A DNA stretch of 64,000 nucleotides. Origin: Phycisphaeraceae bacterium. Its GTDB lineage: Bacteria; Planctomycetota; Phycisphaerae; Phycisphaerales; Phycisphaeraceae. Below are positions 1 through 64,000 of the stretch, piece by piece. Both the position numbers and the translations under genes were made by a program. The notes beneath the pieces are model-generated. The model saw only the letters and a program-made list of their open reading frames with translations. It ran no database searches and was not told the DNA's origin. The stretch covers positions 1-64,000 of the forward strand of contig JADLFV010000128.1 in NCBI GenBank assembly GCA_020849625.1, read 5' to 3'. Each line of letters starts with the position of its first letter. The stretch's first letter is position 1.

Positions 1-344
1 GGCACGGAGTCGTCCCTATGGCGAAGAGACATGGCAAAATCGGCAGGCAAGGCGATTGGGGCTGCTGCACACGTTGCGTCGCGAAGGTCGTCCCAAGACC
101 GTCACGCTCAGAAACTAGCTGCGTCCCTGTTTCGACTTCCCGGCCGCGCAGGTCACGGAACCTGCCCGTGGTTGTGAGCATGGCCAGGACACGTTGGTCG
201 AGGAATCATCCAGGGAGGTTCCGGTCAAGGCCGTGGGGAAGAAACGGTGTCGGGAGTCGATTTGAACACTGCCGCCCCGAGCAAGCCCCCGCCCCCCTTC
301 TCTGCACGCCCTTAAAATCGACTCCCGACCCCCTGTTCGCCCCC
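1..344. other. Non-coding left end of window
   Basis: No reading frame in this stretch resembles a protein family. It contains one clear inverted repeat at 249-329 (listed separately) that abuts the broken end of the IS110-type fragment on its right. The GC-rich open frames on both strands encode low-complexity Arg/Pro-rich peptides typical of spurious ORFs. It is probably decayed mobile-element sequence. Confidence 0.5.
249..329. repeat. 15-nt inverted repeat (GTCGGGAGTCGATTT arms)
   Basis: GTCGGGAGTCGATTT at 249-263 is exactly complementary to AAATCGACTCCCGAC at 315-329, separated by 51 bases. Such TCGACTCCCGACCCC-type words resemble the REP-like sequences associated with small Y1 transposases, but no such transposase is encoded in this window. 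The element lies directly at the truncation point of the adjacent transposase fragment, suggesting that it marks an insertion or deletion junction. Confidence 0.6.
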
Positions 345-545
345 CTATTCGCCCCCGCCCTCGATGACGCAGCCACGGACCGGGCCATGCCTAGATGCGG
401 CAGCGACGATGGCTCCGGCATTGTTGAACAGATCGCGGTTGAGCCGCTGATCCCCGGCCGAATCGAGCACACAAACCCGCACCGCCTGATCGCTGTAGTC
501 CAAACCCACCGTCACGGGTACACTATGCAAGGGATGATGCATCAT
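345..545 (-). pseudogene. IS110-family transposase, N-terminal fragment
   Basis: Reading leftward from the ATG at 545, preceded by AGGAG at a 7-nt spacing, the frame gives VTVGLDYSDQAVRVCVLD and then GPVRGCVIEGG. This matches the start of the DEDD RNase H-like domain of IS110 transposases: the first catalytic Asp lies in GLDYSD and the next acidic residue in the CVIE motif. IS110 transposases usually have 300-400 residues; here the frame stops after about 66. No downstream DEDD half or transposase_20 domain is seen in any frame, so this is a 5' remnant, with the right end of the element probably within 546-750. Family assignment rests on the N-terminal motif only. Confidence 0.6.
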
Positions 546-740
546 CGGGTGACTCCTGAAAAAGGGGTGATGACACACAACGCTCAGATGATCCCCGACC
601 GAGCGAACTCGGCCAACAGAACACCCGGCGTCATCCCTATCTGAGTCCATTGACGTCAGGGGGCAAGGTGCGAGGCCTCATCATTGGCATTGCTGCAGGA
701 TTCCTGGTGACGTCGTGGCTATCCCTGCTCGCCATCGCTG

Positions 741-808
741 ATTCCGGGGGGGTCAGACCCTATTGACCGTACTATTGACCGTATTGACCTACTATTGACC
801 TATTGACT
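741..808. repeat. REP-like GGGTCAGACCC word with TATTGACC tandem copies
   Basis: GGGGGTCAGACCC at 748-760 is followed by TATTGAC(C) at 761, 773, 782, 793 and 801, so five copies occur in 50 bases with 0-4 nt spacers. GGGTCAGACCC next to TTGACC words is typical of the REP-like sequences mobilised by RAYT/Y1 transposases in many bacteria. No RAYT gene lies in this window, so it would be an orphan site. Confidence 0.55.
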
Positions 809-850
809 TACAGTGCAACTTTGCGCTGGGTAAGCTGCGGGCAGCGCAGT

Positions 851-896
851 GCTGGCGTCCGGCGAGGCGCAGCTCGCCGGCTGTTGTCTTATGCGC
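851..896. repeat. Dispersed palindromic repeat, copy 1
   Basis: The segment starting GCTGGCGTCCGGCGAGGCG and continuing AGCTCGCCGGCT is repeated almost exactly at 42361-42404. The CCGGCGAG/CTCGCCGG arms form a hairpin. Both copies lie in gene-free DNA beside other repeats, so this is a dispersed intergenic element of unknown function. Confidence 0.7.
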
Positions 897-927
897 CAAA
901 CACAAGGGCAGTCAACCCACTGATTCG

Positions 928-1677
928 CTACTGGTACCGCGTGGCGTGGATGCGGCGGAACCAGTCTTCCTGTTGGAGTGGGCCGCAGGGGTAGTACATG
1001 AGCAACTCATTGCATGGTTCGGAGGTGACCGAAGCGTCGAGGAACGCAATGTTGATTCGATTCACCACCGGGTGGTTGACCCAGGCGCGGCCGAACATAT
1101 CGCCGGAGTAGTGGTGGCCGGCCTCGGCGTTGAGGTCGGCGGAGAGGGCCTCGTGCTTCAGGGCGCGAGCGTTTTCGTATGTGCCGCCTTCCAGCACCGA
1201 CGGCGAATAGGGGTTGATGATGTCGGTGACGAAACGCCAGTAGTAGAGGTAGGATGAACCCGAGAGTCGGCCGGTGGCCCAGCTCTGGCGATCGCGCTGG
1301 TTGTCATATTCCATGGCTGGTGACGGGCAGAGCAAGGCATCAAAGGTCAGATAGCGGTCAGCGACCAGGCAGCCCTGTCCGACCGGCACGTCATACATTT
1401 TGGTGTTGGGCGACACCCAGTCCACAAAGCGCGGCGACGCGACGAACAGCGGCGGCTTGTAGTCGTCGTAATCGGAACTGTAGGCTGCGTGGGCTTGGGC
1501 CTGGCTGCGGAGGTTGGTCTGGCACAGGGTGAAGCGGGAGTACGTTCTGGCCATCGACAGGGCCGGCAGCAGAATCGCGGCCAGCACGGTGATGAGGCTG
1601 ATCACCAACAGCAGTTCGATCATGGTGAAACCGCGGTGCTGGTGGGGCCTGAAGTGGTACACAAACTCATCCCGCAT
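928..1677 (-). CDS. Type II secretion/type IV prepilin-like protein
   Basis: A 249-residue protein. The start at 1677 leaves a short basic leader ending RGFTMIELLLVISLIT: cleavage is predicted between Gly16 and Phe17, Glu21 sits at the +5 position, and a hydrophobic helix follows. This is the class III signal of prepilins processed by prepilin peptidase. The helix leads into LPALSMARTYSRFTLCQTNL, the usual opening of the large planctomycete pseudopilin families whose globular domains vary. An upstream in-frame extension to 1866 is translated intergenic repeat and was excluded. The gene stands alone, divergent from aguB. The surface role is unknown. Confidence 0.8.
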   Translation of the reverse strand: MRDEFVYHFRPHQHRGFTMIELLLVISLITVLAAILLPALSMARTYSRFTLCQTNLRSQAQAHAAYSSDYDDYKPPLFVASPRFVDWVSPNTKMYDVPVGQGCLVADRYLTFDALLCPSPAMEYDNQRDRQSWATGRLSGSSYLYYWRFVTDIINPYSPSVLEGGTYENARALKHEALSADLNAEAGHHYSGDMFGRAWVNHPVVNRINIAFLDASVTSEPCNELLMYYPCGPLQQEDWFRRIHATRYQ

Positions 1678-1808
1678 ACATCCAATAAACGCGATCCTGA
1701 AATAATAGCAAGCCCAACCCTGCAAAACCAGACATTTTGCACGTGGCCTTCGCCCGTCAGCGTCCGTGGGGTAATGAGCGATTCCCAATGACCAGTGGCC
1801 AATTCCCG

Positions 1809-1874
1809 ATGACCAATGACCAATGGCAATGAGCGGGGCGCGGGCTGGGGGTTGGGCATTGGGCATTGGGCATT
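1809..1874. repeat. Heptamer tandem repeats upstream of aguB
   Basis: Two copies of ATGACCA (1809-1822) with degenerate neighbours, then three exact copies of GGGCATT at 1854-1874. These occupy the divergent gap between the prepilin gene and aguB and stop 17 bases before the aguB start, so they overlap any aguB promoter. Confidence 0.8.
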
Positions 1875-1891
1875 TGCCTTACAATGTCGCC

Positions 1892-2764
1892 ATGCTCACC
1901 GTCGGACTGATCCAACATGATTGCCCTCCCGATGCGCCGAAGCAGCGGAATGTCGATCTTTGCTGCGACATGATCCGCCAGGCGGCGGGGAAGGGCGCGA
2001 AGCTGATCGTCACGCAGGAGTTGTTCGCCAGCGCGTATTTCTGTCAGCGCGAGGATGAGGCCAACTTCGCCCTGGCTGAGCCGATCCCGGGCCCGACGTC
2101 GCAGCGGTTGTGTGATCTGGCGAAGGAACTGCAGGTGACGATCAGCGCGTCGCTGTTCGAGCGGCGTCTTCCAGGGGTCTATCACAACACGTCGGTGATG
2201 ATCGATCCGGCCGGGGCGATTGTGGATCGTTATCGCAAGATGCACATTCCCGACGATCCGCGGTTTTACGAGAAGTATTACTTCACGCCGGGCGATCTGG
2301 GATTTCGCGCGCAGGACGTTGCGGGGGCGAGCACGGGCATGCTGGTGTGCTGGGACCAGTGGTTCCCGGAGGCGGCGCGGTTGACAGCCATGCGCGGGGC
2401 GCAGGTGCTGCTGTATCCGACCGCCATCGGCTGGCAGCCGGAGCACCCCCGGAAGGAAAACGAAGCGATGCGTGAGGCGTGGCGGACGATTCAGCGTTCG
2501 CACGCCATCGCCAACGGGGTGTTCGTGTGTGCGGTCAATCGCCTGGGCGTGGAGCACGACATCACGTTCTGGGGTTCGAGTTTCATCGCCGACCCGATGG
2601 GGCGGGTGATCGCCGAGGCGCCCCCGCAAGAGGCGGCCGTGCTGGTGGCGGAGTTGGATTTATCACTGATCGAACAGACGCGGCAGGGCTGGCCCTTTCT
2701 GCGCGATCGGCGGATCGATGCGTATGGGGGGTTGAGCGTGAGATTGCTGGACGAAGAGAAGTAA
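1892..2764 (+). CDS. aguB: N-carbamoylputrescine amidase
   Basis: A 290-residue nitrilase-superfamily enzyme expected to hydrolyse N-carbamoylputrescine to putrescine, CO2 and ammonia. The catalytic triad is visible: Glu43 in VTQELFASAYF, Lys116 in YRKMHIPDDP and Cys153 in LVCWDQWFPEAAR. HIPDDPRFYEKYYFTPGD and WQPEHPRK agree with AguB rather than generic nitrilases, and the length is normal. The ATG at 1892 was chosen because MLTVGLIQHD is the canonical start and upstream codons are repeat sequence. Agmatine deiminase follows on the same strand across a large inverted repeat, so the two enzymes complete the deiminase route from agmatine to putrescine. Confidence 0.92.
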   Translation: MLTVGLIQHDCPPDAPKQRNVDLCCDMIRQAAGKGAKLIVTQELFASAYFCQREDEANFALAEPIPGPTSQRLCDLAKELQVTISASLFERRLPGVYHNTSVMIDPAGAIVDRYRKMHIPDDPRFYEKYYFTPGDLGFRAQDVAGASTGMLVCWDQWFPEAARLTAMRGAQVLLYPTAIGWQPEHPRKENEAMREAWRTIQRSHAIANGVFVCAVNRLGVEHDITFWGSSFIADPMGRVIAEAPPQEAAVLVAELDLSLIEQTRQGWPFLRDRRIDAYGGLSVRLLDEEK

Positions 2765-2937
2765 CCGCAGATTGCGCAGATTTCACAGATTTAAGAAGTA
2801 ACAAATTGGGCCACGAAGGCACGAAGGGCACGAAGAATTGAACTCTGGTTTGTGTTAACTTCGTGTCCTTCGTGCCTTCGTGGCTTCCATTCTTAATCTG
2901 AGTCATCTGCGCAATCTGTGGTTCCTGATTCCCGAGA
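2765..2937. repeat. Nested inverted repeat, copy A (9-nt word arms)
   Basis: The outer arm reads CCGCAGATT GCGCAGATT TCACAGATT, three 9-nt words, and pairs with the ATCTGCGCAATCTGTGG region near 2905-2925. The inner arm CCACGAAGGCACGAAGG pairs with CCTTCGTGCCTTCGTGG (2867-2883). The loop and inner arms are clearly homologous to copy B at 6925-7076. It separates aguB from aguA and would form a long hairpin in their transcript. Confidence 0.85.
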
Positions 2938-2946
2938 GTTGTTGTG

Positions 2947-3888
2947 ATGAAGTTACCGCCGGAATGGCATCCGCAGAGTTGTGTCTGGGTCAGTCCGCCG
3001 CACGCGGCCGATACGTGGCCGGGCTGTCTGGAAGAGGCGCAGGCGCAGTTCGCGGCCTTCACCGATCTGCTGTCGAAGACGACGCCGGTGCGGACGCTGT
3101 CGGCGTTGGGGATTGCGACGGATGATTCGTGGGTGCGCGATTACGGGCCGATCTTTGTGCTGGATGAGTGGGGCAAGCTGCACGCGCACGATTTTCGTTT
3201 CAACAACTGGGGCGGCAAGTACGGGCCGTGCCCCAATGATGATGCGGCCGCGGCCAAGCTCATCGAGCACCTGGGTATCGCGTTCACGCATCACGACGAC
3301 TTCATCCTGGAGGGCGGGTCGATCGACGTATCGGGCGACGGTACGCTGCTGACCACCGAGCAATGCCTGTTGAATCCGCAGCGCAACGCGCACCTGTCGC
3401 GCGGGCAGATCGAGGAAAAACTGGCCCAAACGCTAGGCGTTTCGCGCATCGTCTGGCTGCCGGGCGGCATCGAGGGCGATGACACGGATGGTCACATCGA
3501 TGACGTAGCGCGATTTGTGGCAGATGGTTTGACGGTGTGCGTCAGTCCGCCGCCGGGGCATCCGGACCACGACATCATGCAGCGCAACATGGCGGCTTTG
3601 CGGGCGGCGAAGCTGGAGGTGATCGAGTTGCCGGCCCCGCAGCCGGTGTGGTTCGATGACCCCAATGAAGGGCGGCGGATGCTGCCGTGCAGTCACGCCA
3701 ACTTTCTGATGAGCAACGGGCAGGTGCTGGTGCCGGTGTTCGGCCAGCGCAGCGATGACGCGGCCCTGCGTCGCCTTGACGACGCGCTGGCGCATTGGAC
3801 GGTGACGCCGGTGCGTGCGGACGTGCTGGTGGTGGGTTACGGCTCGCTGCACTGTCTGACCATGCAGCAGCCGGAGAGCGGGGAGTAG
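2947..3888 (+). CDS. aguA: Agmatine deiminase
   Basis: A 313-residue member of the peptidyl-arginine deiminase superfamily, converting agmatine to N-carbamoylputrescine. Recognisable blocks are DDSWVRDYGPIFV near the N-terminus, ILEGGSIDVSGDGTLLTTEQCLL, GDDTDGHIDDVARFV with the active-site His/Asp region, and the C-terminal catalytic Cys303 in GYGSLHCLTMQQP. It is slightly shorter than the usual 340-370 residues. Start: ATG at 2947 just after an in-frame GTG (2944); no strong ribosome site distinguishes them. The stop codon TAG (3886-3888) lies inside a GGAGTAG heptamer array, so the last codons are repeat-derived. It works with aguB upstream. Confidence 0.92.
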   Translation: MKLPPEWHPQSCVWVSPPHAADTWPGCLEEAQAQFAAFTDLLSKTTPVRTLSALGIATDDSWVRDYGPIFVLDEWGKLHAHDFRFNNWGGKYGPCPNDDAAAAKLIEHLGIAFTHHDDFILEGGSIDVSGDGTLLTTEQCLLNPQRNAHLSRGQIEEKLAQTLGVSRIVWLPGGIEGDDTDGHIDDVARFVADGLTVCVSPPPGHPDHDIMQRNMAALRAAKLEVIELPAPQPVWFDDPNEGRRMLPCSHANFLMSNGQVLVPVFGQRSDDAALRRLDDALAHWTVTPVRADVLVVGYGSLHCLTMQQPESGE

Positions 3889-4024
3889 GGAGTAGGCAGT
3901 AGGGAGTAGGGATTGTGGTCAAGTCAAGTTAGGGGAGGTGCAGCAGGTGGTTAAAGGGCTTCCACATAGCTACGCCAACGAGCCTTAAACCCTACTGCCT
4001 ACTGCCTACTGCCTGCTCCCTGCT
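3882..4024. repeat. Heptamer hairpin between aguA and the thioredoxin-like gene
   Basis: Left arm: GGAGTAG units from 3882 (GGAGTAG, GGAGTAG, GCAGTAG, GGAGTAG). Right arm: CTACTGC units from about 3992 (three near-identical copies, then CTGCTCC and CTGCTC). The arms are complementary and about 80 bases apart. The left arm provides the stop codon of aguA, and the right arm encodes the last eight residues and the stop of the converging thioredoxin-like gene. Confidence 0.9.
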
Positions 4025-4511
4025 CAAGCACGTCGTCGAGGTCCATGGGATGACCCTGCCAGAGCAACTTGCCTTCGGGTGAAAAGACGAACGCCTGCGG
4101 GATGCTGGTCACGCCCCAGGCGTCGGCCAGCGAGGAGCCCTGCAGGTTGTCGCCGGCCTGCAACCAGTCCATGGCGTTGGCGGCGATGAAATCTCTGGCG
4201 GCCTGCGGGTCCTGGTCCACGCTCACGCTGATGAAGGTGACGCCGCGATCGTGGTATTGCTCGTTGAGCTGCTTCAGGTGCGGCACCATCTGCACGCAGG
4301 GCCCGCACCAGGTGGCCCAGAACTCGATCACCGTGACGCGCCCGGCCTGCGAAGCGGAACTGATCGTCTGGTTGTCGAATGTCACCAGCGACCACTCGAG
4401 CGGTTCAGCGCCGAGTTGCGGCCCGGGCGCTGATGTCAACGAGCGCAGAAGGCCGGTGAAGACAAACAGGGCGACAATGCCGGTAAGAATCCATATCACG
4501 CGCTTGTTCAT
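3999..4511 (-). CDS. TlpA/ResA-like thioredoxin, membrane-anchored
   Basis: A 170-residue protein. An N-terminal hydrophobic helix (about residues 5-22) should anchor it facing the periplasm. A thioredoxin fold follows with FWATWCGPC (Cys69 and Cys72), a Pro-containing IPQAFVF cis-proline motif and the AlkA/ResA-like insert HDRGVTFISVSVDQD. Such proteins reduce disulfides in exported or cytochrome proteins. The start at 4511 gives MNKRVIWILTG directly; the longer frame to 4601 is not supported. The final residues EQGAGSRQ and the stop come from the intergenic CTACTGC repeat, implying that the original C-terminus was replaced or extended. No cytochrome genes are adjacent. Confidence 0.85.
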   Translation of the reverse strand: MNKRVIWILTGIVALFVFTGLLRSLTSAPGPQLGAEPLEWSLVTFDNQTISSASQAGRVTVIEFWATWCGPCVQMVPHLKQLNEQYHDRGVTFISVSVDQDPQAARDFIAANAMDWLQAGDNLQGSSLADAWGVTSIPQAFVFSPEGKLLWQGHPMDLDDVLEQGAGSRQ

Positions 4512-4643
4512 AACAAAACAATCGCCGGCGCGGGGGATGTATTCCCGGGGCAGAAAAACGCCCGGAAGATGGCGGGACCGGCGTTTTCCCTGACTGCTCA
4601 TGGCGAACAGGCGTATCGCGGCAGTGCCGCAGGTACGGATGAT

Positions 4644-6881
4644 TCAGTACGGCACAACCGGTGTTGTTGTGTTGACAGGCTGCTCGCTTTCGGCGATCAA
4701 CTGGTCCATCGTCTTGCCGGTCTGGGCTTGAAGCTCGGCATCCACCTGATCGATGTCAGTGCGGAAGGTGGTGTGGTTGTCATCGTGGGCCACGGGGATG
4801 CCCGCGAAGCCGTGGTGAGAAGGCTTGCCGAACAGGGCGATGGTTTCGCTGTTGAGCGTTTCGGAACCGCCGGGGATCAGCACGTAGGACGAGTTGGCCC
4901 GCACCCAGTCGCGCTGCTGGTCGGCTGACCAGTTGTTGAAGTCGGCCGGCTCGGTGACATCGGACATCGGTGAGATGATGTAATCCAAGTTGAAGTAGTT
5001 GCCAACCAGAAGCGGGTACAACTCGTCGGGGTAGCGACCGTTGTTTTCCTGGGCGTACATGACGCACGCCTGATGGATGCCGCGAGCCTGGGTGTTGGCC
5101 TGCATCTGTCGCGCGGTGCGGCGGGCTGCGCCGAGCGCCGGCAGCATGATGCCGACGCCCATGGCGCTCATCGACACCCCGCCGCCGCCGAAGGCCATGG
5201 CGTTCTGACTGAGAATCGATGCGCCCGGGAACGGTACGCTGGCGCGGGCGTAGTAACCTTCATCATCCGACCAGCCCACGCTCGCGGCCGGGGCCAGGTG
5301 CGGCAGGATCAGACCCAGCGGCGGCAGCAGCATGCCCGGCGTCTGCTCGGCGATCTCCGGGGGAAGCATCGCAATCAATGTCTGACTGAGCATGACATAC
5401 GACTGGTACGCCGCCGGCGCGGTCTGCGGCAGGTCGATGTAGACCAGCCCCGTCACGTTGTCGCCGCCGGCCAGCTTGTCGCGCAGCTCGGTGAACGCGG
5501 CGTTGCTGGTGATCGGCTGACTGCTCTGTTTGGCGTAGAGGTCCGCCATCACGATCGCCTGCGGAAACAGCGTCACGTACAGGTTGCCGTCAGCCAGGGC
5601 CCAGGATGGACTGACCATGGGCATGGCGAAGCTGTGGATGGTCAGATCGCCGCTTGCAATCTGCTTGAAGCGGAAGCCGCCCCCGGAAGTGTTGGGTGCT
5701 GCGTACAGATCTTTATCCAGCATGCTGTTGGCGTAGTTTTCCAGCGTGGTCAAATCGGCGGCCAGCAGTTCGGGCTGCGGCGGCTGATTGACGATGCACA
5801 AGCCCAGCCCCATCGGGCCGGCCACGCCCGGATCGTTGTACATCACCCAGCGCGGCCCGAAGCGATGCAGCAGCGCGGGCACGTTGACGCCCAGTTCGTC
5901 ACCGGCTGTGGCCAATGCTTCATCCATGCCGGCCACGACTTCGGGCCCGCCCCCGGCGCGGATCGCAGCCGCGACGTTGTCGTAGATTTTGCCCAGGTCG
6001 ATCTGGCTGACCTGCATCCACGTGGCGCCGGAGGGCACGACGGTTAAGGCTGCGTCGTCGATTCGGCCGCAATCAAGAGCAGTCAGCACGCCGCGGCGCG
6101 GAGCGGGCGCTCCAAGGAACGCTTCCCAGCGCCAGCTTGTGTCTTCGAACCCGCCGACGTAGATCAACTGCCTGATGCCGTCGAGGCCCAGTTCATCGCG
6201 CACGGCGTGCCAGCGCGGCAACGACTGCTCGTCGTAAGGCGTCTGCTGGATGATCTGATCGACCATCGACATGGCTGCGGCCACGTCGGCGTAGATCACC
6301 AGTGCGTTGCCGGCGCTCACTTTGGCGGCGGCAGCCTGATACGTTTGGCTGGCGCCCAGTGAACCTTCGCCGGCCGGGCCGATCAACAGGCAGAGCGCGT
6401 CGCCGCGCTGTTCGATGCGGGCGTCGAGGTTCGGCTCCTGATCGTTGAGCACGTCCGCCAGTCGCTGTAACTGCGGCAAAAGGTCGGCTTCATGCTCGCC
6501 CGGCTGACAGATCAGCCCCAGTCGCGGCAGCGGCACATCCGAGCCGTTCGGCTGCACGAGTCCCGCGAAGTAAGCAGCCCACGGCCGACGCCAGACGACG
6601 GCTGTGAGCTGACGATATGCCGCCACCACTTCCAGAGCGTCAGGGTCATCGGGATTGGACCGCTCGATCATGGCCGGCAGTGTCTGGGTCAGCAGTTGGC
6701 CCAACTGCGCCGCCTCCAGCACCGCTTTCAACTTCGACCGCTCGTAAGCCTGCCCCTGGCTGTCGATGCCGGCCCACGACACGCACACCAGTGCATCGGC
6801 GGGAACCTGGTCCAGCAGAGCCTGGGCATGCACCACGCCTGTCGCCAGAAGCAACACGATGACGGCCGCGATTGATTTCAT
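4644..6881 (-). CDS. Large exported protein with pseudopilin-like C-terminal domain
   Basis: A 745-residue protein with a signal peptide (MKSIAAVIVLLLATGVVHA, cleavage before QALL). Residues from about 20 to 560 resemble uncharacterised planctomycete exported proteins of the DUF3352 kind (conserved opening VPADALVCVSW), with no catalytic motif recognised. Around residue 585 the text changes to LPALGAARRTARQMQANTQ followed by MYAQENNGRYPDELYPLL and a pilin-like domain containing HHGFAGIPVAHDDNH. This matches the globular part of planctomycete pseudopilins, but in a mid-protein position, so the protein reads as a fusion. NTSGGG at the CCGCCCCCGGAAGTG site (5678-5691) looks like a micro-insert. 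Function unknown. Confidence 0.7.
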   Translation of the reverse strand: MKSIAAVIVLLLATGVVHAQALLDQVPADALVCVSWAGIDSQGQAYERSKLKAVLEAAQLGQLLTQTLPAMIERSNPDDPDALEVVAAYRQLTAVVWRRPWAAYFAGLVQPNGSDVPLPRLGLICQPGEHEADLLPQLQRLADVLNDQEPNLDARIEQRGDALCLLIGPAGEGSLGASQTYQAAAAKVSAGNALVIYADVAAAMSMVDQIIQQTPYDEQSLPRWHAVRDELGLDGIRQLIYVGGFEDTSWRWEAFLGAPAPRRGVLTALDCGRIDDAALTVVPSGATWMQVSQIDLGKIYDNVAAAIRAGGGPEVVAGMDEALATAGDELGVNVPALLHRFGPRWVMYNDPGVAGPMGLGLCIVNQPPQPELLAADLTTLENYANSMLDKDLYAAPNTSGGGFRFKQIASGDLTIHSFAMPMVSPSWALADGNLYVTLFPQAIVMADLYAKQSSQPITSNAAFTELRDKLAGGDNVTGLVYIDLPQTAPAAYQSYVMLSQTLIAMLPPEIAEQTPGMLLPPLGLILPHLAPAASVGWSDDEGYYARASVPFPGASILSQNAMAFGGGGVSMSAMGVGIMLPALGAARRTARQMQANTQARGIHQACVMYAQENNGRYPDELYPLLVGNYFNLDYIISPMSDVTEPADFNNWSADQQRDWVRANSSYVLIPGGSETLNSETIALFGKPSHHGFAGIPVAHDDNHTTFRTDIDQVDAELQAQTGKTMDQLIAESEQPVNTTTPVVPY
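5678..5691. repeat. TTCCGGGGGC-type micro-insert in the 745-residue protein
   Basis: CCGCCCCCGGAAGTG, read on the minus strand as CACTTCCGGGGGCGG, encodes part of NTSGGG in frame. It is one of about fifteen sites of this word in the window. Confidence 0.45.
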
Positions 6882-6924
6882 TCGAGATTTCTCGCAAAAG
6901 GTGGGTGTTGACTCAATTTAGTTT

Positions 6925-7076
6925 GAACCGCAGATTTCACAGATTTAAGAAAAACAAATTGAGCCACGAAGGCACTAAGGACACGAAGAAGCGAACTTTG
7001 GTTTGTGACAACTTTGTGTCCTTCGTGCCTTCGTGGCTTCGATTCTTAATTTGTGAAATCCGTGACTCTGCGGTTC
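6925..7076. repeat. Nested inverted repeat, copy B
   Basis: Outer arms: GAACCGCAGATTTCACAGATT with its partner ending CTGCGGTTC at 7068-7076. Inner arms: GCCACGAAGGCACTAAGGA and TCCTTCGTGCCTTCGTGGC. The central loop (GAACTTTGGTTTGTG) matches copy A (GAACTCTGGTTTGTG), so the two share ancestry beyond the arms. The right end supplies the TGA stop of the TrkA-N gene at 7075. Confidence 0.85.
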
Positions 7077-7536
7077 AATTCTTGCCTCGTTTCTCGATTA
7101 GGTGTTCGACCACCGCCTGCCGCATGGCTTCGGCGGTGACCACTTCTTCGACGACCACCGCATCGGCGCCCATTTGCGAGGCCATGATGCCGCGGCTGAG
7201 GAAGTTGGTGCGGGCGGCGATGAAGATGTGGCTGTTGAGTCGGCGGGCCAGTTTGCAGGCTTCGATCGCTTCCTGTTCATCGGGCACAGCCAGGATCAGG
7301 GCCGCGGCATGTTCGATGCCCGCCAGGCGCAGCGCTGCTTCTTCACAGCAGCTTCCCTGCACCACCTTGCGGGCCAGGGCGGCCTGTTTGCCGGCGGTCT
7401 GCGGATTCTTATCGATGATCACGATGTCGAAGCCGCTGTCGGCCAGCTTCTCGGCGGCGGTGCGCCCCACGGGGCCGTAGCCGGCGATGATCGCCAGGGG
7501 TCGGTCTGCGGCGTCGGGTTGCGTCTGGTTGGACAT
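7075..7536 (-). CDS. TrkA-N (RCK) NAD-binding domain protein
   Basis: A 153-residue single-domain protein. LAIIAGYGPVGRTAAEKLADSG is the Rossmann glycine motif (GxGxxG variant GYGPVG), with DIVIIDKNP as the beta2 acidic end. The remainder follows the TrkA-N fold of potassium-transport regulators (VVQGSCCEEAALRLAGIEHAAALILAVPDE). No membrane channel or TrkA-C domain is attached or adjacent, so it may be a stand-alone regulator of a distant K+ channel or antiporter, or the remains of a larger gene. Its stop codon lies in repeat copy B. Confidence 0.8.
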   Translation of the reverse strand: MSNQTQPDAADRPLAIIAGYGPVGRTAAEKLADSGFDIVIIDKNPQTAGKQAALARKVVQGSCCEEAALRLAGIEHAAALILAVPDEQEAIEACKLARRLNSHIFIAARTNFLSRGIMASQMGADAVVVEEVVTAEAMRQAVVEHLIEKRGKN

Positions 7537-7618
7537 GACGGCTCCCGGGGTGCAACTGGCGACCAGTGTAACAGCCCCGAGTCCGCGGCCGCGCGGTCAT
7601 TGGCTACAATTCGCGGCT

Positions 7619-9058
7619 ATGACACAAACGCAATCTTTCGATCTGGTGGTCATCGGCGGCGGACCAGCGGGCTACGTGGGGGCCATCCGGGCTGCCCAAC
7701 TGGGCCTGCGCACCGCCTGCGTGGAACGCGATCAGCTTGGCGGCATCTGCAACAACTGGGGCTGCATCCCCACCAAGGCCCTGCTGGCCGGGGCGGAGCT
7801 GTACCATCGCATGACCCATGAGGCCGAGCAGTGGGGCATCTCCGCGGACAACATCCGCCACGACTGGTCCAAGGTGATCGCCCGCTCCCGCGGCGTGGCG
7901 GACACCGGGGCCAAAGGCGTGGGGACGCTATTCAAGAAAAACAAGATCGAGCACTTTGCCGGCAGCGCCAAAATCACCGCCCCGGGTAAGGTGCAGGTGA
8001 CCGATGCCGATGGCAAACAGATCGCCGAGCTGGCGGCCAAAAACATCCTGATCGCCACCGGCGCCGTGCCGCGCCAACTTCCGGGGGCGGACTTCGACGG
8101 CGAGCGCATCATCAGCTTCAAGCAGGCCATGAGCCTGCCCCAGCAGCCCAAGAGCCTGCTGGTCGTCGGCTCCGGGGCCATCGGCATGGAGTTCGCCTAC
8201 TTCTACAACGCCTTTGGCACGCAGGTCACCGTCATCGAAATGCTCGACCGCCTGCTGCCCGTCGAGGATGACGAGATCAGCAAGGAGATCGCCCGCGCTT
8301 TCAAGAAGCAGGGCATCACCTGCCACACCAGCCACGTCACCACCGCGATCCAGAAGACCCCCGGAAGTAACACCAGCATCAAGGCGGTGATCGCACCGGT
8401 CAACGACAAAGAAAAAACGCAGACCCTCGAAGCCGACAAAGTCCTGGTCGCCATCGGCGTCAAGGGCAACTACGCCGGCCTGTTCGACGCCTCGCTGGGT
8501 ATCGAAACCTTCAAGGACCATATCAAAGTTGACTACCGCAAACGCGGCGCGACGTATGAAACAAGCGTCAAGGGGATCTATGCCGTGGGCGACGTCATCG
8601 GCCCGCCCTGGCTCGCCCACGTGGCCAGCGAGGAAGCGATCATCTGCGTCGAGCGCCTCGCGGGCCACACCGCGCCCGACATCGACTACAACGCCATCCC
8701 CGGCTGCACCTACTGCCACCCCCAGGTCGCCAGCGTCGGCCTGACCGAGCGGGCCGCCAGGGAACAGAACCTCGACGTCACAGTCGGCAAATTCCCCTTC
8801 CTGGCCAGCGGCAAAGCCCGCGCCCTGGGCGAGACGGCCGGCTTCGTCAAGATCATCGCCGACAAAAAGTACGGCCAGATCCTCGGCTGCCACATGATCG
8901 GCGACAACGTCACCGAACTGATCGCCGAACTCAGCCTGGCGTTACGCCTGGAAGCCACCGTCGATGACGTGATCGCCACCATCCACGCCCACCCCACGCT
9001 GAGCGAAGCGGTGCATGAAGCGACGCTCGGCGCGGAGGGGCGGATGATTCACTTGTAA
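7619..9058 (+). CDS. lpdA: Dihydrolipoyl dehydrogenase (E3)
   Basis: A 479-residue FAD disulfide oxidoreductase that reoxidises dihydrolipoyl groups of 2-oxoacid dehydrogenases and the glycine cleavage system using NAD+. FAD motif VVIGGGPAGYVGAIRAAQLG; redox pair Cys44 and Cys49 in GGICNNWGCIPTKALL (usual form GGTCLNxGCIPSK); NAD motif VVGSGAIGMEFA; C-terminal catalytic His458-Glu463 in HAHPTLSEAVHEA. The start at 7619 gives the usual MTQTQSFDLVVIGGG. TPGS near residue 248 matches an ACCCCCGGAAGT site (8357-8368) and may be a small insert. E2 is at 54.4 kb and gcvP at 18 kb. Divergent from the TrkA-N gene. Confidence 0.93.
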   Translation: MTQTQSFDLVVIGGGPAGYVGAIRAAQLGLRTACVERDQLGGICNNWGCIPTKALLAGAELYHRMTHEAEQWGISADNIRHDWSKVIARSRGVADTGAKGVGTLFKKNKIEHFAGSAKITAPGKVQVTDADGKQIAELAAKNILIATGAVPRQLPGADFDGERIISFKQAMSLPQQPKSLLVVGSGAIGMEFAYFYNAFGTQVTVIEMLDRLLPVEDDEISKEIARAFKKQGITCHTSHVTTAIQKTPGSNTSIKAVIAPVNDKEKTQTLEADKVLVAIGVKGNYAGLFDASLGIETFKDHIKVDYRKRGATYETSVKGIYAVGDVIGPPWLAHVASEEAIICVERLAGHTAPDIDYNAIPGCTYCHPQVASVGLTERAAREQNLDVTVGKFPFLASGKARALGETAGFVKIIADKKYGQILGCHMIGDNVTELIAELSLALRLEATVDDVIATIHAHPTLSEAVHEATLGAEGRMIHL

Positions 9059-9405
9059 CACGGATTCCATATGTAATTTGTGCGTCCATTCTCCTGTTAG
9101 CCCCGGGCTTTGCCCGGGGATACCCCCGGCTGAGCCGGGGGCTAATGGGGAGGATCGCATGAGGATTTATCGTGATCCGTATGACACGATGAATACGACA
9201 CGTTTTTCAGCGATCCGACCACCGCTCCCTCACGGTCGCGGCTCGATAAAACCTGTCGTGGCTCCATCAAACCGTTTCTCACACGCATTCATATCCGCCC
9301 AGAAACAGGGGGATCGCCTATTTGGAATTTCGGATGAGATGCGCAATGCCCTGCGGCGGATCATCGAGCAGTGGGAGCGGGCGCGGCAAGGGAAAAAGCC
9401 CACGG
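9059..9405. other. Convergent gap between lpdA and atpD; doubtful small ORF
   Basis: Holds a TTAGC...GCTAA palindromic element (9097-9145) and CCGCTCCCTCACGGTCGCGGCTC (9222-9244), a word that resembles a widespread REP-like sequence. An ATG at 9160 has GGGAGG upstream and opens a frame (MRIYRDPYDTMNTTRF, later GISDEMRNALRRIIEQWERARQGKK), but the frame crosses the REP-like word and runs into atpD on the other strand, so it is not called as a gene. Confidence 0.4.
9097..9145. repeat. TTAGC...GCTAA palindromic element, copy 1
   Basis: TTAGCCCCGGGCTTTGCCCGGGG followed by CCCCCGGCTGAGCCGGGGGCTAA: two small hairpins within an outer inverted pair TTAGCCCC/GGGGCTAA. Related elements with GTTTAGC...GCTAAAC ends lie at 38849-38900 and 41212-41268. 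It may act as a bidirectional terminator for lpdA and atpD. Confidence 0.65.
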
Positions 9406-10905
<1,500 letters not shown>

Positions 10906-11024
10906 TCAGTTAGAGCGAATTCGGCAGACAGGTTAGCGGAAGGCCGGGGGCGTTGCCAACCGGGAGTGCGGCGGGCGGTGGTGGTACATTGGTGGCGGAA
11001 AATCCAATTTCAGGCGAAGCGACC

Positions 11025-12077
11025 ATGAGGCGATGCGGGCACATGTTGGCGGCTGCGGCAATGGTGCTGGGATGGACGATCGCGGCTGTGGCGGATGAGC
11101 CGGCCCCAACGCCGCCGATGGTTTCGCAGATTGAGCAGCGGGCAGACGCGGTGCTGTCGCTTTGGCCGGTGGACCCTGCGCCGCTGAAGCCGGAGGTCAC
11201 GCAGGAGTCGGTCACCTATCGCACTTCGAAAGACGGCCAGATCAACCGGGTGATCTTTGACATCGCGCATCCGACGCTGACGGTCTTTCTACCCGGGCAA
11301 CCGGACGCCAAACGCCCCGCCATCGTGATCTGCCCCGGCGGCGGATATCGCGGCGTGGTGATCGATCGTGAAGGCTTTCGCATCGCGGACCGCCTGAGCC
11401 GGGCGGGTATGGCGTGTTTCGTGCTCAAGTATCGCCTGCCGGTGGGCGTGACACCGGGCGCGGACCAATTGCCGCCGCCGATCCAGGATGTGCAGCGGGC
11501 CATCCGCCTGGTGCGCAGTGAAGCGGAGAAGTGGAACATCGACCCGGCGCGCATCGGCGTGATCGGTTTCTCCGCCGGCGGTCACCTGGCGGGGATGGCG
11601 GCCACGCTGTATGAAGAGCGCGATGCTTCGGTGAATGATCCGCAGGCGGACGTGTCGTGTCGGCCGGACTTCGCGGCGTTGATGTATGCGGTGGCGTCGA
11701 TGCACGCGGACATTGCGCACATGGGCAGTCGCAACAATCTGATCGGCGAAAGCGCGAGCGTGGAGATCGAAGATCGCTTCAGCACCGCCCAGCGCATCAC
11801 GCCGGACGCGCCGCCGCTGTTCATCTGCCACGCCAAAGATGATGCCGCGGTGCCGATCGCCAATAGCGTGGGCATCGCAGCCGCGGCCGATGAAGTGGGC
11901 GTCGAGTATCTGTTCCTGCCGTTCGAGGTGGGCGGGCACGGGTTCTCCACCGGCTCGGCTGAGACCGGCACCGATGTGTGGATCGATCAATTTCTGTCGT
12001 GGCTGAGGGAAGGCGGCTTCCTGGCGGGCACTCTGTCGCCCAAAGCGCGACGGCTGGTGAGTTTGAAGATGCGTTGA
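11025..12077 (+). CDS. Exported alpha/beta-hydrolase (esterase), copy 1
   Basis: A 350-residue secreted hydrolase with a signal peptide ending AAVADEP. Fold markers: oxyanion region CPGGGYRGVVIDREG, nucleophile Ser183 in GFSAGGHLAG, acid in CHAKDDAAVP and His in VGGHGFSTG. The family is the BD-FAE/acetyl-xylan-esterase-like group of carbohydrate esterases; the substrate is not readable from sequence. A near-identical paralogue starts 32 bases downstream in the same direction, so this is a recent tandem duplication. Start ATG at 11025; the upstream extension to 10953 lacks a signal sequence. Confidence 0.85.
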   Translation: MRRCGHMLAAAAMVLGWTIAAVADEPAPTPPMVSQIEQRADAVLSLWPVDPAPLKPEVTQESVTYRTSKDGQINRVIFDIAHPTLTVFLPGQPDAKRPAIVICPGGGYRGVVIDREGFRIADRLSRAGMACFVLKYRLPVGVTPGADQLPPPIQDVQRAIRLVRSEAEKWNIDPARIGVIGFSAGGHLAGMAATLYEERDASVNDPQADVSCRPDFAALMYAVASMHADIAHMGSRNNLIGESASVEIEDRFSTAQRITPDAPPLFICHAKDDAAVPIANSVGIAAAADEVGVEYLFLPFEVGGHGFSTGSAETGTDVWIDQFLSWLREGGFLAGTLSPKARRLVSLKMR

Positions 12078-12109
12078 CCGGTTGAAACGAAAAAACAAGT
12101 GAGGCTGAC

Positions 12110-13153
12110 ATGAAACGATGCGGGTGCGTGCTGGGTGTTCTGGCGATCGTGAGTCTGTGGGCAGCGGCAGCATGGGCGGCCGAGCAGAATGAAGCGCCGC
12201 AACTGGTATCGCAGATCGAGCCGCGGGCCAACGCCGTTGTGGACCTTTGGCCGGTGGATCCTGCTCCGCTGAAGCCGCAGATCGAGCAGGAGATCAACGA
12301 GTATCGCGTCAATCGCAAGACCGGCGAACTCGACCGCGCCATCTGGTACGTCAATCATCCGACCATCAGCGTCTATCTCCCCGAGCATCCCGATCAAGCC
12401 CGGCCGGGGATCGTGATCTGTCCCGGCGGCGGCTATCGGGGCGTGATGATCGACCGCGAGGGCTACAACATCGCCGACCGCATGAACAAGCTCGGCATCG
12501 CCGCCTTCATTCTCAAGTATCGCCTGCCCATCGGCGTGACGCCTGGCGCCGATCAGTTGCCGTCGCCGGTGCAGGATGTGCAGCGTGCCATCCGCCTGGT
12601 GCGTAGTGAAGCGGAGAAGTGGAACATCGACCCCAATCGCCTCGGCGTGATCGGTTTCTCAGCCGGCGGATCGCTGGCGGGACTGGCATCCACGTTGTAC
12701 GACGAGCGAGACGTGTCGGTGAACGATCCGCTGGCGGACGTGTCGTGTCGTCCCGACTTCGCGGTGCTGGTGTACCCGGTGGCGTCGATGCACGCCGACG
12801 CGGCCCACATGGGCAGCCGCAACAATCTGATCGGCGAAGGCGCGAGCGTGCAAGTCGAAGATCGTTTCAGCACCGCCCAGCGCATCACGCCGGACACGCC
12901 GCCGCTCTTTCTGGTGCACGCTCGGGATGACAAGGTCGTGCCGATCGCCAACAGTGAGCAGATCGCTGCCGCTGCCGAGGAGGCCGGCGTCGCCCACGTG
13001 TTCGTGCAACTGGACATCGGCGGCCACGGCTTCGCCTTGGGATCCCCGGACAACGGCACCGATGTCTGGGTCGCCCGGCTCGTCACATGGCTCAAAGAAG
13101 GCGGATTCCTGCAGCCCGACCCCCGCCGCCCTGTGATACCGCTTCATCCATGA
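12110..13153 (+). CDS. Exported alpha/beta-hydrolase (esterase), copy 2
   Basis: A 347-residue paralogue of the upstream gene, alignable with few gaps from LVSQIEPRANAVVDLWPVDPAPLKP to the end. Signal peptide cleavage is likely after AAWAAE. Catalytic residues are conserved: CPGGGYRGVMIDREG, Ser184 in GFSAGGSLAG, Asp in VHARDDKVVP and His in IGGHGFALG. Differences concentrate in the signal peptide, residues 58-100 and the C-terminal tail (PDPRRPVIPLHP), suggesting neutral drift rather than loss of activity. Probably co-transcribed with copy 1; both likely release acyl groups from polysaccharides outside the cytoplasm. Confidence 0.85.
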   Translation: MKRCGCVLGVLAIVSLWAAAAWAAEQNEAPQLVSQIEPRANAVVDLWPVDPAPLKPQIEQEINEYRVNRKTGELDRAIWYVNHPTISVYLPEHPDQARPGIVICPGGGYRGVMIDREGYNIADRMNKLGIAAFILKYRLPIGVTPGADQLPSPVQDVQRAIRLVRSEAEKWNIDPNRLGVIGFSAGGSLAGLASTLYDERDVSVNDPLADVSCRPDFAVLVYPVASMHADAAHMGSRNNLIGEGASVQVEDRFSTAQRITPDTPPLFLVHARDDKVVPIANSEQIAAAAEEAGVAHVFVQLDIGGHGFALGSPDNGTDVWVARLVTWLKEGGFLQPDPRRPVIPLHP

Positions 13154-13231
13154 ACCATTGCTCTGATCCTGAGTCATGGTGCGCTGCTATACTGTTGACT
13201 GTTGATCACCCGGCCGCAGGGAGGCGCCGTC

Positions 13232-14239
13232 TTGTCCGTCACCGCCACAGATCACACGCAACCGAGCCCGGCCCAGGACGTGCAAGCTCATACGCCCCCC
13301 ATATCTTCTGCACACCATGACTCTGGCGCACCCTTCCGGGGGCGCGTGATCGCGATGATGAACCAGAAAGGCGGCGTCGGTAAAACCACCACGGCGGTCA
13401 ACCTCGGGGCCGCCCTCGCACGTCTGGGTCATCCCACGCTGCTGATCGACCTCGACCCGCAGGCCCACCTCTCGCTGCACCTGGGCGTCGATCACGATCA
13501 GATCACTCACAGCATGTACGACCTGCTGACCGACGCGGAGGTGGCTGCGTCGCAGGTAGTCTGGCAGGTGGCCGAGAACCTGGCGGTGCTGCCGGCCGAA
13601 GTGAACCTGGCGGGCGTGGAAGCGGAGCTGGCGGACCGCGTGGTGACCGGTGCGGCTCAGAACGTGCTCAAGTTAAAACTGATGCCGCTGCTAAATCGGG
13701 TATCGGGTGTCGGGTATCGGGTATCGCAAGGCAGCGAGCCGGCGCACGAACAGAAACCCGACACCCGAACCCCGATACCCGATACCCGATACCAGTTCGT
13801 CATCATCGACTGTCCGCCCTCGCTGGGACTGCTGACCATCAACGCATTGGTCATGGCCCGCGAGGTGATCGTGCCCATGCAGGCCCATTTTCTCGCCTTG
13901 CAGGGTCTGGGCAAGCTGTTCGAGACGATCACCATGGTGCGCCAGGGCATCAACCCGCAGTTGCGCGTCGGCGGCGTGGTGCTGTGCATGCACGAGAAAC
14001 AGACGCTGCTGGCCGGCGAAGTGATCGGCGACGTGAAGCGCTTTCTGGAAGAGGCCCGCCACACCGATCAGCCGTGGTCCGAAGCGGTGGTGTTCGATCC
14101 GCCCATTCGCCGCAACATCAAGCTGGCCGAGTCACCCAGCTTCGGCAAGAGTATTTTCGACTACGACGCTGCCTGTCACGGCGCGCAGGACTACGAAAAA
14201 CTGGCCCGTTCCGTGGCGGCGCATCGCGTGGGCAAGTGA
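13232..14239 (+). CDS. parA: ParA/Soj-family ATPase with in-frame repeat insertion
   Basis: A 335-residue MinD/ParA ATPase. Deviant Walker A KGGVGKTTTAVNLGA (about residues 46-60), Walker A' DLDPQAHLSLHLG, Walker B FVIIDCPPSLGLLTINAL and KLAESPSFGKSIFDYDAACHGAQDY at the C-terminus. TTG at 13232 was chosen as start because AGGGAGG (13218-13224) sits 7 bases upstream; the 35-residue leader before Walker A is longer than usual. Residues about 155-187, between LLNRV and YQFVIIDCPPS, are encoded by a heptamer hairpin (CGGGTAT/ACCCGAT, 13697-13790) and have no counterpart in ParA proteins. No parB is adjacent, so the role (chromosome partition versus another cargo) is open. Confidence 0.85.
   Translation: MSVTATDHTQPSPAQDVQAHTPPISSAHHDSGAPFRGRVIAMMNQKGGVGKTTTAVNLGAALARLGHPTLLIDLDPQAHLSLHLGVDHDQITHSMYDLLTDAEVAASQVVWQVAENLAVLPAEVNLAGVEAELADRVVTGAAQNVLKLKLMPLLNRVSGVGYRVSQGSEPAHEQKPDTRTPIPDTRYQFVIIDCPPSLGLLTINALVMAREVIVPMQAHFLALQGLGKLFETITMVRQGINPQLRVGGVVLCMHEKQTLLAGEVIGDVKRFLEEARHTDQPWSEAVVFDPPIRRNIKLAESPSFGKSIFDYDAACHGAQDYEKLARSVAAHRVGK
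13697..13790. repeat. Heptamer hairpin inside parA
   Basis: Left arm CGGGTAT, CGGGTGT, CGGGTAT, CGGGTAT (13697-13724); right arm ACCCGAC, ACCCGAA, CCCCGAT, ACCCGAT, ACCCGAT (13756-13790); spacer 31 bases. The array keeps the parA frame open (VSGVGYRVSQG ... KPDTRTPIPDTR). Confidence 0.93.
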
Positions 14240-14304
14240 TGGCCTCAAAGCCGCGCCAACGGGGGCGGTCGCATCTCATGCAAGCATTTTGAAGGGGACA
14301 CATC

Positions 14305-14745
14305 ATGCAGGAGCAACCGCCGATCAACACCGACATCGATTCGCAATACACCGCGTGGTGGCCGGCCATGGAGCCGCTGATCCAGACCCGGCCGTGGGTC
14401 AAGTTCCTGGCGATCCTCGGCTTCATCTGCTGCGGATTGCTGGTGCTGGTCGGATTTTTCATGCTGGCGGCCGGAGCGGCGGCCGGCAAGCCCATCGCCC
14501 TGCTCGGAATTGTTTATGCCGGCTCCTCGCTGCTTTATTACTTTCCCGCGAAATTTCTCTTGGAATATGCGGCAAAGATCAGCGCGTTTCAGCAGGCGCC
14601 CTCGATCGACGCCCTGGCCGCCGCTCTCACCCGGCAGAAATCCTTCTGGAAGTTCATGGGCATCCTGATGGTGGTGGTGCTTTGCTTTTATGCGATCATG
14701 CTCGTGCTGATGATTGCCCTGGCGATGATTGGGGCGGTGCGTTGA
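14305..14745 (+). CDS. Small membrane protein, DUF5362-like
   Basis: A 146-residue protein with three or four hydrophobic helices (about 35-55, 62-80 and 112-140). TRPWVKFLAILGFICCGLLV, LLYYFPAKFLLEYAAKIS and LTRQKSFWKFMGILM resemble the small DUF5362 membrane family, whose function is unknown. A good ribosome site (AAGGGGA) precedes the ATG at 14305. It sits 65 bases after parA on the same strand; co-transcription is possible but no functional link is apparent. Confidence 0.7.
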   Translation: MQEQPPINTDIDSQYTAWWPAMEPLIQTRPWVKFLAILGFICCGLLVLVGFFMLAAGAAAGKPIALLGIVYAGSSLLYYFPAKFLLEYAAKISAFQQAPSIDALAAALTRQKSFWKFMGILMVVVLCFYAIMLVLMIALAMIGAVR

Positions 14746-15100
14746 ACGGCTGACTGGCACCGATCTTCTGATTGAGTCCGAACCCGGGCAGACGAAGCAG
14801 GGCGGGGCAGAGCCTTTGAGCGATCCCATTGTCCCGTACGTGCGGGATCACAATAGTTTAGAATGCCTCCAGCGACCCGATGCAATGGGGCCCCACCGGG
14901 GGGGCGCCTGCCGGTTTTACGGGGTTTTGCCGGCCCCGGCTTCCTGGAGGGGCGCGTTGCGGCATATTTTCCCAGTATTGGTAGGAAATTTTTTTGAAAA
15001 TGGTTTTTCGTCAGAACCCGCTGACAGTAAACTGAAGGCAATGTCGGCAACCCGCGACACATCATCGCGCGGTGGGCCTGTTTGTTCTGGAGTGCATCGC
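14746..15100. other. Leader region of the metalloprotease gene
   Basis: No gene seen. The stretch is GC-rich on the left (CACCGGGGGGGCGCCTGCCGG) and becomes AT-rich near 14965-15010 (AGTATTGGTAGGAAATTTTTTTGAAAATGG), which is where a promoter for the downstream gene is most likely. No riboswitch motif was recognised. Confidence 0.4.
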
Positions 15101-16234
15101 ATGAAGAGGTTTTTTGGCATGAAACGAATACTCTACGCTGCTGTGGCGGTACTGGTGATCAACGGCTTGGCGTCTTCGGCCGGCGCGTTCGGGATCTTCG
15201 ACGCGGAGGCAGACGGTCTGCACGGCGGGTCACGCTGGGACTTTGCGTCGATCTACTTCAACGGTAATGAACGCTCGCTGCAGGGTGGCCTGCGCTATTC
15301 GCTGCAGGGCGGTTCATACCAGGCATTCAAGAACCAATTCACCTGGGAGGTGGTGCCCACCAATGCCCAGTTCAAGAGAACGGTGCGCAAGGCATTCGAA
15401 GCCTGGACCACGGTGGATCCGGCAACTGGATTTGGCACGAAGCTGCGGTTCCAGTCTGATCTGTCCACGCCGGTCAGCCGTCGGGTGGTCAGTTCGGTGC
15501 GCCTGGGCGCGGAGATCGACCTGTTCGCCGCCATGAGCGCTTCCAACTGGGATATCGAAGACGAAAACCTGCAGGGCGAGACCGCCTTCAGCAGCCGACA
15601 CATCGGCAATAAAAAGATCAGGCTGACTTCGGGCACCACCGGCTACAGCGGCTACGCCATCACCGGAGCGGACATCACGCTCAACAGCAACCCGGAAGCC
15701 ATCTGGACGCTGGGGTGGTTCCGCCTGGTGCTGGCGCACGAGATCGGCCACGCCCTGGGTCTGGCTGACGTGGACGTGGTGGGACCCGACGGCATGTTCA
15801 TCGACGACAACTACGAAGATGAACGCCCCGCCAAGTTGCGAAACTCCTTTGCCGCGAAAATCAACACCACCAATCCGGCTGCATCAGGCCACCTGCACCT
15901 GTACGAAGTGCCCAATGACGAAGAGGGCCTCGAACACCCCGCAGTGAACATCCTGATGGAGTCGGAACTCGATTCGGAATTGTACATGGCCTATCCCTAT
16001 CTGAGTAACGACGACTATGCCGGCCGCCAGTTCCTTTATCCCTATGTAACTCCACCCCAGCCATGGGATCTGGTCTCGGGGAAACTGTCTGGCGCGGAAG
16101 CGACGTTGTCGCACGTCTCCGGCGGCAACGCGGGTTTGTTGACCGATACGCGCAGCATCCCGGAGCCGGCATCGGGTGCGTTGGTGCTGGCAGGACTGCT
16201 CGTACTGCGGCGGCGAACGTCACGGGCGGGTTGA
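15101..16234 (+). CDS. Matrixin-like metalloprotease with PEP-CTERM anchor
   Basis: A 377-residue exported protein. The signal peptide is MKRILYAAVAVLVINGLASSAGA, preceded by MKRFFG if the first ATG is used; the second ATG (15119) is an equally plausible start with AAGAGG upstream. The zinc motif HEIGHALGLAD follows the matrixin pattern HExxHxxGxxD, with GADITLNSNPEAIWTLGWFRLVLA before it. The C-terminus is SIPEPASGALVLAGLLVLRRRTSRAG, a PEP-CTERM sorting signal: motif, hydrophobic helix, arginine cluster. It is thus expected to be exported and processed by an exosortase. The gene ends 15 bases inside the converging polX gene. Confidence 0.85.
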   Translation: MKRFFGMKRILYAAVAVLVINGLASSAGAFGIFDAEADGLHGGSRWDFASIYFNGNERSLQGGLRYSLQGGSYQAFKNQFTWEVVPTNAQFKRTVRKAFEAWTTVDPATGFGTKLRFQSDLSTPVSRRVVSSVRLGAEIDLFAAMSASNWDIEDENLQGETAFSSRHIGNKKIRLTSGTTGYSGYAITGADITLNSNPEAIWTLGWFRLVLAHEIGHALGLADVDVVGPDGMFIDDNYEDERPAKLRNSFAAKINTTNPAASGHLHLYEVPNDEEGLEHPAVNILMESELDSELYMAYPYLSNDDYAGRQFLYPYVTPPQPWDLVSGKLSGAEATLSHVSGGNAGLLTDTRSIPEPASGALVLAGLLVLRRRTSRAG

Positions 16235-17959
16235 GGCGAGCCACTTTTTCAGGGCCTTGGAGTCCAGACAGTTGACCACGTCGCCCCGGGTCAATCCCGC
16301 ACGGCGGGCGGTCAGCAGGCCATATCGCAGCTCATCGAGGTCGGCCGGGCCGTGGGCGTCGGTATTGATCGACAGCTTGCACCCGGCATCGGCCGCGGCG
16401 CGGGCATGAATGTCGCGCAGGTCCAGGCGATGGTGATTGGCGTTAATCTCCAGGGCGATGCCGCGCTCGGCCACGGCAGCGAAGATCGCTTTCATATCCG
16501 GGCTCAGCCCCTCGCGGCGATTGATGATGCGCCCGGTCAGATGGCCCATGAGGGTGACGTAAGGATTATCGATCGCCTTCAGGAATCGCGCGGTCGCCTT
16601 CTCCGGCGTCTGTGACAGCGCCCCGTGCGGCGAGGCCACCACAACATCCAGTTCCTTGAGCAAACTGTTGGGATAGTCCAGTTTGCCATCCGCCAGAATG
16701 TCTACTTCGCTGCCGGCCAGAACGGTGATGGTCTTTTTCATCTGGTCAGCGACATCGCGGATGTCCTGAATGTGCTGTTCGAGGCGCTCGGCGGATAAGC
16801 CATTGGCCTGCACCTGACCCTTGGAATGATCGGTGATGGCCACTGTGTGGAAGCCGCGATCGGCAGCGGCGGCGGCGAGCTGGCGAATCGACCAGCGCCC
16901 GTCGGAGGCGGTGGTGTGCGCGTGCAGTTCAGCGTGAATGTCCTTGAGCGTGATCAGCTCGGGCAATTGGTGCTGCGCTGCCAGTTTGATCTCGTCACGA
17001 TCCTCGCGCAACTCAGGTGGAATCCAGGAAAGCCCAAGCTTCTTGTAAATCTCCTGCTCGGTTTTTCCGGCCACGATCTTGCTCTCGTCCGCCTTCTCCG
17101 CCAGGCGATATTCGTTGAGCGTCCAGCCCTTGCTCAAGGCCAGTTCGCGCAGGGCGACGTTGTGCTCCTTGGAGCCGGTGAAGTAGAGCATCGCTGCGCC
17201 GTAGCTGTCGGGCTCGACCAGGCGCAGATCGACCTGCATGCCCTGCGGCGTGCGGATCGAGCACTTGGTGTCGCCTTTGGCCAACACGTCTTTGACCAGC
17301 TCCAGCTTCAGGAACGCATCGCGAATGGTCGGCGCATCCTTGCGGGAGCAGGAGACCAGCAGGTCGAGGTCGCCGATGGTTTCGCGGCCGCGGCGCAGGG
17401 AGCCGGCATAGGCTGCTTCCTTGACGCCCTTGATGTGGCGCAACTGTTCGACGAACCACTGGGCGATGGGAAGCGCTGCTCCGATGCGCATGCGCTGGTC
17501 GGCGCTCTGGGCAAAGGCGAGGTTCTTTTTGATGTTTTCGACTTTTTTGGCGCCGAAGCCCTTGAGTTGCTCCAGTTCGCCGGACTCGATCTTCTTTTTG
17601 AGCGTGGCAATATCGCTGACCTCGGCCTCGTGCCAGAGCTGAGCGACGCTTTTGGGCCCGACCCCCGGAATGTCGAGCAGATCGAGCAAACCCGGCGGCA
17701 CCTGCTTGAGAAGGTCCTGGTGATCGGCGATCTTGCCGGTGTCGAGGAACTCAGCGATGCGCTCGGCCGTGCCTTTGCCGACCCCCGGAAGTTGGGCGAT
17801 ATTTTCAGGCGTCATCGTTGCGACGTCATCCGCCAGTTCGCCGATGGTGCGGGCGGCATTTTCGAAGGCGATCACGCGGAAGCGATTGGCGCCCAGGATC
17901 AGCAGAAGATCAGCCATCTGCTGAAAAATGTCAGCCAGTTTCTCGTTGGGGCCTGCCAT
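16220..17959 (-). CDS. polX: DNA polymerase X family protein with PHP domain
   Basis: A 579-residue PolX. Order: helix-hairpin-helix region (residues 50-110, LPGVGKGTAERIAEFL and IPGVGPKSVAQLW), polymerase palm with GSLRRGRETIGDLDLLVS (metal-binding Asp197 and Asp199) and QVDLRLV supplying the third Asp, then a PHP domain from about residue 336 (ELHAHTTASDG, AITDHSKG, INTDAHGPADL). Bacterial PolX enzymes fill short gaps in base-excision repair, and the PHP domain carries 3'-5' exonuclease and AP-endonuclease-type activities. Length is normal. Convergent with the metalloprotease gene (15-bp overlap) and divergent from gcvP. Confidence 0.92.
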   Translation of the reverse strand: MAGPNEKLADIFQQMADLLLILGANRFRVIAFENAARTIGELADDVATMTPENIAQLPGVGKGTAERIAEFLDTGKIADHQDLLKQVPPGLLDLLDIPGVGPKSVAQLWHEAEVSDIATLKKKIESGELEQLKGFGAKKVENIKKNLAFAQSADQRMRIGAALPIAQWFVEQLRHIKGVKEAAYAGSLRRGRETIGDLDLLVSCSRKDAPTIRDAFLKLELVKDVLAKGDTKCSIRTPQGMQVDLRLVEPDSYGAAMLYFTGSKEHNVALRELALSKGWTLNEYRLAEKADESKIVAGKTEQEIYKKLGLSWIPPELREDRDEIKLAAQHQLPELITLKDIHAELHAHTTASDGRWSIRQLAAAAADRGFHTVAITDHSKGQVQANGLSAERLEQHIQDIRDVADQMKKTITVLAGSEVDILADGKLDYPNSLLKELDVVVASPHGALSQTPEKATARFLKAIDNPYVTLMGHLTGRIINRREGLSPDMKAIFAAVAERGIALEINANHHRLDLRDIHARAAADAGCKLSINTDAHGPADLDELRYGLLTARRAGLTRGDVVNCLDSKALKKWLASTRP

Positions 17960-18024
17960 GATGGATAAAGCTTATCACAAGCGGTCTTGATGTAGCGCTG
18001 AGGGGTGCTAGACTTGGTTGCCTT

Positions 18025-20980
<2,956 letters not shown>

Positions 20981-20982
<2 letters not shown>

Positions 20983-21109
20983 ACCGCAGAGACGCGGAGG
21001 ACACGGAGAAAAAACCGCAGATTGCGCAGATTAAGGCGTCTTGAATCTGCGCAATCTGTGAAATCTGCGGTTCTTGTCTTCCTCTGCGTCCTCCGCGTCT
21101 CTGCGGTTC
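20981..21109. repeat. Nested inverted repeat, copy C
   Basis: Outer arms GAACCGCAGAGACGCGGAGG and CCTCCGCGTCTCTGCGGTTC; inner arms AACCGCAGATTGCGCAGATT and AATCTGCGCAATCTG...CTGCGGTT. The outer arm starts inside the gcvP stop codon. Built from the same GCAGA words as copies A, B, D and E but with a different combination of modules. Confidence 0.85.
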
Positions 21110-21113
21110 AAAC

Positions 21114-22484
21114 TCAAATTTCCTGCACCACGGTCAACTGCACGCGGTTGCCGGCCAGCAGGTTGTTCAATTCGTCGAGGTCGGCGGCGCGGAGGGTGAC
21201 CATGTGATGGTGTTCGCCGTCGTGCTCGAGGGTCAGGTGGGCCAGTTGTCCCTCGCGCTGGACGACCAGGGAGGTGTTGGGGCGATTGAGCTTGACGTGG
21301 CCGCGGCGGTGATGCTTGCAGAAGAAGATGCGACGGTCGGTGACGACCAGCCCGGCCAGGCCCGCTTCGTTCTTGCCGAAGTCGGCGTCGTTGAAATACT
21401 GGCGGAACTTCTCATCGGATTCCAGCTTGCACCAGACATCGATGCGGGCGCGGCAGTCTTCGTCCATCTGTCGCCAGGCGTTGCCGTGCAGCAGCGACAC
21501 GTCGCGCTCCAGCAACTCAAACTCCGGCCCGCACACGCCGTTGACCCGGCCGAGCCATTTCAGCGCCGTGGGTGGATCGGGAATCAGCACGTCGCAGGTC
21601 ACCGCGCCGCTGGTGCGGTCGTGCGTCTGCACGTGCAGGGCGTAGTGCGCGTACTTGGTCGAGACGTAATACGGCATGGCGTGGCAGAACGGCTCGGGCA
21701 GGATTTCGACGCGGCCCATGGCCCGCACGATCTGGCGCGGATGCTTGTCCGCCAGCTTGCGCACGGTGTGGGCGGCGACCACCTGCTCGACGTTGACGTT
21801 GGTTTTGGTCAGGCGGTCTTCGAAGAATATCGGGCGGGCGATCAATTGCTCGCGGTTGGTTTCGCCGGTAAAGACGCAGCGCACCGGCATCGAGGCGCAG
21901 AAGCGCTCGTCGCGCAGCCAGTCGGCGTCGAAGGCGAAGCGCACGCCGGCGGTGTTGACCTTGTGCACCACCAGGTGCGGGATCGGACCCTTGACACGCA
22001 GATTGGTCGGATAGCCCTGGGCCTGGGCTTCGCTGGCCGAGATGGTGCGCGGCTCGGACTTGACGGCTGTGGCGGCGGCGGTAGTGGTGGCGGCTGTTGA
22101 AGTCGCTTCGGCCGGCACCTCGGAGTCCTGCGCGGTCGACGGCTCGGCGGGCTTGAGCTTCCAATAGCGGCGCTCACCTGAATCGTGCGATGACTGCTTG
22201 CTCTCACTCTCGGGCGCTTTCTCTTCGGTGGCAGCGGCGGCGGCGGGCCGGGTTGGTTCCTCAACCGCCGGCAGGGGCCTGGAGGTCACCGCCTGGTCCT
22301 TGGACTGCAACATCTCCTCGACGTCGTGCACGATCCAGCCGGTGATCGTGTCCTCGAGCATGTTGTCCAGGCCGGGAATGGTGAACATCTGCTGGCACGA
22401 CGGGCAGCGCGCTTCGTGGCCGGCCGCTTCGCTGGGTACGCGGATGGCCGTCTGGCAGTTACTGCAATGAATGACAACGTCCAT
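21114..22484 (-). CDS. Zinc-ribbon protein with PH-like C-terminal domain
   Basis: A 456-residue protein not assigned to a named family. Residues 1-37 form a two-knuckle zinc ribbon (CSNCQTAIRVPSEAAGHEARCPSCQQMFTIP). A low-complexity Ala/Thr/Glu linker spans about 65-155. A conserved middle part (GPIPHLVVHKVNTAGVRFAFDADWL) follows, and the end (GLVVTDRRIFFCKHHRRGHVKLNRPN) has the TDRRIFF signature of bacterial PH-like domains. No membrane segment or signal peptide, so cytoplasmic. The start at 22484 places the first cysteine at residue 8. Function not inferred. It is followed downstream by gcvP on the opposite strand across repeat copy C. Confidence 0.65.
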   Translation of the reverse strand: MDVVIHCSNCQTAIRVPSEAAGHEARCPSCQQMFTIPGLDNMLEDTITGWIVHDVEEMLQSKDQAVTSRPLPAVEEPTRPAAAAATEEKAPESESKQSSHDSGERRYWKLKPAEPSTAQDSEVPAEATSTAATTTAAATAVKSEPRTISASEAQAQGYPTNLRVKGPIPHLVVHKVNTAGVRFAFDADWLRDERFCASMPVRCVFTGETNREQLIARPIFFEDRLTKTNVNVEQVVAAHTVRKLADKHPRQIVRAMGRVEILPEPFCHAMPYYVSTKYAHYALHVQTHDRTSGAVTCDVLIPDPPTALKWLGRVNGVCGPEFELLERDVSLLHGNAWRQMDEDCRARIDVWCKLESDEKFRQYFNDADFGKNEAGLAGLVVTDRRIFFCKHHRRGHVKLNRPNTSLVVQREGQLAHLTLEHDGEHHHMVTLRAADLDELNNLLAGNRVQLTVVQEI

Positions 22485-22613
22485 ACCCTGATCCTCTTGC
22501 GAAATGACTATTCCCAACCCAACGCACGGATACCACCGATCTGAGGTGACGGACGACTTAAGTTTAACAGACTTCGCCCCCTTGCCAATGAAAATCTGTG
22601 CCTCCGGGCGCGG

Positions 22614-23243
22614 CTAAATCTGATCCAGTCGGCCGATCAGCCAGCGGGCGAAATCCACTTTGCTCATCGGACCCGGCGCGTGGCGACCGCCGTCGGCCGT
22701 CAGCAGCACCGCCTCCACCCCGGCTGACTCCATAGAACCGAGTGCGTTGGCTACGATGGCATCGACTTTTTTCCGCTGCAGCTTCACTCGCGCCCGCTGT
22801 TCCAGTTCGCTGCCGGGCTCCAGCGCGAAAGCGATGATGCGCTGATCGGCCCGTTTGTGCGCCGCCACCGCCGCCACCAGGTCGGGCGTCGGCTCCAGTT
22901 GAATGGTCAAACCCTCCGCTTGTCGCGGCAGTTTTTCTTGATCTGCCGCCGAGCGCGGCCGAAAGTCCGCCACCGCCGCCGCCATCACCAGCACATCGCA
23001 TTTAGGGAAATGTTCATTGAGCAGCGCTTCGAGTTCCGCGGTGGTGTTGAAGCGATGCACCGCGCAGCGATCCGCCAACTCGGCGGCCATCAGGGCCGGA
23101 CCCATCAGCAGCGTCACTTCGTGTCCCGCAGCCGCCCCCGCTTCGGCCAGGGCGGTTCCCATGCGACCGCTCGAACGATTGCTGATGAAACGCACCGCAT
23201 CGATCGGTTCGCGCGTCGGGCCGGCGGTGATCAGCAGTTTCAT
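22614..23243 (-). CDS. coaB: Phosphopantothenate-cysteine ligase, stand-alone CoaB
   Basis: A 209-residue protein matching the CoaB half of bifunctional CoaBC, which joins cysteine to 4'-phosphopantothenate in coenzyme A synthesis. LITAGPTREPIDAVRFISNRSSGRMG (nucleotide-binding and dimer region), VMAAAVADFRP and IIAFALEPG with IVANAL near the C-terminus are conserved. The N-terminal flavin-dependent decarboxylase (CoaC) domain is absent and no coaC lies nearby, so the two activities are presumably encoded separately. An adjacent upstream repeat (copy D) separates it from the M16-like gene on the same strand. Confidence 0.88.
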   Translation of the reverse strand: MKLLITAGPTREPIDAVRFISNRSSGRMGTALAEAGAAAGHEVTLLMGPALMAAELADRCAVHRFNTTAELEALLNEHFPKCDVLVMAAAVADFRPRSAADQEKLPRQAEGLTIQLEPTPDLVAAVAAHKRADQRIIAFALEPGSELEQRARVKLQRKKVDAIVANALGSMESAGVEAVLLTADGGRHAPGPMSKVDFARWLIGRLDQI

Positions 23244-23260
23244 GGCGAAAATCCAGGAAT

Positions 23261-23408
23261 GAACCGCAGAGACGCAAAGGACACAGAGGAAGAAGGTTGT
23301 TGGTCTTTGGTTGTTGGTTGTTGGTTGCTCTGTCAGGCTACTTCAACCAACAACCAACAACCCTTCTCCTGCCTGCCTTTCTCCGCGCCCTCTGCGTCTC
23401 TGCGGTTC
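23261..23408. repeat. Nested inverted repeat, copy D, with GGTTGTT heptamer core
   Basis: Outer arms GAACCGCAGAGACGCAAAGG and GCGTCTCTGCGGTTC. The core is a heptamer hairpin: GGTTGTT, GGTCTTT, GGTTGTT, GGTTGTT, GGTTGCT (23295-23329) facing AACCAAC, AACCAAC, AACCCTT (from about 23345). The right end supplies the stop of the M16-like gene. It shows that the 9-nt and 7-nt repeat classes combine into composite elements. Confidence 0.88.
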
Positions 23409-24648
23409 AATGCTTTGGAACCTGCAACGGCTCGGGGCCGATGGTCACGATGGTCATCCCGCCCAGCGGATGCGAGCGTACGAAGTCGTTCAGATCGTCC
23501 AGCGTCACCGCATCCACCAGTTCGGCCAACTCATCCAGACTGCGCGGGCGATCCAGCAGGAACTGATCGTGGGCCAGGGCCGCCGCCCGGGCGGAAGTTG
23601 ATTCCCCCTGCATGACCAGCCGGCTCTTCATGCCCACGATGGCGCGCTCGAATTCGTCGGACGCCACGCCATCGCTCATGCGGCGAAGCTCAGCGGTCAG
23701 CACGTCCAGGGTTTCCTGCGCTCTTGGGCCGGTGGTCCCGGCATAGGCGACCACGCCGCCGCGATCGCGCTGGCCGCTGTAGAGGGCGTACACCGCATAG
23801 CACAGCCCACGCTGCTCGCGCACGTTGGTAAACAGTCGCCCGCTCATGCCGCCGCTGAGCACCGCCACCGCTGCCCGCTGGGTCATGTTGCGCGGGTCCG
23901 TCTCGCTCAGTGCGTCGTAAGCCAGGGCCAGGTGCACCTGTGCCGTCTGAGCGGACTCGTGCAGATAGCCGCGCGGACCGGGAGCGCCGGCAGGGATTTC
24001 GCCGGCATTGCCTCGCCAGTCGCCAAAGTGCTGCTCGACCAGGCTGCGTAACCGGTTCCAGTCGAATGAGCCGGCGAAGGCGAGAATCGCACCATCAGGG
24101 CAGACGCGCTTTTTCCAGAAGTTGCGTGCCTGTTCGATGATCAACGCTTCCAGGTGCTCACGCTGTCCGTAGAGGGAGCGGCCGAGCGGCTGCGGATTGA
24201 ATCGCTGCCGCAGCGTGAGCATGACACGCTGCTGCGGCTCATCGTTGAGCGAATCGATGGCAGCGATGGCCAGATCGCGGCTAGGGGCGAAGGTGGCTTC
24301 GTCCAGGTTCGGCCGACAGATCACATCGGCCAGCAGGGGCAGCGCCTGATCTACGTTGCGGCCGATCATGGCGGCGCTGAGGCGCAGGTGATGCGTCTCC
24401 ACGCTGGCGTCGCGCTGCACGCCGAGATTGTCCAGGGCGTCGCAGTGATCGCGGGCACTGCGTCCGCCGGCGCCACGGAAGATCAGATCGCTGAGCACAG
24501 CGGCGACACCCTGCTGATCGTCCGGCTCGGGCGCGCTGCCGGCCGGGGTGAGCAGGGTCATGGCGAGAGATTTGCTGGCGGTGATCGGCTCGGCGATCAG
24601 CCACAGGCCGTTAGGCAGTCGGTGCTGGTGAATCGTCGTGATCGACAT
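23407..24648 (-). CDS. M16-family peptidase-like protein without the zinc motif
   Basis: A 413-residue insulinase/processing-peptidase fold protein. Family text is clear: NGLWLIAEPITASKSLAMTLLTPAGSAPEPDDQQGVAAVLSDLIFRGAGGRSARDHCDALDNLG at the start and GMKSRLVMQGESTSARAAALAHDQFLLDRPRSLDELAELVDAVTLDDL later. The catalytic HxxEH expected after QGVA is replaced by AVLSD, so it should be inactive, like the non-catalytic partner in two-subunit M16 systems; no active partner is adjacent. The start at 24648 gives MSITTIHQHRLPNGL. The Hpt-like gene upstream overlaps it by 38 bases, suggesting coupled translation. Confidence 0.82.
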   Translation of the reverse strand: MSITTIHQHRLPNGLWLIAEPITASKSLAMTLLTPAGSAPEPDDQQGVAAVLSDLIFRGAGGRSARDHCDALDNLGVQRDASVETHHLRLSAAMIGRNVDQALPLLADVICRPNLDEATFAPSRDLAIAAIDSLNDEPQQRVMLTLRQRFNPQPLGRSLYGQREHLEALIIEQARNFWKKRVCPDGAILAFAGSFDWNRLRSLVEQHFGDWRGNAGEIPAGAPGPRGYLHESAQTAQVHLALAYDALSETDPRNMTQRAAVAVLSGGMSGRLFTNVREQRGLCYAVYALYSGQRDRGGVVAYAGTTGPRAQETLDVLTAELRRMSDGVASDEFERAIVGMKSRLVMQGESTSARAAALAHDQFLLDRPRSLDELAELVDAVTLDDLNDFVRSHPLGGMTIVTIGPEPLQVPKH

Positions 24649-24979
24649 GCGGCGATTGTAGCAGGCCCCGCCGCTGCTCGACGACGTCCCGGCACAAGCG
24701 CGCCAGGCGCTGGGCACTGGCGCCGATCATCTCCAGCGGCTGGCGATTGTCCAGCAGCACCTCCAACTCGCGGGCCGCCTGCCGAATGGGCACGATACCA
24801 GCCGCGTCACCACTGCGCAACTGCTGGGCCAGCAGCTTCAGATCATCCTGCCGCTGCCACTGTGCCGCCAGCTCGAGCGCAGCGATGCGCTGAGGCAACT
24901 GGCGCACGAAATACCCGACCAGGTCCGTCATGTCGGGGTCGTCAACGAACGTGCTTGGCCATGATGAATCGTGGGTCAT
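24611..24979 (-). CDS. Hpt-like domain protein lacking the phospho-acceptor histidine
   Basis: A 122-residue protein whose helical pattern follows histidine-phosphotransfer domains: FVRQLPQRIAALELAAQWQRQDDLKLLAQQLRSGDAAGIVPIRQAARELE corresponds to the family pattern in which AHQLKGS carries the phosphorylated His. Here the position reads AQQLRSG, so the His is Gln and phosphotransfer should be impossible. It overlaps the start of the downstream M16-like gene by 38 bases. It may be a pseudo-Hpt adaptor or a decayed copy. The assignment rests on pattern only. Confidence 0.6.
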   Translation of the reverse strand: MTHDSSWPSTFVDDPDMTDLVGYFVRQLPQRIAALELAAQWQRQDDLKLLAQQLRSGDAAGIVPIRQAARELEVLLDNRQPLEMIGASAQRLARLCRDVVEQRRGLLQSPHVDHDDSPAPTA

Positions 24980-25143
24980 TTTTCATCTACTCCTCGGCTG
25001 CGCCGGGCGCATTTATTCCCATCGGCCTGCTCCGCGGAAAACTTGAGTTGGCAATTAATCTGTTTTCGCCGAAAACAGACTTATCGCAGCGCAAGCACCG
25101 CGCGGCAGTCGCGGCAGCGATACATCGGGTTGTTCGGCAGGTG
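24980..25143. other. Intergenic with 21-nt palindrome
   Basis: Contains the palindrome at 25059-25079. On the minus strand the frame of the downstream-ending pilin-like gene continues past its TGA for 19 codons (HLPNNPMYRCRDCRAVLALR) to a TAA immediately beside the palindrome. Confidence 0.5.
25059..25079. repeat. TCTGTTTT/AAAACAGA palindrome, copy 1
   Basis: TCTGTTTTCG, one C, then its exact reverse complement. The identical 21 bases plus flanking AA and CT recur at 48081-48101. A perfect AT-rich palindrome repeated in GC-rich DNA suggests an operator or a terminator stem. Spacing CTGT-N11-ACAG does not fit the E. coli LexA box (N8). Confidence 0.75.
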
Positions 25144-25767
25144 TCAATCCAGATCGCGCAGCGACGGCCGGGCCGGGGTGGGCGGCGCCTCGGGCATGGC
25201 TTCGGACACCGTCTCGCTCATGGCGGCGTTGCCGCGCGGCGCCTTGGCCACGGCCGCGGTCGGCAGCGGCGCGTGGGCGATCGGCTGGCGCGTTTCATCA
25301 CTGATCAGCGGCAACTCATGGAGCGCGCACTGATTGATCTGGTTATACAGGGCCAGTGTCTGGCGATCGTTGACCTGGGCCGGGACGCGGGCGCGGAACA
25401 GGCCGCGGTTGGGGTTGTACCAGAAGGCCGCCTGCTGCTCTTCGGTCAGCACGGGATCGGGCGGCTGATCCGCCATGTCGCCGGGCGGGGCCACGTCGAT
25501 CCACGGCCGGCGGGCATCGGTGAGTGTGTTGCAGGGAAACTGCTGTCCGAACCAGTCGGGCATCACCTGCTGCGGGAAGCCGTTGTCGCTGAGGTCCACA
25601 TCGCCCAGGGCGCCGTGATAAACCGTCTGCTGGTGCAGCCTGGCCAGGGCGTCGCACAGCATCTGTCGAGACAGGTCCTGCTGCTGCTGGCGCTGATGGG
25701 CCCACAGAACCGTGCCCAGCAGGCTCACCATCATCAGGGCGATCAGACTGTCAATCACAAGGCGCAT
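25144..25767 (-). CDS. Membrane-anchored pilin-like protein
   Basis: A 207-residue protein with an N-terminal hydrophobic helix directly at the start (MRLVIDSLIALMMVSLLGTVLWAHQ) followed by QQQQDLSRQMLCDALARLHQQ, a layout seen in minor pseudopilins, though no clear prepilin peptidase site (G|F/M..E) precedes it. The C-terminal quarter is Pro/Ala-rich and disordered. The start at 25767 has GGAG at a 6-base spacing; 25779 is an alternative. No homologue recognised with certainty. See the adjacent note on in-frame coding potential beyond its TGA. Confidence 0.55.
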   Translation of the reverse strand: MRLVIDSLIALMMVSLLGTVLWAHQRQQQQDLSRQMLCDALARLHQQTVYHGALGDVDLSDNGFPQQVMPDWFGQQFPCNTLTDARRPWIDVAPPGDMADQPPDPVLTEEQQAAFWYNPNRGLFRARVPAQVNDRQTLALYNQINQCALHELPLISDETRQPIAHAPLPTAAVAKAPRGNAAMSETVSEAMPEAPPTPARPSLRDLD

Positions 25768-25894
25768 GGCGCACTCCATGTATCCCTACGAGATAAGCAA
25801 ACGATTCACATCGGCCCGCAGTCAACGCCCGGCGAGGTAAAGCCGCGGTTCGTATGTCAAGATCGGACGTTTGTAGCGGTGAGGTAAGCTCTGG

Positions 25895-26758
25895 TCAGCC
25901 GCCGCGACGGATTACCGCCTGCTGGCGGCGTCGATAGGAGCCGGGAGACTGGCCGAAGTGCGATTTGAAGCGGTGATAGAAGTAGCTTAAGTCGGTCAGG
26001 CCGCAGTCAGCGGCGATTTCGAGGATCGGGCGCTGAGTCATGGCCAGTTCGCGGGCGGCGTAGGCCATGCGGCGCTGACTGATCCACGCCACGGCCGTCA
26101 GGCCCAGGTGGCGGCGCACGGTGCGGCTGACATGTTCGGGACTGCGCCCGGCCAGGTCGGCCAAGCCCTGCACACCATTGGCCAGGTGACGCGGCTGCCA
26201 GAAGCGATCGAGTGCTTCATTGAGCCAGGCTGGCGCGGGTTGTGTGCGATTGGCGGCGGGGGGCGGCGCGTGCTCAGCGGCGCGCAACACGGTCAGCAGC
26301 AGCCAGTGCAGGTCCAGCAGCAGATGCGGACGCATGGCCCGGCTCATGGCCCACTGATCCATTTGCGACAGCGTGTCGGCATCCGGGCGAACGCGCAGCG
26401 GCAAGGCGCCCTTGCACCACGGCCAGATGGCGACGGTTCGACCGTAGCGACGACGCAGCGTCTCCAGCTCGCGGCGATCGAAGGCGACGTTGGTCAACGT
26501 CAACGGATGTCCGTGGTATGCCCCGAAGTCATGCACGTCAGCAGGGCGGATGAAAATCAGGTCGCCGCCGTCGAGGCGCAGGTGCCGGCCGTTGATCCAG
26601 TGCGTGCCGGGCCCGGCGTTGACCCAGAACAGCTCGGCGAAGTCGTGATCGTGGCGCAGGCGGCTGCCGGCGGCAGCGATGGTCTTGCGGGCCAGGTGAA
26701 AACGCCCCCCGGCCGGCCTGAAGTCCTTCCAGCGCAATGTCTGGGCTGAGGCGGTCAT
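25895..26758 (-). CDS. AraC-family transcriptional regulator
   Basis: A 287-residue regulator. The N-terminal cupin-like sensor has HDHDFAELFWVNAGPGTHWINGRHLRLDGGDLIFIRPADVHDF; the C-terminal pair of helix-turn-helix motifs covers about residues 185-283, with the AraC signature ILEIAADCGLTDLSYFYHRFKSHFGQSPGSYRRR. It faces away from the PhyH gene across a 219-bp AT-rich gap, the usual arrangement for an AraC activator and its target operon. The inducer is unknown but probably a sugar or the PhyH/URO-D pathway substrate. Confidence 0.87.
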   Translation of the reverse strand: MTASAQTLRWKDFRPAGGRFHLARKTIAAAGSRLRHDHDFAELFWVNAGPGTHWINGRHLRLDGGDLIFIRPADVHDFGAYHGHPLTLTNVAFDRRELETLRRRYGRTVAIWPWCKGALPLRVRPDADTLSQMDQWAMSRAMRPHLLLDLHWLLLTVLRAAEHAPPPAANRTQPAPAWLNEALDRFWQPRHLANGVQGLADLAGRSPEHVSRTVRRHLGLTAVAWISQRRMAYAARELAMTQRPILEIAADCGLTDLSYFYHRFKSHFGQSPGSYRRRQQAVIRRGG

Positions 26759-26900
26759 ATCATAAAATCCACAAATATTATCGTAATTTTACTAAGATAG
26801 ATCAAGTATGTTGGTTTATGGTATGCGTGGCATCACGGGTGATCTGGTGTTGAATCGGGTGATGGAGAAGAACATATTTAAGTTAAATTTGATCTTGTTC
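26759..26900. promoter_or_regulatory. AT-rich divergent promoter region (araC-like / phyH-like)
   Basis: Conspicuously AT-rich for this genome (CACAAATATTATCGTAATTTTACTAAGATAG, later AACATATTTAAGTTAAATTTGATC), located between two divergent genes of which one encodes an AraC regulator. Promoters for both directions are expected here. Exact -10/-35 boxes cannot be fixed by eye. Confidence 0.5.
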
Positions 26901-26949
26901 GGTCATTGGTCATTGGCTGTTGGTTGTTGGCGGTTCGTGGTTGGTCGGT
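26901..26949. repeat. Seven consecutive heptamers upstream of the PhyH gene
   Basis: GGTCATT, GGTCATT, GGCTGTT, GGTTGTT, GGCGGTT, CGTGGTT, GGTCGGT: exactly 49 bases, each unit a variant of GGTNNTT. The array ends 28 bases before the start codon and lies between the presumed promoter and the ribosome site, so it would be in the mRNA leader. Confidence 0.9.
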
Positions 26950-26977
26950 GGGTAAGTGAATTGGAAAGGAATGGGCC

Positions 26978-27784
26978 ATGGCGCTTCGTCTGTGTGACAG
27001 TCAGGTTCGTCAGTATCGGGAGCAAGGGTATTTGATTTTCGATCGGCCGGTGTTTGCACAGGCGCGCTTCGACGCCCTGCGCGACTGTTTCGAGCAGTTG
27101 CTCACCCGGTGGATGGATGAGGGGATCAGTCGATCGCCGGAACACATGGACGTTCCGCACTTCTGGGCGCCGCGGCTGTTTGACTGGCTGTTTGATGATG
27201 CGGTGCTGGACCTGGTGGAGCCGATTCTCGGGCCGGACATCGCGCTGTGGTCGAGCCATTTCATCTGCAAGCCGGCAGCGGTGGGCAAGCGCGTGCCGTG
27301 GCACGAGGACTCCGCCTACTGGAAAGGGCGGCTCGACCCGATGGAGGTGGTGACCGTGTGGCTGGCGATCGATCCGTCCACCACGGCCAACGGCTGCATG
27401 CGCGTGATCCCCGGCACGCATCGCAACGGGTTTTCGCAGTATGAGGACGTGGCGGACCCGCAGACGCAGGTGTTCAAGACCGAGATCCGCAGCGGCAGCT
27501 TCGACGAGGCGCAGGCGGTGGACATCCAGTTGCAGGCCAATCACTGCTCGCTGCACGACGGGCGCATCATCCACGGCTCGGCGGCCAACACCGGCTCCCT
27601 GCGCCGCTGCGGATTGACCATGCGCTACATCTCGGCAGCCACCCGGCATCACGGCGGCCATGACGGATTTCAGATATACCTGGCCCGCGGCACGGACCGC
27701 GCAGGCAACGCCTACGGTGATCCGAGTAAGCCCAACAGGGCCTGGATCGAAGCCCACGCCGACGGCCAGCCCGCGGGACATTGA
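26978..27784 (+). CDS. Phytanoyl-CoA dioxygenase (PhyH) family oxygenase
   Basis: A 268-residue Fe(II)/2-oxoglutarate dioxygenase. Iron ligands: His109 and Asp111 in WHEDSAYW and His199 in HDGRIIHGSAANTGS; the 2-oxoglutarate Arg follows in RRCGLTMRYI. VTVWLAIDPSTTANGCMRVIPGTHR is the typical core. Many planctomycete paralogues act on unknown small molecules, so the substrate is open. Ribosome site AAAGGA precedes ATG 26978. It is the first gene of a rightward cluster with a URO-D-like gene 20 bases downstream, divergent from the AraC regulator. Confidence 0.85.
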   Translation: MALRLCDSQVRQYREQGYLIFDRPVFAQARFDALRDCFEQLLTRWMDEGISRSPEHMDVPHFWAPRLFDWLFDDAVLDLVEPILGPDIALWSSHFICKPAAVGKRVPWHEDSAYWKGRLDPMEVVTVWLAIDPSTTANGCMRVIPGTHRNGFSQYEDVADPQTQVFKTEIRSGSFDEAQAVDIQLQANHCSLHDGRIIHGSAANTGSLRRCGLTMRYISAATRHHGGHDGFQIYLARGTDRAGNAYGDPSKPNRAWIEAHADGQPAGH

Positions 27785-27804
27785 TGGAAAGCTGAGGGCG
27801 GGCA

Positions 27805-28932
27805 ATGAACTTTCGAGAGGTGAACCTGGCGGTGTTTCGCGGTGATCCATTGCCGCACGTTTTTTTTCAGCCGCGTTTTGAGCCGTGGTATGCCTGGCAT
27901 CGCGACTTCGGCAGCATGCCCGCGGCCTATGCGGACATGACGTTGCCGCAGCTTTACGACCACTGCGGCGCGTCGATGCGCTACGTGCAGTATTACACCG
28001 GCATGCCCGCGCCGATCGTGTGCAGCTACCGTTCGCCGGTGACCGTGGAGCGGCGCGAAAATGAGCATGAAAACGTGGTCGTCTATCACACGCCGCAGGG
28101 CGATCTGGTCGATCACCAGGTGCGCACGCAGGACCGCACGTGGCGGCGGCTGGCGTTTCCGGTGCGTGACCGCGAGGGACTGATCGCACTGCGATACCTG
28201 TTTGAGCACGCGGACTGGATGTTCTCGAAGGAGAACTTCGCGCAGGGCGATGCTTACATCGCCGATCGCGGCTGGCCGTGCTTCTGGGTGCCCAAGAGCC
28301 CGTATTTCGCTTTGGCCATGCAGTGGATGAAGTTTGATGACTTCTGCTTCGCCATGGCGGATTGCCCGGACGTGGTGGAGGACACCATGCGGGCGATTGA
28401 TGATTCCTACGATCCGCTTTACGAGCAACTGGTCGCGGCCGAGGGCGTGCGCATCGTCAACTTCGGCGAGAACGTGCACGAGCAGCTTCTTTCGCCGGCC
28501 TGGTGGGAGAAGTACCTGATGCCGTTCTACACCAAACGCTGCGCTCAACTGCACGCGGCCGGCATCTTCACGCACATCCACGTTGATGGTTACTTCCAGC
28601 ATATGCTTTCCTGCATCCGGCACCTGCCGCAGCACGGTGTCGAGGCCCTGACGCCGCAGCCGCAAGGCGACATGACGATCGAGCAGATTCACGAGCACAT
28701 CGGCGACAAGATTCTGCTGGATGGCATCCCCGCGGTGCTGTTCCTGGAGGATCTGTACAGCCGGGAGCAGTTGATGGCCGTGGTGGAGAAGCTGGTCAGA
28801 CTGTTTCATCCACGGCTGGTGCTGGGGGCGTCGGACGAGGTGCCGGAGGGTGCGGGGCAGGAGGCGATCGAGCGGGTGCGGATGATCGGGCGCTGGTGTG
28901 CGGAACAGCGGTTACAATCATGTGCGTCGTGA
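27805..28932 (+). CDS. Uroporphyrinogen decarboxylase-like protein
   Basis: A 375-residue TIM-barrel protein of the URO-D/MtaA-like methyltransferase superfamily. IHVDGYFQHMLSCIRHLPQHGVEALTPQPQGDMTIEQIHEHIGDKILLDGIP and LVLGASDEVPEGAG are the typical later strands. It lacks the N-terminal motifs of true haem-pathway HemE (no RQAGRYLPEY) and so is one of the catabolic or methyltransfer-type homologues abundant in planctomycetes. It lies 20 bases after the PhyH gene, so the two probably share a substrate pathway under AraC control. Chemistry unassigned. Confidence 0.75.
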   Translation: MNFREVNLAVFRGDPLPHVFFQPRFEPWYAWHRDFGSMPAAYADMTLPQLYDHCGASMRYVQYYTGMPAPIVCSYRSPVTVERRENEHENVVVYHTPQGDLVDHQVRTQDRTWRRLAFPVRDREGLIALRYLFEHADWMFSKENFAQGDAYIADRGWPCFWVPKSPYFALAMQWMKFDDFCFAMADCPDVVEDTMRAIDDSYDPLYEQLVAAEGVRIVNFGENVHEQLLSPAWWEKYLMPFYTKRCAQLHAAGIFTHIHVDGYFQHMLSCIRHLPQHGVEALTPQPQGDMTIEQIHEHIGDKILLDGIPAVLFLEDLYSREQLMAVVEKLVRLFHPRLVLGASDEVPEGAGQEAIERVRMIGRWCAEQRLQSCAS

Positions 28933-28976
28933 CCGCATGTTCGTTCGAGCTGTGAGGCCAATTGAAAGGACATCAG

Positions 28977-30260
28977 ATGAAGTCAGCCGCCGAGAGCGCG
29001 TGGTGGATGTTGGTCGTGCTATGGGTGATGGTGGGGCCACTTCCGGGTGCGCGGGGCCAGCAGATGGGCGAGCCGAACCGGGCGATGATCAAGCCATCGC
29101 TGGTGCGGCTGCAGCCGGGCCAGACGCAGCAGTTCAAGGCGATCATGCTGGCGACGTACCTGATGGCAGCCGATGCGCCCAAACAGGTGACCTGGTCGGT
29201 CAACGGCATCGAGGGCGGCAACGAACAGGTGGGCACGATCGACGCCAATGGTGTGTACGAAGCCCCGGCCGCGGCGCCTTCGCCCAACGAGATTCACATC
29301 ATTGCACACGTACCCGAGGCAGCCAACAGTTTGCTGTTCGCCACGGTGCTGGTCGGTGACGATGAGCCGAAGTATGAACTGGTCAACACATGGTCGGAGC
29401 CGATCAAGAGCGCCGAGCACTTCAAATCGCCGCACGGCATCGGTCTGGACAAAGACGGCAATCTGCTGATCGCGGACGTGAAGGCCAACCGGGTGCTGCG
29501 CTTTACACCGGATGGCAAGTTCCTTGGTGATGTGGGCGATGGATCAGGCGGCGAACCGGGCAAGTTCGTCGAGCCGCGACTGGCGATCATCGATGACAAG
29601 GGGAACATCTGGGCGACCGATTCCAAGAGCGATCGGCCGCGCCTCCAGGTGTTCTCGCCCGATGGCAAGTTCGAGCGGCAGTTTGCCGAGAAAGGCATTC
29701 TGCCCGGCTTCCTCCTGCGGGCCCACGGCATGGGCTTCGACCGCCAGCAGCGATTGTTTGTCGTGGACGTGGATAACTTCCGGGTGAACGTTTACTCGCA
29801 TGACGGTGATTTTCTTTACGACTGGGGTCAGGTCGGCACGGGCCCGGGCCAGTTCAACGCACCGCACGGGCTGTACGTCGATCCCAGCGGCGACGTGTTT
29901 ATCAGCGGGTACTACGGCCCGATTCAGAAGTTCGACAGCCAGGGCAATTATCTGTTCCGCTTCTGTCACGGCGACCCGCCCGATGGGCCGGTGTATTTCC
30001 ACTCCATCAGCGGCGATCGCTGGGGCAACGTGTTCGTGATGGTGCGCAACCGCAGCGGATACGACAACCAGTTGCAGACCGACGGCGGGCGACGCCTGAG
30101 CGTGATGAAGTTCAACAACAACGGCGATTTCGTCACCGGCTGGAGCCTGGAAAAGCCTGAGCACCGCGAGAGCTGGGCGGTCGTCGCTGACGACGGCACG
30201 GTGTATTCGCTGTTCCAGGACGCCGAGCACGTGGGCGTGCAGACGTTCGTGCCGCGCTGA
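28977..30260 (+). CDS. Exported NHL-repeat protein with Ig-like N-terminal domain
   Basis: A 427-residue secreted protein. Signal peptide MKSAAESAWWMLVVLWVMVGPLPGARG. Residues about 35-130 look like a bacterial Ig-like (Big2-type) domain (PGQTQQFKA, VTWSVNG, GTIDANGVYEAP). The rest is a six-bladed NHL beta-propeller: PHGIGLDKDGNLLIAD, IDDKGNIWATDSK, AHGMGFDRQQRLFVVD and PHGLYVDPSGDVFIS mark blades. The start at 28977 has AAAGGA six bases upstream. It follows the URO-D-like gene by 44 bases and may belong to the same cluster; ligand unknown. Confidence 0.82.
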   Translation: MKSAAESAWWMLVVLWVMVGPLPGARGQQMGEPNRAMIKPSLVRLQPGQTQQFKAIMLATYLMAADAPKQVTWSVNGIEGGNEQVGTIDANGVYEAPAAAPSPNEIHIIAHVPEAANSLLFATVLVGDDEPKYELVNTWSEPIKSAEHFKSPHGIGLDKDGNLLIADVKANRVLRFTPDGKFLGDVGDGSGGEPGKFVEPRLAIIDDKGNIWATDSKSDRPRLQVFSPDGKFERQFAEKGILPGFLLRAHGMGFDRQQRLFVVDVDNFRVNVYSHDGDFLYDWGQVGTGPGQFNAPHGLYVDPSGDVFISGYYGPIQKFDSQGNYLFRFCHGDPPDGPVYFHSISGDRWGNVFVMVRNRSGYDNQLQTDGGRRLSVMKFNNNGDFVTGWSLEKPEHRESWAVVADDGTVYSLFQDAEHVGVQTFVPR

Positions 30261-30289
30261 TCAGCGGGGCGACAACCTACAATCAACGC

Positions 30290-31078
30290 ATGGCTGCGGC
30301 TTATAGCTTGCTCCAGTTGAACGAGCAGATCGTCGCCTGCACGCGCTGTGCGCGATTGCTGGGGCACTGTCGCAAGGTGGCGCGGGAGAAGCGGGCGGCG
30401 TATCGGGATCAGACTTATTGGGGCAAACCGGTGCCGAACTTGCTTTGCCGGGATCGGCCGCGACTGCTGATCGTGGGACTGGCGCCGGGAGCACATGGAG
30501 CCAATCGCACAGGGCGGATGTTCACCGGCGATCGCTCGGGGGACTTTCTCTATCGAGGGCTGCACGAGGCGGGTTTCGCCAGCCAGGCGGAGTCGGTGTC
30601 GCGTGATGACGGGCTGGCGATGTTGGGGGCGGTGATCACGGCTGCATGTCACTGTGCGCCGCCGGGCAACAAGCCGACGGCGCAGGAACTGGCTCACTGT
30701 GCAGGGCATCTGTCGGCGACGTTCGATGCGATGCTAGTGTCGCGGAAGGACAAGGGATCCGGCGTGCTGCCCCCGGAAGCGAAGCGCGTTTCGTCGAAAG
30801 TGCCGGCCGGGGCGGGTGTGTGTGTGTTGACGTTGGGCAAAATTGCGCACGATGCGGTGTTGCGGGAGTATCGGGCCCGGGGGTGGATTTGGCATTTGAG
30901 CGAAGCCCCTTTCGGCCACGGGCGGGTGTATTTCGAGCGAGTCGGGCAGCAGGGCGGGCCGCCGCCGACGCTGTGCTGCTTCCACGTCAGTCAGCAGAAC
31001 ACATTTACCGGACGCTTGACCCAGGCGATGTTGCGAACGGTTCTGAATCGGGCGCGGCAAATCTTGGGGCAGGCTTGA
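30290..31078 (+). CDS. Uracil-DNA glycosylase, family 5 (UDGb type)
   Basis: A 262-residue base-excision repair enzyme. LLIVGLAPGAHGANRTGRMFTGDRSGDFLYRGLHEAGF is the family-5 motif, in which Ala/Gly replaces the catalytic Asp of other UDGs, and HVSQQNTFTGRLT is the C-terminal His motif. Four Cys for the 4Fe-4S cluster are present (CTRC near residue 16, CHC near 120, CC at about 229). The segment KGSGVLPPEAKRVSSKV before VCVLTLG is longer than expected and lies on a GCCCCCGGAAGC word (30769-30780), consistent with a micro-insert. It starts 29 bases after the NHL gene. Confidence 0.85.
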   Translation: MAAAYSLLQLNEQIVACTRCARLLGHCRKVAREKRAAYRDQTYWGKPVPNLLCRDRPRLLIVGLAPGAHGANRTGRMFTGDRSGDFLYRGLHEAGFASQAESVSRDDGLAMLGAVITAACHCAPPGNKPTAQELAHCAGHLSATFDAMLVSRKDKGSGVLPPEAKRVSSKVPAGAGVCVLTLGKIAHDAVLREYRARGWIWHLSEAPFGHGRVYFERVGQQGGPPPTLCCFHVSQQNTFTGRLTQAMLRTVLNRARQILGQA

Positions 31079-31160
31079 TCGGGGCAAATGCTGAGCCGAT
31101 GAATGACAGGGTAGCCCTGAACCGGGTGTTATCGTGCCAGGTGGGGGGTAATCAGGACGA

Positions 31161-32708
31161 ATGATTCTGCCGCGCTTCATACGGTCTGGCCTGGGGGGCG
31201 CATCGGCACGCTCCGCTTCATGCGAACGTCGCCGGGCCCTGTTGTTTGAGCGCCTGGACCAGGTGCAGATCGACGCTTTGCCCCTGCTGACGCTGATGCG
31301 CTGCTCTGCGGATGATGCGGAGGCGGTGACGGCTGCGATCCAGTCGTGTCCCGCGCTGGCGGGGCGATTGTTGAGCGTGATCAACTCGGCGGCTTTCGCT
31401 TTGCCGCGACCAATCGACAATGTGCGGCGGGCGGTGTTGCAGCTTGGAGCGGCCCGAGCCCGATCGGTGGCGCTGGCCTTCGCCTTGCGTCACGGCAACG
31501 ACGGCCTGGACCTGCCGCGACCGCTGAGCTATCACCTGTGGGTCACCGCTCTGCGCAAAGCCTCGGCTGCTCGACTCGCCTGCCAGGTGGTGCGCCCGAT
31601 CGATGCTGATCTGGCTTTCTGTCACGGCCTGCTGCAGGACATCGCCCTGCCGATGATGATTCACTGCGATCGTGCGTTCTACGAGAAGCTGCTTCGCATC
31701 ACGCCCGAGCGATCCTGGTGCCAGCAGGAACGCGAGCACTTCGGCGTGGACCACGCCACGCTGGGGCGCCAGTTGCTGTCGAACTGGTCTGTGCCGGACT
31801 CGGTCTGCCAGTCGGTGTTGCACCATCACAATCCGCCGCTGCACGGCGACGACCACGCCCTGCTGCTGCGACTGTGCGTTTTTTTGGCGGCCCTGATCGG
31901 ACACTTCGATGAATCGCCCACCCCGGCCGAGCGCGATTGGATGATCGCCTTGCACGGCCAGTTCCTTTCCCAGCACTACGCCAGCCCGGACAAGTTTCTG
32001 GCCGCAGCCCGCCATGAGGCGCAGAAGCTGCACGGCTCAACCCAGCCGCCACCGGTCGATGCCGCCGTCGTGCGCGACCTGACCCGGGCGGTGGCGGATA
32101 ACACCGTGGCCCTGGTCGGCCAGTTGTCGGAACTGGAAAACTCGCTGGGCCAGGCCCAGAAACGCACCAACGAGCTGCGTTTTGCCGCCTTCACCGATCC
32201 GCTGACGCGGCTGCTCAACCGCCGCGGGTTCTTCGAGCTGGGCCAGCGCCGGTTGCACAATCCGCCCGGAGGCGAAGAGGGACTGCTGGTCCTGGCCATC
32301 GACCTGGACGGCTTCAAGTACGTCAACGACAGCCACGGCCACGATGCCGGGGATCGCCTGCTGTGCGCCTTCGCCCACCGCCTGCGCGACAGCCTGGATC
32401 GCCAAGACCTGGTGGCCCGCATCGGCGGCGATGAGTTCGTGGCCCTGGTCTGCGGCGTCGATGAGTCAAGGGCCCGAGTCATCACCCAGCGCTTGCACGA
32501 ACGCTGCAACGGCGCCACGCTGGAACTGGGCGACGGGCGGAGCATTGAATTGTGGTTCAGTTGCGGCGCCGTCTTTCGCGACAGCGCCAGGGGCGGCAGC
32601 CTTGACGAACTGCTCAACGCCGCCGACGCCGCCATGTACGAGCGCAAGCGGGACGGCAAACATGGATTTCACTTCGTCAACGGTCAAAGAACCCGCCCGG
32701 TTGATTGA
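31161..32708 (+). CDS. HDOD-GGDEF protein (diguanylate cyclase)
   Basis: A 515-residue cytoplasmic signalling protein. An HDOD domain covers about residues 35-240 (LPLLTLMRCSADDAEAVTAAIQSCPALAGRLLSVINSAAF, then DADLAFCHGLLQDIALPMM). A short coiled coil (LSELENSLGQAQKRTNELRFAAFTD) links it to a GGDEF domain from about 345, with an intact active site RIGGDEFVAL near residue 424. It should make cyclic di-GMP. No inhibitory RxxD site is obvious upstream of GGDEF. No EAL partner in the window. Confidence 0.87.
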   Translation: MILPRFIRSGLGGASARSASCERRRALLFERLDQVQIDALPLLTLMRCSADDAEAVTAAIQSCPALAGRLLSVINSAAFALPRPIDNVRRAVLQLGAARARSVALAFALRHGNDGLDLPRPLSYHLWVTALRKASAARLACQVVRPIDADLAFCHGLLQDIALPMMIHCDRAFYEKLLRITPERSWCQQEREHFGVDHATLGRQLLSNWSVPDSVCQSVLHHHNPPLHGDDHALLLRLCVFLAALIGHFDESPTPAERDWMIALHGQFLSQHYASPDKFLAAARHEAQKLHGSTQPPPVDAAVVRDLTRAVADNTVALVGQLSELENSLGQAQKRTNELRFAAFTDPLTRLLNRRGFFELGQRRLHNPPGGEEGLLVLAIDLDGFKYVNDSHGHDAGDRLLCAFAHRLRDSLDRQDLVARIGGDEFVALVCGVDESRARVITQRLHERCNGATLELGDGRSIELWFSCGAVFRDSARGGSLDELLNAADAAMYERKRDGKHGFHFVNGQRTRPVD

Positions 32709-32756
32709 CGGCAGGCCCGTCTGACATCAGCCGCCCGAGATGACTACACTTGCTTC

Positions 32757-33236
32757 GTGCCTCTGCTGATCGACTGCTACAACGTCCTGCACACCCCCGC
32801 CCCCGGAAGGGCTGGAAGTGACCTGACGACGGCCACACTGTGTCATCAATTGGCGGGCACGAAGTGGGCGCGATATGGCATCACGGTCTTCTGTGACGGC
32901 CTGCCCAAGCCGGATGAACGATTCGATCCGCCGGCGAATGTGCAGATGGTGCATTCGGGCCCGCAGCGTTCGGCGGACGACCTGATCCTGGCCCGCATCG
33001 AAGAGGAAGCCAACCCGCGGCGGCTGGTGGTGGTCAGCTCCGATCGCGCCATTCGAGCGGCCGCCCGACGGCGCAAGGCCAACAGTTGGACCAGCGAGGA
33101 ATTTCTCGGGCGCCTGCAGCAGCAGAGCGCGACCCGTCCGCCTCGCTCGGCGGGCAAGCCCGGCCCGCTGACCGAGGACCAGGTCGATCACTGGCTGCGG
33201 GCCTTCGGGTTTGATGAACAAGGGGGTAGGGATTAG
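32757..33236 (+). CDS. NYN-domain (YacP-like) nuclease
   Basis: A 159-residue PIN-like fold protein with MPLLIDCYNVLHT, the NYN signature with the first metal Asp6, FCDG and SADDLILARIEEE with further acidic ligands, and VVSSDRAIRAAARR. YacP/Rae1-type members cut ribosome-associated RNA, but specificity cannot be read here. GTG start at 32757. PAPGRAGSD after the signature sits on CCGCCCCCGGAAGG and is longer than usual. The end EQGGRD and its TAG stop are encoded by a GGGGGTA repeat arm. Confidence 0.78.
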   Translation: MPLLIDCYNVLHTPAPGRAGSDLTTATLCHQLAGTKWARYGITVFCDGLPKPDERFDPPANVQMVHSGPQRSADDLILARIEEEANPRRLVVVSSDRAIRAAARRRKANSWTSEEFLGRLQQQSATRPPRSAGKPGPLTEDQVDHWLRAFGFDEQGGRD

Positions 33237-33316
33237 GGGGTAGGGGGTAGGGCTTGTGATCGGTGCTGTCGCTGGAACTTGGAGCCCTACGCCCTAAACC
33301 CTACCCCCTACACCCT
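33222..33316. repeat. GGGGGTA heptamer hairpin after the NYN gene
   Basis: Left arm GGGGGTA, GGGATTA, GGGGGTA, GGGGGTA (33222-33249); right arm CCCTACG, CCCTAAA, CCCTACC, CCCTACA (33285-33312). The left arm contains the NYN stop codon. The right arm ends about 53 bases before pyrH. Confidence 0.92.
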
Positions 33317-33368
33317 GTTTTGTGCTTAGTTGACGAATTGCCCCTTGTGGGCTGACAATGCCCGTCAC

Positions 33369-34109
33369 ATGAACGAATCATCCACTGCACAAGATCATCC
33401 GCAATACCGCCGCGTGCTGCTGAAACTCAGCGGCGAGGCGTTCAGCAAGCCGGGCCAGTTCGGCATTGACGGCCAAGAGCTGGAACTGATCGCCGCCCAG
33501 ATCGCGGAGGGGGCGCGGCAAGGGGCGCAGTTGGCGGTGGTGGTCGGCGGGGGCAACATCATCCGCGGAGCCAGACTGGCCGGCGAAGGCCACATGGAGC
33601 AGGCCACCGCAGATTACATGGGCATGCTGGGCACGGTGCTCAACGGGTTGGCGCTGAAGGAAGCCCTGGAGCGGATGGGACAGCCGGCCCGGGTGCTCAG
33701 TGCGTTGAACCTGTCGGCGGTGGCCGAGACGTTTATCCGCGGTCGGGCCATTCGCCATCTGGAAAAGGGGCGCGTGGTGATCTTCGTGGCCGGGACGGGC
33801 AACCCGTTTTTCACCACCGACTCGGCGGCCGCCCTGCGGGCCAGCGAGATCGGCGCCGACGTGCTGCTGAAGGCCACCAAGGTCAACGGCATCTACGATC
33901 AGGACCCGGCGAAAAATCCCAAAGCCCGCCGCTACGACAAGCTGACTTTCGCTGAGGCCATCAGCAGACAGTTGCGGGTGATGGACGTCACCGCCTTCTC
34001 CATGTGCCAGGACCGCGACATTCCCATCGTGGTCTTCGACATGAAGAAGCCCGGCCACATCGCGGCGGTGATCCGCGGCCAGGACATTGGAACGAAGGTA
34101 ACACGGTAG
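33369..34109 (+). CDS. pyrH: UMP kinase
   Basis: A 246-residue bacterial UMP kinase of the amino-acid-kinase fold, making UDP in pyrimidine synthesis. RVLLKLSGEAFSKPGQFGID, AVVVGGGNIIRGARLAG, ADYMGMLGTVLNGLALKEAL, GTGNPFFTTDSAAALRASEIGADVLLKATKVNGIYDQDP and VMDVTAFSMCQDRDIPIVVFDM are all canonical. The start at 33369 leaves a short polar leader before RRVLLKLSG. It precedes frr as in most bacteria, but an AATCTAA heptamer hairpin of about 105 bases separates them and no rpsB-tsf lies upstream. Confidence 0.95.
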   Translation: MNESSTAQDHPQYRRVLLKLSGEAFSKPGQFGIDGQELELIAAQIAEGARQGAQLAVVVGGGNIIRGARLAGEGHMEQATADYMGMLGTVLNGLALKEALERMGQPARVLSALNLSAVAETFIRGRAIRHLEKGRVVIFVAGTGNPFFTTDSAAALRASEIGADVLLKATKVNGIYDQDPAKNPKARRYDKLTFAEAISRQLRVMDVTAFSMCQDRDIPIVVFDMKKPGHIAAVIRGQDIGTKVTR

Positions 34110-34110
34110 G

Positions 34111-34215
34111 AGATTTTTGATTTTAGAATTTAGATTTTAAATTTTTAGTTGCGACGATCGTTGGCGGCCCGGGACACGCCGTCAATCTAAAATCTAAATT
34201 CTAAAATCTAAAATT
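34111..34215. repeat. AGATTTT/AAAATCT heptamer hairpin between pyrH and frr
   Basis: Left arm AGATTTT, TGATTTT, AGAATTT, AGATTTT, AAATTTT (34111-34145) starts two bases after the pyrH stop; right arm has ATCTAAA/ATTCTAA units (about 34183-34213) and ends just before the frr ribosome site. An AT-rich hairpin inside a conserved operon would act on pyrH-frr readthrough or RNA stability. Confidence 0.9.
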
Positions 34216-34229
34216 TGGAGCATCCGACC

Positions 34230-34799
34230 ATGATCGATCTTGACGAACTGCTGATGAACAGCGAAGAGCACATGGAAAAGGCGATCGCCTATCTCAAGCA
34301 CGAGATGCAGGGCGTGCGCACTGGGCGGGCTTCGCCCGGCCTGGTCGAGTTCGTCAAGGTCGAAGCCTACGGCGCCACCAGCGATCTGCGGCAGATCGCC
34401 ATGGTCAGCGCCCCCGAGCCGTCGCAACTGATGGTCAAGCCCTACGATCCCTCGACCACGCAGTCGATCATCAAGGGCATCCAGAATGCCGGGCTCGGTT
34501 TGAACCCCATGAGCGACGGGAAAGTGATCCGCATCAACATTCCCGCCCTGACGTCGGAGCGGCGCGGGCAGCTTGCCAACAACGTCAAGCACATGGGCGA
34601 GCAAGCCAAGGTCGCCGTGCGCAATGCCCGGCGAGACACCAACAAGGAGTTGGACGCGGCCGCCAAGGACAAGTCCGCTCACTTGTCCGAGGATGCCGTC
34701 AAGCAGGCCAAGGACGAAGTCCAGCAATTGCTCAAGAAATACGAAGCGAAGATCGACGAACTGACCGCCCAGAAGACCGCTGAAATCCAGCAGGTGTGA
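34230..34799 (+). CDS. frr: Ribosome recycling factor
   Basis: A 189-residue RRF, which with EF-G splits post-termination ribosomes. HMEKAIAYLKHEMQGVRTGRASPGLVEFVKVEAYGA, KPYDPSTTQSIIKGIQNAGLGLNP and RRDTNKELDAAAKDKSAHLSEDAVKQAKDEVQQLLKKYEAKIDEL are the family hallmarks, with a tail of normal length. ATG at 34230 has TTGGAG nine bases upstream; the in-frame TTG at 34215 is part of that ribosome site. Second gene of the pyrH-frr pair. Confidence 0.95.
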   Translation: MIDLDELLMNSEEHMEKAIAYLKHEMQGVRTGRASPGLVEFVKVEAYGATSDLRQIAMVSAPEPSQLMVKPYDPSTTQSIIKGIQNAGLGLNPMSDGKVIRINIPALTSERRGQLANNVKHMGEQAKVAVRNARRDTNKELDAAAKDKSAHLSEDAVKQAKDEVQQLLKKYEAKIDELTAQKTAEIQQV

Positions 34800-34808
34800 G
34801 AGCGGCTT

Positions 34809-34898
34809 TGAGCAATGAGCGATGAGCTATGAGCCAGGAACGGATGTAACTTCGATGACTTCTGTTTCAAAGCTCATAGCTCATAGCTCAAAGCTCAT
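34809..34898. repeat. TGAGCNA/AGCTCAT heptamer hairpin before the DUF4159 gene
   Basis: Left arm TGAGCAA, TGAGCGA, TGAGCTA, TGAGCCA (34809-34836); right arm AGCTCAT, AGCTCAT, AGCTCAA, AGCTCAT (34871-34898). The right arm is translated as KLIAHSSKLM, the n-region of the next protein's signal peptide. Confidence 0.92.
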
Positions 34899-37800
34899 GG
34901 CCCTATTCGCCGTGCTGCTGGTATCACCCGCTTTTGCGCAGTCCGTTGACGGTCAGGTTACGCTCGATCAGGCCATCGAGCAGCTGGTGACCGAGGCGGC
35001 CGGGATCGCCAGACTCGATGATGTCAACGCCAAGCCGACCTTCGATCGTCCGCACAAGCTGATCGCCGACTGGGACGCCGAGGCGATGGCCCCGCTGCTG
35101 TTCAAGCGTCTGACCACCGGCAAGCTCGCGGGCAATCCTTACGGCGACGCTTACGTGCGCTGGCATCTGCAGCCGGTGATCGCCGATGCATTTGCCGCCC
35201 GTTTCGAGCATTGGAAGCAGACCGGCCAGTTCCAGGTGCGCCCGGAAGATGCCCGCGCGGTGCTGTCGATGCTGCAATCGCTGCCACCCGAGCCGGACTT
35301 CGAGTGGCGCGATGTGGACAGCTACCAGGCCAACGATCCCAAGAAACAGCAGGAATTGGAAGACACGATTCGAAAACTCGCCCGCGAGACCCGGGTGAAG
35401 ATCGGCGTGCCTCCTTTCGAACGCTACGTCTCGGGCAGGTCAGCCCTGGAGTTCGTCGACGGTGAACAGAAAAAACAGATCGAGCAGATCATCAAGCAGA
35501 TCGACGACCTGCGCAGGCAGCAGATGCACAGGGTCACCGATCCCACCGCCAAGGCCTACAACGAACGGCTCAGCGAACTGAACAAGCTGCTGCGGGAAAG
35601 CCGCAGCAACCTGCTCTACAACCTTATCCAGACCGGGGACAAAACGTCGCTGGGCCTGATCGCGTCCGAGATCGACAAGCAGATCAAAGGTCGCCAGTTT
35701 CTGGGCATTCTGTTGATGCGCGATCTGTACGTGGCGATGTACGACGGCTACCTGCTGCTGTACGACGAGCCGACGCTTTCCGCTCTGCGCCAGAGTCTGC
35801 TGCAGACAGCCCAATCCGCCGACGCGGCGCAGGCGTATCTCAACGGCATTGAACCATTGCCTTCGTGGATGAAGCCGCGCTCAAACAACTTCGCTGATCT
35901 GGCGTTCCACATGATTCACCTGCTGGAAACTCCTGCCACGCTGCAGAAATTCCGCGATGCGCTGGAGCCGATCCCCGAGAAGCCGCTGCCGCCCCGGCCC
36001 AGCAGTGCCGCCTCGGCGGATAACCTCACCAACATCCGGCTGCACTACGCCATCGAGCGGGCTGTGCGGCAGATCTATGCCCCTTCGCAGGACAACGACA
36101 TCCTGCTGCCGCGCTACCATCCGCTGACCGATTCGCAGATGTATCAGATCATGCGCTGGGGCGCCAACACGCCCGCTCTGCCCGCGCTGATCAATGAGTC
36201 CGGCCACCAGGCCCTGCTCTGCTGGGCCATGCTGCGTGCCGGCGAAAGCTATCAGAACCCCCACTTCTATCGTCGCATGTCCTTCGTGCTCGCTACTGAG
36301 ACGCCCTACACCTTCGACCGCGCCATGCGCCTGATGATGCTGGCCAACCTGGCGCCCATTCAGTGGCAGGACTGGTTCGAGCGCGATTACGACTGGTTGC
36401 TGAAAGCTTACGACGCGGACAAAACCAGCGGCGCCCTGACCGATGAATACAACGACAAGGGCCCCAGCGATCAGTTCAGCAACGCCCAGGCCCAGTACGG
36501 CACGCTCGGCCTGTGGGCGGTGGAACGCTCCGGCCGCAAGGTGCCCGACAAACTCTGGCAGATCATCGACAACTACTGGCGCAGCCAGCAGCACAAGCCA
36601 TCTTCACCCACTTCCGGGAGCGGGTGGTCCGTCGGCCTGATCGATGGCCCGCACAAGCTCAAGGCCGATGACACCAACAAGTATGCCCTCGAAGTGCAGG
36701 GCCCCATGACCGCCGCGGCGACGATGGCCCTATCGCTGAGCGAGCGCCGCCTCTATGCCGACAAACTGCTCGACGCCGACGCGGCCGCCAAGCTGCCCAA
36801 CCTCCCGTCCGGGCTGCGCTGGCTCGATCAGAACTTCAGCCTCACCGCGCATCCCCAGGGCACCAACTGGTATCACTACCTCTGGACCATCCAGCAACTG
36901 GCCCACGCCAACGGCCTGCGCAAACTCAACGGCATCGACCTGTTCCGCGACGTCACCGCCAGCATCCTCAACGATCAGCGGGCTGACGGCACCTGGGAGG
37001 ATGTGTCCCTGGACTATTCCAAGGGCAACTTTCGGCCGCGCCGCGACAGCCGCACCGTCTCCACCGCCTTCGCTCTGCTCTACCTGTCTGATGCTGTGGC
37101 CGCCAACGTCACCATCAGCAAGCTGCAATTCGACGGCCACTGGAACAATCGCCCGCACGATCTGTGGAACTTCGCGGAGTTTGCCGGCTCGCGCTACGAG
37201 ACCAATTGCCTCTGGCAGATCGTTGACGCCCAGATGCCCGTCGAGCACCTGGTGGAGTCGCCGCTGATCTATCTTTCCACCGATGCTGCGTTCACACTGC
37301 CCGAAGCGCAGCTCAAGACACTGCGCGATTACATTGAGGCCGGGGGCATGCTGCTGTTGAACAGCGAAAAGACCTCGCCGGACCTGGCCAAGGCCATGAC
37401 CGACTTGTGTGGGCAGCTTGTTCCCGATCAGCAGTTGGTCGATGTCCCAGCCGACCATGCGTTTTTCAGCCTGCATCGGCCGGTCAACGCCCCGCCGCCG
37501 CTGCGCATGGTTCACAACGGCGTACGCCCGCTGATCGTGCAGTTCCAGCGCGACATTGGCCGCGATCTGCAAACCCCCGGAAGTGATCGCTCCGGGGGCG
37601 GGAGCAATTCCGGGGGCGGGAGCATTTCCGGGGGCGGGCCGACGTTTGATCTGCTGGGCAACATCTACCTGTTTGCCGTGGGCATGAACACCCAGCGCCG
37701 CCGGCTCGACAACGGCCACCTGATCCGCAACACCTCGCCCACCATCAACAGCCTGCGCATCGACCGCCTGTTGGCTGCGCCTGAGCCGGCCGCCGATGCA

Positions 37801-38343
37801 CAATTGCGCATCTACATGGCCAACGAACATCAACTCGACCTGACCATCGACGCATCCACGCCCGACAAACTCGGGGCCGGCCACCGCCTGGCGCTGCTCT
37901 CGATCGCCCCGGGCCAGAGCATCAGCGACGTTGACGCCAAAACGATTCACGACTGGTGTGCTGCAGGTGGAACGCTCTGGCTCGATGCCGCGGGCGGATC
38001 ACCGGCTGCCATCGAAGCCGCCGACGTGGCTGTGGCGAAAATCTTCCCGCAGATGCGCCTGATCCCCATCCCCTTCGACTCGCCCATTCTCACCGGCCAG
38101 GGCTTGCCCGGCGGGCACGACAACACGCGCGTCCGCTATCGCTCCAACCTGCTGCGCCAGATCGGCCCCACCAGCAGCCCGCGATTGCAGGCCCTGCGCC
38201 TCGACGGCCGTATCGTGATGATCTACTCCCCCGAAGACCTCACCGCCGCCGCCGCCGGCCTGCCCCACTGGAGCATCCTCGGCTACGACACCGACAGCGC
38301 CCGCAACCTGCTGGCCAACGCGGTGCTGTCGGCTATACACTGA
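34855..38343 (+). CDS. Large exported protein with DUF4159 domain
   Basis: A protein of about 1160 residues. The signal peptide core is LMALFAVLLVSPAFAQS, and its preceding MTSVSKLIAHSSK is encoded by the AGCTCAT repeat, so the true start (34855, or the ATG at 34894-34896) is uncertain. The middle (about 390-760) has an alpha/alpha-toroid look (ALLCWAMLRAGESYQNPHF, GTLGLWAVERSGR, GTNWYHYLWTIQQLAHANGLRKLNG). A DUF4159 glutamine-amidotransferase-like fold follows (GHWNNRPHDLWNFAEFAG, SPLIYLSTDAAFTLPEAQLKTLRDYIEAGGMLLLNSE), split by an 18-nt tandem insert (SGGGSN SGGGSI SGGGP) before FDLLGNIYLFAVGM. Planctomycete-typical; function unknown. Confidence 0.75.
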   Translation: MTSVSKLIAHSSKLMALFAVLLVSPAFAQSVDGQVTLDQAIEQLVTEAAGIARLDDVNAKPTFDRPHKLIADWDAEAMAPLLFKRLTTGKLAGNPYGDAYVRWHLQPVIADAFAARFEHWKQTGQFQVRPEDARAVLSMLQSLPPEPDFEWRDVDSYQANDPKKQQELEDTIRKLARETRVKIGVPPFERYVSGRSALEFVDGEQKKQIEQIIKQIDDLRRQQMHRVTDPTAKAYNERLSELNKLLRESRSNLLYNLIQTGDKTSLGLIASEIDKQIKGRQFLGILLMRDLYVAMYDGYLLLYDEPTLSALRQSLLQTAQSADAAQAYLNGIEPLPSWMKPRSNNFADLAFHMIHLLETPATLQKFRDALEPIPEKPLPPRPSSAASADNLTNIRLHYAIERAVRQIYAPSQDNDILLPRYHPLTDSQMYQIMRWGANTPALPALINESGHQALLCWAMLRAGESYQNPHFYRRMSFVLATETPYTFDRAMRLMMLANLAPIQWQDWFERDYDWLLKAYDADKTSGALTDEYNDKGPSDQFSNAQAQYGTLGLWAVERSGRKVPDKLWQIIDNYWRSQQHKPSSPTSGSGWSVGLIDGPHKLKADDTNKYALEVQGPMTAAATMALSLSERRLYADKLLDADAAAKLPNLPSGLRWLDQNFSLTAHPQGTNWYHYLWTIQQLAHANGLRKLNGIDLFRDVTASILNDQRADGTWEDVSLDYSKGNFRPRRDSRTVSTAFALLYLSDAVAANVTISKLQFDGHWNNRPHDLWNFAEFAGSRYETNCLWQIVDAQMPVEHLVESPLIYLSTDAAFTLPEAQLKTLRDYIEAGGMLLLNSEKTSPDLAKAMTDLCGQLVPDQQLVDVPADHAFFSLHRPVNAPPPLRMVHNGVRPLIVQFQRDIGRDLQTPGSDRSGGGSNSGGGSISGGGPTFDLLGNIYLFAVGMNTQRRRLDNGHLIRNTSPTINSLRIDRLLAAPEPAADAQLRIYMANEHQLDLTIDASTPDKLGAGHRLALLSIAPGQSISDVDAKTIHDWCAAGGTLWLDAAGGSPAAIEAADVAVAKIFPQMRLIPIPFDSPILTGQGLPGGHDNTRVRYRSNLLRQIGPTSSPRLQALRLDGRIVMIYSPEDLTAAAAGLPHWSILGYDTDSARNLLANAVLSAIH
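37574..37638. repeat. 18-nt tandem of TTCCGGGGGCGGGAGCA in the DUF4159 gene
   Basis: CCCCCGGAAGTG (37574-37585) followed by TCCGGGGGCGGGAGCA, TTCCGGGGGCGGGAGCA and TTTCCGGGGGCGGG with an 18-base period. It encodes TPGSDRSGGGSNSGGGSISGGG in frame, a flexible linker between RDIGRDLQ and PTFDLLGNIYL. Confidence 0.88.
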
Positions 38344-38350
38344 TAGAAGA

Positions 38351-38409
38351 AACCGCAGATTGCACAGATGACACAGATTAAGAATTCCTGATCTGCGAAA
38401 TCTGCGGTT
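38351..38409. repeat. Inverted repeat, copy E (short form)
   Basis: AACCGCAGATTGCACAGATG at 38351-38370 pairs with GATCTGCGAAATCTGCGGTT ending at 38409. This corresponds to the outer module of copies A and B without the CACGAAGG core. It lies between the converging DUF4159 and PEGA genes. Confidence 0.8.
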
Positions 38410-38422
38410 AAAAACAAATCGC

Positions 38423-38824
38423 TCAGCGCTCGTCCATCTTCGCCTTGAGCTGCTCGGCGTGGTCGATCAACTGCTGCGTATCGACCTCTTCCGACGGCGT
38501 GGCGGTCGCCAGGTCAAAGTGCCAGTGAAGTTCCGCCTTGCCGTGCGGCACCGCTTCGGCGGCTAAATCAACCGGCGGCACCTCCCACCACGGGGCGACC
38601 GCTTTCTGCTTCGTCCACAGCGGCTGGCAGCCGTCTGCGGTCAGACGTACGTCATAGATGCCGTAGTAAGTAAACGGCACCGTCACCGGCGTCCGCCCCA
38701 CTTCCTCGTCATTGAGATATACCAGCGCCCCGGACGGCTGACTGGTGATCGAAATCGTGCGCTGCACACAACCGGCCACCGCCGGAAGAATCAGCAACAG
38801 CGCGATGAGTCGCAGGCTTCGCAT
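38423..38824 (-). CDS. PEGA-domain lipoprotein
   Basis: A 133-residue lipoprotein: MRSLRLIALLLILPAVAGC gives a lipobox with Cys19. TISITSQPSGALVYLNDEEVGRTPVTVPFTYYGIYDVRLTADG is a PEGA domain, a short surface beta-structure. WWEVPPVDL and the tail ELHWHFDLA appear in related planctomycete proteins. It ends in a charged helix (QQLIDHAEQLKAKMDER). Start 38824; the long upstream frame reads through a palindromic repeat and is rejected. Role unknown, probably envelope. Confidence 0.8.
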   Translation of the reverse strand: MRSLRLIALLLILPAVAGCVQRTISITSQPSGALVYLNDEEVGRTPVTVPFTYYGIYDVRLTADGCQPLWTKQKAVAPWWEVPPVDLAAEAVPHGKAELHWHFDLATATPSEEVDTQQLIDHAEQLKAKMDER

Positions 38825-38848
38825 GGTTGACAGTATAACCCGTCCCCC

Positions 38849-38900
38849 GTTTAGCGGGCGAACTCGTTCGCCCATGGCCGAGCAAGCTCGACCGCTAAAC
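38849..38900. repeat. GTTTAGC...GCTAAAC palindromic element, copy 2
   Basis: GTTTAGCGG at 38849-38857 and CCGCTAAAC at 38892-38900, with GGGCGAACTCGTTCGCCC as an inner palindrome. It starts at the stop of the following minus-strand gene and may terminate its transcription. Confidence 0.75.
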
Positions 38901-40727
38901 TCAATCTTCCGGGGGCGCGGGATAGAGCACCCAGTCGCCGTCGGTCTGGTCTTGATCCAGGCGCGGCCAGGTGTAATCGGCGGGTGGCGTACCCCCGTCG
39001 TCATCATTATCGAGTCCCCGGCCGTAAACGGTCAGTTGGCCGTCGGTCACTTTCAGCAACAACGTGCCCGATGTCGCGGACTCGTCCGGGTAAGCCTGCG
39101 GCAGATAGCGCGGCACGAGCGTTTGTAGGTCGGCCGGATACGAGCCGGTGTCGCGGAGATAGAGCTCGGCCGCGATGGCGATCATCGTGCCTCGGCGAGC
39201 GGCGCGGGCCTGGAGCACGGTGCGTCGCTCAAACCCCCACCCGGGCATCAACAGGCACAACGGCGCGTAACGGATGCGATTCAATTGCTCAACCTGTACT
39301 TCGAACGTAGATTCCTGCAAGATCACTTCTCGTAATGTCTGATGACTGTTCTGTTGCAACATGCCGATCAATTCACGGAACTTGGCCAGCATGTCGTCTT
39401 GCGGAGCAAACACCGCGGCGCTGATGGGCGACAAGGCTGTGTTGAGCAAGCGCGAGTCAGTGGAGGTACGTAAAGGGTTGCTTTGGTCCAGATAGGTAGA
39501 AAAGACTTGCATGCCGGTGGTGGTCAACCGACCAGTGTGGCCATAGATGCGCTGCACGAAGTCTTCGAACATCCAACTTTCAGCTTCCATGCTCAAGCTG
39601 TCCCAGTCGTCTAATCGGGCCAAGTGGTGGGCCTGTTGTGCCCACTGGTTGCTGCCGAGCAGAACGGCGTGATCCTGCAGCAACGCGTTAAGCTGCATGT
39701 CAGCCCTCGCCGCCAGTCTGAGGCCAACCAACTGCTCGATCAGGATGCGACGCGGGCGCAGTTGCTCAGCCATGCCGATGATTGCTTCGATGTCCGCGAC
39801 AGCACGCTCACCGTCGCCATCCCCAATCGCTAACTGGATGTCACAGGTCATCACCCGGCTCATCGCGTGCATCCGTGTCAAGTGCGGCAGAAGCACGTTG
39901 ATCAATGTATTTGAGCTCAATTGTTCAGCGTAAGAGTCGTGTGAAGTGTCTGGAATTACATGGTCCTCACCAAACAGCGCCAGATCATCATCGCCGCTCC
40001 AGTGTCCTTCGTGTCCTACGGTCAGGCCGAGCGTCGGTTTGCTGGCGCCGCGGCGGATCGCGGCCAAAGCGTCGGCATGTTCGCGCAAGTAGGCTACCGC
40101 TGCCGGCCACTGCGGATCACTCGGTTGAACCTGGCGGCTGCCCGTCGTGGGACGTTCGGGGTCGCGCTCAACCCACAGGGGATAATCTTTCTCCCACGGC
40201 AGTCTCAACGCCAGAATCGCCTGACGATAGTCCGGCCAGGCGCGGTCCTGCTGCGGCACGGCCTCGATCGGGGCATTCAGCTTCGCAATGTAATCCACCG
40301 TAACCACCGGCTTATCCAACGCCAGCACGATGGCAGCCAGAACATACAACACAACCAATGCGCCCATGACCTGCCAACCGCGGGCCCACATCTTCCAGAT
40401 GATCGAGCGATTGCGCTTCTTGGCCCGGCGGATCAGCTTCGCCGCATGGTGCGGATCGCCGAAGTCTGCCATCGCCTGTTCGACGCTGTGTCCTGACTCC
40501 AGAGCGTCCTGAAAGTGTGCGATCAACTCACGGGCTACGTCCACTTTTTCCAGTTGGTGCAGGCGCGTGCGTTTGACGACCTGTTGCACCAGTTGCTTGG
40601 CAGGCTCGGGAAGGTCGGCCGCATCGTAGATTGCCCGCAAGTCCATGCGCCCGGTCAGTCGGCCACGAATCCAATCACGCATGGGCGTGGTGGCGATTCG
40701 GCGTCGCAGGGTTGGCGTTTGGGACAT
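38901..40727 (-). CDS. Membrane protein with permease-prefix-like N-terminus
   Basis: A 608-residue protein starting two bases after the PadR gene. Residues about 1-125 are soluble and helical (DVARELIAHFQDALESGHSVEQAMADFGDPHHAAKLIRR), resembling the HAAS/permease-prefix domains that accompany PadR regulators. One hydrophobic helix lies at about 135-158 (VMGALVVLYVLAAIVLAL). The remaining 450 residues are probably exported and carry no recognised motif; the end has YLRDTGSYPADLQTLVPRYLP, reminiscent of pseudopilin-like tails. A likely PadR-regulated envelope protein. Its last codons (APPED) fall on a TTCCGGGGGC word. Confidence 0.65.
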   Translation of the reverse strand: MSQTPTLRRRIATTPMRDWIRGRLTGRMDLRAIYDAADLPEPAKQLVQQVVKRTRLHQLEKVDVARELIAHFQDALESGHSVEQAMADFGDPHHAAKLIRRAKKRNRSIIWKMWARGWQVMGALVVLYVLAAIVLALDKPVVTVDYIAKLNAPIEAVPQQDRAWPDYRQAILALRLPWEKDYPLWVERDPERPTTGSRQVQPSDPQWPAAVAYLREHADALAAIRRGASKPTLGLTVGHEGHWSGDDDLALFGEDHVIPDTSHDSYAEQLSSNTLINVLLPHLTRMHAMSRVMTCDIQLAIGDGDGERAVADIEAIIGMAEQLRPRRILIEQLVGLRLAARADMQLNALLQDHAVLLGSNQWAQQAHHLARLDDWDSLSMEAESWMFEDFVQRIYGHTGRLTTTGMQVFSTYLDQSNPLRTSTDSRLLNTALSPISAAVFAPQDDMLAKFRELIGMLQQNSHQTLREVILQESTFEVQVEQLNRIRYAPLCLLMPGWGFERRTVLQARAARRGTMIAIAAELYLRDTGSYPADLQTLVPRYLPQAYPDESATSGTLLLKVTDGQLTVYGRGLDNDDDGGTPPADYTWPRLDQDQTDGDWVLYPAPPED

Positions 40728-40729
40728 GG

Positions 40730-41074
40730 TTACGCTCCCGCGATAGAGACGTTGGCGATGCCGAGTTGTTGCATGGCGGTGGTGAGGGCGAGCCACTGTT
40801 GCTTGTCGTGGTGCAGTTGCTTTTCACCCTTCGCTGTCAACCTGTAATACTTCCGGGGGCGGGGGCCGGTGTCGTCGAGGCGGGAGCGGATCAGGCCCTT
40901 GGCCTCGAGGTTGTAGAGCATGGGGTAGAGCGTGGACTGGCCCATGGCGAGGATGCCGCGGCTGTCGCGGGCTAAGCGTTCGACCAGTTCGTAGCCGTAC
41001 TTTTCACCGGTGGCCAGCAGTTGCATGACGGCCAGCGGTCCCGCCCCGCGCATCAGTTCGCGTTCCAGTTTCAT
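40730..41074 (-). CDS. PadR-family transcriptional repressor
   Basis: A 114-residue winged-helix regulator: RELMRGAGPLAVMQLLATGEKYGYELVERLARDSRGILAMGQSTLYPMLYNLEAKGLIRSRLD and RKYYRLTAKGEKQL match the PadR core. It is followed after two bases by a membrane-protein gene, the standard PadR operon layout. Upstream, TATAC-TTT-GTATA (41096-41108) forms a palindrome suited to autorepression. The ribosome site AGGAG precedes ATG 41074. Confidence 0.9.
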   Translation of the reverse strand: MKLERELMRGAGPLAVMQLLATGEKYGYELVERLARDSRGILAMGQSTLYPMLYNLEAKGLIRSRLDDTGPRPRKYYRLTAKGEKQLHHDKQQWLALTTAMQQLGIANVSIAGA

Positions 41075-41095
41075 GATGAATCGCTCCTGGGTGGC

Positions 41096-41108
41096 TATAC
41101 TTTGTATA
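41096..41108. promoter_or_regulatory. Candidate PadR operator
   Basis: TATAC-TTT-GTATA, a perfect inverted repeat 22 bases upstream of the padR start; on the minus strand it would overlap a -10-like TATAC/TATAG box. PadR repressors commonly bind ATAC...GTAT palindromes in their own promoters. Confidence 0.6.
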
Positions 41109-41138
41109 ACATAGCATGCAAGGCGAGGCAGTCAAGAG

Positions 41139-41170
41139 AAAAATAAAAAACCCGCGCGGTGAGGCGCGGG
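41139..41170 (-). terminator. Intrinsic terminator downstream of rpsT
   Basis: On the minus strand CCCGCGC, a 6-base loop, GCGCGGG, then TTTTTTATTTTT. A classical GC stem plus U-tract, lying after rpsT and before the padR promoter. Confidence 0.85.
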
Positions 41171-41211
41171 CGGGAAGGCGATAGTTTGGAATGATTGAGT
41201 CGCGGTTGCGT

Positions 41212-41268
41212 GTTTAGCGGGAGCCGGCCACGGCGGGATATTCCCCCGCGTGGGCGCGGGGGCTAAAC
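41212..41268. repeat. GTTTAGC...GCTAAAC palindromic element, copy 3
   Basis: GTTTAGCGG at 41212-41220 and GCTAAAC at 41262-41268, with an inner hairpin CCCCCGCG/CGCGGGGG. Located immediately downstream of rpsT, ahead of the terminator. Confidence 0.75.
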
Positions 41269-41287
41269 GGATGAGGCCAGTCGCGGC

Positions 41288-41569
41288 CTACGCCTTGGCG
41301 GCGGTCTTCTGTTTGGCGTTCAAGGCGGCGGCCAGGCGGCTCTTGCGGCGGGCGGCGGTGTTCTTGTGCATCGCGGCCGTGGAGGAGACCTGGTCCAGCA
41401 TCTTGTAGATGCTTTTGAGCTTGCTCTGGCAGTCCTCGACTGAGCCGTGCAGGATGGACTCGTGGTAGTCCTTGATGGCCGAGCGGACGCGATCCTTGCG
41501 CCAGCGGTTGCGGGCGCGACAGGTGGCGTTCTGACGGACGCGTTTACGGGCACTGAGCGAATGAGCCAT
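41288..41569 (-). CDS. rpsT: 30S ribosomal protein S20
   Basis: A 93-residue basic protein binding 16S rRNA. MAHSLSARKRVRQNATCRARNRWRKDRVRSAIKD followed by KMLDQVSSTAAMHKNTAARRKSRLAAALN is the S20 pattern (S..KR.rq...r...N...k; H.N.aaR.KSRL). Start 41569, preceded by GC-rich sequence; the long frame upstream is spurious. A monocistronic layout with its own terminator. Confidence 0.92.
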   Translation of the reverse strand: MAHSLSARKRVRQNATCRARNRWRKDRVRSAIKDYHESILHGSVEDCQSKLKSIYKMLDQVSSTAAMHKNTAARRKSRLAAALNAKQKTAAKA

Positions 41570-41793
41570 GGGTCGAGGTTCCAGTGGGCCGGGGTTCCAG
41601 GGACTGCCTACCCCACACACATTTTTTTCTTCCGGGGGGCCCGGTGGGGTGGGGGGAAACGGGACATTATGACCAAAGAGAGGACGCGGTTCAAGTGTGT
41701 GCCCGCGAGGCAGCCCGGGGGCGGCGGGAAATGGCAAATTTGCCCGAAAATGGGACATAGGGGGTAAACGATTCGCAAATCCGGGCGTCTTAC

Positions 41794-41820
41794 AGGTAGT
41801 AGGATGCGTATTACCTTTTT
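41794..41820 (+). promoter_or_regulatory. Hairpin plus T-run just before the HTH-dockerin gene
   Basis: AGGTAGTA (41794-41801), loop GGATGCG, TATTACCT (41809-41816; one G-U pair), then TTTT. It lies about 20 bases upstream of the start codon and could be a leader attenuator or an operator for autoregulation. Confidence 0.45.
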
Positions 41821-41837
41821 ACAGAAGGGGGCCACCC

Positions 41838-42329
41838 ATGCTCGCTGGAACGCTTCAAAAGTTGATCGACGAGAGAATCACCAACGCCCGGGAGTTGGGC
41901 GACCTGGCGGGAGTATCCACCTCGACGGTTTATCGTTGGATCAGCAGACAGAGTCGGCCGGACTTCGATTCGGTCCGGCTGCTGGTGCGGCACCTGCCGG
42001 ACAAGCGGGCCCAGGAGGCGATCCTCTCGGTGATCAGCGCAGGCACAGCCTGGGAGTTTTCCCATCAGGAACTGGACCTGGACGTGAATAACGACGGACA
42101 AGTGGACGTATCCGACGCCCTGGACGCGACGGTGGAAACCGTGCGGGCGGCGGCTGACTCATTGCAGCAGGTGCGCCTGGCCCACAAGGGCACACCCATG
42201 AACGCCGAGACCACGCTCGAAGTGATCGCGCTGTTGAACCACATTGTGCGCGAGTGCAACATCACGCAGCGCGTGCTGGTGCAGGTCGCCGAGCAGAAGC
42301 GGCGGCGGAAGCTGAAGCTGGCCAATTAG
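41838..42329 (+). CDS. HTH regulator with EF-hand/dockerin-like loop
   Basis: A 163-residue protein. Residues about 16-52 form a helix-turn-helix (ARELGDLAGVSTSTVYRWISRQSRPDFDSVRLLVRHLP), resembling Cro/CI-type repressors. At 82-93 is DVNNDGQVDVSD, a textbook calcium-binding loop with ligands Asp82, Asn84, Asp86 and Asp93, as in dockerins. The C-terminal third is helical and ends in a basic tail RRRKLKLAN. Dockerin-type loops normally lie in exported proteins, whereas this one has no signal peptide, so a calcium-sensing DNA-binding protein is conceivable. GGGGG ribosome site before ATG 41838. No known family recognised overall. Confidence 0.7.
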   Translation: MLAGTLQKLIDERITNARELGDLAGVSTSTVYRWISRQSRPDFDSVRLLVRHLPDKRAQEAILSVISAGTAWEFSHQELDLDVNNDGQVDVSDALDATVETVRAAADSLQQVRLAHKGTPMNAETTLEVIALLNHIVRECNITQRVLVQVAEQKRRRKLKLAN

Positions 42330-42338
42330 GGGGACGGA

Positions 42339-42453
42339 GGCTTGAGCAGTGAGGCTTGAGGCTGGCGTCCGGCGAGGCGGAGCTCGCCGGCTATGGGCTT
42401 GCGCCTCACACCTCACTCCTCAAGCCTCACTCCTCAAGCCTCACCACTCAAGC
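42339..42453. repeat. GGCTTGA/CTCAAGC heptamer hairpin with nested repeat
   Basis: Left arm GGCTTGA, GCAGTGA, GGCTTGA (42339-42359); right arm CTCACTC, CTCAAGC, CTCACTC, CTCAAGC, CTCACCA, CTCAAGC (42412-42453). Between them sits the dispersed palindrome of 42361-42404. The right arm contains the stop of the acyl-CoA synthetase gene at 42448. Confidence 0.92.
42361..42404. repeat. Dispersed palindromic repeat, copy 2
   Basis: The segment starting GCTGGCGTCCGGCGAGGCG and continuing AGCTCGCCGGCTATGGGCTTGCGCC is nearly identical to 851-896, here nested inside a heptamer hairpin. Confidence 0.75.
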
Positions 42454-45135
42454 CTGTCCCTTCAACTCCAGAACGCCGTGGATCAGGCCCTCCTTGCGGT
42501 CGGTGGTGATCTGAAAATTGAACTCGCGCATGGTGGCGGCCATGCGCTTGTTTTCCATCAGCGTCTCGGCGGAGATGTGGCGCAGGCCCCACTGGCGTGC
42601 CACCTGGATGCAGAAGCGCGTGATGTGCGAACCGACGCGCTTGCCCTGCCATTCGTCGATCACCAGCAGGGCGAACTCACCTTCATGGCGGTCGGCGTCG
42701 GCGGCCAGGCGTCCCACGCCAATCATCTTCACCGGCTGCGTTTCGGTCAGGGCCACCACGGCGATCTCGCGGTCATAGTCCGTGAAGCAGTAGCGGGTGG
42801 CCATCTCGTGATTGGGGCCTTTGATGGTGGCGAAGAAGCGGGCTCGCAGCGTCTCGGGCGAGCAGGCCTTGAGCATTTCCATCCACATCGGCTCGTCGCT
42901 GGGACGGATCGGGCGCAGGCGCAGACGTGTGCCGTCAGCCAGCTTGACCCTGCCGTCGTACTCGGCGGGGTACGGGCGAATCGCCAGGTGCGAGTAGCGC
43001 TCGTCGGGCGTTGGCGAGGCATGGTCCAGCCGGGCCCGCGCGTCCAGGGCCACCGCCCCGGTAGGCGAGACGATCAGCGGGTTGATGTCGAATTCCTTGA
43101 GATTGGGCGAATCAGCCACCAGGTAGGAGAAGCGGATCAGCACGTCGATCAGGGCATCCACGTTGACCTTGGGCCGGCCGCGGAACCCGTTGAGCAGCGG
43201 CCAACCCTGGAGACTGCTGAGCATGCGGCGGCAGATCTTTTCAGTCAGCGGCGGCAGACCCAGCACGTGGTCGTCGAGCACTTCCGCGGTCACGCCGCCC
43301 ATGCCCACCATGACCACCGACCCGAACACCGGATCCTTCTTGGCCCCCACGATCATTTCCACGGCATCGGTGTGCGAGATCATCGGCTGCACGTTGACGC
43401 CGAGGATCGTGGCCTTGGGGAACTGCTCACGAGCCGAGGTGGTCATGCGCTCAAACGCAGCCTTCACCGACGCGGCATCGGTCAGGTGCAGCGCCACGCC
43501 GCCGGCATCGGACTTATGCGAGATGTCCGGCGACAGCAGCTTGACCGCCACCGGATAGCCGATCATGTCGGCGAACTTGGCGGCCTCATCGGCGAAGCCG
43601 GCCTTGACGGCGCGGGCGATGGGAATGCCGTAGGAATCCAGCAACTCCTTGGAGTCGATCTCGCTGAGCATGGTGTCCGCCTGGCTCAGCAAAGCGCGGA
43701 CGTAGATGCCCTGACGGTTGGTGGACAGCACCATGTCCTCGGGCACCGGCTGGGGCGTTTCATAGAGCGTGCGGATGTTGCGGCCGTAGTTGACCAGGTG
43801 CATGAACCCGCGGATGGCACGCTCGGGACTGGGATAGCAGGGGATGTTGGCCTCGGTCAGAATACGAGCGCCGGCCGCGACCACGTTGCCACCCATCCAG
43901 GCTGCCAGCACGGGTTTACCCGCCTTGGCCGACGCCTTGACCACCGCCTGGGCCACCGCCTTGGGATCGGTCATGGCCTGCGGTGTAAGGATCACCAGCA
44001 TGGCATCGACCCCGTCGTCCGCCATGACCAGGTCCAGGGCGTCCACGTAGCGCTTGTCGTCGGCATCACCCAGCACGTCCACCGGGTTGTTGTGCGACCA
44101 GCAGGGCGGCAGGACCTTGTTGAGTGCTTCGATGGTCTTGGTTGACAGTTCCGCCAGGGCGCCGTTGGCAGCGATCAGGGCGTCGGTGGCCATGACGCCC
44201 GGGCCGCCGGCATTAGTGATGATGGCCAACCGTTCGCCGCGCGGAGTGGCGGTGTGCTCGAGCAGTGCGGCACAGTCGAAAATCTCTTCGAACTCTTTGA
44301 CACGCACGATGCCGGCCCGGCGGAAGGCCGATTCGTGTACGTCATCGGCGCCGATCATGGCGCCGGTGTGCGAACTGGCAGCACTGGCCGATGCGGCGAA
44401 GCGGCCGGACTTGCAGGCGATGATCGGCTTGGTGCGTGTGAAGGCGCGGGCGGCGGAGATGAAGCTGCGGGCATCGGTGATCGATTCGATGTAGAGCAGG
44501 ATGGCGCGGGTCTTGGCGTCCTGACCGAAGTAGTCGATCAGGTCGGCGAAATCGACGTCCGCCATGTTGCCGACGCTGACGAAGTGCGACAGGCCGATGT
44601 CCTGCGTTTTGGCCAGGTCGAGGGCGGCCGTGCCCAGGGCGCCGGACTGGCTGATAAAGGCGACGCGGCCTTCGCCGGGGATGCTGCTGGTGAAGCTGGC
44701 GTTGAGTCCGATGCCGGGCGAGATGACGCCCAGGCAGTTGGGGCCGATGATGCGCATGTTGTAATGGCGTGCGATCTCAACCAGTTTCTTTTCGGCGGCC
44801 TTGCCTTCGGGGCCCGCCTCGCGGAAGCCGGCACTGAGGACGATGGCGCTCTTGACGCCCTTTTCGCCGCAGCTTTTGATCACCTCGTGCACGGTGGAGG
44901 CCGGGGTGCAGACCACAGCCAGATCGGGCGCGGCCGGCAGATCGGCGATGCTCTTGTAGGCTTTACGTTCCAGCACCTTGTCGCGCTTGGGGTTGATCAG
45001 GTACACGTCGCCCTGGAACGCGCTGTTGCAGAGGTTGGTGGCCAGGGCGTGACCGACGCTGCCGACTCGATCACTGGCGCCGATGACGGCCACGGACTTG
45101 GGAGCTAACAGGGGAACAAGACTTCGCACACTCAT
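42448..45135 (-). CDS. Pat-type protein: ADP-forming acyl-CoA synthetase fused to GNAT
   Basis: An 895-residue multidomain protein. The N-terminal CoA-binding Rossmann part is SVAVIGASDRVGSVGHALATNL; the succinyl-CoA-synthetase-like ligase part has IIGPNCLGVISP, FISQSGALGTAALDLA and SSHTGAMIGADD (the His motif); an ATP-grasp region covers about 480-710 (GIPIARAVKAGFADEAAKFADMIGYPVAVKLLSPDISHKSDAGGV); a GNAT acetyltransferase occupies 735-895 (RLRPIRPSDEPM, LLVIDEWQGKRVGSHI). This is the layout of bacterial Pat/PatZ lysine acetyltransferases, whose classic substrate is acetyl-CoA synthetase; acs is at 61.3 kb. The C-terminal codons lie in a repeat arm. Confidence 0.85.
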   Translation of the reverse strand: MSVRSLVPLLAPKSVAVIGASDRVGSVGHALATNLCNSAFQGDVYLINPKRDKVLERKAYKSIADLPAAPDLAVVCTPASTVHEVIKSCGEKGVKSAIVLSAGFREAGPEGKAAEKKLVEIARHYNMRIIGPNCLGVISPGIGLNASFTSSIPGEGRVAFISQSGALGTAALDLAKTQDIGLSHFVSVGNMADVDFADLIDYFGQDAKTRAILLYIESITDARSFISAARAFTRTKPIIACKSGRFAASASAASSHTGAMIGADDVHESAFRRAGIVRVKEFEEIFDCAALLEHTATPRGERLAIITNAGGPGVMATDALIAANGALAELSTKTIEALNKVLPPCWSHNNPVDVLGDADDKRYVDALDLVMADDGVDAMLVILTPQAMTDPKAVAQAVVKASAKAGKPVLAAWMGGNVVAAGARILTEANIPCYPSPERAIRGFMHLVNYGRNIRTLYETPQPVPEDMVLSTNRQGIYVRALLSQADTMLSEIDSKELLDSYGIPIARAVKAGFADEAAKFADMIGYPVAVKLLSPDISHKSDAGGVALHLTDAASVKAAFERMTTSAREQFPKATILGVNVQPMISHTDAVEMIVGAKKDPVFGSVVMVGMGGVTAEVLDDHVLGLPPLTEKICRRMLSSLQGWPLLNGFRGRPKVNVDALIDVLIRFSYLVADSPNLKEFDINPLIVSPTGAVALDARARLDHASPTPDERYSHLAIRPYPAEYDGRVKLADGTRLRLRPIRPSDEPMWMEMLKACSPETLRARFFATIKGPNHEMATRYCFTDYDREIAVVALTETQPVKMIGVGRLAADADRHEGEFALLVIDEWQGKRVGSHITRFCIQVARQWGLRHISAETLMENKRMAATMREFNFQITTDRKEGLIHGVLELKGQA

Positions 45136-45371
45136 GGGGCGTAAACCTTTCGCCGCAATGCGGCAACCGAACGAATTACCGCCTCACCGTTGCCAGGATC
45201 CGATACGTTGTTTTTGTCGGGGCGATCGGCGGGGGGATGCTTGGGGGAACAAATGATAACCGAAGCAGCCGCCTTTTGCTGCCAAGGAGCCTCGGCGAAT
45301 CCACCGGGCAGGCAAATGGGACGCGGCCGGCGCAGCGCGTTAGAATTGGATTTTTTACAGGGAATCCTCAC

Positions 45372-46121
45372 ATGGCCGGCCACAGCCACTGGGCCAACAT
45401 CAAGTACAAGAAAGCCGCCCGCGACGCCAAACGGGGCAAGGCCTGGAGCAAGTGCGCCCGTGCCATCATCGTGGCTGCCAGGACCGGCGGCGGCGATCCG
45501 GCCCAGAACATCACCTTGCGCTACGCCATCGACGACGCCAAGGCTGTCAACATGCCCCGCGACACTATCGAGAACGCCATCAAAAAAGGCACCGGCGATC
45601 TCGAAGGCGTGGTTTACGAATCGACCCTCTACGAAGGCTATGGCCCGGCGGGCGTGGCGGTGATGATGGAAATCCTGACCGACAATCGCAACCGCACCGC
45701 CGGCGAAATCCGCAAAATATTTGAACGCTGCGGGGGCAACCTAGGGTCCACCGGCTGCGTGGCGTACCTGTTTTCCAGCAAAGGACAGGTGTTCGTGGCC
45801 AAGAGCGGCGCCGAAGAAGAGAAAGTCATGGAGACCGCGCTCGAAGCCGGCGCTGAAGACGTGACCGATGAGGGCGAAACCTGGCAGGTGCTCAGCGAGC
45901 CGACCGACTTCATCGCCGTGCGCGACGCCCTAAAGGCGGCCGGCTTCACCATGGAGTCGTCCGGCATCAACATGATCCCCGCAACCACCGTGCAACTCGA
46001 CAGCCATGACGCCCAGAAAGTTCTCAAGCTTGTCGAAGCGCTCGAGGATCATGACGACGTGCAGAAGGTGCACGCCAACTTCGATATTCCCGACGATGTG
46101 CTGGCTTCACTCGAATCGTAG
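45372..46121 (+). CDS. YebC/PmpR-family regulator
   Basis: A 249-residue protein: MAGHSHWANIKYKKAARDAKRGKAWSKCARAIIVAARTGGGDPAQN and NMPRDTIENAIKKGTGD, then YEGYGPAGVAVMMEILTDNRNRTAGEIRKIFERCGGNLG, are diagnostic. Family members act as transcription regulators or as translation factors easing ribosome stalling at proline-rich stretches. The start is at 45372; upstream in-frame codons are not conserved. No ruvC/ruvA neighbour, unlike many bacteria. Confidence 0.93.
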   Translation: MAGHSHWANIKYKKAARDAKRGKAWSKCARAIIVAARTGGGDPAQNITLRYAIDDAKAVNMPRDTIENAIKKGTGDLEGVVYESTLYEGYGPAGVAVMMEILTDNRNRTAGEIRKIFERCGGNLGSTGCVAYLFSSKGQVFVAKSGAEEEKVMETALEAGAEDVTDEGETWQVLSEPTDFIAVRDALKAAGFTMESSGINMIPATTVQLDSHDAQKVLKLVEALEDHDDVQKVHANFDIPDDVLASLES

Positions 46122-46200
46122 AGCATTTGTCCGGGCACACAATGTCCGGCTCTGTCCGAGCCGGGGTCTATGACCCCGGTGCATCAACAAGGGGGTTCAC

Positions 46201-47562
46201 ATGCCGCGCTGCCTGTCTCGATGCACGGTCCTGCTGCTGTCGCTGTTCGCTGCTCCCACTCTGGCCGCCCCGCCGCAGGTCGTTTCCACCACGCCGGCCA
46301 ACGGCGATCTGGCGGTGGACCCCAGCGTCGATCAACTTGTCATCGTGTTTGATCAGGACATGAGCCCTGGCGGCCGCTCTATGACTGGCGGCGGCGACAC
46401 ATTTCCCAAACTCATCGGCCAACCGGTGTGGCGCGATCCGCGCACCTTCGTCTGGCGCGTGAAACTCGAGCCGGACCACGAGTACCGCTTCGGCGTCAAC
46501 TCTCCGTCATATCGCAATTTCAAGAGTGCCGCCGGCGAAAGCTCCGTCCCCTACTTCGTCCACTTCCGCACCGCCCCCGATGGCGAGGCCGCTTCAGCGG
46601 CCGGATCCCCCGAGGAAAAGCTCACGCCCGAAGCCAACGATGCCGCCATCGCCAAGCTGCGCGAAGCGATCACCCAGCGCTACTCCTACCGCGATCGCCT
46701 CGGCATCGACTGGAACGCTCTGATCGATGAATACGCTCCCAAGATGCGCGCCGCCACCACGCAGCGCCAGTTCGCCGCCAGCGTGCTGGCCATTCTCGGG
46801 CAGGCCAAAGACAAGCACATCAGTGTCCGCATCGGCGGCGAAACCGTTCCCGCTTTCGTCAATCCCGTGCGCGTCAACGCCAACGCCCAGGTGCTGCCGA
46901 AGATCGTGCCCGGCTGGACGCAACTGGCCGACGGCTTCTACGTGGGTCGCTACGACGATCACATCGGCTACCTGCGCATTGACGCCTGGTCGCGCGACAC
47001 GCCCGTCGGCGCATACATCACCGCCCTGCAGATGCTGGTGCAGAAAGACTGGGCCAAGGCCATGGTCATCGACGTGCGCTTCAACGGCGGTGGCGACGAG
47101 ACGATGGCTGCCTTCATCGCCAGCCAGTTCGTCGATCACTCCGTGGTCTACGCCCAGCACGTTTATGCCGACCCCGATGCCCCCGGCGGCTTCACGCCCG
47201 TCCGCCAGCGCACACTCGATCCGATCCGCTTCGGTGACAGCAAACGCTTTGCCGGCAAAGTGGCCGTGCTCGTCGGCCCCGCGGTGATGAGCAGTTGTGA
47301 AGCGTTCGTGCTGATGATGAAGCAGGATCCCGATTGCAAGACCTTCGGCGATACCACCCAGGGCAGCAGCGGCAATCCCCGCCCGCACGAACTGGGCAAC
47401 GGCCTCGCGGTGATTCTGCCCTCGTGGAAATCCATGGACCCGCAGGGCCGCGAGTTTGAAGGCATAGGATTGGAGCCGGACGTGAAGGTGTCCGCAACCG
47501 AACGTGACTTCGCCGACGCCGACCCGGTGCTGGATGCGGCAATGCAATACCTGCGACAGTAA
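46201..47562 (+). CDS. Exported S41-family peptidase with Ig-like domain
   Basis: A 453-residue secreted protein. Signal peptide MPRCLSRCTVLLLSLFAAPTLAA. Residues 24-120 are a Big_5/Ig-like domain (VVSTTPANGDLAVDPSVDQLVIVFDQDM). After a linker comes an S41 tail-protease fold: IGYLRIDAWSRD, VIDVRFNGGGDETMAAFIASQF, VAVLVGPAVMSSCEAFVLMMKQDPDCKTFGDTTQGSSGNP, with the nucleophile Ser in MSSCEAF. No PDZ domain is evident. It would degrade or process extracytoplasmic proteins. A good ribosome site (AAGGGGG) precedes ATG 46201. Confidence 0.85.
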   Translation: MPRCLSRCTVLLLSLFAAPTLAAPPQVVSTTPANGDLAVDPSVDQLVIVFDQDMSPGGRSMTGGGDTFPKLIGQPVWRDPRTFVWRVKLEPDHEYRFGVNSPSYRNFKSAAGESSVPYFVHFRTAPDGEAASAAGSPEEKLTPEANDAAIAKLREAITQRYSYRDRLGIDWNALIDEYAPKMRAATTQRQFAASVLAILGQAKDKHISVRIGGETVPAFVNPVRVNANAQVLPKIVPGWTQLADGFYVGRYDDHIGYLRIDAWSRDTPVGAYITALQMLVQKDWAKAMVIDVRFNGGGDETMAAFIASQFVDHSVVYAQHVYADPDAPGGFTPVRQRTLDPIRFGDSKRFAGKVAVLVGPAVMSSCEAFVLMMKQDPDCKTFGDTTQGSSGNPRPHELGNGLAVILPSWKSMDPQGREFEGIGLEPDVKVSATERDFADADPVLDAAMQYLRQ

Positions 47563-47571
47563 AAGGGATTG

Positions 47572-47670
47572 GTTGATCTGGTGATTTGGCGATTGGGTGA
47601 TTGATTGTCATACTCAGCGCGATGAGTACCCAAATCACCAAATCACTATATCACTAAATCACCAAATGAC
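47572..47670. repeat. 8-nt word hairpin ending inside the acylphosphatase start
   Basis: Left arm has GTGATTTG, GCGATTGG, GTGATTGA (from 47581); right arm has CAAATCAC, CAAATCAC, TATATCAC, TAAATCAC, CAAATGAC (47631-47670). The last unit contains the acyP start codon. Unit length is 8 here, in contrast to 7 elsewhere. Confidence 0.9.
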
Positions 47671-47941
47671 TACGATCCGCATCAACGTGCAATTCGTCGG
47701 CCGCGTGCAGGGCGTCGGCTTCCGCTACACCACCGTCAACGTGGCCCGCGGCTTCAAGGTCACCGGCTACGTGCGGAACATGCTCGACGGCTCCGTGCAA
47801 TGCGTGGCTGAAGGCGAGCGCGACGAAGTTCGCCGATTCATCGATGCGGTCAATGAGCGCATGAGCAGCTACATCCGCAATGCCGACGAGAATGCCGCCG
47901 CCGCCACGGGCGAGTTCGACAGCTTCGACGTGCGCTACTGA
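47666..47941 (+). CDS. acyP: Acylphosphatase
   Basis: A 91-residue enzyme hydrolysing acyl phosphates. INVQFVGRVQGVGFRYTTVNVARGFKVTGYVRNMLDGSVQCVAEG contains the phosphate-binding loop GRVQGVGFR with catalytic Arg and the downstream Asn of GYVRNMLDGSV. The start codon at 47666 is formed by the last unit of an octamer repeat, so no conventional ribosome site is available and translation initiation here is unusual. Confidence 0.92.
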   Translation: MTTIRINVQFVGRVQGVGFRYTTVNVARGFKVTGYVRNMLDGSVQCVAEGERDEVRRFIDAVNERMSSYIRNADENAAAATGEFDSFDVRY

Positions 47942-48171
47942 CAGCGGCGCAATTGCCGTGTGCCGCCGCGATTGAGCCGTCCAACGACCCCCGCAAGTGC
48001 GCCACCCACCCCCGGCAACAACCCCATCCCACCCCGCCCGTTTCCCCTGAATTTCCGGGATTTTGCCTGGTTTTAACAAATCTGTTTTCGCCGAAAACAG
48101 ACTAATGGTCAGAGCCTAAAATCAAGCTTGATTCGACTTGCTTGCCTGTGAATGGTTCCTTGTCCTGCCGC
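47942..48171. other. Convergent gap between acyP and proB
   Basis: Contains copy 2 of the TCTGTTTT/AAAACAGA palindrome (48081-48101) and the perfect palindrome AATCAAGCTTGATT (48120-48133). No coding potential recognised. Confidence 0.5.
48081..48101. repeat. TCTGTTTT/AAAACAGA palindrome, copy 2
   Basis: Identical over 21 bases (and AA/CT flanks) to 25059-25079. Here it lies in the gap between the converging acyP and proB genes, which favours a terminator or dispersed element over a promoter operator. Confidence 0.75.
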
Positions 48172-49302
48172 CTACTCGCTCAGCACCACCAGGTTGTCGC
48201 GGTGGATCACTTCAGCGAAGCCGGCCCGACCGAGGATTTTCTCAAACTGGTTCGAGCGCTGGCCCATGATCAGGCGTAGCTCATCGGCGGCGTAGTTGCT
48301 CAGGCCGCGGGCCACTTCCTTGCCGGCCGCGTCGCGCACCAGCAGCACGTCGCCGCGCTCGAAGCGCCCGGTACTGGCGGTGATGCCCGAAGCCAGCAGG
48401 CTCTTGCCGCGCTTGGTCAGTGCGGCAGCCGCGCCGTCATCGACGGTCACCGTACCCGCGGGTCGGGCCGTCAGCCCGATCCAGCGCTGGCGGCTGCTGA
48501 GTTTTTCTGATGCCGGGACAAACAGCGTGCCCAGTTGTTCGCCGGCCAGCAGGCGGTGCAGGATGTCCTTTTCCCTGCCATTGGCGATCACCGCCACTTC
48601 ACCGGCCTCGGCGACCAGGCGGGCGGCTTCCAGTTTGCTGAGCATCCCGCCGCTGCCCCAGTCGCTGCGGGCGCCCTGGCCGCGCTTGGCCAGGCTCAGC
48701 ACTTCGATCACGTCGTCGATGCGATCGATCACCTTGCCCTTCTCATCCAGCAGGCCCGGCACCGTCGTCAGCAGGACCAGCGCATCGGCCCTCAGGGCGT
48801 TGGCGGTCATCGCAGCCAGCAGATCGTTGTCGCCGAAGCGGATCTCATCGACAGCCACCGTGTCGTTTTCGTTGAGGATCGGAATGCAGTTCAGGTCCAG
48901 CAGTTGGCTGATGCAGTTGCGGATATTGAGAAATCGCGCCCGGTGGTCGAAGTCGCTGCGGGTCAGCAGCACCTGCCCCACGCGCAGCTTGTGCTCGCCG
49001 AGAGCATCGCTCCAGATATCCATCAGCAACCGCTGGCCCACGGCCGCCACCGCCTGGGCCTGCGCCACGTCACTCGGTCGCCGGCTCAGACCCAGCTCGT
49101 GACAGCCGGCCCCGATCGCCCCGCTGCTGACCACCGTCACCTGTTTGCCGTCGGCGTGCAGCTTGGCCACCTGCCCCGCCAACGCCCGCAGCGTCACCAG
49201 GTCCAGGCCCGGCCCTTTGCTGGGGCGCAGCAGTTGCGTGCCCAGCTTCACCACCAGACGTTGCGCGCCGGTCAGCCGCGATTGACGAATGTTTTGCGAC
49301 AT
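48172..49302 (-). CDS. proB: Glutamate 5-kinase with PUA domain
   Basis: A 376-residue enzyme making gamma-glutamyl phosphate, the first step of proline synthesis. RLVVKLGTQLLRPSKGPGLDL, VSSGAIGAGCHELGL, PILNENDTVAVDEIRFGDNDLLAAMTANALRADALVLLTTVPGLLD and GSGGMLSKLEAARLVAEAGEVAVIANGRE are canonical amino-acid-kinase motifs. The C-terminal PUA domain (about 275-350, GTVTVDDGAAAALTKRGKSLLASGI, FERGDVLLVRDAAGKEVARGLSNYAADEL) is present as in long bacterial forms. No proA adjacent; a large hairpin at 49363-49461 separates it from kdtA upstream. Confidence 0.94.
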   Translation of the reverse strand: MSQNIRQSRLTGAQRLVVKLGTQLLRPSKGPGLDLVTLRALAGQVAKLHADGKQVTVVSSGAIGAGCHELGLSRRPSDVAQAQAVAAVGQRLLMDIWSDALGEHKLRVGQVLLTRSDFDHRARFLNIRNCISQLLDLNCIPILNENDTVAVDEIRFGDNDLLAAMTANALRADALVLLTTVPGLLDEKGKVIDRIDDVIEVLSLAKRGQGARSDWGSGGMLSKLEAARLVAEAGEVAVIANGREKDILHRLLAGEQLGTLFVPASEKLSSRQRWIGLTARPAGTVTVDDGAAAALTKRGKSLLASGITASTGRFERGDVLLVRDAAGKEVARGLSNYAADELRLIMGQRSNQFEKILGRAGFAEVIHRDNLVVLSE

Positions 49303-49362
49303 GGCGGGATTTTACACGACGGCGAAAAAATAATTTGGTCACGGATCAACAGACAAAAAAGC

Positions 49363-49461
49363 TGAGCCCTGAGGAGGAGTCCGCGACGACGAAGGGCCGG
49401 ATCGAATGCACAAGCACTGCCCCATCCGGCCCTGCGTCGCCGACTCCTCAGGGCTCGGCTT
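49363..49461. repeat. Long hairpin between kdtA and proB
   Basis: GAGCCCTGAGGAG (from 49364) pairs with CTCCTCAGGGCTC (49446-49458), GCGACG with CGTCGC, and GGGCCGGAT (49394-49402) with ATCCGGCCC. Only small bulges interrupt the stem; the loop is about 22 bases (CGAATGCACAAGCACTGCCCC region). It overlaps the 3' end of kdtA. Possible terminator, structured RNA or MITE-like element. Confidence 0.85.
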
Positions 49462-50797
49462 CGAATTCCATGCAAGCCCTCATCCCCTGTCTGTCGCGGC
49501 CCCCAAGTGGTGGAAGGTATTTCAACAGCAGGTCGGCGTAGCGCTGCGTGGCGCCGCGGCGGCGGGCGATCACTGCCTGGCCATTGGCAGTCAGTTGCGC
49601 AGCACGCTCACGGTTTTCCAGCAGTCGCAGCGCGGCGGACATCGGATCATCGCTGACCACGATGCCGTCATCGGCCAGAAACGCCTCGACGACCTCAGCG
49701 AAGTTGTAGTAGTCGGTCCCCTGCACCGTCGGCTTGCCCAGGGCGATCGGCTCGATGGGATCGGAACCGCCAAGCCGTTCTTTGGGACAGAACGTGCGCC
49801 CCACGATCACCACGTCGGCCAGGGCGTAAGCCTTGCGCAGTTCGCCCATGGTGTCCAGGAGATAGATGTCGGATGTCGGATGTCGGATGGCGGATGGTTG
49901 TGTGCGACGGATGATGCCGGGACACAGAGCGGCCACTTCATCGAAACGCTCGGGCTTGCGCGGCACGATCATCAGTTGCACCCCCGGAAGCTTGGCCTCG
50001 AGCAGAATCTTTTCTTCACCCGGGCCCGTTGACCCGGCCACGATCAGCGGTTTGTCGCGGTCGATGCCCATGTCGGCCGCCAGTTCATCCGCACCCTCGA
50101 TGGTGACACTTCCGGGGGCGGGGGCGGTGTCCCATTTCATGGTGTCGAGAACGGTGACGGATTGATCGGGCACGCCCAGGCTGGCGAAGCGCTGGGCATA
50201 GTCCTGGGTCTGCACGCCGGCTGCGGTGACCTGGTGGAAAGCGCGATAGATCATGGGGCCGAGGCGCTGATAGCGGCGAAAGCTGCGGGCGGTCAATCGG
50301 CCGTTGATCACCACCACGGGAATGTTGCGCTGACGGCAGGCCTGCACGAAGTTGGGCCAGACCTCCAGCTCCATCAGGGCCACGGCATCGGGCCGCACGC
50401 GATCGAGCAGGCGGCGGACGGAACCGGTGAAGTCGAAGGGATAGCGAACGATGGAGATTTTGTCGCCGTAACGCTGCACAGCCCGGGCGTGGCCGGTGTT
50501 GGTGGTGGCGCTGAGGATGATCTGCAGATTGGGGCGGCGTTGCTGAAGCTCGGTGATCAGGGCGGCGGTGGCGTTGACCTCACCGACGCTGACGGCATGG
50601 ATCATCAGGCGGCCCCCGGAAGTGTCCCCGGAAGCGCCCCCGGAAGTTGTATTGGATGTCGCCGCCAGCGCTTGGCCAAACCCGAAGCGACCGGGCCAGT
50701 CGGTGCGCCACTTGCCGGTGCGCAGCAGGTTGAAGGCCCAGACGGGCGAGCTGAGCAGTCCGCCGGTGGCGTAGAGGATGTCGAGGCCTCGCCCCAT
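49448..50797 (-). CDS. kdtA: Kdo transferase with several in-frame repeat inserts
   Basis: A 449-residue GT30/GT-B protein that adds Kdo to lipid A. RTGKWRTDWPGRFG, MIHAVSVGEVNATAALI, ILSATTNTGHARAVQRYGDKISIVRYPFDFTGSVRRLL, DAVALMELEVWPNF and DTMGELRKAYALADVVIVGRTFCPKERLGGSDPIEPIALGKP are conserved. Non-conserved inserts: TSNTTSGGASGDTSGG before LMIHAVSVGEV (three TTCCGGGG words), APAPGSV, and QPSAIRHPTSDIY (GATGTCG heptamers) before LLDTMGEL. Presence implies an LPS-type outer membrane. Divergent from metG. Confidence 0.9.
   Translation of the reverse strand: MGRGLDILYATGGLLSSPVWAFNLLRTGKWRTDWPGRFGFGQALAATSNTTSGGASGDTSGGRLMIHAVSVGEVNATAALITELQQRRPNLQIILSATTNTGHARAVQRYGDKISIVRYPFDFTGSVRRLLDRVRPDAVALMELEVWPNFVQACRQRNIPVVVINGRLTARSFRRYQRLGPMIYRAFHQVTAAGVQTQDYAQRFASLGVPDQSVTVLDTMKWDTAPAPGSVTIEGADELAADMGIDRDKPLIVAGSTGPGEEKILLEAKLPGVQLMIVPRKPERFDEVAALCPGIIRRTQPSAIRHPTSDIYLLDTMGELRKAYALADVVIVGRTFCPKERLGGSDPIEPIALGKPTVQGTDYYNFAEVVEAFLADDGIVVSDDPMSAALRLLENRERAAQLTANGQAVIARRRGATQRYADLLLKYLPPLGGRDRQGMRACMEFEAEP
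49866..49900. repeat. GATGTCG heptamer array inside kdtA
   Basis: GATGTCG three times, then GATGGCG and GATGGTT: five units in 35 bases, translated on the minus strand as part of QPSAIRHPTSDIY. No complementary arm is present, unlike most arrays in this window. Confidence 0.9.
50107..50129. repeat. TTCCGGGGGC site in kdtA (APAPGSV insert)
   Basis: CACTTCCGGGGGCGGGGGCGGTG, read on the minus strand as TAPAPGSV, between TMKWD and TIEGADEL. Confidence 0.55.
50611..50650. repeat. Triple CCCCGGAAG word in kdtA
   Basis: GGCCCCCGGAAGTG, TCCCCGGAAGCG and CCCCCGGAAGTTGT in direct succession with about a 12-base period, encoding TSGG, ASGD and TSGG immediately before the conserved MIHAVSVGEV block. 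Confidence 0.88.
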
Positions 50798-50858
50798 GGA
50801 ATGCACATGCTACACCGCGACCGATGAAGTCACCACGCCGGGCGGTTATGATGCGGGC

Positions 50859-52454
50859 ATGAGCGAGCCGTTTTACGTCACCACGCCGATTTACTACGTC
50901 AACGACAAGCCGCACCTGGGCCACGTTTACACGACCATGATCGCGGACGTGGTGGCTCGCTATCACCGGCTGCGTGGTGACGACGTGTTTTTCCTGACCG
51001 GGGTGGACGAGCACGCCGCCAAGGTGGCTGACAAAGCCGCCGAGAACAACCTGAGTCCGCAGCAGTGGGCCGACCGCAACGCGGCCGCATTCCGCGAGGT
51101 GTTCGAAAAGCTGGAGATGACCAACGACGACTTCGTGCGCACCAGCGAAGACCGTCACAAGCAGAAGGTCACCGAGTACGTGGCCGCCCTGCTCAAGAGC
51201 GGCGACGTCTATCAGGGCGAATACGAAGGCTGGTACGACGCCGGGCAGGAAGAGTACGTCCCGGAAAACAAAGCCAAGGCCAGCGAATACAAGAGCGAGG
51301 TCAACGGCAAGCCCCTGGTGCGCAAGAGCGAGAAGAATTACTTCTTCAAACTGGAAAAATACCGCGATCAGGTAATCAGAGCGATTGAAGGCGGTGAGAT
51401 GGTTGTGAAACCAGATGCCCGCCGCAATGAGATTATTAACCGGCTGGCGGAAGCGAAGGATGTGCCCATCTCACGCAGCGGGTCCGGGGGTTGGGGCATT
51501 CCTATGCCCAACGACCCGAAGCAAACGATCTATGTGTGGATCGACGCCCTGTTCAACTACCTGTCCTACATCGATACGCCGGAAAGAAAGCCCTACTGGC
51601 AGAGCGGCGCGACGCATTTCATCGCCAAGGACATCCTGTGGTTCCACGCCTCGATATGGCCGGCGATGTTGATGGCCCTGCGCAAGTGTCCCGGCTATGA
51701 ATGGGTCAACCTGCCGCGGATGATCTACTCGCACAGCTACTGGGTCAGCGAAACAGGTCAGAAGATGAGCAAATCGCTGGGTAACTTTCTCGACCCGCAG
51801 GCGATTGATAACTACGTCAAGGAGTTCGGCCTCGACGCCCTGCGCTACTTCCTGGCCACCCGCGGCCCCCTGGGCACCACCGACAGCGCGTTCTCGCCCG
51901 ACCTGTTCGCCGAGGTTTACAACAGCGACCTAGCGAATACGTTCGGCAATTCCTGCAGTCGCGTGACGAACATGATCGGGAAGTATTTCGAGGGGAAGGT
52001 GCCGGAATCGCCGGGAGATAATTGGATGCCTGGAAAATCACAGAGATTCAGTGACGTGTTGCGCGCGTATGGAAATTTGTACAAGGAAGACAATGCGTCA
52101 TTAAATCTGTCAAGTTCTGCTCATCGAGGCCTTGAGATCGTGCGTCTCGTTGATTCAACCATTGATATAGAAGCGCCATTCAAACTAGCCAAAGAACCGG
52201 CAAATTTACCACGGGTTGGCAACATTCTTTGTAATTGCCTGGAATCGTTGCGTATTGCATCAATTTTGTTGTGGCCGTTCATTCCTGATGCCTGTGAACT
52301 GTTCTGGGAGCGCATCGGGTGTGATTACGCGGCGCAAATGAAAGCTTCTGATGGCAAAGGCAAACTCGATGAGTGGGTCAAATGGGGTCAGTTGAAGCCG
52401 GGGCAGCGGGTGGAGACGGGGACGGCGTTGTTTCCACGGTATCAGGTTAAGTAG
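50859..52454 (+). CDS. metG: Methionyl-tRNA synthetase
   Basis: A 531-residue class I synthetase. YVTTPIYYVNDKPHLGHVYTTMIADVVARYHRLRGDDVFFLTGVDEHAAKV carries HLGH (19-22); KMSKS at 302-306 in GQKMSKSLGNFLDP; WFHASIWPAMLMAL and VWIDALFNYLSY are typical. It is the short form, without the C-terminal tRNA-binding domain. The anticodon-binding part (about residues 367-493, nt 51960-52340) is clearly more AT-rich with different codon choice than the catalytic part, suggesting a recombined segment. GTG of the next frame overlaps the stop; the GH127 gene follows. Confidence 0.93.
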   Translation: MSEPFYVTTPIYYVNDKPHLGHVYTTMIADVVARYHRLRGDDVFFLTGVDEHAAKVADKAAENNLSPQQWADRNAAAFREVFEKLEMTNDDFVRTSEDRHKQKVTEYVAALLKSGDVYQGEYEGWYDAGQEEYVPENKAKASEYKSEVNGKPLVRKSEKNYFFKLEKYRDQVIRAIEGGEMVVKPDARRNEIINRLAEAKDVPISRSGSGGWGIPMPNDPKQTIYVWIDALFNYLSYIDTPERKPYWQSGATHFIAKDILWFHASIWPAMLMALRKCPGYEWVNLPRMIYSHSYWVSETGQKMSKSLGNFLDPQAIDNYVKEFGLDALRYFLATRGPLGTTDSAFSPDLFAEVYNSDLANTFGNSCSRVTNMIGKYFEGKVPESPGDNWMPGKSQRFSDVLRAYGNLYKEDNASLNLSSSAHRGLEIVRLVDSTIDIEAPFKLAKEPANLPRVGNILCNCLESLRIASILLWPFIPDACELFWERIGCDYAAQMKASDGKGKLDEWVKWGQLKPGQRVETGTALFPRYQVK

Positions 52455-52492
52455 TGAGCCGCGTCGTGACGACGCGGTGGGGCTGGGGCCGG

Positions 52493-54394
52493 ATGTTGAT
52501 GAAGTCCACCAACGACCGTACCGACTATCCAATTCGGCCGATCCCGTTCAATCGCGTCAGCATCGACAGCGGGTTCTGGTCGCCGCGCATCGAGACCAAT
52601 CGGACGGTGACGATTCCGTATGACTTCGCCAAGTGTCAGGAGACGGGGCGGCTGGCCAACTTCGCGCGGGCGGGCGGGTTCGAAGATGGGCCGCACGAGG
52701 GGCATCGCTTCAACGACTCGGATGTGTTCAAGGTGATCGAGGGCGCAGCGTATTCACTGGCGTTGCACCCGGATGCGGAGCTGGATGCGTTTCTCGATGA
52801 CCTGATCGCCAAGATCGCTGCAGCGCAGGAGCCGGACGGTTACCTGTTCACGGCCCGCACGCTGGGCTCGGATGACAAAACCATCGGCGAACATCGCTGG
52901 AGCAACCTTCGCCTCAGCCACGAACTGTACAACGTCGGCCATCTCTACGAGGCGGCTGTGGCCCATTACGAAGCGACCGGCAAGCGCACGCTGCTGGACG
53001 TGGCGCTGCGCAATGCCGACCTTGTGTGCGAAACCTTCGGGCCCAGGCCGGGACAGTTGGTCGATGTGCCCGGGCATCAGGAGATCGAGATCGGGCTGGT
53101 CAAGCTTTACCGCACCACCGGCAAGGATAAATACCTGGACCTGGCGAAATTCTTCCTCGACATGCGCGGCCGCAGCGATCTGCGCACCACCTATGGCGAC
53201 TACTGCCAGGACCACGAGCCGATCAAGCAGCAGTCGCAGGCGGTGGGCCATGCCGTGCGGGCGGCCTACATGTACGCGGGCATCGCCGAAGTCGCAGCAC
53301 TCACGGGCGACGGCGAATATCTCGCAGCCATCGATCGCATCTGGCAGGATGAAGTTACCTGCAAGCTTTACATCACCGGCGGCATCGGGGCCCGGCACAA
53401 GGGTGAAGCGTTCGGCGATGCCTACGAACTGCCCAACGACACCGCCTACAACGAAACCTGTGCCGCCATCGCCAACGTGCTTTTCAACCAGCGCATGTTC
53501 CTGCTGCACGGCGATGCCAAATACATCGACGTGGTCGAGCGCATGATCTACAACGGCTTGCTCAGCGGCGTCGCGCTGTCGGGCGATCGGTTCTTCTATC
53601 CCAATCCGCTGTCGTGGGACGGCGAATATGCGTTCAACATCGGTGAAGTTGGCCGCAGCCCGTGGTTCAAATGTTCCTGCTGCCCGGTCAACGTCGTGCG
53701 CTTCCTGCCTTCGCTGGGCGGATACATCTATGCCGTCCGCGATCAGCAGGTGTACGTCAATCAGTTCATCGGCGGCAGCGGGCAGATCGAATTGCCCGTT
53801 GGTCCCGTTACGCTCACGCAGCGCAGCGATTATCCGTGGGACGGGCGAATCAATCTGACGGTGCAGGCGCAAACGCCCCGCCGCTTTGCCCTGCACGTGC
53901 GCATCCCCGGCTGGGTGAACGGTCAACCGGTGCCCAGCGATCTTTATCACTACGTCGATCCGACGCCGGCTGCGTGGACGTTGAACGTCAACGGCCAGAC
54001 GATCAAGCCGACGCTCGATAATGGTTACGCGGTGATCGAACGGCAGTGGCACGACGGCGACACGGTGCAGTTGAACCTGGCCATGCCGATCCGGCAGGTG
54101 CAGGCCGATGAACGGGTGCAAGCGAATCGCGGGCGGGTGGCGCTGGAGCGTGGGCCGGTGGTTTACTGCGTGGAGGCGACGGACATGCCGGGGATCGATC
54201 TGGATGAGTTGCGTGTGGCGGATGATGCGGCGCTGTCAGCCGAGCATCGCGCCGATCTGCTGGGTGGTGTGACGGTGCTGACCGGCCAGGCGGGATTGCA
54301 AAACGGCAGCGAAACGAACATCATCGCGGTGCCGTATTACGCCTGGGCCAACCGCGCGTTGGGTCCGATGCAGGTGTGGCAGAACCGCAGGTAA
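52493..54394 (+). CDS. GH127 (DUF1680) glycoside hydrolase, beta-L-arabinofuranosidase-like
   Basis: A 633-residue alpha/alpha-barrel enzyme. FWSPRIETNRTVTIPYDFAKCQETGRLANFARAGG, NDSDVFKVIEGAAYSLALHPDAELDAFLDDLIAKIAAAQEPDGYL, ITGGIGARHKGEAFGDAYELPNDTAYNETCAAIANVLFNQRMF (Glu of TAYNETC) and WFKCSCCPVNVVRFLPSLGGYIYA (zinc-bound Cys, including the proposed nucleophile) are family signatures. No signal peptide, so cytoplasmic. Start ATG 52493 (52499 also possible). It immediately follows metG, but a functional link is unlikely. Confidence 0.9.
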   Translation: MLMKSTNDRTDYPIRPIPFNRVSIDSGFWSPRIETNRTVTIPYDFAKCQETGRLANFARAGGFEDGPHEGHRFNDSDVFKVIEGAAYSLALHPDAELDAFLDDLIAKIAAAQEPDGYLFTARTLGSDDKTIGEHRWSNLRLSHELYNVGHLYEAAVAHYEATGKRTLLDVALRNADLVCETFGPRPGQLVDVPGHQEIEIGLVKLYRTTGKDKYLDLAKFFLDMRGRSDLRTTYGDYCQDHEPIKQQSQAVGHAVRAAYMYAGIAEVAALTGDGEYLAAIDRIWQDEVTCKLYITGGIGARHKGEAFGDAYELPNDTAYNETCAAIANVLFNQRMFLLHGDAKYIDVVERMIYNGLLSGVALSGDRFFYPNPLSWDGEYAFNIGEVGRSPWFKCSCCPVNVVRFLPSLGGYIYAVRDQQVYVNQFIGGSGQIELPVGPVTLTQRSDYPWDGRINLTVQAQTPRRFALHVRIPGWVNGQPVPSDLYHYVDPTPAAWTLNVNGQTIKPTLDNGYAVIERQWHDGDTVQLNLAMPIRQVQADERVQANRGRVALERGPVVYCVEATDMPGIDLDELRVADDAALSAEHRADLLGGVTVLTGQAGLQNGSETNIIAVPYYAWANRALGPMQVWQNRR

Positions 54395-54443
54395 CGCGGC
54401 GGTGCCGCGTCGCTTCATGGCGAGCACCGGTTTCCATTACGGA

Positions 54444-55685
54444 TTACACCAGCAGCGCGGCCGGGCTTTCCAGCAGGCTCTTGAGCGTGGTCAGATACTC
54501 GGCAGCCGTGGCGCCGTCGAGCACGCGGTGATCGCAGCCGAGCGTGGCGATCATGCGTCGGCCGACGGCGAGCTGGCCGTCGCGCACCACCGGCTGTTCG
54601 ATGGCGGCGCCCACCGCCAGGATCGCAGCCTGCGGCGGATTGATGATGGCGGTGAACTGGGTGACGCCGAACATGCCCAGATTGCTGATGGTGATGGTGC
54701 CGCCGGACATTTCCTCCTGAGACAGGCCGGCCTCGCGGGCCTTGGCGGCGATGGTTTTGGTCTCTTCGGAGATCTGGCGCAGGCCTTTGTTCTGCACGTC
54801 GCGCAACACGGGCACGATCAGGCCTCCGCCGCGGGCAGCGGGCAGCGCCACCGCGATGCCGACGTTGACCGAGCCGTGCTGCTGGATCACGTCGCCGGCC
54901 CATGAGCTGTTGACGATCGGATGCTGCACGCAGGCCACCGCCACGGCCCGGGTGACAAAGTCGCTGACCGAGAGCTTGACCTGCTGATTGGCCAGTTGCT
55001 CGTTGAGTGTCTGACGCAGGTCGAGCAGGCTGTCCATATCGATGGGCATGGCGACGGTGAACTGCGGAATTGTGGTGACCGATTCGACCAGGCGGCGGGC
55101 GATGGTCTTACGCATGTTGGAAAGGGCAATGGTTTTGCCTTCCAGCGTTGCGGGGGCGGGAGCGGACGGTTTCGAGTTTCGAGTTTCGAGTTTCGAGTTT
55201 TTCTCTTGCAGGACGTCGCGTTTGATGATGCGGCCGCCGGGGCCGGTGCCCTGGATGGTGCTCAGGTCGATGCCCTTTTCATCGGCGATGGCGCGGGCGA
55301 CGGGGCTGACCAGCAGGCGGGCGCCGTCGGAAGAGGGTGCGGAGGCAGAAGCGGCGCGTTTGGCGGGGGCATCCGAGGCTTCGCTGCGCTCAGCCTGCGG
55401 CTTGGCGGTAGTTTCGGAGGTGGAAGCGGCGGGTTGGGCATCTGCGCCATTGCCGTTGAGCACGAGGATGACCTGGCCCACGGGCACGGTCTGGCCCTCT
55501 TCGACGTTGATGGCGGTCACGGTGCCGTCGTCGAAGGCCTGCAGCTCCATGGTGGCTTTATCGGTCTCGACGTCCGCCAGGTGATCGCCGGAGGCCACGG
55601 TGTCGCCGACCTTGACCCGCCATTTGACGAGTGTGCCCTCTTCCATGGTGTCGGACAGGCGGGGCATTTCGATGGAAATGGACAT
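54444..55685 (-). CDS. pdhC: Pyruvate dehydrogenase E2, dihydrolipoyl acetyltransferase
   Basis: A 413-residue E2 core. One lipoyl domain (1-78) with Lys43 in VETDKATMELQAF; an Ala/Ser/Glu linker; an E3/E1-binding domain at about 128-165 (LVSPVARAIADEKGIDLSTIQGTGPGGRIIKRDVL); and the catalytic domain with IPQFTVAMPID, GGTITISNLGMFGVTQFTAIINPPQAAILAVG and catalytic His386/Asp390 in CDHRVLDG. KNSKLETRNSKPSAPAP after the binding domain is encoded by a GTTTCGA heptamer array. E1 is not in the window. E3 is probably lpdA. Start 55685, with AGGAG about 11 bases upstream; GTG at 55697 is the alternative. Confidence 0.92.
   Translation of the reverse strand: MSISIEMPRLSDTMEEGTLVKWRVKVGDTVASGDHLADVETDKATMELQAFDDGTVTAINVEEGQTVPVGQVILVLNGNGADAQPAASTSETTAKPQAERSEASDAPAKRAASASAPSSDGARLLVSPVARAIADEKGIDLSTIQGTGPGGRIIKRDVLQEKNSKLETRNSKPSAPAPATLEGKTIALSNMRKTIARRLVESVTTIPQFTVAMPIDMDSLLDLRQTLNEQLANQQVKLSVSDFVTRAVAVACVQHPIVNSSWAGDVIQQHGSVNVGIAVALPAARGGGLIVPVLRDVQNKGLRQISEETKTIAAKAREAGLSQEEMSGGTITISNLGMFGVTQFTAIINPPQAAILAVGAAIEQPVVRDGQLAVGRRMIATLGCDHRVLDGATAAEYLTTLKSLLESPAALLV
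55169..55199. repeat. GTTTCGA heptamer array inside pdhC
   Basis: Four exact GTTTCGA units (55169-55196) plus GTTT, translated on the minus strand as KLETRNSK in the linker between the peripheral-subunit-binding and catalytic domains. No complementary arm. Confidence 0.93.
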
Positions 55686-55753
55686 AGGCGGGGCCACTCC
55701 TGGGGTAACGATGATCTGCAGGTCTTATCGTAGCAGGCGGCGGTCGGAGGCGC

Positions 55754-55788
55754 AAAAAAAAGAGCCTCGGCAATTGTGGCCGAGGCTC
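55754..55788 (-). terminator. Intrinsic terminator after the first PEP-CTERM-like gene
   Basis: On the minus strand GAGCCTCGGCC, loop ACAATT, GCCGAGGCTC, followed by TTTTTTTT. Clear stem and U-tract 28 bases after the stop at 55816. Confidence 0.9.
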
Positions 55789-55815
55789 CAGTGGGGGGTT
55801 GATTGCGGATCAGGA

Positions 55816-56511
55816 TCAGTGCCGGCGACGGCGGCGGGCCGCGAGCAGGCCGATCAGGGCCAGGCCGGCCGCAGCGGAGGCGGGGGTGGGGATGGCCACG
55901 ACCGGATCGTCCTCGCCACCGGTGGGGTCCAGGGAGCCGAGGGTGGTCAGGTCGATGTTGGTGGTGCGACCTTCGTTGTCGATGTTGATCATGTGGGCGA
56001 CGATGCCGCCGGTGCCGGCCAGCAGGTCGAGCACGTCGTCGAGAACGGTGCCGCCGACCTTGGTAAAGCTGACGGTCAGCGATTCAAGGGCGCCGTTGAG
56101 GATGCCGTTGGCGATCTTGGTCGGATCATCGGTGCCGACGGCGCGATAGTAGGCGAAGCTGCCGGTCCAGCCGATGTCGCTGGCAAACGGCGGGTCGGAG
56201 ACGATGGTGGCGGGACGATAGTCAACGCCAGCCGACTCGGTCAGCGTACCGGCCCCGGCCAGGACGCTGGCGAAGCTGTGGTCGAAGTAGATCTTGGTGA
56301 TCGAGGAGGTGATGGTCGAGTCGTTGGTGAAGGTGAAGCTGTAGCCCGCACCGGTGTCGATCACGTTGACATTGACGTGGCTGGCGGTCAGGTCGGAGCC
56401 GTTGGCCTTGGTGTTGTTGTAGATGTTCAGGCCCACCGAAGCGGCGTGGGCAGCCGCGCCCATGGCGCCCAGCACGGTGACGGTCAGGATGGTTGCTTTG
56501 AAGCGCTTCAT
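55816..56511 (-). CDS. Exported PEP-CTERM-type protein, paralogue 1
   Basis: A 231-residue secreted protein: MKRFKATILTVTVLGAMGAAAHA signal peptide, a body of alternating beta-strands (ASVGLNIYNNTKANGSDLTASHVNVNVIDTGAGYSFTFTNDSTITSSITKIYFDHSFASVL), and C-terminal VAIPTPASAAAGLALIGLLAARRRRRH. The IPTPASAAAGLAL-helix-poly-Arg ending is the PEP-CTERM variant of Phycisphaerae, so exosortase-type processing is expected. A tandem homologue of equal length lies upstream. Start at 56511; the ATG at 56532 has no ribosome site. Function unknown, possibly extracellular matrix or cell-surface. Confidence 0.82.
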   Translation of the reverse strand: MKRFKATILTVTVLGAMGAAAHAASVGLNIYNNTKANGSDLTASHVNVNVIDTGAGYSFTFTNDSTITSSITKIYFDHSFASVLAGAGTLTESAGVDYRPATIVSDPPFASDIGWTGSFAYYRAVGTDDPTKIANGILNGALESLTVSFTKVGGTVLDDVLDLLAGTGGIVAHMINIDNEGRTTNIDLTTLGSLDPTGGEDDPVVAIPTPASAAAGLALIGLLAARRRRRH

Positions 56512-56821
56512 TCGGTTGCCGCCTTTCTTCATCAGTCACTTACGGACGGTTGGGGTGCATGCTGACTCGCGCCCCGAAACATGGCTGCATCAAGCAAGCC
56601 CCCAGCCGGGGGGAAGTCAAGCGATTGGCGACAAGATGGCGTGATCGGCGTTGGGGTGATGAGGCGGGCACGTTCCGTCACGATCAGTCAAACGGGGCAA
56701 AGGGTGAGGATGATGAGGCTGAGTCAGCGCAATAAAAGAGCCTCGACTTGGGGAAAGCCGAGGCTGCTGGGGTCAGCATACTCACTGGGGGAAGCGAGTA
56801 TGCGGGGCTGGTGAGATTATA
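56512..56821. other. Gap between the two PEP-CTERM paralogues
   Basis: Contains the terminator of the upstream paralogue (56731-56765) and presumably the promoter of paralogue 1. No other element or gene recognised; the small open frames are not conserved in character. Confidence 0.5.
56731..56765 (-). terminator. Intrinsic terminator after the second PEP-CTERM-like gene
   Basis: On the minus strand AGCCTCGGCTTTCCCCAAGTCGAGGCT followed by CTTTTATT. The stem AGCCTCG/CGAGGCT is nearly the same as the terminator of paralogue 1, so the duplication seems to have carried the terminator along. Confidence 0.85.
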
Positions 56822-57517
56822 TCAGGCCTTCTGGCGGCGTCGAGAAGCCAGGATGCTCATGAGGGCCAGGCCGGCCGCAGCGGAAGCGGGGGTCGGGATC
56901 ACGGGGGTGCCCGTGTCATCGCCGCCACCGGGGCCCTGCGTGCCCGCGTAGGTGCTCAGGTTGACGTTGGTCTCCAGGCCGTTACCTTCGAGGTTGGCCA
57001 GGTGGGCCACGATGCCGCCGGTGCTGGTCAGCAGGTCGAGCACGTCCTGCAGGCTGCCGCCGACCTTGGCGAACTTGACCACGAGCATTTCCGAGCCGCC
57101 ATTGTCGATGCCGTTGGCGATCTTCTCAGCGTCGGTGATGCCGGCGGAGCGGCCTAGGAGCATCGTGCTTGTCCAGCCGATGTTGCCGCTGAAAGGCGGA
57201 TTGACGAGGCCGGCAGCTTCGCCGTAGCTCACGCCGGCGGTGCTGTTGGTGCTGGTCACAGCCCCCAGCACGCTGGACAGGCTGTTGTCGAAGTACAGCT
57301 TGGTGATCGAAGACAGGATCGAGGAATCATTGGTGAAGGTGAATTTGTATTCACTTCCCACATCCCAGACCTTGACGTTGACCGCGGTCGCGGCGGTGTT
57401 GGTTCCGCCGGCCTTGGCCGTGTTGTAGAGGTTCATCCCGACTGTCGCCGCGTTGGCGATTCCAGCCGAGAAGGCGAAGGCCGCTGACAGAGCCAGAGTT
57501 TTGACTGTCCGTTTCAT
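56822..57517 (-). CDS. Exported PEP-CTERM-type protein, paralogue 2
   Basis: A 231-residue homologue of the downstream gene: MKRTVKTLALSAAFAFSAGIANA signal peptide, ATVGMNLYNTAKAGGTNTAATAVNVKVWDVGSEYKFTFTNDSSILSSITKLYFDNSLSSVL aligning throughout, and VIPTPASAAAGLALMSILASRRRQKA at the end. Ribosome site AAGG eight bases before ATG 57517. The shared GGIVAHLANLEGNGLETNVNLS / GGIVAHMINIDNEGRTTNIDLT block suggests a common fold. Separate terminators imply separately transcribed units. Confidence 0.82.
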   Translation of the reverse strand: MKRTVKTLALSAAFAFSAGIANAATVGMNLYNTAKAGGTNTAATAVNVKVWDVGSEYKFTFTNDSSILSSITKLYFDNSLSSVLGAVTSTNSTAGVSYGEAAGLVNPPFSGNIGWTSTMLLGRSAGITDAEKIANGIDNGGSEMLVVKFAKVGGSLQDVLDLLTSTGGIVAHLANLEGNGLETNVNLSTYAGTQGPGGGDDTGTPVIPTPASAAAGLALMSILASRRRQKA

Positions 57518-58096
57518 GATGAACACCTTTCTCGAAACTAAAAATACCCTCACTGGTTTGTAACCGATAACCGATATCTGAACACGGATCGCAACCGATC
57601 CACTGCACGTCCGCTATTCAGCCCGACGTCCGGGCTGGTGTCAAATCTTTTCTGCCACACCTGGGGGATTTCCCCAATACGATTTGACCCACCACACGTT
57701 CAATTGGCGAGCATAGTTTAGTCTAAAGATTCCATAAATGCAAGATAATCGGACCTAAAAAGTGGATTTTCGCCGACCTGCAACTGCTGGCTGGAGCGTA
57801 ACCTGTGGTGTTTCTGCAACGTCCGGTAATCCCGGCCACGGCGCTGAACGGCGCTCCCCTTTCACCCCGCTCATAGACGGGCTATCTCCAAGCCCGGCTG
57901 GAAAATCTTCTGAAATTTTTTTTCTCGTCCATTTTTTTCTGTGGGTATTTGATCCCACAGCCAATGACCGGGTCCATGGGGGATCATTTCACCCATAAAA
58001 CAGTCCGGCCGCTAAGCTGATGTCTCTGCATTCGGCCAGGTTGGCCGGGTGTGTGGATCGTACTTGCTTGCCCAAACCTCCAGCAGGAACACGGTT
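57518..58096. other. Long divergent intergenic region (PEP-CTERM / sialate esterase)
   Basis: 579 bases without a gene. It holds two AACCGAT units (57565-57580 region), CAGCCCG/CGGGCTG (57618-57638), a mixed GC/AT-rich stretch and a hairpin CTGTGGG...CCCACAG at 57939-57960 after T-rich runs. Promoters for both divergent genes must lie here. Its size and local palindromes would suit a leader RNA, but no riboswitch consensus was recognised. Confidence 0.45.
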
Positions 58097-59719
58097 ATGA
58101 CGCGCAAATGCTCTTGGGTACTGATGGGGATGTTGCTGTTGACAGGAACCTGGGGCTTCGCCCAAGCCGCGACGCCCGCGCAAGTGCCCGCAGAGGAAGC
58201 GGGAACCGAAAAGTTATCGGACGCTCCGGCTCTGCTGATGTCAGGCCTGTTTAGTGACGGAGCTGTGCTCGCGGCCGACCATCCGCTGGCGATCTGGGGT
58301 CTGTCCAGCAAGGGCGCCACCGTGCGGGTGATGCTGGACTCTGACAGCGCTTCGACCCAAGTGGCTGACGACGGACGTTGGCGCGTCGTGCTGCCGCCTC
58401 ACCCCGCCAGCGAGCCTGGCCAGTCGCACGAACTGCGCGTCGAAGCCCAGCGCGGCCAGCAGACGATCACCGAAACGCGACAGAACCTAGTGTTCGGCGA
58501 TCTGTGGCTGTGTGCCGGGCAATCGAACATGGAGCGCCCGATCAGCGACACCGATGGCGCAGATCAAACTGCCATCCACGCGGATGATCCGCTGCTGCGT
58601 GTGCTGGTGGTGCCCGAGCGCGGCCTCAATCACCCCGCTCGACATCTCGACAGCCAGTGGATCATCGTGGATGCCGCCCACGTGCGCGATCTGCCGGCCA
58701 TACCGATCTACTTCGGACTGGGATTGCGACAACACGTCACGAGCCCCATCGGCCTGATCGTGTCCACCGCCTCCGGCAGCCGCTGCGAAGCGTGGATCGA
58801 AGCCACTCAACTTCGCCGACAGCCGCAGTTCACCGAGCTGTTCACCGACGCGACCGCGTTCATCCAATCCGTGCGCCAACGCAAGGCTGAAAAGCCCTCC
58901 ACCAGCGAACCGGCTGAACAGGTCGAGCAGGCTGATATTCAGGACCCCAATGCAGAACTGGCCGATGAGGGCATCACCACCGTCCGCCTTTATCGCAAGC
59001 GCGCGCCGGGCGTGCTGTACAACGGCATGATCGATCCGTTGCGCGGACTTCATCTGCGCGGCATCGCCTGGTATCAGGGCGAATCCAACACCCGCCGCCC
59101 CGAGCAGTACAGCCTGCTGCTGACGGAACTGCTGAACAACTGGCGGCGAACGTTCGACAACAACGCGCTGCCGATTGCCGTGGTGCAGTTGCCCAAGTTC
59201 GATGCCGGCCAGGAGGAAGGCATCGACATGTGGGCCCAACTGCGCGAAGCTCAGCGCACCACCTGTCTGGCGGCCGAGGGTGTCGGATTGATCGTGACCC
59301 TCGACCTGGGCGACGGCACGCAGCGCCATCCCTCGCTCAAGCAGCCGGTCGGTCAACGCCTGGCCGATTGGGCCCTGTCACAGGTGTACGGCCAACCCGC
59401 CGCTTATCCCGGCCCGCAACCAATCGAGGCCCGCCGTGACGGCGTGCTGGTGCGCGTGCGCTTCGAGGTCAATCAGTCAACGCTGACCACCCGCGACAGC
59501 CAGGGGCCGCGCATGTTCGAGTTGCTCGACGCCCAGGGCGCGGTGTCGCCCGTGGAAGCGACCATCGACGGGCCGGCGGTGCTGCTGAACGTACCGCCCG
59601 ATTTCCAGCCCACGGCCGTGCGCTACGCATGGTCCAACAATCCAACTCAAGCCAACCTGTGCGACACCCGCGGCCTGCCCAGCACACCCTTTCAACTGCC
59701 GGTGCAGGATCAACACTGA
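58097..59719 (+). CDS. Sialate O-acetylesterase-like SGNH hydrolase
   Basis: A 540-residue exported esterase. Signal peptide MTRKCSWVLMGMLLLTGTWGFAQAA. A beta-sandwich begins LMSGLFSDGAVLAADHPLAIWGLSSKGATVRVML; the SGNH core has FGDLWLCAGQSNMERPISDTD (nucleophile Ser in GQSNME), GLIVSTASGSRCEAWI, and GIAWYQGESNTRRPEQYSLLLTELLNNWR. Related enzymes remove acetyl groups from sialic acid or other glycans. Length normal. A Glu-rich linker (about 270-300) splits the core as is common. Start ATG 58097 with AGGA eight bases upstream. Confidence 0.85.
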   Translation: MTRKCSWVLMGMLLLTGTWGFAQAATPAQVPAEEAGTEKLSDAPALLMSGLFSDGAVLAADHPLAIWGLSSKGATVRVMLDSDSASTQVADDGRWRVVLPPHPASEPGQSHELRVEAQRGQQTITETRQNLVFGDLWLCAGQSNMERPISDTDGADQTAIHADDPLLRVLVVPERGLNHPARHLDSQWIIVDAAHVRDLPAIPIYFGLGLRQHVTSPIGLIVSTASGSRCEAWIEATQLRRQPQFTELFTDATAFIQSVRQRKAEKPSTSEPAEQVEQADIQDPNAELADEGITTVRLYRKRAPGVLYNGMIDPLRGLHLRGIAWYQGESNTRRPEQYSLLLTELLNNWRRTFDNNALPIAVVQLPKFDAGQEEGIDMWAQLREAQRTTCLAAEGVGLIVTLDLGDGTQRHPSLKQPVGQRLADWALSQVYGQPAAYPGPQPIEARRDGVLVRVRFEVNQSTLTTRDSQGPRMFELLDAQGAVSPVEATIDGPAVLLNVPPDFQPTAVRYAWSNNPTQANLCDTRGLPSTPFQLPVQDQH

Positions 59720-59754
59720 AGGCCCATCAGCTGGCAGAGTGCTGCCGGGCTAAG

Positions 59755-60942
59755 ATGCTCCTGATGATCACACCCTATCGCCAATGGGGAATTGATCTCG
59801 ATCCGCAGTCGGTGCGGCAGATGGAGATCGCCTGCGCGCTGCCGGTGACCGTGCGCGGGGCGCTGATGCCTGATGCCCATGTGGGCTACGGCTTGCCCAT
59901 CGGCGGGGTGCTGGCGACGCAGAATGCGGTGATTCCCTATGCCGTGGGCGTGGACATCGCCTGCCGGGTGAAACTGAGCGTGTTCGACATTCCGGTTGAG
60001 AAGCTGGCGAGCAAACAAGATTTATTCCGGGGGGCGATTGAAAGAGAAACACGCTTCGGCATCGGGGCGCAATTCACCAAACAGCAGCGCGAACACGCCG
60101 TGATGGATCACGACTGGTCCGTCTCGCCCATCACCAGGCGGAACAAAGACAAAGCCCACGCCCAACTGGGTAGCTCCGGCTCCGGCACCCACTTCGTCGA
60201 ATTCGGCATCCTGACCCCCGGAAGTGTGGGAAGTGTTGTGTTGGGATTGGAGCCAGACAAGACGTATCTCGCCCTGCTCTCGCATTCCGGCAGTCGCGGC
60301 ACCGGCGCGCAGGTGTGCGATCACTACTCCAAACTCGCCATGAGCAAACATCCCGAACTGTCCAACGAAGCGCGGCACCTGGCGTGGCTGGATATGGACG
60401 GCGCCGAAGGACAGGAATACTGGGCGGCCATGAACCTGATGGGCGAATACGCCAGCGCCAATCACGCCTGCATTCACGAGGCCATCGCCCGCCATCTTGG
60501 GGCGACGGTGCTGGTGAGCGTGGAGAACCATCACAACTTCGCCTGGCGCGAACGACATGCCGGCCGCGATGTCATCGTGCATCGCAAAGGTGCGACACCG
60601 GCCGATGCTGGCGCGCTGGGTGTGATCCCCGGCTCAATGGCGTCGCCGTGCTACGTGGTGCGCGGCAGGGGCGATGAAGGTTCGCTGCGCTCGGCGGCGC
60701 ACGGGGCCGGACGCGTGATGTCGCGCCGCCAGGCCAAGCGCACTTTTCGTTGGCAGCAGGTGCAGCCGCTGCTTCAACAGCGCGGCGTGACGTTGCTCAG
60801 CGCGGGACTGGACGAGGTGCCGCAGGTTTACAAGGACATCGACGCAGTGATGGCCGCCCAGGGCGACCTGGTGGAAGCAATCGCCCGCTTCGATCCCAGG
60901 CTGGTCAAAATGGCCCCCGCCGGCGAACGCGCGGAAGACTGA
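59755..60942 (+). CDS. RtcB-family RNA ligase (RtcB2 type)
   Basis: A 395-residue RNA ligase homologue. MPDAHVGYGLPIGGVLATQNAVIPYAVGVDIACRVKLSVFD is the RtcB opening with metal-binding Asp/Cys; LGSSGSGTHFVEFG, LLSHSGSRGTG, ENHHNFAW and HRKGATPADAGALGVIPGSMASPCYVVRG carry metal and GTP sites; SAAHGAGRVMSR includes the guanylated His. The short length and this wording fit the RtcB2 subgroup, which joins 3'-phosphate and 5'-OH RNA ends in RNA repair. ILTPGSVGSVVLGLEPDK includes a CCCCCGGAAGTG insert site (60214-60225). ATG 59755; the ATG at 59764 also possible. No archease gene seen. Confidence 0.9.
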   Translation: MLLMITPYRQWGIDLDPQSVRQMEIACALPVTVRGALMPDAHVGYGLPIGGVLATQNAVIPYAVGVDIACRVKLSVFDIPVEKLASKQDLFRGAIERETRFGIGAQFTKQQREHAVMDHDWSVSPITRRNKDKAHAQLGSSGSGTHFVEFGILTPGSVGSVVLGLEPDKTYLALLSHSGSRGTGAQVCDHYSKLAMSKHPELSNEARHLAWLDMDGAEGQEYWAAMNLMGEYASANHACIHEAIARHLGATVLVSVENHHNFAWRERHAGRDVIVHRKGATPADAGALGVIPGSMASPCYVVRGRGDEGSLRSAAHGAGRVMSRRQAKRTFRWQQVQPLLQQRGVTLLSAGLDEVPQVYKDIDAVMAAQGDLVEAIARFDPRLVKMAPAGERAED

Positions 60943-61329
60943 CGCCCATCGGATACCTCTTGAAACAATCTACGGACCTCATGCGCATGTTGCGAACACA
61001 GTCTATGTATTAAGTTAATACTAATCCTGTTGCGTCCCGGCTCCAGGGGTTTGTGTATGAGATATGGGTGACGGTGAGGCGGGGCAGTGTGGTGGTCGCT
61101 GGCTTGTGAGGCTGGGACCGGGGTTGCAGCACGGCGGCGGGGCAAGGGGGCGAAACGGCTGAAATCGGCTGCAATCGGGGTCGCGCAGGATGGCAAAGTG
61201 AGACAGGATAGAGCGATTCTTGCAGAATGCGCCGGTAGCGGTAACCGCCTTGCCGGGGCGGGCGTGTCCCCTTATGCTTAACAGCTTCGGCGTTATCACC
61301 CCGCATACCCCAATCATGGAGTTTGATTC
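60943..61329. other. Leader region of acs
   Basis: No gene seen. AT-rich segment TCTATGTATTAAGTTAATACTAATCC (about 61000-61026) is the most promoter-like stretch; the rest is GC-rich with TGCCTTGCCGG/CGGCGGGG runs. No riboswitch recognised. Confidence 0.4.
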
Positions 61330-63312
<1,983 letters not shown>

Positions 63313-63360
63313 TCGCGGCGGAGGCCGGTTCACCGGCCGTGGTTTGATTCTTCTGAACGA

Positions 63361-63394
63361 AAAAGGACACCCCCGCACCGATACGGGGGTGTCC
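63361..63394. terminator. Hairpin with T-tract on the minus strand after acs
   Basis: GGACACCCCCG (63365-63375), loop CACCGATA, CGGGGGTGTCC (63384-63394); AAAAA precedes on the plus strand. An 11-bp GC stem followed by U's on the minus strand suggests termination of leftward transcription; it may also terminate acs. Confidence 0.8.
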
Positions 63395-63602
63395 TGCATG
63401 AATGGGTGGTGTGGCTCACGCGCCACGGGATCGAAAACAAGTTTTCAGCACCGTCTGGTGCCGCGGGTAGAGTTGCAACTGCCGTGCCAATCCATGATGT
63501 GGCGTTTGCAGCCGATCCGCGGGCTTTTATCTGCCCGGCGATTGCTCATTGGGTGCGCGCAAGACATGCACCAGCCATCGTCATGCACAAAAAAAAGGCG
63601 AC

Positions 63603-64000
63603 TCAGGGCGACACGGATAATTCCACAAGTTGCCAGTACACCGCCGCATCCATGATGCCCGAGGCCGGCAGCAGCGGCACGTCGTAACCCGCCAAATCCA
63701 CCACCGCGTCGGCCAATGGCCAGTGCGGATTGAGATACACGTGGTCTGGTTGTGCAGTCAGGTCTGCCGCTGCCGGCTGGGAGCAGGTCCAGATCACGGG
63801 TATTCGCAAATCCCGCAATGCAATCAAGGTTTCCCACGGCGTGGCCTGATACTCCAGCGCGATCGCTGCGGAAAACCGACCTGGCGTGAGTTCTTTGTCC
63901 TTGGTCACCGTGAACCAGTCCGGCCGGGGCGGCTGCTGGATTTCGGCGGGGACCAGATGCCCCTGTGCGTACACCGCCACCGGCAAACCAGTAGCGTGCG
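63603..64000 (-). CDS. Hypothetical protein, partial (extends past the window)
   Basis: About 130 residues of the C-terminal part are visible; the frame stays open to position 64000 (HATGLPVAVYAQGHLVPAEIQQPPRPDWF at the visible end), so the start lies outside. Text: VTKDKELTPGRFSAAIALEYQATPWETLIALRDLRIPVIWTCSQ and YDVPLLPASGIMDAAVYWQLVEL. No family recognised. The block WPLADAVVDLAGYDVPLLPASG recurs in no other gene of the window. Convergent with acs across a terminator. Confidence 0.55.
   Translation of the reverse strand, partial: HATGLPVAVYAQGHLVPAEIQQPPRPDWFTVTKDKELTPGRFSAAIALEYQATPWETLIALRDLRIPVIWTCSQPAAADLTAQPDHVYLNPHWPLADAVVDLAGYDVPLLPASGIMDAAVYWQLVELSVSP

Follow-up and report, generated by a model that had tools for sequence, protein, structure and literature searches.

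Inverted heptamer arrays between genes and in loops of core proteins, including a ParA-type ATPase, of a Phycisphaeraceae bacterium

Introduction

To our knowledge, heptamers have been recognised for many years as the most abundant of the long simple repeats in bacteria, and we know of no accepted reason why the unit should measure seven nucleotides. Heptamer repeats have been described in Xanthomonas (GGGAATC) and Nostoc (GGGGA(C/T)T) (Rehm et al. 2015, PMC4692102), and X. campestris carries ~70 convergent inverted heptamer pairs that are dispersed, lie near stop codons on the coding strand and are seldom found in genes (PMC4692102). At a single site, the P6b hairpin of the Nostoc trnL group I intron, the stem consists of either TDNGATT or NNTGAGT heptamers, one type having repeatedly been replaced by the other between lineages (PMC4476775). 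Direct repeats of TAACTGA are distributed patchily across phyla (Beggiatoaceae, Cyanobacteria and Bacteroidetes) and are mostly intergenic, with 24 sets within or overlapping open reading frames (PMC4679880), and the Rickettsia palindromic elements, families of ~150 bp with a conserved peptide, reside in frame in many unrelated genes (PMC10969869). According to PMC4679880 and PMC4692102, Mrazek and co-workers found in a 2007 survey that heptamers are the commonest class of long bacterial simple sequence repeats, and polymerase slippage was proposed as their origin.

The arrays described here are of a kind already known from the heptamer repeats of Xanthomonas and Nostoc and from trnL P6b. Like P6b, they include hairpins at fixed sites whose heptamer differs between lineages, although P6b is one structural RNA site, and the present sites are many and unlinked, a good number of them in protein-coding genes. 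They resemble the TAACTGA repeats as abundant, mainly intergenic heptamer arrays; those repeats, however, are direct, lie mostly upstream of starts and almost never form inverted pairs (PMC4679880). In-frame residence in unrelated genes is shared with the Rickettsia elements, whereas here the arms vary and most loops are unique. The Mrazek survey, to the extent that the later papers cite it, does not mention the inverted pairing, constant arm length and cross-genus retention of sites seen here. The literature searched, mostly outside subscription journals, held no report of sites shared across genera with a change of heptamer inside core genes.

Results

The window, by which we mean the whole stretch of DNA analysed (64,000 nucleotides, positions 1 to 64,000 of the forward strand of contig JADLFV010000128.1, assembly GCA_020849625.1), comes from a Phycisphaerae metagenome-assembled genome (MAG) of 4.82 Mb in 154 contigs, hereafter G000, of which stretches totalling 822 kb were examined. 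An initial annotation of the window had proposed that a heptamer hairpin lies inside a ParA ATPase, and the hairpin proved to be real, with two arrays whose arms are 88% complementary across 32 nt.

13202..14239, + strand: parA-type ATPase open reading frame, 345 amino acids from TTG at 13202 (ORF listing, Pfam)
13695..13726, + strand: left arm, 4.6 units of ATCGGGT, G-rich on the + strand (Tandem Repeats Finder)
13697..13786, + strand: 30-codon extra segment (residues 166-195) compared with relatives that have no linker (match boundaries)
13727..13755, + strand: hairpin loop, 29 nt, coding for QGSEPAHEQ
13756..13793, + strand: right arm, 5.4 units of ACCCGAT, C-rich on the + strand (Tandem Repeats Finder)

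The true start of the 345-residue frame is uncertain, its conserved part beginning at ~13343, and the frame stays open throughout the heptamer segment, which would be read as the peptide VSGVGYRVSQGSEPAHEQKPDTRTPIPDTR. The product matches the Pfam families AAA_31 (8.5e-49) and CbiA and contains the deviant Walker A motif KGGVGKT, the Walker B strand and the family profile of ParA/Soj ATPases, which are also its nearest solved chains; its closest relatives are MAGs of Phycisphaerae/Phycisphaerales. Two tandem paralogous alpha/beta hydrolases, the second a Pfam BD-FAE match, lie immediately upstream of parA at 10953-13153.

Folded as RNA, the hairpin has a predicted energy of -56.9 kcal/mol (z = -6.1 against 200 dinucleotide shuffles), and by inspection the left arm holds four GGG tracts. 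No significant relative of the 29-nt loop was found, and a search of the window against Rfam matched no family. The loop shares CAAGGC with the array-free linker of a sister-genus species (G450), a match that bears on the idea of an original host linker and was not significant (p = 0.08).

In three relatives (G025, G008 and G020) the ParA matches end at residue 165 and restart at residue 196 while being contiguous on the DNA; hence the 30 codons between are extra in G000. The initial annotation's statement that homologues have a few residues at this position needs correcting, since the loop ahead of Walker B naturally ranges from 0 to ~30 residues, in some relatives with ordinary codons. Its refuting case, the segment in ordinary codons in unrelated taxa, arose only to the extent that other relatives have ordinary linkers, of different sequence, at this variable position. 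An AlphaFold2 model of ParA (mean pLDDT 82) places the insert, model residues 119-148, between a helix that spans 104-118 and the Walker B strand at 152-156; pLDDT falls below 50 at residues 120-146, which are predicted to be disordered. The insert is most likely a floppy surface loop. The hairpin occupies a loop that tolerates change of length, between the pre-Walker B α-helix and the Walker B strand; ParA presumably works normally despite the insert, which in all likelihood serves no function.

The hairpin belongs to the same family as hairpins found between genes, while residing in frame within a conserved NTPase. The further arrays in the window are as follows.

1785..1874: intergenic arrays CCAATGA and TTGGGCA, reverse polarity (C-rich left)
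3881..4025: intergenic hairpin GGGAGTA/CCTACTG between convergent genes, both predicted stops within the arms
23295..23362: intergenic hairpin GGTTGTT/CAACCAA
33221..33316: intergenic hairpin AGGGGGT/CCCTACA
34111..34214: intergenic hairpin AGATTTT/AATCTAA, starting 2 nt past a gene end
34809..34898: intergenic hairpin TGAGCAA/TCATAGC, 9 nt past a gene end
42337..42455: intergenic hairpin GAGGCTT/CGCCTCA
49865..49897, - strand: single array, GATGTCG x4.7, in the Kdo transferase (WaaA/KdtA) gene (49448-50797), peptide SAIRHPTSDI
55169..55200, - strand: single array, TTTCGAG x4.6, in the linker of the pyruvate dehydrogenase E2 gene (54444-55685), peptide NSKLETRNSK

The two in-gene arrays at the end of this list are single arms of 32-33 nt with no partner. 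The window also contains a second kind of dispersed repeat (2759-2900 and 6965-7060), made of CACGAAGG / CCTTCGTG words in 8-9 nt steps and also of CGCAGATT-like words; CACGAAGG, counted together with its complement, has 59 occurrences in the 822 kb of G000.

Across these 822 kb we counted 121 arrays of period 7, compared with at most 11 of any other period from 4 to 15; by extrapolation the whole genome is estimated to hold ~700. The first 462 kb contain 75 such arrays (at most 5 of any other period from 4 to 15), compared with none in Markov-shuffled DNA, which together with the fold score of the ParA hairpin dismisses chance or low complexity as their source. The arrays have exact 7-nt units that are G-rich on one strand, like those of Xanthomonas and Nostoc; unlike in those genera, for which one heptamer type per genome has been described, dozens of heptamers coexist in G000 (at least 44 classes, ATCGGGT leading). 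Their length peaks at 31-33 nt (48 of 121). Two or more arrays are present in 72 of the 110 clusters, and the adjacent pairs recall the convergent inverted pairs of Xanthomonas: the exact heptamer is common to both arms, inverted, in 59 of 72, whereas arms taken from different elements match in 6%; 58 pairs have the G-rich array on the left and the C-rich one on the right, and 6 have the opposite order. Unit variants are not mirrored between the arms (31 better, 28 worse), so no copying of one arm from the other is visible, and fold-back copying was rejected. The outer flanks of G-rich arms are enriched for GGGGA and GGGAG (23 and 16 occurrences against ~1 expected, for example at L041:8285-8303), which is a purine-rich context rather than a fixed site.

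When the 110 clusters were compared all against all, most loops and flanks proved unique, apart from two small groups with common loops (L041/L056/L144/L047/L145/L153 and L044/L055/L145/L149), and a single mobile cassette was discarded on this ground. A non-autonomous MITE- or REP-like element that transposes as a cassette and has landed in ParA would fit the high copy number, the hairpin shape, the intergenic bias and these few groups. We nevertheless think such an element quite improbable, given the unmatched loops and flanks, the 23 of 75 arrays (score 14 or more) without a partner arm, and the change of arm sequence at sites that stay in place, described below. Shared terminal inverted repeats and internal sequence of the MITE type were not found, the arm sequence differing from element to element.

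Placement was judged with a simple, purpose-written codon-usage gene caller, so that distances between arrays and genes are approximate. On this basis ~35 of 48 distances put a gene 3' end within 15 nt of an array or overlapped by it, and many arms overlap the predicted stop codon, a preference for gene 3' ends that is again like that of Xanthomonas and Nostoc. The strong bias, the great stability of the hairpin and the like placement in Xanthomonas and Nostoc (PMC4692102) would all suit hairpins that act as RNA or DNA, be it as terminators, mRNA 3' ends or quadruplex regulators, of which the ParA copy would be an accidental extra. We consider this improbable, since the same placement would result if gene 3' ends were the only places where insertion is neutral, and since hairpins also occur inside genes such as mutS, priA and tgt, where termination would be harmful.

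Indeed, 26 of the 110 clusters lie within predicted genes, about a quarter and including core genes, which sets G000 apart from Xanthomonas and Nostoc. Ten hosts were named by NCBIfam: MnmA, ClpB, DnaA, UvrA, ValS (two arrays), KdsB, LpxB, Kdo transferase, PDH E2 and Tgt. Compared with solved homologues, MutS has 21 extra residues directly ahead of the Walker A strand, and a stretch of 44 residues in PriA corresponds to 6 in the solved chain. The statement that the element also enters genes therefore stands, resting on intragenic clusters that include MutS, PriA, UvrA, DnaA, ValS and ClpB, although not demonstrably in the sense of a transposing cassette. All intragenic arrays are in frame, and among the arrays listed, heptamers that contain a stop in some frame, such as TAGGCAG, are only intergenic, which we attribute to survival bias.

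We compared the same loops in six species of a sister genus (G453, G452, G035, G007, G450 and G451), whose ParA proteins are 67-73% identical to that of G000. Heptamer arrays are present at the ParA loop in four of the six, one with ATCGGGT units (G453) and three of the GGGTCYN type; of the latter, G452 and G035 have GGGTCTN types and G007 has GGGTCCA plus GGGTATC, its contig breaking at that point. G450 and G451 have short ordinary linkers instead. At the MutS loop, G453 carries ATCGGGT, G035 GGGTCTN and G007 GGGATTN, while G450 has a right arm of GGGGTTN, G451 has remnants and the peptide of G452 reads as ATCGGGT-type. At the PriA loop, GGGTCTN is found in G452 and G035 and a GGGTCTN-type array in G453; the loop is decayed in G450 and G451 and short in G007. 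In KdsB, a CCCCAAN-type array of G007 reads CAACCCCCAATCCCC, where G000 has ACCCGA-type units. A second PriA site has GGGGTTT-type arrays in three sister-genus species (L226:13153-13189, L235:10677-10710 and L244:11738-11782), whereas the G000 protein has none. The array in the PDH E2 linker has no counterpart in the sister genus.

The heptamer at a shared loop thus often differs, and it tends toward the one common in that species (GGGTCTN, GGGATTN, GGGGTTN or ATCGGGT). Among the pattern matches listed, those of G035 are mostly GGGTCTN (GGGTCTG) and those of G000 mostly GGGTATC; in small samples, arrays of G450 are GGGGGTT-like and those of G007 GGGGATT/GGGATT-like. The turnover is a mosaic, with G452 and G453 mixing heptamer types and the second PriA site keeping GGGGTTT in three species. 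Orthologous sites common to two genera with changed heptamers are a further difference from Xanthomonas and Nostoc. An assembly artefact is unlikely, since these loops hold arrays or their remnants in independent MAGs of the sister species as well.

These comparisons speak against the suggestion that the ParA insertion is recent: most of the sister-genus species bear arrays in the same loop, and the MutS, PriA and KdsB loops behave as the ParA loop does. The ParA site is old or recurrent, and we found no close strain in which it is empty. The simplest reading is that the shared sites are ancestral and that the repeat word has turned over locally; independent insertion into the same few loops seems less likely.

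Of 392 genomes sampled from the phylum, 6 contain the exact string GGGTATCGGGTATCGGGT; two of the 6 belong to other families (G324 and G409) and have several copies. G409, which is complete and represents a distant family, has arrays of period 7 only, ~30-31 nt long, with the ATCGGGT heptamer present. Some of its hairpins join arms of different, non-complementary heptamers and still keep the convergence of G-rich left and C-rich right arms. Arrays were rare in relatives sampled at 16-40 kb each.

Discussion

Any account of the arrays has to accommodate their observed anatomy, abundance, polarity, length, placement and sharing of sites. The explanation we favour, with modest confidence, is neutral retention combined with recurrent synthesis of 7-nt repeats, ancestral sites being rewritten locus by locus. 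The loop sites would have been occupied before the split of the two genera, and their repeat units would later have been re-synthesised or overwritten at each locus, drifting to the heptamer favoured by the species; we infer the overwriting from the different heptamers at orthologous sites. Both the birth and the turnover of arrays may stem from slippage plus strand switching, an aberrant repeat synthesis that advances 7 nt at a time where DNA is G-rich or forms hairpins. They would persist where they are neutral, directly past stop codons and in surface loops, and genes would keep them only if the heptamer reads without stops.

Slippage alone, however, predicts neither the peak at 31-33 nt nor the fixed polarity, and plain slippage does not predict that ATCGGGT is shared with the distant G409. 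The length peak, the polarity and the words shared by distant genomes thus go beyond plain slippage and make a dedicated repeat-adding activity conceivable. One form would be a trans-acting machine that adds G-rich heptamers to a fixed length at 3' ends, for example at breaks, as in telomere healing, the ends then being joined. Joined ends would give the prevailing polarity, with arms of one heptamer made independently; the length peaks in G000 and G409, the joining in G409 of arms of different heptamers with the polarity kept, and the species-specific heptamer spectra also agree with it. Neither an enzyme nor a template was found, however, and at least 44 heptamer classes in G000 are too many for one template. 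The reverse transcriptases checked, in G000, G409, G324 and G030, adjoin group II introns and were rejected as the maker; the sole RVT_1 match found in G000 (L159, G000:C86:41500-46000) adjoins Rfam matches to such introns. Y1 transposases gained no support as the maker: G000 has 4 Y1_Tnp matches, and similar numbers occur in genomes without dense arrays. On balance we hold such a machine to be unlikely. The more far-reaching conjecture, that a telomerase-like bacterial activity writes fixed-length heptamer repeats from a changeable template at dispersed sites and might so rewrite core-gene arrays to the current heptamer of the species, is one to which we give little credence.

This lineage offers an unusually dense heptamer set, in which the inverted arms are of near-constant length. 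At orthologous sites in MutS, PriA, ParA and KdsB, different species carry different repeat words, so that the birth and turnover of arrays can be traced on known protein trees. Disordered loops grow in frame within proteins of replication, repair and translation, and we caution that where annotated proteins contain peptides like PIPDTRYPIPDTR, these are in-frame translations of repeat DNA.

Some individual arrays depart from the usual pattern. Mixed-heptamer pairs of G409 (L134:6027-6104 and L119:8834-9016) have inner CAGAG...CTCTG ends, and the same genome holds a perfect 91-nt array of 13 GCGATAA units (L130:4252-4342), far above the usual 30 nt. On an IMG/VR contig classed as viral (L266:4401-4561), outer GCTAGGT/ACCTAGC arms enclose inner ATCGGGT/ACCCGAT arms.
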